32,692 nt of DNA, taken from a virus. The position numbers and the translations under genes are program-made. Shown here in pieces: positions 1-32,692 of this stretch. Positions within the stretch are counted from its first letter, which is position 1. Each line of letters starts with the position of its first letter. The notes under the pieces are model-generated. The model did no database searches and was not told the DNA's origin. It saw only the letters and a program-made list of their open reading frames with translations. The DNA lies in IMG/VR virus record IMGVR_UViG_3300045953_000380, positions 1 through 32,692 of that record, one strand, 5' to 3'.

Positions 1-1857
1 CGCCGTGGTTCCCGAGCAGACATGCAGCTTGCCAAAGGCCGTCGCGGTCAATGTGGTCGAGGCAGTGACAGAAACCTCGGCGTTGACCAGAGTGGCCAGC
101 ATGTCGCCGGCAGTACCGCCACCGCCCGAGGCAGCGATAGTCAGCGTGTTGGCGCCGTCGTTGTAGGTCAGGGTGATGTTGCTGCCGGCAACCAGCAGAG
201 CGGCTACGCGGTCATCAACAGCTTCGCTGAAGTCACTGATGGTGCTAGCGGCCTGGGTGCCAGTGTGGTTGGCGCGGCTCTTCAGGTTGGCGTCAGTGTC
301 GTTCGCCGTGGCGTTGGCAGCCACACCGTCCAGCTTGGACTTGTCAGCAGCGCTCATGAAACCGGCCACCAGGGTGGTTGCTAGGGCATGCACGCTGCCG
401 CCCTGGCCAAAGTGGTCGTTGAGTTGCCGCTGAATCTTGCCGAACGCCTGCAGCACCGTGTCAGTGGAGACGATGGCGCCGCCCGTGGCCAGGCTCAGGC
501 CGCTGAGCACGGCCGCCAGAACGCGCGCGGTGGTGAAGTAGAGGTTGCTCGCGCCCTCGGTCAACTCGTCGGTGTTGTTGTTCTTGGTCGCGTCCGTGGC
601 CACCCCAGCCAATTTGGCCTTCTCAGCGCTGGTGAAGTTCTCCTGGCTCAGGCCCTTGCCGGCTTCCTTGTCCACCTTGTCGGCCAGGGCCGTGGTCAGG
701 GCGGCCGGTTGCACGGCGGTGTCGGCCTTAGCGCCCTGCGCTGCCGTCGCGGCTCCGATGTCGCCTGGCAGGCTCGGAATGAACGGCTTGTCCTGTAGGT
801 CGGCGTAGCTGCCACTGGTGGCCACCGGCGCCAGGTCGCCGGGCTGCACCGCACTGTCAGCCTTGGCACCCTGGGCAGCAGTGGCCTTGCCAGCCAGGGC
901 GGCGGCCAGGTCATCCTGATCGAGCAGAGTACCACCGATGGTGCCCCACGCGGCCGGAGCCACTGGGACGGCGCCTGCATCGCTGGTGCTGCCGTCGCTA
1001 TAGGTGATGATCAGGCGGCCAGCGCCATTGATTGCCACGCTGGAAATGCTGCGGCCGTCTTCGCCCGGCGGGCCCTGGAAGGGCACGCCATCACTCCAGC
1101 CGCCCGGGGCGCCTTCGCGCAGGTAGAGCAGACCGTTGTCGGTGGCGAGGAAGGCGAAGCCTTCATCTTCGGCGTCGTACTGGTCGCGATCGGCCAGAGG
1201 GCCGAAGGCGTCGACCTGGAACGCGGGGCCCATTGGGCCGGGTGCGCCCTGACCGCCGACTGTAAGGACCCAGGCGCTCTCGCAGGTGCTCGTCGGGGCC
1301 GTTCCAACCGGGTAGACCGTAGCCTTGCCGGTGGCGGCGCGGTAACTCTCCCCATTGGGGAATGCCAGATCGAGGTACCAGGCGCCCTCCTTCCAGGCCA
1401 GGGCTGCGGTCTCCTCGTCGGTGAGCAGCACCTCCACCCAGCCGCCGGCATGGACGGTCGGCACCACGCTGAGCAACTCGGCGCCGGCCGCATCCAGCAC
1501 CTTCAAGGTGGCGACGGCGCCGGCCAGTTCCACCGGCAGGTAGTAGCTCAGCTCACCACCCTTGGGCAGCAGGCCAGTGGCGGCCAACGAGTTGATATCC
1601 AGATGCTGGGCGTCCACCACCTGGGCGAGGTGCGGCAGCGCGCGGGGGAATTCCTTGTTCAGCGCCGGGAAGCCGGTGACGCCGCGCACCCACACCGGCC
1701 AGTCGGTCGGCAGGTCGTGGTCGACAGCCAGGCGCACGGGCGAGGTGCTGGCGATGGCAGTGATCGGTCGGTACGCCAGCTCCGGCTGCATGATGCGCAG
1801 GATCTGGCGGAAGGTCGCGCCCTGAATAATGGGCAGGTCTAGGCGGGCCGGCTGCAT
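1..1857 (-). CDS. Tail fibre or tail-tip protein, 3' end beyond the window
   Basis: An uninterrupted minus-strand frame runs from the ATG at 1857 off the left edge, giving 619 codons with no stop. The start has a GAGGAG ribosome site nine bases upstream. The first ~200 residues look like a tail-attachment domain. A short collagen-like stretch follows (GAPGPMGP and GPPGEDG, about residues 205-265), then two copies of an AAQGAKAD-AVQP repeat (about 320-375) and an NHTGTQ motif near residue 527, which is common in tail fibres of Pseudomonas phages. It would be part of the tail tip and contact the host surface. It is the last tail gene visible in the leftward late operon. The receptor-binding end and any fibre chaperone lie outside the window. 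Confidence 0.8.
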   Translation of the reverse strand, partial: MQPARLDLPIIQGATFRQILRIMQPELAYRPITAIASTSPVRLAVDHDLPTDWPVWVRGVTGFPALNKEFPRALPHLAQVVDAQHLDINSLAATGLLPKGGELSYYLPVELAGAVATLKVLDAAGAELLSVVPTVHAGGWVEVLLTDEETAALAWKEGAWYLDLAFPNGESYRAATGKATVYPVGTAPTSTCESAWVLTVGGQGAPGPMGPAFQVDAFGPLADRDQYDAEDEGFAFLATDNGLLYLREGAPGGWSDGVPFQGPPGEDGRSISSVAINGAGRLIITYSDGSTSDAGAVPVAPAAWGTIGGTLLDQDDLAAALAGKATAAQGAKADSAVQPGDLAPVATSGSYADLQDKPFIPSLPGDIGAATAAQGAKADTAVQPAALTTALADKVDKEAGKGLSQENFTSAEKAKLAGVATDATKNNNTDELTEGASNLYFTTARVLAAVLSGLSLATGGAIVSTDTVLQAFGKIQRQLNDHFGQGGSVHALATTLVAGFMSAADKSKLDGVAANATANDTDANLKSRANHTGTQAASTISDFSEAVDDRVAALLVAGSNITLTYNDGANTLTIAASGGGGTAGDMLATLVNAEVSVTASTTLTATAFGKLHVCSGTTA

Positions 1858-1890
1858 GGCTGGCTGCTCCTCGATCAGGAAAAGGGGGTG

Positions 1891-3432
1891 TTAAGCGGCG
1901 GCTTTCACGTAGCAGGTGGAACCGGCAGGTGCGGTGATGGCCGGCACCTTGAAGTTGATCGACACGTCATAGGGGTAGGTGGCATCAGAGCGCAGGGCGC
2001 GGGTGGCCTGGATGGCAATCCATTCGTCCTCGCCGAAGGCCACGTCTTCCACGTTGTTGAGCCCGAAACTGCCCGTCACCTTGGTCCAGGTCGCGCCGTC
2101 ATCGGTGCTGCGGATCAAGGTGCCGTACTCGGCGCCGACGACCCAGACCGAACCGGTGGTGTCGATGCTGGTCAGGTAGCCGTAGTTGGTGACACTGACT
2201 AGCGCCCAGGTGGCGCCGTTGTCGGTGCTGCGGGCGATCTTGCCGCTCTCGCCGACCGCCACCCAGTTGCCGGCCTTGTCGGTGGCCACCGCCCGGACGT
2301 TGGTGGAGCCGAAGGGGCTGGTCAGCAGCGCCCAGGACGTACCGTTGTTGCTGCTGCGGGCCATCTTGCCGGCGTTACCCACGGTCACCCAGACGCCGGC
2401 CGCATCCGTGGCGATGCCGTTGATCTGGGTCGCACCGAAGCCACTGGTAACCAGGCTGAAACTGGCGCCGTTGTTGCTGCTGCGCGCCAGTTTGCCGCTG
2501 AAGCCAGCCACCACCCAGACGCCCGCCTTGTCGGTCTCGATGCAGTTGGCGACGGTGGCCAGCGTATTGGTCACCAGCGACCAGGTGGCGCCATCATCGG
2601 TGCTGCGCGCCAGAGAGCCCGCATTGCCGGTAGCCGCCACCCAGACGCCAGCCCCGTCCGAGGCGAAGCCGAAGACGCCGTTGGTGCCAGTTCCCAGGGC
2701 GACTGCCGCCCAGGTCTGCCCCGCGTCGGTACTGCGGAGCGCCTGGCCCGTGCCGGTGCCCGCCAGCCATACCCCGGCGCCGTTCGCCGCAATACGGGTG
2801 GGGGCGACATCGGCCACGCCATAGGCGGACGGGTACCAGCTGATACCGTCGACCGACGGCGTACCCCCTACTCGGCCCACCAGATCAAACAGCGCCGGGT
2901 ACGCCGTGTAGAGCTGAACGCTGCCCGCCAGCGCATAGCTGGAGCCGGGATTGCGCAGGGTCAGCAGCACGTCGCCCACCGCCGCCGTCGCGGCAGCCAG
3001 CTCGGTACCGGTGACATAGTTCGGGTGCGGATCGGCAGCAGCCACGTGGGCGCCCACCGCATCGCTGGCGGCAGCCGCCGCCTCGGCCGGCGTGGCGTAC
3101 TGCGGGTGCGGATCCGCCGCAGCCAGGTGCTGACCCAGCGCCTCGGCGGCCCCAGCGGTATAGCGCAGCGAAATGCGGGTGTTCAGCGGCCAGTCCTGGG
3201 CGCCCGAGCTTTCCTGGTTGCGCTCGACAGTCAGGGTGCCGCTGCTGGCCGCCGTGACCTTGATGATTTCCCAGGCCGTGCCGGCCGCGTTGACCAGGGT
3301 CAGCAGGTAATAGTCACCACTGCCCAGGCCCACCAGCTTGGCGGCCTGGGCCGGATCGATGGCAATCGAGCCGTCGGCGGCCACGACCGGCGCCAGCAGG
3401 GTCGCCGACCAGTTATTGAGGAATCGCTGCAT
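1891..3432 (-). CDS. Tail protein with six Asp-box (BNR-like) repeats
   Basis: The protein has 513 residues and its start is preceded by GGAGA at a spacing of four bases. The N-terminal ~95 residues look like a virion attachment domain. Two DPHPQY/DPHPNY collar motifs follow at about 107-112 and 134-139; this motif is typical of phage tail fibres. From about residue 230 to 460 there are six Asp-box units of the form S-T-D-D-G-A-T-W, spaced 40-45 residues apart, as in beta-propeller proteins of the sialidase/Ycf48 type. No sialidase catalytic residues could be identified, so a structural or glycan-binding propeller is more likely than an enzyme. It sits between the tip protein at 3445-4962 and the fibre at 1-1857, so a side-fibre or adhesin role is inferred. 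Confidence 0.75.
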   Translation of the reverse strand: MQRFLNNWSATLLAPVVAADGSIAIDPAQAAKLVGLGSGDYYLLTLVNAAGTAWEIIKVTAASSGTLTVERNQESSGAQDWPLNTRISLRYTAGAAEALGQHLAAADPHPQYATPAEAAAAASDAVGAHVAAADPHPNYVTGTELAAATAAVGDVLLTLRNPGSSYALAGSVQLYTAYPALFDLVGRVGGTPSVDGISWYPSAYGVADVAPTRIAANGAGVWLAGTGTGQALRSTDAGQTWAAVALGTGTNGVFGFASDGAGVWVAATGNAGSLARSTDDGATWSLVTNTLATVANCIETDKAGVWVVAGFSGKLARSSNNGASFSLVTSGFGATQINGIATDAAGVWVTVGNAGKMARSSNNGTSWALLTSPFGSTNVRAVATDKAGNWVAVGESGKIARSTDNGATWALVSVTNYGYLTSIDTTGSVWVVGAEYGTLIRSTDDGATWTKVTGSFGLNNVEDVAFGEDEWIAIQATRALRSDATYPYDVSINFKVPAITAPAGSTCYVKAAA

Positions 3433-3444
3433 GTTGTCTCCGAT

Positions 3445-4962
3445 TCAGACCCAGCAAACAGGGGAGGTTTCGAGCCAGACGGCAGCGCCGTCGAACGGGT
3501 TCCAGGCGCCATAGCGGCGCGTGGTGGAGGCCACGGTGACCGCACCACTTGCAGTACCGGTGGGCGTGGCGGGCGGGTGGTAGGCCCGCGCCGAAGGCCG
3601 ATCCGCGCACAGGCCAATCACCTGCGGGGCATACCGAATCACGTCCAGGTGGCCGTTGAAGACGGTGGCGTTGTTCTCGATGAAGCTCACGCCACCGGTG
3701 AAATAGCCGCTGACATCGTCCAGAGGCGGGCTAATCCAGCTAGCGTCGTCGGCAGCACCGCTGACCGTTTCGACGTAGTCGATGCCATCGGTGGTGACCG
3801 TGCGCGTCCAGGTCATGCTGCCCGGGTTCACGCCATCCAGGGTTTCGCTGGCCGTTCCGGCCCAGGCGCCCGCGATCTGGCATTGCACGACGCCACCGAC
3901 CTGAATGGCCGCCGTCCAGTCCGCCGAACCGCTGCAGTCCAGACCGTCTTCCGTCGGCGCCGGCATGTCGAGGGTGCCTTCCCAGTCCAGGACGAAATCC
4001 ACGTCCTGGCGCGTGCCGCTGGCGTCGTACCAGATGCTCAAGGTCCGGCGGAGTGACAGGCTGACGGGGCCGCTGAACACCTTGCATACCCGGCCACCCC
4101 ACTCGACGAAGGTGCCCTCGCCGGGCGGGGTCGGCGTGCTGGCCAGCTGGAACCGCCACTCAGGCGGGTCGGCATGTCCCGGCCCGATGTAGTAGCCCGC
4201 CAGGTAGTCCGGCCCGGTGTCGAAATCCAGCACCTTCTGGGAAACGACTGAGCGGGCCTTGACCACGCTGCACGCCACGGTGGCGGCGGCACCCGGTCCA
4301 CTGATGGTCAGTTCCAGGAAGGAGTACGGCCAGCGGATCTGGGTCTCCTCGCTGGTCAGCCGGCGCTGATGCACCATCAGAATCGCCGCCGAGCCGTCCG
4401 GCTTGATCGACTCCAGCCGTATCCGGCCCGAGGTGAGCGGCACATCACCCGCGACGCCCCAGCCGGAACTGACCGGGTAGCTATGACTCTCTGCCGCGCC
4501 ACCGAACTCGCCAAAGCGGCTCAGCGTCAGCGTCCCCGACCAGGGCGTGCCGAAACTGCGCACGGTGTTCTCCTCAAGGTCGGGGCAGGTCACCCGCCAG
4601 CGCACGCCATCCGGGTCGATGTAGATCCAGCCATCGAGGGGCTTGCCGTAAAGCTCGAGCCGATCCCCCGACAGGACAGCGGTGTTCCGCCACTGGCGCC
4701 CAGCCGCATCGTCCTCGGCCTGCTCTTCCACACTGCGGACCACCTCCGGCACGCCCGGCACTGCCAGTCGATGCGCACCGCCCCAGGTGTCCGGGATCGC
4801 GGTGAGCACACCCGAGATAAAGTCGTAGTGCGGTTCCGGCTGTGACTTGGCCCGGGTGGTCGCGTTCGGCAGGGTCAACACCCCGTCGCGCACCGGACCA
4901 TGCCAGGGATTGCCCCACAGCTTGACCCGGAACAGGCCAAGCCCCTTGTGCTGCAGGATCAT
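3445..4962 (-). CDS. Putative minor tail / tail-tip structural protein
   Basis: The protein has 505 residues, with no signal peptide or membrane segment. Its start overlaps the stop of the gene at 4959-5465 in an ATGA, so the two are translationally coupled. The composition is rich in Gly, Trp, Thr and Ser with alternating short hydrophobic stretches, as expected of a beta-rich virion protein. I do not recognise a named domain. Its position between the hub-like protein and the fibres points to the tail tip. The function is inferred only from synteny. Confidence 0.65.
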   Translation of the reverse strand: MILQHKGLGLFRVKLWGNPWHGPVRDGVLTLPNATTRAKSQPEPHYDFISGVLTAIPDTWGGAHRLAVPGVPEVVRSVEEQAEDDAAGRQWRNTAVLSGDRLELYGKPLDGWIYIDPDGVRWRVTCPDLEENTVRSFGTPWSGTLTLSRFGEFGGAAESHSYPVSSGWGVAGDVPLTSGRIRLESIKPDGSAAILMVHQRRLTSEETQIRWPYSFLELTISGPGAAATVACSVVKARSVVSQKVLDFDTGPDYLAGYYIGPGHADPPEWRFQLASTPTPPGEGTFVEWGGRVCKVFSGPVSLSLRRTLSIWYDASGTRQDVDFVLDWEGTLDMPAPTEDGLDCSGSADWTAAIQVGGVVQCQIAGAWAGTASETLDGVNPGSMTWTRTVTTDGIDYVETVSGAADDASWISPPLDDVSGYFTGGVSFIENNATVFNGHLDVIRYAPQVIGLCADRPSARAYHPPATPTGTASGAVTVASTTRRYGAWNPFDGAAVWLETSPVCWV

Positions 4963-5465
4963 GGCGCTGGCTCCGGGTCAGGGTCGGCGTAGATGAAGTC
5001 GACGGTCACGCCATCCGCATCGAGCATCGTCAGCTTCTTGATCGGTTCCAGTTCCATGGTGAAGATGCCGTCGCTGGTGGTGATGGTCATCGAGGGATGG
5101 TACTCGCGCAGGGGCACTCCGCTTTCGTCGACGGGCTCGGTCAGCGGCCCAGCGATCCCGCCGCCCCCGCCCGCCTTCGGCGTGTTGGGATTCCAGGTGC
5201 CAACGCCGTCCCTTGAAGGTCGACCTCCCACAGCTTGGCGAGGCGGCAGGGTCTGGGTGCCACGGGTCGTGGTTTCCAGCGCATTCAGGTCCTGCTTCAG
5301 CGTGGTACCGCGCCGCTGCCGCTCCAGCGAGTCGCCCAGGCCTCTCCTGGCCTTCTCGTTGCTGTCGCCAATCGTGCGCCGGGCTTTCTCGTTGTCCTGC
5401 CCAATGCCGCGGCGCGACTTCTCCATTCCCGCGCCAATCGCGGCGCGTTCTTCGGCAAGGGTCAT
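4959..5465 (-). CDS. Small tail protein with 11-residue N-terminal repeats
   Basis: The protein has 168 residues, with a GGAG site eight bases before the ATG. Residues ~12-48 contain three copies of an 11-residue unit (K-A-R-R-x-I/L-G-D-S-N-E) plus a partial fourth, which is charged, helical and probably coiled-coil. A Gly/Pro-rich linker follows at about 95-110, then a C-terminal ~60-residue domain of mixed beta character. It lies between the hub-like gene and a putative tip gene and is coupled to the latter by a four-base overlap. No family is recognised. An oligomerising adaptor of the tail tip is a reasonable guess. Confidence 0.65.
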   Translation of the reverse strand: MTLAEERAAIGAGMEKSRRGIGQDNEKARRTIGDSNEKARRGLGDSLERQRRGTTLKQDLNALETTTRGTQTLPPRQAVGGRPSRDGVGTWNPNTPKAGGGGGIAGPLTEPVDESGVPLREYHPSMTITTSDGIFTMELEPIKKLTMLDADGVTVDFIYADPDPEPAP

Positions 5466-5467
5466 GA

Positions 5468-7231
5468 CTACAACTCCAGCAGGTCGTTGGGGATTGGGAT
5501 GCGGTAGGTATGCGCCGAGCTGACGGGATACTCGTCCATATGTTCCGAAGGTATTTCCGAGGAGCGCAGTCGCATTCGGCGCGGGAACAATTCCAACTCT
5601 GGATTGATGTCCAGGTCGTTCTCGTCGTAGTTGCCGGCAAACCCAGGCAGGGTATCGTCGTAGATCGGGCTTTCATTGCGTCCGCCCAACTGGGTCGGCA
5701 ACTCGATCTCCGCCGGCGGCGTGCCGGGCGGCGTGCTGGCCGGAATGGCAGGCGGGGTCAGCGGGTCGCTGTCGGCACCGCCACCCTGGCTGACGGCCAG
5801 TTGAAAGGTCGTCAGGCATGCCCCGCTGTCTAGATCCAACTCATCGAGGATGCTGAACACCTTGGCCTTGCACACGATGGGGTGGCCCAGGATCACATCA
5901 TCCACCTGCACCGTATGCTCGAGACGGATACCCAGGCCATCCATGGTGGGCAGCTGGAAGGCGAAACGGTTGCCGCGGTGCTTGTCCCAGATCGAAGTAC
6001 TGGCCATGGCCAGCAGGCAGCCGATGGCCTGGCTGCGCCGCGCCTCGCTGCGCACGTCCACCACGTAATCACCCAGCGCATCCTCGGCAGCATCCGGCTC
6101 AGGCGCCGTATAGGTCGCGGTGAGAAAGGCCTGCTCCCGGTCACTCTCGGTATCCAGCGCTACCCGGTCCCGACCAATCACCTCGCCGGCCTGAGCCACG
6201 CTAGCGGGGGCTTCCACCCGCAGCTTGTACTGTTCAGTCACCCGCTGCGCCCAGCGGTACCCACTGCTCCAGGTGGCGCGGAGCAGCAGGTCCGGATAGT
6301 CGCTACGCCACCCCGCTGGCGGAGTGCAGTAAATCCCGCTCGGCGGCAGACGAAGCCAGAAGGCCCCATCCAGGATGGCGGTGTAGCCGGCGTTCTCGCT
6401 CGCCTCCTGCACCATGCTGATGTCCGGCAGGTCGCCGGAGTCATGGCGCCAGATGCAGAAACCCGTCTCGATGGAATCACCGGCAATGTCTGGGTGCCGC
6501 CAGGAGAACGCCTGGTGGCGCTCCCGCAGGCGGATGAAACGGTAGTCCGCCTCGATCTCCACCACGTTGACCCGCTCGGTCAACTCCGTCGGCAGCCAAT
6601 CGATGCTGCGGAACATCACCGCCCCTGCCGGCACAAGCCAGTCCGGCACGGTCTTGGCCGCCCAGGGCGTCACTTGCAGGTCACCTTCGACATTGCGCTG
6701 CAAGCTGGCCGGCTGGGTGCTCATCCGCTCCATGGCGTAATCCCAACGGGAGCGGCCGGCCACGGGCTCGAACACATCCGACGACCACTGGCCGCCGACC
6801 AGTGTATCGATGGCCTCGATCGCCATCGGCTCGACCACCTCGTGCAGCTGGTCACTGCATTCGCAGGACAGCACCCGAGTCTGCAGGTTGAACAGCGGCC
6901 GTTCGATCTTTCCGCGAAAGCGCAGAGTCTGAGTGACCTCGCTGGCGGTGATGACCTGATAGTGAAGCTCCACATCCTGACCGATGTACTCGGCCGGATT
7001 CACCGGCCCAGGGCCCAGCAGCAAGCTGAAATCGGCCAGACAGCGGGCGCCTTCCTGGCGCTCAATCCGAATCAGGCCGGTCAGCAGGTCGGTGGTATCG
7101 ACGCCGTCGAGCAGGAGCAGCACGCCCCACACGGCCGAGAACACTGGCACGACTACCGACGAATCCCCGCCGGAGTCCATCGCCGCACCATTCAGCTCAA
7201 CGGCGTTGAGCTCAGCGCCATTGAGTTCCAT
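5468..7231 (-). CDS. Probable tail hub / distal baseplate protein
   Basis: The frame is open back to 7516. The ATG at 7231 is chosen because it overlaps the upstream stop as TGATG, as the neighbouring genes do, and gives 587 residues. The N-terminus carries a short repeat (ELNGAELNAVELNGA), which also occurs at the start of some siphophage tail proteins. The region around residues 40-120, with the 'RFRGKIERPLFNLQTR' type of sequence, resembles the beta-barrel part of baseplate hub proteins. The C-terminus has a Pro/Thr-rich linker (about 480-505). Its place downstream of the tape measure gene supports a role at the tail tip. The hub assignment rests on resemblance and gene order, not on a search. 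Confidence 0.65.
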   Translation of the reverse strand: MELNGAELNAVELNGAAMDSGGDSSVVVPVFSAVWGVLLLLDGVDTTDLLTGLIRIERQEGARCLADFSLLLGPGPVNPAEYIGQDVELHYQVITASEVTQTLRFRGKIERPLFNLQTRVLSCECSDQLHEVVEPMAIEAIDTLVGGQWSSDVFEPVAGRSRWDYAMERMSTQPASLQRNVEGDLQVTPWAAKTVPDWLVPAGAVMFRSIDWLPTELTERVNVVEIEADYRFIRLRERHQAFSWRHPDIAGDSIETGFCIWRHDSGDLPDISMVQEASENAGYTAILDGAFWLRLPPSGIYCTPPAGWRSDYPDLLLRATWSSGYRWAQRVTEQYKLRVEAPASVAQAGEVIGRDRVALDTESDREQAFLTATYTAPEPDAAEDALGDYVVDVRSEARRSQAIGCLLAMASTSIWDKHRGNRFAFQLPTMDGLGIRLEHTVQVDDVILGHPIVCKAKVFSILDELDLDSGACLTTFQLAVSQGGGADSDPLTPPAIPASTPPGTPPAEIELPTQLGGRNESPIYDDTLPGFAGNYDENDLDINPELELFPRRMRLRSSEIPSEHMDEYPVSSAHTYRIPIPNDLLEL

Positions 7232-7743
7232 CAGACCTCCCGTGCGGTGAACGTCCAGCTGTAGGGGAATGCGCCCTGCTGGATGGCCTCCACCGGGGGC
7301 CTGCAGCGGACCATGAAACTGGGCATCCACGACACGCGATAACCCAGGGCGCCCGCGACGGGCGTAATCGTGAAGCTGTTGCCAACCATATCCACAGGCG
7401 TCGGAATCTCCCGATTGCCCACCCGAGCCGTGGCCCAGGGCGCTTGATCCGGGCGGACCGTCCCCGGGATCACACCGCTCAGGCTGGCGGTGCTGAGGGT
7501 GCGCGCCGCCGTGCAACGCAACTCCAGCGGCTGCTCATAGTCCAGGCCGTCAAAGCCAAGGCCCATCAGGCCGGATCCGCTGATAGTGATCAGTGCCTTG
7601 CGAAAGTGCACCATCACCACCAGCGCCCCTCCGGAACGACGCCCCTCAGCCACGCCCTCCTCGTCCTGGTCGTAGCTGTGATCCGGGAAGCCACCACTGG
7701 CCAGCGGGGCGATGGGGATTCCCCCCAGCATTACCTCGACCAT
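7231..7743 (-). CDS. Minor tail protein, possible distal-tail adaptor
   Basis: The protein has 170 residues. Both ends are coupled to neighbours by TGATG overlaps (7743 with the tape measure stop, 7231 with the hub start). It is soluble and beta-rich, with a conserved-looking YRVSWMPSF segment near residue 135. The gene directly after the tape measure in siphophages usually encodes the distal tail protein or a tip adaptor, and the size fits. I do not recognise the family from sequence alone. Confidence 0.65.
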   Translation of the reverse strand: MVEVMLGGIPIAPLASGGFPDHSYDQDEEGVAEGRRSGGALVVMVHFRKALITISGSGLMGLGFDGLDYEQPLELRCTAARTLSTASLSGVIPGTVRPDQAPWATARVGNREIPTPVDMVGNSFTITPVAGALGYRVSWMPSFMVRCRPPVEAIQQGAFPYSWTFTAREV

Positions 7744-9788
7744 CAGGACCTCCGACGGCGGTGTTTACGCGCTTCGTTGCGCAGGATGTCGTCCCAGGTC
7801 TGGCCGCCGGCCTCCAGTGAATAGGAGCGGCCGCCCCCCAGGTCCAACACGATGGTGCCTTTGCTGCCGACCCCAACGGCCGAAGCGGCCTCCGCAAAGG
7901 AGCCGCTGCCCAGGTCCGGCAGACGCATGCCCGCCAGGCGCTGCATCAGGGCGCGGGAGGCACTGGTGGTGAACACTTCCTCGCCGCCGTTGAACTTAAG
8001 CAGTTCCGGGCCGTTCTCCCCCACCCAGGCCATGCCAGGTGGTGCGCTGCGAGTACCAGTGGCAAAGCCGCGCGTCGGCGTGGCGGCTGTGGACGCGGCC
8101 ACCTCATCCGTCGATGGCACCTTCACCGTGGCGGTGAAGGTCAACATCGGCGACAACTTGGCGGCCAGGTCCTCGAACTGCTTGGTGATAGCGGCGACCT
8201 GGTCTGGCGGCAGATTGATGCTCAGCTCGGTCTTCTTGATCGCCTCGATGTCGGCCTTCAGTTCCTTCACCGCCTGGGTGGTGTGCTCCACCGACTCCTG
8301 GGCGCGGTCCAACTGGATACGGTCAGCCGCTTCTTCGATGCCCTGCAGTTCCTTCACGAAGCCGGTGAAGCCATAGGTGTTGGCGCCCGCCTCTTGCAGC
8401 GACTGGATGATCTCCAGGGCGGCCTGGGCTTTTCGCTTGGCTTCGTCGACGTTGCCGGCCTGCTGCGCCTGGCGAGCCTGCACCTTGAGGGACTGAGCCT
8501 GGCCGAAGCTCGGCTCGCCACTACCACCGGTTTCCAGTTTGGCCAGTGCATCCTTGTAGCGCTTGGCCGTCTCCACCTGGGCCTGCTTCGCCTTCTCCAA
8601 CTCGGCATTGGCCTTGGTCTGCGCCGAGATCTGGGCCTTCAGTGATTCTTGGGCGTCCTTCACCAGTTGCGTCTGGACGTCCTTCATCTCGTTCATCTTG
8701 GCGGTGGCGGACTCGACCGACTTGCCCATGCCACTCACCGTCGCATCGAAGGACTTCGCCAGACGGGCGTTCTGCTCGACCTGGGCTTCCTGGCCAAAGT
8801 CACCATTCCAAAGCTTCTTCATGCGTTCGGCGGCCTTATCGGCCGTATCGACAGTATCGGCAAAGGACTGCTTGGCAATGTCCGCTGCGCCTTGGAAATC
8901 GCCTCGCACCACGGCCGCAACGATGGCGGCCATAGCGCCGATCTGGTCGCCAATTGACTTGAACACGGCCACCACCACCACCCCAACTGAGGTCAGCAGC
9001 TTGAGACCGGTACCCAGAAAGCTTGAAGCCTCGCCGGCACTGCGCGCGTCCTTGGAGAAATCCAACACCAGGCCGGTGATGTCATTCAGCGTCGGGACCA
9101 GATTGGCCGCCACTTTGAACCCCGCCCCCTCGGTCGAGGCCGCCAGCACATCCATGCTGTCGTTGAACTGGCCGGCGGCGGCATAAGCGCTGTCGTCCAG
9201 CACCAGGCCCAACTCTTGCGCCTGCCGGGTCAGTTCGGTAATGCCGGCCGAACCCTTGTTGAGCAGCGGCAGCAGCTTGGCGCCCTGCTTGCCGAACAGC
9301 TCGATGGCCAGAGCGGACTTCTGCGCTCCATCGGGCAGCTCAGCGAAGCGGTCGGCAATCTCCAGCAGCAGCTGGGACGACCCCTTCACGCTGCCATCCG
9401 CATTGCGAATGGAAACACCGATGGAATCGAAGGCTTCGGCCTGGGACTTGCCACCCTCGGCGGCCTTCGCCACGTTCTGGTTGAACTTGATCAGGGTGGA
9501 GGCCAGAGCCTCGCCCTCGATGCTGGCAAACTTGGCGGCGTACTGCAGGCCAGCAAACTCACCGGCTGCCATGCCCACGCGCTCAGCCAGTTCGCCGGTC
9601 ATGTCGATGGCATCAATGCTGGTGCGCACCCATTGGGTGAGGGCCGCAGCGGAGATGGCACCCGCCAGAACCGCCCCCGCAGCCTTGGCCGTAGCGGTGA
9701 GTTTCTTCAGTTGGCCGTCGGCCTCGTCGAAGGCCTTCTTCGAGTTATTCTTCCCCTCGATCACCAGCTGGGTCGTAACCTTGGACAT
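7743..9788 (-). CDS. Tail tape measure protein
   Basis: The protein has 681 residues. Features in order: a basic, Lys-rich N-terminus; a hydrophobic Ala-rich stretch at ~36-54; a region resembling phage tail tape-measure domains, with GELAERVG and LFGKQGAKLLPLL; a long hydrophobic segment at ~264-295; a helical coiled-coil region from ~345 to 520; and a C-terminal GENGPE motif at 590-595, typical of tape measures. It sets tail length and passes into the host during DNA ejection. It follows the frameshifted chaperone genes as expected, and its ATG overlaps their common stop (TGATG at 9786-9790). At 681 residues it implies a fairly short siphovirus tail. Confidence 0.95.
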   Translation of the reverse strand: MSKVTTQLVIEGKNNSKKAFDEADGQLKKLTATAKAAGAVLAGAISAAALTQWVRTSIDAIDMTGELAERVGMAAGEFAGLQYAAKFASIEGEALASTLIKFNQNVAKAAEGGKSQAEAFDSIGVSIRNADGSVKGSSQLLLEIADRFAELPDGAQKSALAIELFGKQGAKLLPLLNKGSAGITELTRQAQELGLVLDDSAYAAAGQFNDSMDVLAASTEGAGFKVAANLVPTLNDITGLVLDFSKDARSAGEASSFLGTGLKLLTSVGVVVVAVFKSIGDQIGAMAAIVAAVVRGDFQGAADIAKQSFADTVDTADKAAERMKKLWNGDFGQEAQVEQNARLAKSFDATVSGMGKSVESATAKMNEMKDVQTQLVKDAQESLKAQISAQTKANAELEKAKQAQVETAKRYKDALAKLETGGSGEPSFGQAQSLKVQARQAQQAGNVDEAKRKAQAALEIIQSLQEAGANTYGFTGFVKELQGIEEAADRIQLDRAQESVEHTTQAVKELKADIEAIKKTELSINLPPDQVAAITKQFEDLAAKLSPMLTFTATVKVPSTDEVAASTAATPTRGFATGTRSAPPGMAWVGENGPELLKFNGGEEVFTTSASRALMQRLAGMRLPDLGSGSFAEAASAVGVGSKGTIVLDLGGGRSYSLEAGGQTWDDILRNEARKHRRRRS

Positions 9789-10326
9789 CAGCTGAACTCC
9801 TGCAGCATCTTGCGGAATGCCTTCTCACTGGCCTTGGCGCCGCGCGCCACCAGCAGCGCCAGGCGGGCTTGACCGCGCTCGGCAGTGCTGATCGCGTCAA
9901 GGAAGGCCTCGATCTGAGGCAGGGTGTAGTCCTGAACATCCGCCCAGGCATGACCAGCGCTGATCAGTTGCTGGGCGGCGTCGGCCCATCCAGTGCGCTT
10001 CTCGCTGCCACCAGGGCCTGGCCGAAAAAACTGGAGTTGACCCGCACCACGTGGATCATCAACTGGACCGCCACAGGTGCCGGCAGCCGACGCAGCGACC
10101 ACCAGCCCAAGCTGGTGCAATGGCGTAGGATCAGACGCAGCGCTCCGGATTTCTTGGCGTAGGCGTAGATCTCCTCGGCCGTGAATTTGCCCAGCATGGC
10201 CAGCAATTGGATGGCGGCCTCGCCGAACTGCTCGAAGTGGCGCATCTTCACCGGCCGGATCAGTACCGGGCGGCGCCCCACCCGGACTACCTCAGGCTCA
10301 GGGAAAAGAATCTGGATGTCGCTCAT
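9788..10326 (-). CDS. Tail assembly chaperone, frameshift product (gpGT-like)
   Basis: The fusion is made by reading 10326 down to 10024 in frame zero and then re-reading base 10024 in the -1 frame down to the stop at 9788. It has 101 codons before the shift and 78 residues after it, 179 residues in all. The -1 frame continues as R-P-G-P-G-G-S and is open through to the tape measure start. It has no ribosome site or convincing start of its own; the only ATG lies at 10120, inside the first gene. In lambda, the T domain of the fusion recruits tail tube protein onto the chaperone-tape measure complex. The same role is inferred here. Confidence 0.85.
9964..10326 (-). CDS. Tail assembly chaperone, short form (gpG-like)
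   Basis: This 120-residue protein is the zero-frame product. The ATG at 10326 is preferred over the one at 10344 because an AGGAGT site lies four bases before it. It acts in the cytoplasm, coating the tape measure protein while the tail tube assembles, and is absent from finished virions. It lies between the major tail gene (with the DUF4124 gene inserted) and the tape measure gene, the usual place for lambda G. Codons 100-101 form the slippery TTT TTC, where part of the ribosomes shift to make the longer product. Confidence 0.85.
   Translation of the reverse strand: MSDIQILFPEPEVVRVGRRPVLIRPVKMRHFEQFGEAAIQLLAMLGKFTAEEIYAYAKKSGALRLILRHCTSLGWWSLRRLPAPVAVQLMIHVVRVNSSFFGQALVAARSALDGPTPPSN
10024..10030 (-). 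promoter_or_regulatory. Programmed -1 ribosomal frameshift site (TTTTTTC)
   Basis: On the minus strand the heptamer T TTT TTC lies in the X XXY YYZ register of the short chaperone frame (codons for Ser-Phe-Phe). A one-base slip retains Phe-Phe pairing in both sites and moves the ribosome into the frame that reaches 9788. The position, about two thirds into the first gene, matches the conserved G/GT arrangement of long-tailed phages. Confidence 0.85.
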
Positions 10327-10338
10327 TGGGACTCCTGA

Positions 10339-10365
10339 AAACAAAAAACCCGCCGAAGCGGGTTT
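10339..10365 (-). terminator. Intrinsic terminator after the DUF4124 gene
   Basis: AAACCCGC (10346-10353), loop of four, GCGGGTTT (10358-10365) form a perfect 8-bp stem. Read leftward it is followed by T6-G-T4. It lies between the DUF4124 gene and the chaperone gene, so it would stop or reduce leftward transcripts. Late transcripts would need Q-modified polymerase to pass it. Confidence 0.85.
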
Positions 10366-10381
10366 GATTGAATGAGATAGG

Positions 10382-10825
10382 TCAATTGCAGGGCACAGGG
10401 ACCTTTCGTACTCCCGCGACGCCTACGCGGCGGCCATCCTTATCCGTGGTGGGATAGCTGTATCGCTGCTCCACCCACTTCACGCAAGGCTGATTCGCGT
10501 TCTGGCGCACCACGCCCCCGCGAGGCGCAGGAGCTTGCTCGGCTACCTCCTGCTCTACTGGCTGGGTAACTGCTGCAGCGCGCCGCACTGGTTTCGGCTC
10601 CTGCTTGATATAGGTTTTGCTCGGGTCGGCCAGCTTGACGGCAGGGCCTTCACCACTGGGGCGCTGGCTGGCTTTCACATCATGCTGCTCACCGACAAGA
10701 CCGGCTGGGCATTCGTTCTGGGCGTAGGTGATCTTGCCGGCGTCGTCGACGCACTTCACCACAGTTGCGGCCGAGGCCGAGGTACTGCCGAGCAGAGCGG
10801 CGGCAGCGAGGATCCAAAGGCGCAT
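10382..10825 (-). CDS. Secreted DUF4124-type protein, probable moron
   Basis: The frame is open from 10954, but the ATG at 10825 is chosen because a GGGAG site precedes it and a signal peptide begins there. The product has 147 residues. Residues 1-19 form a signal peptide (basic start, Leu/Ala core, cleavage after A-S-A). Residues ~21-45 match the DUF4124 pattern V-V-K-C-x-D-x-x-G-K-I-T-Y-x-Q-x-x-C. A Pro/Ala-rich linker and a C-terminal segment with two more Cys follow. DUF4124 proteins are periplasmic bacterial proteins, not virion parts. The gene interrupts the tail operon between the major tail gene and the chaperones and is bracketed by two hairpins, the usual look of a moron. The function is unknown; a change to the lysogen's envelope is possible. 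Confidence 0.8.
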   Translation of the reverse strand: MRLWILAAAALLGSTSASAATVVKCVDDAGKITYAQNECPAGLVGEQHDVKASQRPSGEGPAVKLADPSKTYIKQEPKPVRRAAAVTQPVEQEVAEQAPAPRGGVVRQNANQPCVKWVEQRYSYPTTDKDGRRVGVAGVRKVPVPCN

Positions 10826-10854
10826 GGGGCTCCCTCCCTGGATGTGGGTAAACA

Positions 10855-10882
10855 GGGAATGTATCCCCCAGGACACATTCCC
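10855..10882 (-). terminator. Inverted repeat after the major tail gene, possible terminator
   Basis: Minus-strand reading gives GGGAATGTGTCC, loop TGGG, GGATACATTCCC: a 12-bp stem with one G-U pair and a four-base loop. The following tract (TGTTTACC) is only moderately U-rich, so it may be a weak terminator, an attenuator or a 3' end stabiliser for the abundant major tail transcript. It fills most of the 73-base gap before the DUF4124 gene. No convincing promoter was found in that gap. Confidence 0.6.
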
Positions 10883-10898
10883 GCCACCCGGACCAGGA

Positions 10899-11681
10899 TC
10901 AGGCTGCCGACTTGTTCTCGACTTCCCACTGCCACATGGCCGCTTCGCCTTCATCGACGATGTTCGGATCGGCGAGCAGGCGGATCTGAATCGGGATCAC
11001 GCCGAACTCGGCGCCCTGGTTCAGGGGGATTCCGCCGTTCAGGGCGATCTTGCAGTAGAAGCACTGGATGCGGCGCTTCTCACTGTTTCCGCCCTCGTTC
11101 ACCTGGCCAACCAGCACGCGGTAAAACTTCTGGCCCGTGGTGAAGGGCTTGATCACGTCCACCGTGGGGTAGCTGTAGCTGACCTTGATCGGCAGTTTCT
11201 TGTCCTCGGCAACCACGGCAGCAATGGCCGTGGCCAGCGGGCCGCCTGGCAGGATGCGGATGCCCATGGGCGACACCGCATAGTCCACATTGCGGGTATA
11301 GGTCGTGGTGCCGCCTTCGTTGGTGACCTCGGTCACTTCGAGCGGAATGTGCGCCAGCATGATGATGCGGTCGATCCGCGCGTCATGCGCCTCGTCCGTA
11401 ACGGTACCCGCCGGCACCTGGGTGACCGAGCCATACATGGCGATCGCCGCAGCGGCCGGGCTGAAGCTCACGGCCTCGCCGTTGAACACGATCTCACTGG
11501 TGGAGGTCACGCTGTCCAGGGGCGGCAAGCCGATGCGGGTCGGATCCGGGATGGTGATCTCGGTGGTGGTCGGTTCAGCGTTCATGTTCTGCAGCTTGAA
11601 CACTTCCTCGAAGTTCCAGCCCGGCCACAGGGCCACGCCGACCGGGCCGCGGAACAGCTGGGTGTAGTTCATGATGCTCAT
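10899..11681 (-). CDS. Major tail tube protein
   Basis: The protein has 260 residues, with AGGAGA six bases before the ATG. It starts with M-N-Y-T-Q-L-F-R-G-P-V and has a beta-rich sequence with no membrane segment. Size and position, after the tail terminator gene and before the chaperones and tape measure, are those of a siphophage tail tube protein, the subunit that stacks to form the tube. The N-terminal part contains the VGVALWPGWNFEEVFKLQ and PDPTRIGLPPLDSV segments often seen in such proteins of Pseudomonas and Burkholderia phages, but this is from memory and was not searched. Confidence 0.8.
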   Translation of the reverse strand: MSIMNYTQLFRGPVGVALWPGWNFEEVFKLQNMNAEPTTTEITIPDPTRIGLPPLDSVTSTSEIVFNGEAVSFSPAAAAIAMYGSVTQVPAGTVTDEAHDARIDRIIMLAHIPLEVTEVTNEGGTTTYTRNVDYAVSPMGIRILPGGPLATAIAAVVAEDKKLPIKVSYSYPTVDVIKPFTTGQKFYRVLVGQVNEGGNSEKRRIQCFYCKIALNGGIPLNQGAEFGVIPIQIRLLADPNIVDEGEAAMWQWEVENKSAA

Positions 11682-11704
11682 GGGGTTCTCCTGGCCGGCG
11701 GCCT

Positions 11705-12139
11705 TCAGTTGTAGTCCTCGACGTAGGTCACGCCGATAGTGGTGATGATGGAGCGCGTGGTCAGGCCCCCATCGGGGTAAGTGAATTCCGCCTCGTCCTC
11801 GTCGTCGACCAGGCCGGGCAGCTTGTCTTCCAGATCCACTCGGCCGACGCCCAGTGCGCGCAGGACATCAACGCCCGCGCGGTCGACCTCGTCGTCGTCG
11901 GTTCGACCGGCGAATACGACCTCGATGGCGAAGGTGCGCAGCCGCGTGGCCAGCAGGCCCGCCGTGCTGGTTCGGCGGTCGCTGACAATCCGCACCGTGG
12001 CGTAGGGCTTGGGCGGATTTTCGGGGACCTTTTCATGTCGGAAGTAGATCGCCTTCAGTTCGATGCTGTAACCGTTGTCAGGCCGAATGCATTCCAGGCG
12101 CTCCCGCAGTTGCCGGGTCACCTTGCTGGCGTTGCTCAT
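11705..12139 (-). CDS. Tail terminator-like minor tail protein
   Basis: The protein has 144 residues. It has an N-terminal helix (V-T-R-Q-L-R-E-R-L), a beta strand with PYATVRIVSDRR, an FAIEVVFAG strand followed by D-D-D-E-V-D-R, and a C-terminal strand ending TIGVTYVEDYN. This order resembles the lambda gpU / minor tail protein fold that caps the tail tube and joins it to the head. It is placed between the gp10-like gene and the major tail gene, as in HK97-type modules. Confidence 0.7.
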   Translation of the reverse strand: MSNASKVTRQLRERLECIRPDNGYSIELKAIYFRHEKVPENPPKPYATVRIVSDRRTSTAGLLATRLRTFAIEVVFAGRTDDDEVDRAGVDVLRALGVGRVDLEDKLPGLVDDEDEAEFTYPDGGLTTRSIITTIGVTYVEDYN

Positions 12140-12154
12140 TGGGATCTCCCGGGT

Positions 12155-12751
12155 TTACCCCTTGGCCAGGGCGGCGCGCACGCGGCGCTCAAACTCCTGC
12201 TGCAGCATCGCGTTGATCATTCGGATGCGTTGGGGGGTGGTGAGCTTCTTGAAGTAATACGCCACGGATGGCCCTATGGCGCGCTCCGGGGTGGCGAGGA
12301 CATCGGTGTAAGTCTTGGTGGTACCGTCTTTCCGGGAGGCCGTCTTCGAACGGCGAGTCCGCAGGGGGCCGGGCATGTAGCTGGAAGGGTTGAGGAACCC
12401 CGCCGCGATCTTGCGACCACCGAAGTCCGGCACGAACAATCGCGCGCGGGTCTTGCTGTTGGGAACAGGCTCCCACCCCCAGCCCTTGCGCTCGTCCACA
12501 TAGATGCCAGCACCCGACGGGATGATCCGGGCATTGAGCCGGCGGGTTCCCGCCAGCTTCACTTTCATCTTCTGGTTCAGCCAAGACCGATTCGGGAACA
12601 GGCTGACCAGGTCCTTGACGTACAGCCCCTTTCGAGCCGACCTCGCCGAGGTGTTCAACGCCCCTCTGAGGATGGGCTCCACCGCCTTTCCCTGAGCGGC
12701 AAGCTGGGCCCGGGCAAGTGCAACCCCGACCACTGCTACCTGGAGTCTCAT
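12155..12751 (-). CDS. HK97 gp10-like / minor tail Z-type neck protein
   Basis: The ATG at 12751 is preferred over 12769 because it overlaps the stop of the upstream gene as ATGA, giving 198 residues. The protein is basic and rich in Arg and Lys. A Lys/Arg-rich middle (KMKVKLAGTRRLNARIIPSG) is followed by PSSYMPGPLRTRRS and a helical C-terminus. Proteins of this kind lie between the head closure gene and the tail terminator gene in HK97-like phages and act in tail completion. The family assignment rests on order, size and composition. Confidence 0.6.
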   Translation of the reverse strand: MRLQVAVVGVALARAQLAAQGKAVEPILRGALNTSARSARKGLYVKDLVSLFPNRSWLNQKMKVKLAGTRRLNARIIPSGAGIYVDERKGWGWEPVPNSKTRARLFVPDFGGRKIAAGFLNPSSYMPGPLRTRRSKTASRKDGTTKTYTDVLATPERAIGPSVAYYFKKLTTPQRIRMINAMLQQEFERRVRAALAKG

Positions 12752-13302
12752 TCCACGCGCTCCAGCCAAAGCCCTCGCACTACACCGTCGTCGGTGTCCT
12801 TGGCGAGAGCCATTACGTTGTACAGCTCGCCCTCTACCAGCAGTTGGTCTTCAGCTTCTACACGTCCAGCCTCGAGCAGGGCCACCTCGGCATAGGTCCG
12901 CAGCACCACGTCCTGCTCAAAGCTATTGCGATATGGCACGTCGTGACGAAGAAACACCCGGCACTCGCGCGGCGCCATGCCTTGCCGCCGGGCTTCACCG
13001 CAGAATCCGACCAGTTCGGAAGCGGTGATGGCCACCTCCTCGCGGCGACCAGTGAAGTCGCGCACGCTGTCCAGATGGAACAGGCGTCTGTCGTCGGTGA
13101 GGAGATAGCGCCCAGTGATAAGGCGGGCATCCCACCAAGCGCGGATAGCTACCTTCGCCGGGAGGCGTAGGCCTCCTTGAGCGGGGATGTCACCGTTCTC
13201 CTTGGACTGAATGCCACACCAGATCCAGTCGATCTGGCAGGGCTGAAGCTCAACATCCAGGGAGAACAAGGTGGCTGGAGTCTCCAGCTTGCCAGCACGC
13301 AT
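12748..13302 (-). CDS. Head closure / head-tail joining protein, apparently duplicated
   Basis: The protein has 184 residues, and its start directly abuts the stop of the connector gene. The N-terminus M-R-A-G-K-L and the pattern WWDARLITGRYLLTDDRRLFHLDSV resemble phage head-tail joining proteins of about 110 residues. The C-terminal half (about 130-184) repeats the pattern: a strand, then E-A-x-D-Q-L-L-V-x-G-E-L-Y-N-V, then R-x-L-x-L-E-R-V. The length, well above the usual ~110, fits a tandem fold. Its role would be closing the portal channel after packaging. The duplication is my reading of the pattern and has not been aligned computationally. Confidence 0.6.
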   Translation of the reverse strand: MRAGKLETPATLFSLDVELQPCQIDWIWCGIQSKENGDIPAQGGLRLPAKVAIRAWWDARLITGRYLLTDDRRLFHLDSVRDFTGRREEVAITASELVGFCGEARRQGMAPRECRVFLRHDVPYRNSFEQDVVLRTYAEVALLEAGRVEAEDQLLVEGELYNVMALAKDTDDGVVRGLWLERVE

Positions 13303-13635
13303 CTATACCCCCAGCCCCACGCGGAAGGGGCGCAATAGGTTCACCGCCGTCGGGATCGGCGTGTAGATCGTGCCCACCACCGCCTGCTCGCGGTTGGCGT
13401 AGAGCTCGGCGGCCATGATCAGGATCGCCGCCTTCACGCTCTTCGGCACGGTGACGTACACCGGGTCACCCTCCTCGGGCTGCTCGGCAGCGAGCCAGGG
13501 AATAGGGCGATTGAGAAACTGGGAAGCGGCATCAATCGCCGCCTCCAGCTTCTCGGTCAGGTCGTCATTCTCATGGTCGTGACGAATCTTCAGGTGGCGC
13601 TTGAAATCGACAAGCTCCGGAACTCCGTTGGCCAT
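13303..13635 (-). CDS. Head-tail connector (gp6-like adaptor)
   Basis: The protein has 110 residues. Features are L-V-D-F-K-R-H-L-K-I near the N-terminus, a helix containing E-K-L-E-A-A-I-D-A-A-S-Q-F-L-N-R-P, and a second helix V-K-A-A-I-L-I-M-A-A-E-L-Y-A-N-R-E. This is the helical pattern of HK97 gp6-type adaptors (phage connector family), which form a ring below the portal. Size, order and helices agree. Confidence 0.85.
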   Translation of the reverse strand: MANGVPELVDFKRHLKIRHDHENDDLTEKLEAAIDAASQFLNRPIPWLAAEQPEEGDPVYVTVPKSVKAAILIMAAELYANREQAVVGTIYTPIPTAVNLLRPFRVGLGV

Positions 13636-13647
13636 GAGTCCGACTCC

Positions 13648-13851
13648 TTACTTCTGCTTGTTGGCGGGCGGATGGCGTTGCTTGTTGGCGGGTGCCGGGG
13701 CCTTCTTGGCCTCGGTATCCAGTTCGACCAGACCGACCTCCTTCAGGTCGTTGAAGCGCTGCTGGGTCAACTCGATGGAGGCGCCGCGCTTCACGTAGGT
13801 GCCTTCGTTGTTGAAGCCGGCCAGGGTCCTGGCCTTGATCTTCTCGGTCAT
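13648..13851 (-). CDS. Small capsid-adjacent protein of unknown function
   Basis: The protein has 67 residues. It has an N-terminal basic beta-strand part (K-A-R-T-L-A-G-F-N-N-E-G-T-Y) followed by a helix and an acidic patch. The C-terminal tail is a low-complexity Ala/Pro/Lys stretch with PANKQ twice. It sits between the capsid and the connector gene, where other HK97-like phages carry small proteins of similar type. The ribosome site is weak, and a hairpin lies just before the start. Function unknown. Confidence 0.65.
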   Translation of the reverse strand: MTEKIKARTLAGFNNEGTYVKRGASIELTQQRFNDLKEVGLVELDTEAKKAPAPANKQRHPPANKQK

Positions 13852-13858
13852 GGGTGCT

Positions 13859-13880
13859 CACGCCCGGTTACCCGGGCGTG
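13859..13880 (-). terminator. Strong hairpin between capsid gene and next gene
   Basis: CACGCCCGG, a four-base loop, CCGGGCGTG make a perfect 9-bp GC-rich stem in the 43-base gap after the capsid stop. There is no U-tract, so a full intrinsic terminator is unlikely. It may protect the 3' end of the capsid message or reduce expression of the connector genes. Confidence 0.55.
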
Positions 13881-13894
13881 CTCCTGGCAATGGA

Positions 13895-15148
13895 TCAGGG
13901 AGTCGGGTCTAGGAGCTCGCCGTGGACGAAGGACTCGGGGCGATACACCGCCAGGGCCAGGCGCTCCTCGGCGCGGATGGTCACCATGTTTTTGGTGAAG
14001 TTGTCGCCGTCTTCGGTGGAGACCTCCACCGCCGCATCCTCGCGGTCGAACACCTGGGCGGCGATGTTGAACGCGCCCACCAGGAACTCGCCTTCCGGCA
14101 CCGCGTTGGAGTCCACCACCGGCAGGCGCCACATGCGCGGCTGACCGCCTTCCTGGACATTGACCCAGATGTAGGAACCAGTGCTGTCCTTGGCCAGTTC
14201 CATGTCCGCCCAGTCGATCGGGTTCAGCGCGATTGCGCTGGCCCGGTACTCGGCGATACGCACCTGCAGGATGGCGCGGCGCAGGATGTCGATCTTGGTG
14301 TCGCCAGCCTTGCGCAGCGCCTCGTTGAAGGGCGTGGCCTGCGGAATCAGGCCCAGCAGGTTCTGACCGGTACCGTCGCCGGCGAGAAGCTGGTTCTCCT
14401 CGACGTACTTCAGGCCGTAGATGGAACGGCCGTTGATGTAGCTCTGCAGCAGCGGAATGTCCGCCAGGACCTGCTTGGACGCCTTGAACCAGTGGGCAAT
14501 GGTCTTGACGGTGGTGGTCTTCAGTTCGAAGGACAGGTCCGATTGCGGCTTGCTGCCGCCCTCGGCCACCGGCGCGGCCATGTTCTGGAAGCCAGACTCG
14601 CGCACGTACTCGATGGAGTTGGAGGCGGTGCGACCCGGCATGATCAGGTCGCGGACCATGAACTGCCGTTCCGGCTGAGTGATGATGCCCGGCACGCGAT
14701 CCGGCTGGATGGCGACGCCGACGCCACCAGTGCCAGTGGTGGCGCTGGTGATGTTGGTGACCGCCTTCAGGCGCATGCGCGCAGTACCGCGCTGATTTTC
14801 CGCGACCGACTTGAAGCCTTCCTGTTCGGTGAACTCTTCACCGATGGACTTGGCGCCGGCCGGGTCGTTGGCGCCGCCACGGCGGGAAAGCTTCTGCTCG
14901 ACTTCCTGCAGGCGGTCCTGCAGTGCCAGGCCGGACTTGGACAGGCCTTCCAGGATGGTCTTGGTTTCATCGAGGATCTTGCCGTGATCCTTGATCTCCT
15001 GGCCGGCTTTCTCGGCGAAGGCCTTGATCTCGTCGTCGCGCTTGGCCAGGGCGTCCATGACGCTCTTCAGCTCAAGCTGGTCGTCGGCACGCTCCTTACG
15101 GTGCATGCGGTTTTCTTCGGCGCGCGCGCCGTTGCTCAGGTAGTTCAT
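13895..15148 (-). CDS. Major capsid protein, HK97 fold
   Basis: The protein has 417 residues, with AAGGA before the ATG. Residues ~15-90 are a charged coiled-coil, the delta (scaffold) domain that the protease removes. The mature shell domain starts somewhere after about residue 110. The stretch GFQNMAAPVAEGGSKPQSD (~187-204) is the E-loop region, followed by K-T-I-A-H-W-F-K-A-S-K-Q-V-L at 215-228, a hallmark of HK97-family capsids. Later, G-D-G-T-G-Q-N-L-L-G-L marks the A-domain region. It is preceded by protease and portal genes, which confirms the module. I did not determine whether the HK97 cross-linking Lys/Asn pair is present. Confidence 0.95.
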   Translation of the reverse strand: MNYLSNGARAEENRMHRKERADDQLELKSVMDALAKRDDEIKAFAEKAGQEIKDHGKILDETKTILEGLSKSGLALQDRLQEVEQKLSRRGGANDPAGAKSIGEEFTEQEGFKSVAENQRGTARMRLKAVTNITSATTGTGGVGVAIQPDRVPGIITQPERQFMVRDLIMPGRTASNSIEYVRESGFQNMAAPVAEGGSKPQSDLSFELKTTTVKTIAHWFKASKQVLADIPLLQSYINGRSIYGLKYVEENQLLAGDGTGQNLLGLIPQATPFNEALRKAGDTKIDILRRAILQVRIAEYRASAIALNPIDWADMELAKDSTGSYIWVNVQEGGQPRMWRLPVVDSNAVPEGEFLVGAFNIAAQVFDREDAAVEVSTEDGDNFTKNMVTIRAEERLALAVYRPESFVHGELLDPTP

Positions 15149-15160
15149 GAGTGAGTTCCT

Positions 15161-15853
15161 TTAGAACGTCGGGAGTTTGAGGCCGGACAGCTGCTTGATC
15201 AGCGCATCGGCTCCGATGGATTCCGCCAGGTCGCCCTCGGACTCACTCCGGAGCAAATGCTTCAAGCCGCGGTTGGCGATCACCGCTGCCTGGGTTTTCG
15301 AGAAGCCTGCCTCGCGCAGGAGCTGCTCAAATTCGGGAAGGCTCGGAAGTGAGCCATGGGCCAGCTTCGACTTGATGGTGTCGACGCGGGCGTCATCGTT
15401 GGCCGGGAAGGTCACCAGGCTGATCTCGACCAGGTCGAGCTTGGTCAGGGTGCGGACGCCGGTCTTCTCGTCGCGGCTGGACTCGCGGATGTAGTAGCCG
15501 ATCGAGAGCCCCGACACAGCGCCGGCCTTCATCAGGGCATGGGCCTCGATCGCGCGCGGGACACCGTCGAGGATCAGCTGGCCGTCACCGAACAGACCGC
15601 GCTCGTCCTCCTTGAGGTTCTTCCACACGCCCACCGGTTGGTCGCTGCGGTGCTGCCAGAGCACCGGGACCGGCCGGCCTTTGGCCGCGATCTCGGCCAG
15701 GCTTTCGGTGAAGGCGCCCGGGGCGACGATCTCCAGGTAGGAATCGACGACACCGAACACCGAGCCGTAGCCAGAAAAAAGGCCGTCATCGCTGACGGCC
15801 TTCACGTGCAGGTCAAAGTCCCTGATCTTCAGGGACGCGGATTTTCGGTTCAT
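15161..15853 (-). CDS. Prohead protease (HK97 gp4 / U35-S78 type)
   Basis: The frame is open back to 16603 inside the portal gene. The ATG at 15853 is chosen because it overlaps the portal stop (TGATG) and begins a typical protease, giving 230 residues. Motifs: F-S-G-Y-G-S-V-F-G near 27-34; L-W-Q-H-R with His68; S-G-L-S-I-G-Y with the likely catalytic Ser117; and V-E-I-S-L-V-T-F-P-A-N with Glu143. These give the His-Ser-Glu triad of the family. It cleaves the capsid delta domain during maturation and normally itself. The order portal-protease-capsid is standard. Confidence 0.92.
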   Translation of the reverse strand: MNRKSASLKIRDFDLHVKAVSDDGLFSGYGSVFGVVDSYLEIVAPGAFTESLAEIAAKGRPVPVLWQHRSDQPVGVWKNLKEDERGLFGDGQLILDGVPRAIEAHALMKAGAVSGLSIGYYIRESSRDEKTGVRTLTKLDLVEISLVTFPANDDARVDTIKSKLAHGSLPSLPEFEQLLREAGFSKTQAAVIANRGLKHLLRSESEGDLAESIGADALIKQLSGLKLPTF

Positions 15854-17187
15854 CAGGATTTCCCCGGTGAGTAGTCTTCGTTCAACCAGGACAGCAACTC
15901 GTTCCTGGCCTTCTGGCTGGATTGGTCTTCGCCCAGCTTGTCGATGGGCAGCAGGTTGGACTGAACAGTGAGGGCGTCGGCGTTGCCGCCTCGGCGGGGC
16001 ATGTCTTCCTTCTCGCGGCAGTCGTCGCGGGTGTAGATGCCGTTCTGCACCATGGCGCTGTAGAAGGCCGCCCTGGCGGCGCTGTCCGCGCGGAGCAGGC
16101 CCTCCGGGTTGAACTTGGCGTAGAAGTAGCGGCGATCCTCCGGCCGCAGCAGGCGCCGATTGATGCTCTGCTCGATCCGCTTCATCCAAGGCAGCAGGGT
16201 GAAGCTGAGGAAGGCGATCATCTGCTGCTCGATGCCCGAGCCCCAACTGGTGCTCTTCTCGGTGTGGCCGACCATCCACGGCGGCACCCGGAACCAGCGG
16301 CAGATTTCCTCCACGTTGAAGGCCCTGGTCTGCAGCATCTGGGCATCCTCGGGCGTCATCGACACCTGCTGGTACTTCATGCCCGCCTCGAGGACCATGG
16401 TCTTGCCGGCGTTCACAGCGCCAGTGAACTGCGCGGCCATCTCGCCTTTCAGGTCGCGGCGCTGCTCCGGGGTCAACAGCATGTCGGTGGAGAGCACCCC
16501 GCCGAGCTTCATGCCGTTGGCGAACATCTTGCTGGCGGCCTCGTCCGCCGCCATGGCTGCGCCGAAGATATGACGCCCCATCGCCAGCGGACTCAGGCCG
16601 CACAGCGGGTCGGTGCCAAAGCCCCGGGTGTGCATCATCGAATCCTCGGTGAGGATGCGGGGCTTGCCGTCCAGATCGGTGTAGCGGTACTCGATCACGC
16701 CACCCTCGAGGCGGCGCGGAGGCGACATGTTCTGCGGAATCAGGAACTCCAGGCTGGACAGGTCGCGGCCAACCCAGTGCGGTTCATTGAAGCTGTTGCC
16801 GCTCAGCAGCAGGCTGGCCACTACGCATTCCCAGAACTCCACCGGGGTCTGGTCAGCATTGGGCTGCTGGCTGATCACCGCGTGCACCGGGTGCTGAGTG
16901 GCGATCACCGCCGCACCGTTCTTCCGCTCATAGAGGGAGATGGGCAGGGTGGCCACCGTCTCGGCAATCAGCCGGACACACGCCCAGGCCGTGGACAGCT
17001 GCAGGGTCGTTTGCTGGCTGACGATCTTGCCGGAGGCCGAATCGGCACCGTAGAAGGTCGACCAGAAGCCCGCATCAGTCAGCCTCACTGTCGAGCCCAG
17101 GAAGCCGCCCAGGGCGGACTTGATCGCGCCCGGCTCGGCCGATTTGACCAGCGCCCGGCCCAGGATGTGGGAGAGGGAATTAGCCAC
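15853..17187 (-). CDS. Portal protein, HK97 family
   Basis: The protein has 444 residues and starts with GTG (17185-17187) behind an AAGGGG site. The start overlaps the end of the 54-residue gene by eight bases. Family features include TTLQLSTAWACVRLIAETVATLPISLYE, the PNADQTPVEFWE segment, GLSPLAMG, and the PPWMVGH...WGSGIEQQ block, all typical of HK97-like portals. It forms the dodecameric DNA channel at one capsid vertex. The C-terminal 30 residues are charged and probably flexible. Confidence 0.95.
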   Translation of the reverse strand: MANSLSHILGRALVKSAEPGAIKSALGGFLGSTVRLTDAGFWSTFYGADSASGKIVSQQTTLQLSTAWACVRLIAETVATLPISLYERKNGAAVIATQHPVHAVISQQPNADQTPVEFWECVVASLLLSGNSFNEPHWVGRDLSSLEFLIPQNMSPPRRLEGGVIEYRYTDLDGKPRILTEDSMMHTRGFGTDPLCGLSPLAMGRHIFGAAMAADEAASKMFANGMKLGGVLSTDMLLTPEQRRDLKGEMAAQFTGAVNAGKTMVLEAGMKYQQVSMTPEDAQMLQTRAFNVEEICRWFRVPPWMVGHTEKSTSWGSGIEQQMIAFLSFTLLPWMKRIEQSINRRLLRPEDRRYFYAKFNPEGLLRADSAARAAFYSAMVQNGIYTRDDCREKEDMPRRGGNADALTVQSNLLPIDKLGEDQSSQKARNELLSWLNEDYSPGKS

Positions 17188-17344
17188 TGATCAACCCCTT
17201 GCGAATGAAGCCCGCCACGGCGAAGCACGACCCACCCAGTGCGAGCAGTGCCCAGCCAGGGCCGAGCAGCAGGTAAACGCCGGCGCAGCAGCTGGCCATG
17301 CCCGCCAGCGAAACCAGCAGGAAAATCAGGAGTCCAGTGTTCAT
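17180..17344 (-). CDS. Tiny two-helix membrane protein between terL and portal
   Basis: This 54-residue frame starts with ATG three bases after the terL stop and ends eight bases inside the portal gene. Residues ~3-28 and ~31-47 form two hydrophobic segments with few charges, and the C-terminus has basic residues (I-R-K-G). It is too short for usual gene callers, but close packing in the operon and a full membrane-hairpin composition support it. It may be holin-like or simply a membrane protein. No family is recognised. Confidence 0.65.
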   Translation of the reverse strand: MNTGLLIFLLVSLAGMASCCAGVYLLLGPGWALLALGGSCFAVAGFIRKGLISG

Positions 17345-17347
17345 GGG

Positions 17348-19108
17348 CTATCCAATGATGATGGGGTTGGAGAAGTAGCCCTCCACGTCGCCGGTCTCTT
17401 CGACCTCGGTCTGTGAGGCTCCCACGGCCATCAGCAGGGCCGTCATGTCGTCGATCTTGTCTGGCGAACGCTTCTTATCCGGCGCCATGCTCAGGTTCAC
17501 GTCGCGGCGCGGAATAAGGTTGGAGGCGCACCAGTTCAGCAGCGGGTCACCGCCATGGGAAAACGTGCCGCCGATGTAGGCGAGCTCCAGGGCTTGCATG
17601 GGCGGGTGATATGACTTGGTACCCTGAATGAACTCCAGCATCGGCACCCCGGCCGCCGTCAGGCGGTTGGCCAAGTCAGCCGCGTTCCAGCGGTCATAGG
17701 CGATCACCTGGATGTTGAAGCGCTCGTACAGGGCCAGAATGTCGGCCTCCACCACGGCATAGTCGGTTACGTCGCCTTCGGTCTGCTTGAGCTGGCCACC
17801 CTCTACCCATGTCGCATAGGGCACCGTGCCACGCTCGGTGCGGAAGGCTACGGCAGACTCCGGCGCCCAGCGCCAACCCCAGGTGAACAGCCAACCTTCG
17901 ACAATCCACACCAGGCGGAAGGCCGTCAGGTCAGTGGTGCTGGCCAGGTCAAGGCCGCCATAGCAGGGGAACTGCTCAAGCCACTCCAGATCGACCTCGC
18001 CGGAGCACCTACCCCACTTGGAGAGATCGATCCAGCCGGACGCCGTGGAGGCCGGGCGGTTCAGACGCTTGATGCGGAACTCCGCCAGCTTCGACGGCAT
18101 CTGCTTGGCTTCCACCGCCTCCTTGCGGATCGCGGCCAGCAGGTGCGGGTTGCTGTCCATCAAGGGGTTAGCCTTGATCCAGCAGGACTCGTCGAACTCC
18201 TCGTCCGCCTTGATCTTGAGGGTCTTGTTCTCCTCGTCGACGGCATAGAACACCGCCAGGAAATGGTCCGCCGTAGAGCCGAGCAGGCCCGACAGGATCT
18301 GCTTGGCGAACATCCGGATCTCGGCCCAGGGCCCCGGGTTGGTGTAGCCCTCGGTCGTCGTGTACAGCCACAGCGGGTTAGCGCGGGCACCGGCCGCCGA
18401 GGTCAGCACGTTCAACAGGTCTGCGCTCTTGTGCGCGTGGATCTCGTCGAGGCCGACGTGGGACGGGTTGAGGCCGTCCTGCGTGCTGGCCTTGGCGTGG
18501 ATCGGCTTGAAGCTGCCGCCCGTCTCGAACCGGCTGATGGACTTGGCCCAGGTCTCCAGCCCGAAGTTCTCGCGCAGGTCTGGGGTCTTCTCAACCATCC
18601 GTTTGGACACGTTGAAGATGATGCTGGCCTGCGGGAAGGTGGTCGCCGCACTGATGACCTGGGCGCCTTCCTCCGGCTCGCAGCACAGGCAGTAGTTCAG
18701 GATCGCTGAGCTCAGCGTGCTCTTGGCATTCTTCCGGGCCACCGCGAACAGCGCCGAGGTAAACCGCCGCGGATGAAACCGATTATCCGCACCCCAGCCA
18801 TCGACAAGGGTCCAGTCCTTCTTCCGGAAGCCGAACAGCTGGACCACGAAGAACACATGCGAGGGGTGCATGGTGATGGTGGGGGTCTCCCACTTGCCCT
18901 CGACGTGCGGCAGCTTCTCGATGAAGTCGCAGGCGTCATTGGCGTGCCAGTCGTCGAAGAAGAACGGCGCGCCCTTCTTCTTCGCCCGCTTCAGGTCATC
19001 GATGAATCGCTGCGCGGCCTGCCGGATCAGCAGGCCATGCTTCTTGCGCTTCTTGTCGGCAATGGCGCCCTTGGCGTAGTCGACCGCGATGGAAACGTAG
19101 TCACGCAC
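17348..19108 (-). CDS. Terminase large subunit (HK97 type)
   Basis: The GTG at 19108 is chosen because GGGAGG lies four bases before it and the protein then begins V-R-D-Y-V-S-I-A, as relatives do. An in-frame ATG at 19135 would overlap terS by 35 bases. The product has 586 residues. ATPase domain: Walker A-like A-R-K-N-A-K-S-T at 124-131 and Walker B V-G-L-D-E-I-H at 218-224. Nuclease domain: Asp387 in G-G-L-D-L-A-S, Asp472 in Y-D-R-W-N, and Asp553/554 in K-I-D-D-M-T-A. It pumps DNA into the prohead and cuts it at the cohesive-end site together with TerS and probably the HNH protein. Confidence 0.95.
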   Translation of the reverse strand: MRDYVSIAVDYAKGAIADKKRKKHGLLIRQAAQRFIDDLKRAKKKGAPFFFDDWHANDACDFIEKLPHVEGKWETPTITMHPSHVFFVVQLFGFRKKDWTLVDGWGADNRFHPRRFTSALFAVARKNAKSTLSSAILNYCLCCEPEEGAQVISAATTFPQASIIFNVSKRMVEKTPDLRENFGLETWAKSISRFETGGSFKPIHAKASTQDGLNPSHVGLDEIHAHKSADLLNVLTSAAGARANPLWLYTTTEGYTNPGPWAEIRMFAKQILSGLLGSTADHFLAVFYAVDEENKTLKIKADEEFDESCWIKANPLMDSNPHLLAAIRKEAVEAKQMPSKLAEFRIKRLNRPASTASGWIDLSKWGRCSGEVDLEWLEQFPCYGGLDLASTTDLTAFRLVWIVEGWLFTWGWRWAPESAVAFRTERGTVPYATWVEGGQLKQTEGDVTDYAVVEADILALYERFNIQVIAYDRWNAADLANRLTAAGVPMLEFIQGTKSYHPPMQALELAYIGGTFSHGGDPLLNWCASNLIPRRDVNLSMAPDKKRSPDKIDDMTALLMAVGASQTEVEETGDVEGYFSNPIIIG

Positions 19109-19511
19109 CGCGCCTCCCGTTCTTGGCAAATGCATTGCCGGCTTTCTTCTCGCCGCCGGCGGCGACCTTGCGCCGGCTGGCCGGGGTCATGCCGAACTCT
19201 GACCACAGCGACTTCATCGCCATGTCTTCGGCAGCGGTGATGTCCATGCCGGCCTTCTGCTTGGCGACCGCTCGTTGCCAGGCGTAGCAGAGCTGCTGCA
19301 GCGCGTAGAGGTCGACGACCTGGAGCACCTTTGCCGCAACCAGCTGGGGCCCCAACTCGTTCCACATGGTGGCGCCGTCGATGTTCAGGTGCTGCGGCGC
19401 CGGCGGAAACTCCTCGACCAGATCGAACTCAGGTGCGTCCGGCACCTCGCGATCCGGGCGATCGGTGCCGGCCAGAACCTTGAGGGCCGGAGGCGTTGCC
19501 TTCCGTCCCAT
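19101..19511 (-). CDS. Terminase small subunit, P27 family
   Basis: The protein has 136 residues, with GAGGT seven bases before the ATG. It starts M-G-R-K-A-T-P-P-A-L-K-V-L-x-G, followed by an acidic linker, P-P-x-P-x-x-L-N at about 37-44 and a helical region W-N-E-L-G-P-Q-L-V-A-A-K-V-L. This is the P27-type small terminase pattern. It recognises the packaging site and recruits TerL, which it overlaps by eight bases. The C-terminus is basic. Confidence 0.92.
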   Translation of the reverse strand: MGRKATPPALKVLAGTDRPDREVPDAPEFDLVEEFPPAPQHLNIDGATMWNELGPQLVAAKVLQVVDLYALQQLCYAWQRAVAKQKAGMDITAAEDMAMKSLWSEFGMTPASRRKVAAGGEKKAGNAFAKNGRRGA

Positions 19512-19645
19512 TTCAGAACCTCACATTTTCAAATTTGAATTTTGACTGTGCGAAAAAAGCGATCCCCCCGTCGTTCGGGCCTGTGCAGGTTGGGGACTTT
19601 CACCCCCCCCCTCCCCCTGCCTGAACCGACGTCCAGGCGCGCGGG
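19512..19645 (-). other. Candidate cos / packaging region upstream of terS
   Basis: This 134-base noncoding gap lies between the HNH gene and terS, the usual location of cos in HK97-type phages. On the minus strand it holds a G9-A-G5 run (complement of 19603-19617), a second G6 run (19564-19569), a T6 tract (19553-19558) and a 12-bp palindrome TTCAAATTTGAA at 19528-19539, 17 bases before the start codon. No coding frame is convincing. The exact cut site cannot be read from sequence. Confidence 0.5.
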
Positions 19646-20065
19646 TCAGGTGGCCGTCTCGTTCTCGCCGCGGCCATCGACCAGACCAACCCGCTCGCCC
19701 ACCCGGTTGTGGCAGGACCAACACAACGCCCGGAGGTTGTCCCAAGCCAGGGAGAGCTCGGGGTGGGTCTTGCGCGCCTTGATGTGGTCGGTCATCGCCG
19801 ATGGCGTGATCAGACCATGTCGCTCGCACTCCTCGCACAGAGGGTGGAGCTTGCGGTACCGGATGCTGAGCTTCCGCCAGCGCTCGGTCTTGTAGAAGGC
19901 GTCAGCCTCGTCGCGCTTCTCGTTGTACCGCTTGTGGGTTGCCTTGACCTGATCGGCGCGGCGGGCCTCGGCCTGGGCCTTGTGCGGTGCGCAGTAGTGG
20001 CTGCCCTTGGTCGAAGGCCGGCCACATCGGGGCTCAGCGCAGAGCCTTGCCGGCCTTATCGGCAT
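19646..20065 (-). CDS. HNH endonuclease, packaging-associated
   Basis: The ATG at 20065 (AGGAG seven bases upstream) gives 139 residues. An N-terminal zinc site (Cys9, Cys14, Cys25, His28) precedes a helical linker rich in Arg and Lys. The HNH domain has Cys77/Cys80, D-H-I at 93-95, Asn110, and Cys115/Cys118 followed by H-N-R at 119-121. In HK97-type phages the HNH protein encoded beside terminase is needed for cos cutting, and the same role is inferred. It overlaps the membrane gene upstream by 32 bases. Confidence 0.92.
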   Translation of the reverse strand: MPIRPARLCAEPRCGRPSTKGSHYCAPHKAQAEARRADQVKATHKRYNEKRDEADAFYKTERWRKLSIRYRKLHPLCEECERHGLITPSAMTDHIKARKTHPELSLAWDNLRALCWSCHNRVGERVGLVDGRGENETAT

Positions 20066-20339
20066 GGCACCGCTCCTTCTCATCCCAGGTGAAGATCTGC
20101 CCGCGTCGTGCCCATGCATACAGCACGACGCCTAGGTGCAGCAGCACCGACGAAGGGCTGATCCAATAGCCGCGCGCCAGCTCGACCAGGATGCCGAAGG
20201 CGCCAATGGCTACCAGGTAGAAGGACAGGCTCAGAATGGGATGCTCGAACAGGTGGACGGTGCGCAGGAATTCCAGGGCGGCCAGCACCACCAGGACGCA
20301 CAACAGCGCGTCCAGGCCGATAAGGATTGACGTCATCAT
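20034..20339 (-). CDS. Small membrane protein, holin-like
   Basis: The protein has 101 residues and starts two bases after the stop of the preceding holin-like gene. Three hydrophobic segments are visible at about 5-24, 35-56 and 63-77. The C-terminal tail is charged (E-K-E-R, K-A-G-K). Size and layout are typical of phage holins, but it could be a holin partner or antiholin. No endolysin lies next to it in the window. Confidence 0.7.
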   Translation of the reverse strand: MMTSILIGLDALLCVLVVLAALEFLRTVHLFEHPILSLSFYLVAIGAFGILVELARGYWISPSSVLLHLGVVLYAWARRGQIFTWDEKERCHADKAGKALR

Positions 20340-20341
20340 GA

Positions 20342-20647
20342 TCAGGTGCCTCGCGTCGGCAAGAAGCGCTCCGCGGCAGCCTTCAGGCCAGGGATGATGT
20401 TCATGGCCAACAGACCGATCAGGAACGCCACGCCGTTGCGGGAATCGGCATCTGCCGGGAGACCGAACTTCGCGATTACCAACTGCGTGGTGAAGACTGC
20501 AGATAGGAAGCCAACCATCACAGCAGCGGCGGCTTGCTTCCGGGTGAGCCCCTTCAGGAAGGTCAGGGAAAGGATCGCGCCAGCAAAGCCGGCAGTAGCC
20601 ACGCCGTACTTGGCGAGCAGTGCGCCGATAGCCGACGTCAGGTCCAT
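20342..20647 (-). CDS. Putative phage holin
   Basis: The ATG at 20647 (GGAG six bases upstream) gives 101 residues. An alternative ATG at 20659 would add four. Hydrophobic segments lie at about 8-29, 38-58 and 72-88, with a basic R-K-Q loop after the first and a charged tail. The Gly/Ala-rich helices fit a pore-forming holin that times lysis by permeabilising the inner membrane. It is the first gene after the Q-associated terminator, so it would be the first late gene expressed. Confidence 0.7.
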   Translation of the reverse strand: MDLTSAIGALLAKYGVATAGFAGAILSLTFLKGLTRKQAAAAVMVGFLSAVFTTQLVIAKFGLPADADSRNGVAFLIGLLAMNIIPGLKAAAERFLPTRGT

Positions 20648-20677
20648 GGGTTTCTCCATTCGCTGGGAGCAGAAACG

Positions 20678-20703
20678 AAAAAACCCGGCACTAGGGCCGG
20701 GTT
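20678..20703 (-). terminator. Intrinsic terminator between Q and the late genes
   Basis: AACCCGGC (20682-20689), a six-base loop, GCCGGGTT (20696-20703) form an 8-bp stem, followed leftward by a T6 run and TTT. It lies downstream of the Q-like gene and just before the first late gene, the place of the terminator that Q overrides in lambda. Confidence 0.85.
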
Positions 20704-20780
20704 CTGAAAAGCGTCTCGCTGCGTTCACAGCGGTTCACGCTGCCATAAAAGCATGTGCTATTCCGTCCGGAAAGCACTTT
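20704..20780 (-). promoter_or_regulatory. Presumed late promoter and Q-response region
   Basis: This gap follows the Q stop. It contains an inverted repeat GTGC-TA-TTCCG-TC-CGGAA-A-GCAC at 20755-20777 and, nearer the terminator, two direct copies of GTTCAC ten bases apart (20724-20729 and 20734-20739). A possible extended -10 (TGC TTTTAT, minus strand, about 20744-20752) has only a poor -35. By analogy with lambda this should hold the late promoter. The promoter itself is weakly supported. Confidence 0.4.
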
Positions 20781-21170
20781 TTAAGCAGGCTCCCTCAACC
20801 GCTCCAGGGCACTGTCGATCCAGGCCACGCCGGCCTTGATCAGCTCGCGTGCCTGGCGCTCGGACATACCGTGCTCCCTGCCCACCCGATTCGCTGCCCA
20901 CTTCGCGCCGAAGTAGAACCACACGAAGTCGCCCATCTGCTGATCGCGCTTGGTCAGCCGGGCCAACGCCTGGTCGACCTGCTCAGCCACGTCATCCGTG
21001 ATCCGGTACTCCTTCACCTTGCTCATGGGGTTCGCCTGGCTCATGACCGCCGCCATCTGCGAGACGTAGCCCGGAACGCCCATTCCATCCATCCGCCACC
21101 ACCCCCACTGTTCCAGCAGGTACTCAGTGTCACCCAGCGGCTTATCGACGTATGTCCTTGTACGACTCAT
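20781..21170 (-). CDS. Antitermination protein Q-like
   Basis: The ATG at 21170 overlaps the previous stop (ATGA) and has GGAGG four bases upstream; the product has 129 residues. The N-terminus has T-E-Y-L-L-E-Q-W-G-W-W-R, and the C-terminal half contains V-W-F-Y-F-G-A-K-W-A-A-N-R-V-G-R-E-H-G-M-S, a helix-turn-helix at about 88-112. This matches Q-type antiterminators of the phage 82 style. It would let RNA polymerase read through the terminator at 20678-20703 and thereby switch on the whole leftward late operon. Confidence 0.78.
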   Translation of the reverse strand: MSRTRTYVDKPLGDTEYLLEQWGWWRMDGMGVPGYVSQMAAVMSQANPMSKVKEYRITDDVAEQVDQALARLTKRDQQMGDFVWFYFGAKWAANRVGREHGMSERQARELIKAGVAWIDSALERLREPA

Positions 21171-21373
21171 GCGACCTCCAGGATCTGCTGGTGCAGCTTG
21201 TAGATGTTGGCGCCGTCGCGGTCGAACGGACGATGCTCGACGCAAACCAGGGGGCCGGCACGCATCCCGATCTCCAGCACTGGTCGACTCCCGGAATGGT
21301 TGATCCTCATGGTGCTGATGTCTGCAGGGTTGATGGCCAGTCCTGTGGCCTCTTCAAGAACGATCATGGTCAT
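21167..21373 (-). CDS. Small protein of unknown function upstream of Q
   Basis: The product has 68 residues from the ATG at 21373, which overlaps the previous stop as ATGA; the longer open frame to 21805 runs across the integrase end and is not used. It starts M-T-M-I-V-L-E-E-A-T-G-L-A-I-N-P and has strands P-V-L-E-I-G-M and P-L-V-C-V-E-H, suggesting a small beta-rich fold. It is coupled to Q. No family recognised. Confidence 0.65.
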   Translation of the reverse strand: MTMIVLEEATGLAINPADISTMRINHSGSRPVLEIGMRAGPLVCVEHRPFDRDGANIYKLHQQILEVA

Positions 21374-21663
21374 GCAGCGGTCCTCGGATCGGGATCGTTG
21401 TTCAGGCCGAACAGGTCGCGTAGCAACCGGTCGGCCACGGGGTTCTTGGCATTGCCCTCGGTAATCCAGCGCTGGCCGTAGTCGTGGAACGGCACGCCAT
21501 GGCGGTCCCCATGCCAGGACGCCACCAGATCCAGCAGCGCGGCCAGAGCGTGGGTGCCGCCCATCTTGGTGTTGGCCAACTCGTTGGCGGCGATCTTCAG
21601 GAACTTGCGCTCCAGTTCGGTCATGACCTTCCGTGGCAGGGCGAATTGGTTTGGTGCACTCAT
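21370..21663 (-). CDS. Small protein of unknown function
   Basis: The product has 97 residues. It has four-base overlaps with the integrase upstream and the 68-residue gene downstream. It is mostly helical: T-E-L-E-R-K-F-L-K-I-A-A-N-E-L and A-L-A-A-L-L-D-L-V-A, then W-H-G-D-R-H-G and a polar C-terminus. The W-H-G-D-R-H patch could bind metal, but this is speculative. No family recognised. Confidence 0.65.
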   Translation of the reverse strand: MSAPNQFALPRKVMTELERKFLKIAANELANTKMGGTHALAALLDLVASWHGDRHGVPFHDYGQRWITEGNAKNPVADRLLRDLFGLNNDPDPRTAA

Positions 21664-22994
21664 TGGTCGTCCCCCTGTTCTGCTGCGCTCTGCAACCTCC
21701 CCTCTTTTGGATGCGGGGAATCGCTGGAAGCCTTGTCGTTAGCGGCCTCGACAGCCGCGCCTGTTTCATGCGGTCGCGATTCTGTCGCGCCGTGAATCTG
21801 GCCAAATCCGTGGCTGTCTAGCTGGGCGTGCCACTGCTCCAGGGCCTCCCGTTTCTTCTCCTGAGCCTGGGTGTGGATGTACGCCGCCATCACCCCGCGA
21901 ATCGCGTGGTTCAGAAGCATCTCGCCGATCAGGTGATCCACCCCCAGTTCGGTCCAGCAGGTGCGGGCCAGCTTGCGCAGGTCATGGCTGGTCCAGTGGC
22001 CTCGCCCCAGGCGCACGAACACCTCGCTGGCCTGCTTCTCCGACAGGGCGGCGCCGGCCAGACCGGGGAACAGGTAGGCCGTTTCGCTCCTACGGGCGCG
22101 CTGGCGATCGCGGTGAGCCGCCAGCAGGGCCACCACCTGGTCGGTCAGCGGCAGCTGATGCTCCGCGCGCGACTTGGCCTTGACGGCCGGGATGATCCAC
22201 AGGCGCTCCTCGAGCAACACGTGCCGCCAGAGCGCCTGCCGGGTCTCGCCAATGCGGGTGCCGTGGCACAGCATCAGCAGGGCCAGCAGCGTGCCTTCGG
22301 GGTCGGCGAGGTGTTGTTTCACCAGCCCATCCATCAACCCTGCCAGGTCGGAGGGTCGCAGGCCGGGCTCACGGGGCAGGATTCGCTCCTGCACGAAGTC
22401 GGTGAACTTCACGCCGTCCATGGGGTTCATCGCGAGCAGGTCCAGCCGCCGGGCCTGGCGCAGGGCGCTCGCCAACACCCCATAGACCTGGCGCACGTAG
22501 CTGACGGCGTATTGCTCCTGCAGGGGCCAGAACAGCACCCGGTCCAGGGTCGACTTGTTCGCCTCGGCCAGCAGCAGGTCCTTCACCCGGGGCAGCAGGT
22601 GGCAGGTGATCACCGACTTCACCGCCGCCTTGCGCTTGGCCGAGAGCGTCCGGTTGCGCTGCGCGCGGTCCAGCTGCCACTCCAGCACCTCGCCGATGGT
22701 GCGGAAACCTTGTGCGGTACCGGAGCCGGCAGGATCGGCGGCCAGCCGTGCTGTCACCTGCGGCAGCACACTCAGGGCGCCCTTGGTGGTCAGCCCCGGA
22801 TACCGGCCCATCTTGTGCCACTTCCCATTGAGCACCACGTGCCAGGTGCCCCTGGAGCGGTCCCTGCTGAAGCGGAAGCGCAAAGAGGGATGGCGCATGT
22901 CCCGGAGTTCGCGAACGTCGCTGTGCGCAGCCTGGGCCCGAATCTGGGCATCTGACAGGTCGACGCGAACGGTGCGCATCGTGGGGGCGGTCAT
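21660..22994 (-). CDS. Tyrosine recombinase / integrase
   Basis: The protein has 444 residues. The N-terminal ~95 residues resemble an arm-binding domain (W-H-V-V-L-N-G-K-W-H-K-M-G-R-Y-P). A core-binding region lies at ~97-190, and the catalytic domain at ~200-385 shows Arg247 in C-H-G-T-R-I-G-E, Lys272 or 274, His337 and Arg340 in S-H-D-L-R, His363 in L-L-N-H and Tyr372 in A-Y-I-H. All catalytic residues are present, so it should be active. The C-terminal ~60 residues are polar and probably disordered. Both ends overlap neighbours as ATGA, so it is read as part of the early operon and no attP lies beside it. It may be the integrase or a resolvase-like recombinase. Confidence 0.92.
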   Translation of the reverse strand: MTAPTMRTVRVDLSDAQIRAQAAHSDVRELRDMRHPSLRFRFSRDRSRGTWHVVLNGKWHKMGRYPGLTTKGALSVLPQVTARLAADPAGSGTAQGFRTIGEVLEWQLDRAQRNRTLSAKRKAAVKSVITCHLLPRVKDLLLAEANKSTLDRVLFWPLQEQYAVSYVRQVYGVLASALRQARRLDLLAMNPMDGVKFTDFVQERILPREPGLRPSDLAGLMDGLVKQHLADPEGTLLALLMLCHGTRIGETRQALWRHVLLEERLWIIPAVKAKSRAEHQLPLTDQVVALLAAHRDRQRARRSETAYLFPGLAGAALSEKQASEVFVRLGRGHWTSHDLRKLARTCWTELGVDHLIGEMLLNHAIRGVMAAYIHTQAQEKKREALEQWHAQLDSHGFGQIHGATESRPHETGAAVEAANDKASSDSPHPKEGRLQSAAEQGDDQ

Positions 22995-23368
22995 TGGCCA
23001 ACCCTCCCCGCCGCGATCCGGGCGCGTGCCAGGCAGCCTTGGAACTGGTCCTCGCGCACCAGCTGCCGCAGCTCGGCCACCAACAGGCGGTCGAAGCCAT
23101 CGGCGGTGGCGCGCTTCTCCTCGCGGCGCAGCTTGGCCATGTGTCCCATCAGCCGCTGGCGGTCTCGATTCAGGTAGCGCAGGCGTGCGCTGGCCCGGTG
23201 GAACCAGCCATTGTCCGAGTAGCCGGCGCCAGAGGCGGCCTCCCCACGCGCGCGATCCAGGCGCTGCTTCAGGTCGGTGGTCTCGTTGGCCAGCCAGTCC
23301 ATCATCCTCTCGGCCTCTTCCAGCGAGGCGGGCATGGACAGTGGCCCACTCATACGGTAATCAGTCAT
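22991..23368 (-). CDS. Helical protein between helicase and integrase
   Basis: The ATG at 23368 (GGAGT six bases upstream) gives 125 residues and an eight-base overlap with the helicase gene. The protein is mostly helical with many Arg, Lys and Glu (L-E-E-A-E-R-M-M-D-W-L, L-K-Q-R-L-D-R-A-R-G, K-L-R-R-E-E-K-R). It is probably a coiled-coil and may bind nucleic acid. Position suggests a replication or recombination accessory role, but no family is recognised. Confidence 0.65.
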   Translation of the reverse strand: MTDYRMSGPLSMPASLEEAERMMDWLANETTDLKQRLDRARGEAASGAGYSDNGWFHRASARLRYLNRDRQRLMGHMAKLRREEKRATADGFDRLLVAELRQLVREDQFQGCLARARIAAGRVGQ

Positions 23369-24764
23369 GGCTGGACTCCTTGCGGTTGTACTTGCGGCCG
23401 GAGAAGGAGCGCCCCATCTCGACCTCCTCCTGGCTGGCTTCGCGGTAGCCGGCGAGGCTGGCGAAGCGACCGTATTGGCCCTGCTGCTGCAGCCGGCACA
23501 TCCCCACCGGCGCATGCCGGCACTTGGTCATGAGGATCTCGGTCACGCCGGCAGCCCCCTCCTCGGTGTCGGGGTCGCGGTGGACCATCAGGATGCAGCT
23601 GGCATCGGCCTCGATCTCGCCGGAGTCGCGCAGGTCGCTGGACTGCGGCCGCTTCGCCTTGCCGGCGCGCTTGGTGGACTCGCGGTTGAGCTGGGCCAGC
23701 TCGATGACGGGCACATCCAACTCCTTGGCCAGACGCAGCAGGGCCTTGTTCACGGCGCCCACCTCCTCGGAACGGGAACGCCCCCGAGAGTCGGCCGGGA
23801 TCAGGGTCAAGTAGTCGATCACGATGCCGGCCAGGCCGTGCTCGCGCTTACAGCGGCGGGAAATGGCACGGATGCGGGCGGGGGTCACAGTCGGGTCATC
23901 GCAGATGAACAGGGGCGCGTCCACCGCCTTGGATGCAGCAGCGCCGATACGCGACCAGTCGTCGTCCTCGAGCTCCTTGGGAGCATCCAGGCGCTTCAGG
24001 TCGACTCCGCCCAGGCTGGCGATGGCACGAATGCCCAGTTCCTCTTCCGGCATCTCCAGGGAGAACACCAGCCAGGGCTCGCCACGCTTGACGGCGTTGT
24101 GCTGGGCGATCTGCAGGGCCAGGGTGGTCTTGCCGCTCCCGGGCAGGCCGGCGATCACCGTGATCTTCTTCGGGCGAATGCCGCGCAGCAGGTGGTCGAG
24201 ATCCACCAAGCCGGTGTCCGGCCACTGCGGCAGGCGGTCGTTCAGACCGTCGTCGAGCCGGTCCGTCACCTTCAGGATCACCTCAGCGAGGCGCTTGTAC
24301 TGCGGGCCGTCGTCCTCCAGGTCGCGCAGGTCGGCCATGGCCTGCTGGGCGCCGGCGATGATCTGTGACACCGGCCGGTCCTCGGTGGCCAGGTTCTCGA
24401 TGGTGTGCGCCGCCGCGATCACGTTGCGCAGCACTGACCGCTCGCGCAGGGTCTTGGCGTAGGCCTTCCAGTTGGCGGTCGACGGGACCCGCTGAGCCAG
24501 GGTGGAGGCGAAGACCATGGTGAGCTCGCCGCTCGGCAAGGTCGGGCGGATATCGCCCAGGGTCACCGGGTCCACCGGCACACCTTCCTCCCTCAGGTCG
24601 ACGATCGCCTGGAACAGCGCGGCGTTGTCCTCGCCGTGGAAGTCAGCCCGCTCGACCTTCTCCAGCACCTGATCCACCAAGGCGGCGTCCTTCTGCAGAT
24701 CCGCCAGCATGATCGCGCCGAGGATGGCGTGCTCGGCCTCGTAACTGTGCAGCTCACGACTCAT
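23361..24764 (-). CDS. Replicative DNA helicase, DnaB-like
   Basis: The protein has 467 residues. The N-terminal DnaB domain (S-Y-E-A-E-H-A-I-L-G-A-I-M) covers ~5-105, followed by a linker and the RecA-like domain. Walker A is G-L-P-G-S-G-K-T-T at 206-214; Walker B is I-V-I-D-Y-L near 311-316. E-L-A-Q-L-N-R-E-S and the R-D-S-G-E-I-E-A-D-A segment are conserved DnaB motifs. It unwinds phage DNA as a hexamer. The loader gene lies directly upstream with an ATGA overlap. Confidence 0.97.
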   Translation of the reverse strand: MSRELHSYEAEHAILGAIMLADLQKDAALVDQVLEKVERADFHGEDNAALFQAIVDLREEGVPVDPVTLGDIRPTLPSGELTMVFASTLAQRVPSTANWKAYAKTLRERSVLRNVIAAAHTIENLATEDRPVSQIIAGAQQAMADLRDLEDDGPQYKRLAEVILKVTDRLDDGLNDRLPQWPDTGLVDLDHLLRGIRPKKITVIAGLPGSGKTTLALQIAQHNAVKRGEPWLVFSLEMPEEELGIRAIASLGGVDLKRLDAPKELEDDDWSRIGAAASKAVDAPLFICDDPTVTPARIRAISRRCKREHGLAGIVIDYLTLIPADSRGRSRSEEVGAVNKALLRLAKELDVPVIELAQLNRESTKRAGKAKRPQSSDLRDSGEIEADASCILMVHRDPDTEEGAAGVTEILMTKCRHAPVGMCRLQQQGQYGRFASLAGYREASQEEVEMGRSFSGRKYNRKESSHD

Positions 24765-25582
24765 ACGCCCACCTCGCGACGGACCGAACCCCAGGTGAAG
24801 CCAACCTGAATGCCGTCGCCTTGGCGCAGGCGGTCCAGCGCACGCTCGCCGATGAAGGCGGTCAGCTGTTCGATGGTCAGATTGCTGACGAGAACGGTCG
24901 GCAGCACCAGCTGGTACCGACGATCGATCACCTCGTGCATGAGGCTCCGCTCGTACTCGGTGCCGGCCTGGGCGCCGACCTCGTCGATCACCAACAGGTC
25001 GAAGCTGGCCAGTTCGTCGATCACGTCGCGGTCGGTGTACTGGGCACCCTTGCGCATTACGCCCTTGGCCACGCGAACGATCTCGGCGGCGGAGGTGATC
25101 ACGGCACGGGCGCCATGCTCGCGAATCACGTGCTGGACAACGCCGCTGGCCAGGTGAGTCTTACCGGTGCCGATGTTGCCCACCAGCAGGGCGGCGCGGC
25201 CGGCACGGTAGTGGTCGGGGAAGTTCTCGGCGTAGCCGCGGCACTTCACCAGCGCCTTGACCATCGCGGCATTCCCGTCGGGGATTTGGAATGCATCCAG
25301 CGTGCTGTCGCGGAAGCGCGGGGTGATGCCAGATCCCACCAGCAACTCGTTCAGCTTGCGCTTGGCCGCCAGCGCCTTGGCGGCCTGGTGCTTCTCGCTA
25401 GCCGCCGGCTCACAGCGCAAGGCGTGGAAATAGCAGGCCGGGCAGCCCTGGGGATCGAGGCCACCGCCAAACTGTTCCACCAGAGTCTCGGTATACGGAC
25501 CGCAGCAGGGGCAACTCGCACGGCCTTCTTCGCCCTGGCGCCGCTCCGGTGCGCGGCTGAAGTTAAAAATCGGATCTGCCAT
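24761..25582 (-). CDS. DnaC-like helicase loader (AAA+ ATPase)
   Basis: The ATG at 25582 has AGGAG six bases upstream and gives 273 residues; the in-frame ATG at 25606 lacks such support. A Cys-rich N-terminus (Cys24, 26, 27 and Cys47, Cys50) could bind zinc. The AAA+ core has Walker A G-N-I-G-T-G-K-T-H at 135-143 and Walker B L-L-V-I-D-E-V-G at 197-204, with S-N-L as sensor I near 233-235. It loads the DnaB-like helicase on DNA at the origin, together with the O-like initiator upstream. Confidence 0.92.
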   Translation of the reverse strand: MADPIFNFSRAPERRQGEEGRASCPCCGPYTETLVEQFGGGLDPQGCPACYFHALRCEPAASEKHQAAKALAAKRKLNELLVGSGITPRFRDSTLDAFQIPDGNAAMVKALVKCRGYAENFPDHYRAGRAALLVGNIGTGKTHLASGVVQHVIREHGARAVITSAAEIVRVAKGVMRKGAQYTDRDVIDELASFDLLVIDEVGAQAGTEYERSLMHEVIDRRYQLVLPTVLVSNLTIEQLTAFIGERALDRLRQGDGIQVGFTWGSVRREVGV

Positions 25583-26414
25583 CTTGGCGCTCCTGGTACA
25601 TGTCATCGGTATGGATCGGGAGGTTGGTGAAGTTCGAAGGACCTCCTGGCGGCGCGCTGGGCTGTGGCCCGAGGAAGGCCTTCCAGTGCTCGCCCTTTCC
25701 GAGGAAGGTCGCCGGCAGCTTCACGAACTCCGTACCGACCTTGCCCTTGGCGATCTGGTCCTGCCGGTAGTGGGTCGCCGCCGTGATCAGGTCCTGGGCG
25801 GAAACGCCCTGCTTGAGGCGAGCCTTCCAGGACTTCCAGGCATCGGGCTTGGAGGCCGAGCGATCGCGCTTCGGATACTCGCGCCAGAAGTCCTCGAACT
25901 CGGCCGAGTAGGGCGAGGAGACCTTCTTGCCCGGCGCGGCAGCGCCAGCCCCCTCTGGGGGTTGGGGGGTATTGGAATCAGGTATCAGAGAATCAGGAAT
26001 CAGAAGATCAGACCGAAGCGCTTCTTCCCTTGGTTGGAAGCCCTGCTTGCCTTGAGCGGAAGAGCTTCCGCTATAGGCGTCATCAGCTTGTTCCATCGGC
26101 GGAACATCGCTTGCAGCCTCGTTATAGTGGGGCCTTTGATGCTTGGCGAAGCCAGTGATCTGGATGAACCGGTCGCCCTCGACTTCGTACCGAACGAGGA
26201 AGCCCTTTCCACCAAGGTTAGAAAGCATTGCATCCACATCCGCAACGTCGTACGGAAGCGCTTCTGCCTTTATCCGTTTCGGACGGTCCTCCAGGCGGCC
26301 CTCACGGTCGGCAAGCATCCACAAGTAGATGAACAGCAGGCGCTCCAGCGGCAGCAGCTCCGCCAGGTGCTCGTTGGCCATGATTCCGGGCTTGATGTTG
26401 CGTGCGCGGGCCAT
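25563..26414 (-). CDS. Replication initiator, lambda O / DnaT-like
   Basis: The protein has 283 residues. The N-terminal ~95 residues form a winged-helix-like domain (L-P-L-E-R-L-L-F-I-Y-L-W-M-L-A-D-R-E-G-R-L-E-D). A low-complexity, Ser/Gly/Pro-rich linker at ~110-165 carries two L-I-P-D-S repeats. The C-terminal domain has F-E-D-F-W-R-E-Y-P-K-R-D-R, typical of phage replication proteins that work with DnaC. It should bind the origin and recruit the loader; the origin-like repeats lie inside its own gene, as in lambda. Confidence 0.82.
   Translation of the reverse strand: MARARNIKPGIMANEHLAELLPLERLLFIYLWMLADREGRLEDRPKRIKAEALPYDVADVDAMLSNLGGKGFLVRYEVEGDRFIQITGFAKHQRPHYNEAASDVPPMEQADDAYSGSSSAQGKQGFQPREEALRSDLLIPDSLIPDSNTPQPPEGAGAAAPGKKVSSPYSAEFEDFWREYPKRDRSASKPDAWKSWKARLKQGVSAQDLITAATHYRQDQIAKGKVGTEFVKLPATFLGKGEHWKAFLGPQPSAPPGGPSNFTNLPIHTDDMYQERQDGRSDF
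25974..26072 (-). repeat. Origin-like iterons and palindromes inside the initiator gene
   Basis: Minus-strand reading shows two 15-bp direct repeats built from CTGATTCC (about 25976-26005), with further CTGAT copies to 26011, in a locally AT-rich stretch. Next comes the palindrome GAAGCGCTTC (26015-26024), which recurs at 26255-26264 in the same gene, and an 18-bp inverted repeat AGCGGAAG-AG-CTTCCGCT at 26055-26072. A G-rich run lies just to the left (25957-25969). These features match an origin within the gene for the linker of an O-like protein. Confidence 0.5.
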
Positions 26415-26656
26415 CAGATATTCAACTCCTCGGTAACGCGCCGGATGAACTGGTCGTAGGTCTCAGCCATGGTGATGCCCTGCCCTTCGAGGGCTTCGCG
26501 GTACGCCTTGGCAGACCCGTACAGCACCCAGCGCTCGCGCTCTGGCAGGTCTCGGAATTGGTTGTAGGAGGGCCAGGGCCCGGCGATCACCGGGAGCCCG
26601 GGGCCGCAGGACCCGGGCGAGCCCGGGGTGGTCGGCGCGGTGCGGTGGCGGGTCAT
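26414..26656 (-). CDS. Small protein of unknown function
   Basis: The product has 80 residues. The ATG at 26656 overlaps the stop of the BRO gene (ATGA) and its own stop overlaps the initiator start (TGATG). The N-terminal ~30 residues are Pro/Gly-rich and unstructured. The rest is helical (F-R-D-L-P-E-R-E-R-W-V-L-Y-G-S-A-K-A-Y-R-E-A-L-E). No family recognised. Confidence 0.6.
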   Translation of the reverse strand: MTRHRTAPTTPGSPGSCGPGLPVIAGPWPSYNQFRDLPERERWVLYGSAKAYREALEGQGITMAETYDQFIRRVTEELNI

Positions 26657-27453
26657 TCCTCCACCTCCCCGGCTGGTTCGCCGCGCATCTGGAAACGCTC
26701 CTGGCCGCCCTGGAAGTCAGGGTGGGTGGCGCGGAACCGGGTCACGAAGGTGCAGCCCTGGGCGAACCGCTCGAACACCCTGCTGATCTCGGCCTTCGAC
26801 CAGACCGCGAATGGCCGCGCGTTCAGCTCCTCGTGCTTGCTCCGCACCATGGCGAAGGGCCGTGGGCTATGCGGCATCTCGCGCACCACCGCGTCGATCA
26901 CCCGCGGCGGGAGGCCGTACTGCTTGCCGATGCGGTGACGGATGGCGGTGATGCTCTCCATCCCGTTCGGGATCGAGTCGAGCAGGGGGTGGGCCCGATC
27001 CATGTCGCTGACGGTCTCGACCAAGGCGGCCACCTGCTGCTCGGTGTGCTGCTGGCGGCGCTCCAGTTCGACAGTAAGCTGAACGCTGGCCAGCAGTTGC
27101 TCGGCGGGCGTCATAGGCCTGCTGTAGGAACCGGTTCGGCGGATGCTGGGCAGCACCTCGCCAGTCACCCAACGCTTAAACGGCTTGGCCTCTGGCTTGC
27201 TGCTGCCGAGGATCGACGAGTACAGACCCGACTCGTTGATGATCGTCACGCCACGGCCTCCGGTCGCAGTACCCAAACCGGCGATTTGCCGGTTTGACTT
27301 CTCGTCATCGTCGAGGCGCTTTGTCATCTCGTAGGCGTCGGAGTAGCCGAGGATATCGGCCACCTCCATTGCGATGAACCAAGGCTCGCCGTGCTCGTCG
27401 ACCAGCACCTGCAGGCGTTGCCCATTGAAGTCGTAGGGGATGATATTGGTCAT
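26653..27453 (-). CDS. BRO-domain protein, possible antirepressor
   Basis: The protein has 266 residues. The N-terminal BRO domain (about 1-115) has E-P-W-F-I-A-M-E-V-A-D-I-L-G-Y, a conserved R-L-D-D-D-E-K, V-T-I-I-N-E-S-G-L-Y-S-S-I-L-G-S-S and K-P-F-K-R-W-V-T-G-E-V-L-P-S-I-R-R-T-G-S-Y. A helical linker and a C-terminal domain (I-T-A-I-R-H-R-I-G, K-A-E-I-S-R-V-F-E-R-F) follow. BRO proteins of this layout include phage antirepressors, which bind and inactivate repressors. It is expressed early, so an effect on the cI-like repressor is possible. Confidence 0.85.
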   Translation of the reverse strand: MTNIIPYDFNGQRLQVLVDEHGEPWFIAMEVADILGYSDAYEMTKRLDDDEKSNRQIAGLGTATGGRGVTIINESGLYSSILGSSKPEAKPFKRWVTGEVLPSIRRTGSYSRPMTPAEQLLASVQLTVELERRQQHTEQQVAALVETVSDMDRAHPLLDSIPNGMESITAIRHRIGKQYGLPPRVIDAVVREMPHSPRPFAMVRSKHEELNARPFAVWSKAEISRVFERFAQGCTFVTRFRATHPDFQGGQERFQMRGEPAGEVEE

Positions 27454-27456
27454 GGC

Positions 27457-27816
27457 TCAGTGCACCCCGTGGACTTTGACGTTGTTCGGCTTGATGCCGA
27501 GCTCTTCGGCGGCACGCTTGGCTTCCTCGTGATCAATTCCCAAGCGGTTGGCCAGTCCCTCCAGCGCGTAAACGGGCTCCCCATCGTCCGTGTAGCCATC
27601 TGGAACAGAAGGCATCAGCCCCATCTCCACGGCCATGTCGTGCATCTCTTGGCGGAACGACTCGGGGGCAGCGTCATACATGCGCTGGAATGCGTCTGCG
27701 GCCTCTGGTGTCTGCGCCAGGCCGGCTTCAGACAGTCGGGAGTAGAGGCGGCCGGCAGCCAGAAACTCAGGGGTCACCTGCTCGGTTGTGTTGCGCTTGC
27801 TCTTCAGGTCGCTCAT
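27457..27816 (-). CDS. Hypothetical early protein
   Basis: The product has 119 residues, starting at 27816 where the ATG overlaps the previous stop (ATGA). It is acidic and helical with M-Y-D-A-A-P-E-S-F-R-Q-E-M-H-D-M-A, then a short acidic loop D-D-G-E-P-V-Y and a helix-turn-helix-like C-terminal stretch (A-L-E-G-L-A-N-R-L-G-I-D-H-E-E-A-K-R). It ends three bases before the BRO gene. No family recognised; DNA binding is conceivable. Confidence 0.65.
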   Translation of the reverse strand: MSDLKSKRNTTEQVTPEFLAAGRLYSRLSEAGLAQTPEAADAFQRMYDAAPESFRQEMHDMAVEMGLMPSVPDGYTDDGEPVYALEGLANRLGIDHEEAKRAAEELGIKPNNVKVHGVH

Positions 27817-28067
27817 TTCAATGCCTCCTCAACAGCCTTCAGGCGGCTCTCCAGCGACTCGCGCTCGCAGTCGAGCTGGTTGTGCCAGTCGTCGGCGTTG
27901 TAGATCGCCAGGTCGGCCAAGGTCGCGTAGTGCTCCAGCTTCGGGTCGGCCAACAGCCGATCCTTCAGGACGTGCAAGGTCCCCCGCAGCCATTTCACGT
28001 GCGACATGGCGCAATGGATCTGGAACGTGGACTCCTCGGCGATCTGTTGCAGTTCGGGCTTGCTCAT
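27813..28067 (-). CDS. Hypothetical early protein
   Basis: The product has 84 residues. Four-base overlaps join it to both neighbours. It is nearly all helical with E-S-T-F-Q-I-H-C-A-M-S-H-V-K-W-L-R-G-T-L and an acidic C-terminal coiled-coil (R-E-S-L-E-S-R-L-K-A-V-E-E-A-L-K). No family recognised. Confidence 0.65.
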   Translation of the reverse strand: MSKPELQQIAEESTFQIHCAMSHVKWLRGTLHVLKDRLLADPKLEHYATLADLAIYNADDWHNQLDCERESLESRLKAVEEALK

Positions 28068-28318
28068 CGCGGCACCTCCACCAGGTCGGCGAGACTGCAG
28101 AAATCATCGAAACTCGCGCGCGAAAGGTGGACCAGGGCATCCATCAGGGCACCTTCGCGGTACTGGTTGAGATACGGGCCAGGGGTGCCTTCGCGGAGGG
28201 CAGCGTTGTCCTGAACGATCTCGGCGATCACCTGGGTGGTGTGAAGGCGGGCCTCAAGGCGATCGGCCAACTCCTTGATCCGGCGCTGTTCGTGGGTAAG
28301 GTTGCTGGCCATGCTCAT
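28064..28318 (-). CDS. Hypothetical early protein
   Basis: The product has 84 residues, overlapping both neighbours by ATGA. It is helical with R-I-K-E-L-A-D-R-L-E-A-R-L-H and a second helix around A-L-M-D-A-L-V-H-L-S-R-A-S. No conserved catalytic pattern is visible. No family recognised. Confidence 0.6.
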   Translation of the reverse strand: MSMASNLTHEQRRIKELADRLEARLHTTQVIAEIVQDNAALREGTPGPYLNQYREGALMDALVHLSRASFDDFCSLADLVEVPR

Positions 28319-28587
28319 GCGAAGCCCCCCTTCATCAGCCCAGACGAGCAGGCATCAACCATGGCCTTCGCCAGGCTGACCTCATTCTCGATCAGGAACA
28401 GGGTGTTCTGAGAAACGCCGTCATCCCCCTCGGAGGACTCGCGCAGAAACTCCTTCAGGATCGCCATCCGATAGGAGCAGTGCTCCAGCAGAGCCTGAAC
28501 CGGAACACCGGGAAGGACGGCCACGGCGTACACCTCGCCGCCGTCTACGCTTTCGAACGGCTCCTGGGAAGTGACAGGGCAATTCAT
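28315..28587 (-). CDS. DUF3077-like small protein
   Basis: The ATG at 28587 overlaps the previous stop (ATGA) and gives 90 residues. The central part V-L-P-G-V-P-V-Q-A-L-L-E-H-C-S-Y-R-M-A-I and the following helix resemble the DUF3077 pattern common in Pseudomonas, where a Gly-Val-Pro turn precedes A-L-x-x-x-S. The helix E-N-E-V-S-L-A-K-A-M-V-D-A completes it. The role of DUF3077 proteins is not known. It forms a pair with the next gene, of similar layout. Confidence 0.55.
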   Translation of the reverse strand: MNCPVTSQEPFESVDGGEVYAVAVLPGVPVQALLEHCSYRMAILKEFLRESSEGDDGVSQNTLFLIENEVSLAKAMVDACSSGLMKGGFA

Positions 28588-28904
28588 TGGGCACCCCCTT
28601 CTTGAGGCAACCCGCGCGCCACGGACTGGACCAGTGCGGCGCACATCCCGCCGAGGAAACCGACGGCAGCAATTTCATCGATGCAGGCGACGGCATCACT
28701 TTCGTTGATCTGGTCGTACAGTCGTTTCGAGATCAACTCCACCCCGTTCGCCAGCTTGCGAGCCAGGGCCAAGGCCTCTTCAGCTGGGTGGTCGGCGTTG
28801 ATAGTGATCAAGAAGGTGTCGCACCAAGTACCGCCACAGTTCATGGCGGTGGTCTTCAGCTGTTGCGCCTCCGACGGCGCGGTGATAACTTGCGGTCGTG
28901 ACAT
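28584..28904 (-). CDS. First gene of the early operon after cro, DUF3077-like
   Basis: The ATG at 28904 (AGGAGA seven bases upstream) gives 106 residues. It has a strand F-L-I-T-I-N-A-D-H-P-A-E-E-A-L-A-L-A-R-K-L, then helices A-I-D... type with A-C-I-D-E-I-A-A-V-G-F-L-G-G-M. The arrangement (strand, turn, EEAL helix) is like the neighbour at 28315-28587, so the two may be diverged paralogues. No known function. Confidence 0.6.
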   Translation of the reverse strand: MSRPQVITAPSEAQQLKTTAMNCGGTWCDTFLITINADHPAEEALALARKLANGVELISKRLYDQINESDAVACIDEIAAVGFLGGMCAALVQSVARGLPQEGGAQ

Positions 28905-28935
28905 TGCCTCGTCTCCTAAAGGCGATGTGAAGTGC

Positions 28936-28990
28936 TCCACCCCTGCCAGGGTGGATGTCTAAAGAAGCCCGCCTGCCAGCGGGCTTTTTT
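28936..28990. terminator. Two tandem hairpins sharing the loop CTGCCA
   Basis: TCCACCC-CTGCCA-GGGTGGA (28936-28955) and AAGCCCGC-CTGCCA-GCGGGCTT (28965-28986) are perfect stems of 7 and 8 bp with identical six-base loops. The second is followed on the plus strand by T6 and on the minus strand by TTCTTT, so it can work as a terminator in both directions. In the leftward transcript both lie in the leader of the early operon, after cro. Confidence 0.75.
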
Positions 28991-29351
28991 GTGGCCGCAG
29001 AACAGGGGCATTCCCCATCTTCCACAGGTCCACAGATATGCAACCCCCTGGGATCAGGGCGGTTCGGGTTGAGGAGCGCGTACGCGCGTATCAGACTTTT
29101 TCAAAGTGCAACCCCTGTATTTCTCGACCGACTTTCCCGCCGGCGGGCTGCTCCAGCCCTTTGTCTTAATAGTGTCCAGCCAGTGCCCTTTTTTGCGAGC
29201 GTTGGCCGGATGACCGAAAAAACGGCCACATCTCTCTAATGCCGGTTCAAGGTCCCCGATGCCGGTAAAACCTTACGCATGCGGAAACTTTGCAGTGGCG
29301 CGACTGCTCGATGGTCTGCGCCGATTGGTACTGGATAACCGAACAGCATGT
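28991..29351. other. Noncoding leader between cro and the early operon
   Basis: No credible gene is seen on either strand; the plus-strand frames have no ribosome site and unconvincing composition. The stretch holds the overlapping palindromes GCGCGTACGCGC (29076-29087) and TACGCGCGTA (29081-29090), the palindrome CCCGCCGGCGGG (29136-29147), a stem GGGCTG-CTC-CAGCCC with TTTGTCTT after it on the plus strand (29145-29159), and two direct copies of ATGCCGGT exactly 20 bp apart (29239, 29259). This looks like an attenuation or antitermination leader. Confidence 0.5.
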
Positions 29352-29582
29352 TCAACTCACTGCTCCGCTCTTCCGAGGGTCGGTATCGTCTGCTTCACGG
29401 TCGACAGGAATTGCGCCAGCTTCTGGGTCTGCCTGGAGTTCCCCTTGAGACAACCGCTCAAGTTGGAGCTGCCGAAGGGGGGGGATCTCTTCCCACCGGT
29501 GAACTGCCTGGTAGGAGATGTGGAGCGCAGCTGCAATTGCGGCCGTGGATTTGAAATAGGCCAGTGCTTGGGTCTTGGTCAT
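29352..29582 (-). CDS. cro: Cro-like transcriptional regulator
   Basis: The ATG at 29582 (GAGG eight bases upstream) gives 76 residues; the ATG at 29606 is upstream of it in the promoter-proximal region. Residues 1-50 form a short HTH of the Cro/YdaS type: T-K-T-Q-A-L-A-Y-F, then S-T-A-A-I-A-A-A-L-H-I-S-Y-Q-A-V-H-R-W-E, where recognition helix and W-E-x-I-P-x-x-R are typical. The tail is acidic. It is divergent from the repressor gene and first in the leftward early transcript, the classical position of cro. Confidence 0.88.
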   Translation of the reverse strand: MTKTQALAYFKSTAAIAAALHISYQAVHRWEEIPPLRQLQLERLSQGELQADPEAGAIPVDREADDTDPRKSGAVS

Positions 29583-29670
29583 GCCGGAGTCCTCGAAACT
29601 CCGCAAAAGTTAAAGACAGGTTCAATTCAAAGTCAACCAAACTTTTCAACCAATTCTTTAAGCTGATGCC
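29583..29670. promoter_or_regulatory. cI/cro operator with divergent promoters
   Basis: The leftward promoter has -35 TTGACT (29631-29636) and -10 TTAACT (29608-29613) with 17 bp spacing, reading the minus strand. Direct repeats TCAACCAA occur at 29633-29640 and 29646-29653 (13 bp apart), and an imperfect palindrome GGTTCAATTCAAAGTCAACC covers 29619-29638. These probably bind the repressor and Cro. The rightward promoter is weak: a possible -10 TTTAAG (29657-29662) lies so close to the start codon that the repressor message may be leaderless. Confidence 0.7.
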
Positions 29671-30399
29671 ATGACCGAGACAACCGTGATTGAGCGAATC
29701 CAGCGACTGCTACGTGCGCGCGGCGTCGCCCCCAGAAGCATCAAGCCAACCCTGGCAAGGGTTTGCGGCGTCAGCTACCAAGCCGTGAGCCAGTGGTTTT
29801 CAGGCAACACTGCCAATATTCGCACCGAGCACCTGATCGCCATCGCAGATCACTTCGATGAGACCCTCGATTGGCTTCTGCTGGGCGGAGACACCGAGCC
29901 CAGATTCGAGTTTGCGCGCAAAGAGTCGGAGCTCCATGACCTGGTTATCGGGAAGGAGGAGGCGAGGCCTCGCCCTCAACCACTGCCAGGTACTTGGCGT
30001 GGGCCGCCAGTAATGGGCTCAGCCAGACCTGACCGCGATGGTTTCTTTGAGCTCGATGCGGCCTTGGCGATCGAGCCGGAGGGGTATCTCAATGTCGCCA
30101 CGACTGAGTCGAACTCTTACGGCCTGAGGGTCATTGGCAACAGCCTTGCCCCGCGAATCCGCAATAACGAATTTCTGCTCATCGAACCCAGCAGAAAATG
30201 CTTGGCAGGCGACGAAGTGCTTGTGAGGAGCCCAGGCGGTCGGGCAATGATCGCTGAGTTCATTTATCTCCGGGATGATCAGTACCGCTTCGACAGCGTC
30301 AATGCGGACTGCCCTGCCATTTTCCTGAGCAAGGAAGAAGTCGAGTCTGTCGAGTACATAGGCGCCATCGTAAAAAGCTCGCTTTTCTACCCGGCCTAG
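29671..30399 (+). CDS. cI-like repressor with S24/LexA-type C-domain
   Basis: The protein has 242 residues. The HTH domain covers ~5-70 (V-C-G-V-S-Y-Q-A-V-S-Q-W-F-S-G as recognition helix). A Pro/Arg linker follows. The C-terminal domain from ~138 has G-N-S-L-A-P-R-I with the presumed catalytic Ser158. Where the family has its catalytic Lys (V-K-E/R-L after the Gly-rich turn), this protein reads M-I-A-E-F, with Ala195. No obvious Ala-Gly or Cys-Gly cleavage site is seen in the linker. It should keep the lysogenic state, but self-cleavage is doubtful. No strong ribosome site precedes the ATG. Confidence 0.9.
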   Translation: MTETTVIERIQRLLRARGVAPRSIKPTLARVCGVSYQAVSQWFSGNTANIRTEHLIAIADHFDETLDWLLLGGDTEPRFEFARKESELHDLVIGKEEARPRPQPLPGTWRGPPVMGSARPDRDGFFELDAALAIEPEGYLNVATTESNSYGLRVIGNSLAPRIRNNEFLLIEPSRKCLAGDEVLVRSPGGRAMIAEFIYLRDDQYRFDSVNADCPAIFLSKEEVESVEYIGAIVKSSLFYPA

Positions 30400-30421
30400 C
30401 CCGGCCCTTATCCGCCGAACT

Positions 30422-30447
30422 GAAGCCCGCCATGTGCGGGCTTCTTT
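30422..30447 (+). terminator. Intrinsic terminator of the repressor gene
   Basis: GAAGCCCGC, a five-base loop, GCGGGCTTC (30422-30444) form a perfect 9-bp stem followed by TTTGTT, 23 bases after the repressor stop. Confidence 0.9.
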
Positions 30448-30450
30448 GTT

Positions 30451-30521
30451 CAAGCAAAATTTAAAAATTTGCTTGACCGGTAAATTCAACTTTGCTTTCA
30501 TTTTACTCAACGAAAGTTGAA
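30451..30521 (+). promoter_or_regulatory. Rightward promoter with two operator-like palindromes
   Basis: -35 TTGACC (30473-30478) and -10 TTTCAT (30496-30501) are 17 bp apart. A 25-base near-perfect palindrome with arms CAAGCAAA/TTTGCTTG (30451-30475) overlaps the -35. A 9-bp inverted repeat TTCAACTTT (30485-30493) and AAAGTTGAA (30513-30521) flanks the -10. The GTTGAAA core also occurs in the cI/cro operator, so the repressor may control both. Confidence 0.72.
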
Positions 30522-30534
30522 ACGGTGAAGGCAA

Positions 30535-30906
30535 ATGGACTCGATCACTTCGAATGGCTGGACAGGACACCTCGGCATGGGTTTGGCCGAGCGTGAACTG
30601 GAGTGCGTCCTCCGTATCGCAGCAGGCAAATCCAGCAAGGAAATCGCTCGCGATTTCGGCATCAGCGCCGGGAGCGTCGATAAGCGCGTGCTTTCTGCCT
30701 CGACGAAGCTAGGTGTCATCAAGCGCGCTGCCCTGGTAGGCGAAGCTCTCCGTCGCGGCCTGATCGCTCCAGCCTGCGTTGCCCTGCTGGCAATCCTGCT
30801 GGTCGGCCAGCACCAGCAAGCGACCATGACTCGCCGCCCCGAAGGTCCGCGCCGAATCGAAATGCGTGTTGCCTCCCGTCGCGTTGAACGTGACCTGGTG
30901 GCGTGA
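30535..30906 (+). CDS. LuxR-type HTH protein with a C-terminal membrane segment
   Basis: The protein has 123 residues, with a GAAGG site near the ATG. Residues 18-75 form a LuxR/GerE-type HTH: L-A-E-R-E-L-E-C-V-L, G-K-S-S-K-E-I-A-R-D-F-G-I-S and V-D-K-R-V-L-S-A-S-T-K-L-G-V. No sensor or receiver domain precedes it. Residues 76-91 (L-I-A-P-A-C-V-A-L-L-A-I-L-L-V-G) form one membrane helix followed by a very basic tail. A DNA-binding protein anchored to the inner membrane is implied. It opens the rightward operon. Confidence 0.8.
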   Translation: MDSITSNGWTGHLGMGLAERELECVLRIAAGKSSKEIARDFGISAGSVDKRVLSASTKLGVIKRAALVGEALRRGLIAPACVALLAILLVGQHQQATMTRRPEGPRRIEMRVASRRVERDLVA

Positions 30907-30907
30907 C

Positions 30908-31141
30908 ATGGCCTGGGACCGCAATGACCCCATCAACATCCTGGCGCTCCAGCTCAACGAGGAGCTTCGCGCGGCTGGCGACTTCTGTCATGGCTACAAC
31001 GGCCCGGCGCAGCGCGCGTTCTCCCACTACATCCAGGGCCTGAACAAGCCTATCGCCGAGTTGACCGTCCGCGAATTGCAGGCAGCGGCCGCCTTCGCCG
31101 ATGCCGAGCTGAACGACCTCAAATCCCGAGGGCTCATCTGA
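30908..31141 (+). CDS. Small soluble protein of unknown function
   Basis: The ATG at 30908 gives 77 residues, one base after the previous stop; GGTGG lies six bases upstream. It is helical: D-P-I-N-I-L-A-L-Q-L-N-E-E-L-R-A-A-G, then Q-R-A-F-S-H-Y-I-Q-G-L and an Ala-rich helix R-E-L-Q-A-A-A-A-F-A-D-A-E-L. No family recognised. Its stop overlaps the next start as TGATG. Confidence 0.65.
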   Translation: MAWDRNDPINILALQLNEELRAAGDFCHGYNGPAQRAFSHYIQGLNKPIAELTVRELQAAAAFADAELNDLKSRGLI

Positions 31142-31422
31142 TGTGCAAGCTCATCGCCTGGACGCTGCTCGCCCTCATCCTCGCCGCATGTGCCGGCTTG
31201 GTCTTCTGGTTCGCACCTGCGCTCCTGGCTGCCGGTCGGCCTGAGCTGGCGCTGCTGTGCTGGCTTGCTCCTCTGTCGGCCACGGGGGTCGTAGTGGCCG
31301 CCTACATCTGGGCTGCCGACAGCTCCTGGTCTTCAGAATCATCTCGCAAACGTAGCGGCGAGCACCTTTCGAAGGGTGCTGTCCGGTGCGAAAGCACCAC
31401 GCGGCTAGGTTCGGTTGGGTAA
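31141..31422 (+). CDS. Small membrane protein, tail overlaps the GG-repeat region
   Basis: The product has 93 residues. Two hydrophobic segments lie at ~4-30 and ~36-58; an L-A-A-C at 14-17 looks like a lipobox but is probably chance, since the membrane segment continues through it. The C-terminal ~33 residues are Ser/Arg-rich and encoded by bases that also form the hairpins at 31361-31398 and the first GG pentads, so this tail may be set by the RNA, not by protein selection. No family recognised. Confidence 0.6.
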   Translation: MCKLIAWTLLALILAACAGLVFWFAPALLAAGRPELALLCWLAPLSATGVVVAAYIWAADSSWSSESSRKRSGEHLSKGAVRCESTTRLGSVG

Positions 31423-31457
31423 GGCCCGGCCAGGCGAGGCCCGGTACGGCAAGGGCT
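31403..31457 (+). repeat. GG pentanucleotide array A, 11 units
   Basis: GG starts at 31403 and every fifth base to 31453 without a miss. The third base is C or T in 10 of 11 units and the last two vary. The array starts within the last codons of the membrane protein gene and continues past its stop. Confidence 0.9.
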
Positions 31458-31516
31458 GCATAGCAGCGTCATGCACCTTGGCGACAGGGTGTATGGCGGT
31501 GCGGAAGCGCCAACAT

Positions 31517-31581
31517 GGTTTGGCAAGGTTGGGCTCGGTACGGCCGGGCTTGGCAGGGAATGGCACGGCAAGGGCTGGAGG
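31517..31581 (+). repeat. GG pentanucleotide array B, 13 units
   Basis: GG starts at 31517 and every fifth base to 31577 without a miss. The third base is C or T in 10 of 13 units. The stretch ACGGCAAGGGCTG near its end is identical to the end of array A. The array lies in noncoding DNA 66 bases before the next start codon. Confidence 0.9.
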
Positions 31582-31646
31582 TTTCCAGCGTACTGCCCTC
31601 TTTCGAGAGGTCAGTGCAGTGGAAGGCACATACAAAGGGGAGTGAG

Positions 31647-32231
31647 ATGCAAACGATTACGTTGAGACTGGTTGGCACAAGTCCGCTGCTGATGCACGGC
31701 GACCGATTCGCGAACCCGCTGGACTCTGCGACCAAGCAGCACAAGGTCTTGACCGGAAAACGGAAGAAACTCGACGAGGATCACGCCGAGATCGCGCGCT
31801 CCGAGTGGATGGGCGGCCTGTACTTCGACGATCAGGACGGTCCGTACTTGCCAGGGCCGAACGTGAAGGCCGCCCTGGTGGGCGCCGCGAAGATCCAGAA
31901 GCTGGGCAGCGCCTTCAAGCGCGCGGTCCTGGTACTGGATGACCGTTGCCCGCTGGAGTACAGCGGCCCGCGCACTCCGGAGGCCCTGTTTGCGGACTCC
32001 CGGTTTGTCGATGCCAGAAGCGTGGTCGTCGGCACCTCTCGCCTGATGCGGTACCGGCCGAAGTTCAGCGGCTGGACGGCGAAGGTCCAGATCATGTTCA
32101 GCCCGGAGATGATCGAGGAGGCGGACATCATCCGCGCAGCCGAGAATGCGGGCCTGTTCGTGGGTGTGGGCGACTACCGTCCCGAGAAAGGTGGCTCGTT
32201 TGGCCGGTTCGCCGTGGAGGTGATCCAGTGA
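31647..32231 (+). CDS. Conserved phage protein with RAMP/Cas7-like signatures
   Basis: The ATG at 31647 has GGGGAG four bases upstream and gives 194 residues; the frame is open back to 31515 through array B, but no ribosome site supports that start. Three blocks resemble RAMP-fold proteins: an N-terminal strand ending T-S-P-L-L-M-H-G-D (11-19); Y-L-P-G-P-N-V-K-A-A-L (67-77), like the I-P-G-S-S-x-K-G motif; and G-V-G-D-Y-R-P...F-G-R-F-A-V (173-190), like the Gly-rich loop. RAMP proteins bind RNA. No other cas gene is nearby. I recall similar proteins in many phages as unknowns. The fold is inferred. Confidence 0.65.
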   Translation: MQTITLRLVGTSPLLMHGDRFANPLDSATKQHKVLTGKRKKLDEDHAEIARSEWMGGLYFDDQDGPYLPGPNVKAALVGAAKIQKLGSAFKRAVLVLDDRCPLEYSGPRTPEALFADSRFVDARSVVVGTSRLMRYRPKFSGWTAKVQIMFSPEMIEEADIIRAAENAGLFVGVGDYRPEKGGSFGRFAVEVIQ

Positions 32232-32692
32232 CCGTCTCCGCCTATCCGGCTTGGCGCCAAGCCGCGCGCGATCTGGCGTCCACGTTCAGCTACGGCGACG
32301 TTGTGACCCTGGACTGGCTGAGCGAGGCCTTCATGCTGCCGGCGCCGAAGACCATCAAGCAGTACCGGGCCCACCAGTTCGCCTTCCTCCACCACCTGGA
32401 TGCCCTGCGCCAGGAATTGCTGGAGCAGCACCAGCTCGCTCTCCGGAACATCCGAGGCGAGGGGTACGAAGTTGTTCACCCGAACAACCAGGTTGACTTC
32501 GCCTGGACAACGGCCTTCACCCGGGTTCGCCGAGAGTTGGGGAAGTTGGCAAGCAACATCACCCATATCCGACACCACGAGCTCAGCGACGACAAGCGCC
32601 GAGAGCACTCGGATGCACAGGCCAAGCTGTCCTCGGTGATGGGGTTCGTGGACCGAGCCGAACGGCGACGCATCGTCCGGCACGTGTCGTAA
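32228..32692 (+). CDS. Helical partner protein of unknown function
   Basis: The gene starts with GTG at 32228, overlapping the previous stop as GTGA, and ends exactly at the last base with TAA; the product has 154 residues. A longer frame from 31946 lies inside the RAMP-like gene and is rejected. The N-terminus has F-S-Y-G-D-V-V-T-L-D-W-L-S-E-A-F, followed by long helices rich in His, Arg and Leu (F-A-F-L-H-H-L-D-A-L-R-Q-E-L-L, E-L-G-K-L-A-S-N-I-T-H-I-R-H-H-E). A conserved-looking R-R-E-L near 106 and R-A-E-R-R-R-I near the end are visible. Tight coupling suggests that it works with the RAMP-like protein. Confidence 0.65.
   Translation: MTVSAYPAWRQAARDLASTFSYGDVVTLDWLSEAFMLPAPKTIKQYRAHQFAFLHHLDALRQELLEQHQLALRNIRGEGYEVVHPNNQVDFAWTTAFTRVRRELGKLASNITHIRHHELSDDKRREHSDAQAKLSSVMGFVDRAERRRIVRHVS

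Follow-up and report, generated by a model that had tools for sequence, protein, structure and literature searches.

A predicted type II-like VIPR locus with two guide RNAs in a phage contig, and candidate targets in rival phages

The locus and its five-base GG arrays

The window (the whole stretch of DNA analysed, 32,692 nucleotides, IMG/VR record IMGVR_UViG_3300045953_000380) ends with a compact locus in which leader hairpins, vrRNA1, vrRNA2, vipr and vap1 follow one another on one strand, and the stop codon of vap1 is the end of the window. The names are those of VIPR (Viral Interference Programmable Repeat), a phage-borne, CRISPR-like, RNA-guided silencing system described in a 2026 preprint (PMC13142463), which is made of the RAMP protein Vipr, an accessory protein (Vap), and vrRNAs that consist of 9-16 YNNGG repeats and a structured 3' tail. 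The features, with their probable assignments, are the following.

30535-31422, + strand: genes between the CI repressor gene (29671-30399) and the VIPR locus, for a LuxR/sigma-like regulator, a phrog_8933 protein and a small hydrophobic protein
30908-31141, + strand: phrog_8933 gene, which holds the next feature
30995-31027, + strand: predicted target of vrRNA1 of phage LESphi2 (20/22 NN bases, first 9 units perfect, skipped base at codon position 3)
31354-31402, + strand: leader of vrRNA1, two hairpins (about 31357-31384 and 31385-31398; folding z -3.26)
31400-31454, + strand: vrRNA1 guide tract, 11 YNNGG units, GC TA TC TG AA CC CA GA CC AC AA (from the sequence; 19/22 candidate target in a phrog_8933 homologue)
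31455-31511, + strand: vrRNA1 tail, h1 31455-31467 and h2 31468-31497, with linker hairpin h3 31498-31511 (RNAalifold)
31514-31573, + strand: vrRNA2 guide tract, 12 YNNGG units, AT TT AA TG TC AC CG TT AG AT AC AA (from the sequence; 20-21/22 in rival vap1)
31574-31617, + strand: vrRNA2 tail, h1 31574-31589 and h2 31590-31617 (covariation; folding z -3.19)
31647-32231, + strand: vipr, RAMP protein of 194 aa, phrog_4652 (PDB 36pp match, AF2/Foldseek)
32228-32692, + strand: vap1, 154 aa, GTG start, overlapping the vipr stop, phrog_5926 (profile search; phrog_5926 E 3.4e-31)

GG recurs at a perfect five-base step for 11 units (31403-31457) and 13 units (31517-31581), as an earlier note on this DNA had reported. 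The claim that such runs are not accidental is borne out, since the longest GG run in 200 first-order Markov shuffles has 6 units, and so is the statement that they are not a codon pattern. Equal runs elsewhere in the window were looked for and none was found: at the other periods from 3 to 12, on either strand, no run reaches 6 units, with the sole exception of the harmonic at period 10. Counted as YNNGG units, as in the preprint, with the NN before the first GG included, the arrays have 11 and 12 units; the terminal one or two "units" (GGGCT, GGAGG) are part of the tail hairpin and not of the ladder. Array 2 has one unit with A in place of Y (GGAAT). The end common to both arrays, ACGGCAAGGGCTG, comprises the ladder end and the first bases of the 3' tail; AGGGCTG is seen again at ladder ends in related loci. 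The shared end signal that had been suspected there is thus real and corresponds to the vrRNA 3' tail.

Each vrRNA is about 100 nt long, a GGY-NN pentad ladder followed by a tail of two hairpins, and the region folds strongly (z -6.75). An Rfam search of 30900-32000 gives no match at E <= 1, and neither an intrinsic terminator nor a sigma-70 promoter was found adjoining the vrRNAs on the + strand. As the locus lies after CI, it may be expressed in the prophage state. The small hydrophobic ORF (31141-31422) overlaps the phrog_8933 stop codon and ends within the vrRNA1 ladder, its overlap with vrRNA1 being about 20 bases.

Between vrRNA1 and vrRNA2 lie two hairpins of the type found in the vrRNA1 leader, and comparable hairpins stand before ladders in LESphi2, Medea1 and Pseudomonas typographi. 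The leader hairpins at 31354-31402 are the same as the hairpins that separate ladders elsewhere, yet no ladder precedes them; they may be a vestige, or act in processing as a 5' leader.

Vipr, Vap1 and the related loci

The gene at 31647, to which the earlier note had tied the arrays, is vipr. The only PDB entry matched by its sequence is 36pp, "SUSP1 Vipr protein" (36pp_D, E 7e-42, residues 2-193), and a Pfam search with Vipr gives no match. The AlphaFold (AF2) model (pLDDT 96.5) has Csm3/Cas7 chains as its top Foldseek matches (E 1.6e-6, TM about 0.55), and Vipr is thus predicted to be a single-domain RAMP like Cas7. With the 194-aa protein, tblastn finds 161 phage records, including Felixounavirus, Mycobacterium, Gordonia and Pseudomonas phages; the Felixounavirus relatives have about 40% identity to the window Vipr.

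An iterated profile built from the window vap1 finds the gene that follows vipr in Felixounavirus wV8 (E 1e-33); because wV8 is related to SUSP1, the window gene can be equated with the vap1 of the preprint. The AF2 model of Vap1 is mostly helical (pLDDT 93.9), and a fold search gives weak matches to transcription regulators, none with E <= 0.001; a Pfam search with Vap1 gives no match above the cut-off. In VIPR type II, vap1 is predicted to bind DNA (PMC13142463).

Twenty-two phage records match the window with low coverage, and 19 of them are Pseudomonas phages. The five-base register, which was sought in homologous loci at the earlier note's suggestion, is present in Pseudomonas, Felixounavirus and Gordonia phages. 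GG-pentad ladders precede the two genes, follow them or flank them on both sides in the loci of LESphi2 (vB_Pae_LESphi2, OQ594955), Medea1, MakoManhole and wV8; those of wV8 and Medea1 include ladders downstream of the genes. A scan of viral contigs for (GGYNN)x8, blind to genes, gives 120 loci, of which 90 (75%) encode a protein matched by the Vipr profile, and 213 of the 215 ladders in these loci are on the vipr strand. Among genome contigs, a scan with the single Vipr protein finds nothing, and an alignment-based scan finds 27 loci.

The other 30 of the 120 contigs have no detectable Vipr (among them L017, L030, L038, L062, L066, L102 and L124, the last with 30 uninterrupted units). Three of the 30 are simple repeats (L041, L057, L126), and most have hypervariable NN bases. 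Such ladders could be orphan vrRNAs or decoys, or they could belong to systems whose Vipr is divergent. In Pseudomonas typographi (L129, 2157-2935), at least six vrRNAs stand in a row before vipr, one of them with five successive GGCAA units.

The related loci hold 44 copies of the repeated unit, which consists of a ladder, an AGGGCUG..CAGC hairpin and a long hairpin. When 30 tails are aligned, the first hairpin hardly varies, and compensatory changes are seen at 13 of the 17 pairs predicted by RNAalifold, whose model covers nested pairs and leaves pseudoknots outside its prediction; a tail pseudoknot is reported for the SUSP1 clade (PMC13142463). In the ladders of close relatives, position 3 is a pyrimidine in 89% of the units and the NN bases have an entropy of 1.98 of 2 bits. 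GG is nearly invariant in the ladders of related loci, in part by construction, because GG served to pick those ladders. The neighbouring vrRNAs of the window have the scaffold and the tail in common and nothing else, and their NN bases are non-repetitive.

Decoding of the guides

According to the preprint, DNA is recognised by the NN bases of the vrRNA, with a single base skipped (PMC13142463). This rule was examined with 522 distinct guides (the window guides being left out), with ladders masked and exact 8-unit matches: 25 guide-target pairs are obtained at skip 1 and one each at skips 0, 2 and 3. Unit-shuffled guides give 5-7 pairs at skip 1, so that chance may account for between a fifth and a quarter of the 25 pairs. 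The result agrees with the published one-base-skip rule.

The vrRNA2 guide was used from its second unit, TT (the first, AT, being excluded), to its last, AA, and read as NNx. Its best match in 399 Pseudomonas genomes, 20/22, is in the vap1 of a VIPR locus that has four ladders upstream. When all viral contigs are searched with a 17-base gapped pattern, which left open the mismatching unit of the first match and is therefore not fully independent, 13 of the 17 matches are in vap1, and 12 of these 13 reach 21/22; the other four score 19/22. The scores over 62 vap1 matches are bimodal, with 15 at 20-21/22 (several of these 15 target loci are near-identical) and the rest at 16 or below. The vap1 of the window reaches 12/22 at best, and 4 at the homologous site. 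The candidate target in rival vap1 is a site of the type TTGAACTGCTCGACGCGGTCAAGAATCACGAA, in which the skipped base is the wobble position of the codon. Every vrRNA2 target has one constant mismatch, guide U against target-strand G, which is possibly a wobble pair. vrRNA2 is thus, as judged from these matches, predicted to be aimed at the vap1 of rival VIPR loci and not at its own.

The assignment of vrRNA1 is weaker than that of vrRNA2, because several patterns were tried. With all 22 bases and up to 3 mismatches, the 399 Pseudomonas genomes give 3 matches against 1 for the reversed control, none of them convincing, and exact or wobble patterns give chance-level matches alone in viral contigs. 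With one unit left open, 8 matches are found in viral contigs. The closest (L345:34-66), reached after several pattern variants, is on one metagenomic contig and scores 19/22, with 3 mismatches; it covers codons 2-12 of a phrog_8933 homologue and reads MAYSWNPNDPTC. The corresponding protein of the window begins MAWDRNDPIN and its gene, which has diverged at this site, scores 14/22, and in the P. aeruginosa phage homologues the site is absent (12/22). The likely target of vrRNA1 is therefore the start of a phrog_8933-family gene that is carried by another phage contig and adjoins lysogeny control genes. Self-avoidance is presumably the reason why the window's own vap1 and phrog_8933 gene have no target sites.

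The window phage itself seems to be a target. The site of LESphi2 vrRNA1 in its phrog_8933 gene has counterparts in the P. aeruginosa phages PAN70, CF208a and Ostro, whose phrog_8933 genes are also matched at 20/22; a search of 59 Pseudomonas genomes with the LESphi2 vrRNA1 pattern finds nothing. LESphi2 vrRNA2 matches a neighbouring gene of PAN70 and Ostro at 21/22, and LESphi2 vrRNA3 an Arc-like regulator gene in another contig (L176).

At the one-base skip, guides of further VIPR loci (L164/L167, L166 and L181) match genes of rival VIPR phages, several of which are vipr; the targets are in L158, L162, L169, L170, L172 and L175-L177.

Interpretation and comparison with known systems

The locus combines Vipr homology, a RAMP fold, YNNGG vrRNAs, a structured tail, a vap1-family gene and targets with a one-base skip, which are features of VIPR type II. 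With a probability of about 0.92, the arrays are the guide parts of two vrRNAs that belong to a VIPR system similar to type II of the SUSP1/P. fulva clade. RNP formation, DNA binding and repression are established for SUSP1 and homologues (PMC13142463), and by analogy the window locus would be expressed and would silence its targets. Vipr would oligomerise on the GGY positions of the scaffold and present the NN bases; these would scan double-stranded DNA, leaving a single base unread after every NN pair (xNN), and the binding of Vipr and guide would block transcription of the rival gene, with the help of Vap1. The idea that the ladder is a row of binding sites for an oligomeric protein, put forward in the earlier note as one option, comes near to the published mechanism, the protein being the RAMP protein Vipr. 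The variable bases had been taken merely as proof that the spacing is selected; this is incomplete, as they are most probably the message itself, the guide bases.

The other option of the earlier note, a G-quadruplex, or more generally a folded 5' UTR acting in cis on the gene that follows, is very unlikely. GG with three-base spacing could give two-layer quadruplexes and the region does fold strongly, but this explains neither the pyrimidine after GG, nor the strict spacing of five, nor the conserved tails, nor the presence in wV8 and Medea1 of ladders that follow the genes, nor the decoded matches in rival vap1. Quadruplexes are not needed if the arrays are the guide sections of vrRNAs.

Since vipr shares its strand with the vrRNAs and follows them immediately, Vipr could bind its own transcript through the ladder and regulate itself, the NN bases having no guide function. 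This is hardly probable, considering that NN entropy is near its maximum, that decoding of the NN bases gives specific targets at the one-base skip only, and that in other phages ladders follow the genes or flank them on both sides. A plain pentanucleotide repeat (VNTR) or functionless coding repeat, the kind of sequence seen in the few simple-repeat contigs of the pattern scan, can be dismissed: the NN bases do not repeat, neighbouring vrRNAs share scaffold and tail alone, 75% of the scan loci have vipr, and this association and the decoded targets refute it.

If the arrays are read as guides, it is fairly likely that the related Pseudomonas-phage VIPR systems form a network of mutual, guide-encoded attack, in which vrRNA2 would be an anti-VIPR guide, other guides would be directed at vipr, and LESphi2 would aim at the window phage. 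Each phage would be protected by a diverged or absent site, and phrog_8933 would be a shared target. The kind of system was already known (2026); the predicted target assignments are new, including the anti-VIPR guide and the sister phage that aims back. VIPR is a very recent and surprising find: its guide code is gapped, and it has been proposed as an ancestor of CRISPR effectors. A locus spotted by its sequence pattern alone is an independent check of the one-base-skip rule. The candidate targets of both guides make guided warfare between phages directly testable in Pseudomonas phages.

Vipr resembles the Cas7/Csm3 backbone of class 1 CRISPR systems in its predicted fold and, by analogy, in forming a guide-bound oligomer. 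The spacer of class 1 CRISPR is contiguous, whereas the guide of the window is gapped, with a period of five. Class 1 CRISPR-Cas itself was considered and rejected: no CRISPR array is seen at the locus, which has one RAMP and one accessory gene and is truncated by the end of the window.

The LESphi2 locus is similar, with a Vipr that is 79% identical, a homologous vap1, vrRNAs upstream and a position downstream of CI and a sigma-like gene. It differs in the number of vrRNAs, which is three, and in their guides; two of these match genes of phages of the window/PAN70 type. A further difference is that it has no phrog_8933 gene at the corresponding position. VIPR type II of SUSP1 and the Pseudomonas fulva prophage clade (PMC13142463, PDB 36pp) has other guides and another host phage, and in the window both vrRNAs are upstream of vipr; it shares with the window locus the RAMP protein, the vap gene, the YNNGG vrRNAs and their tail, the phage-borne location, the one-base-skip code and (as predicted here) targets in rival phages and other VIPR systems.
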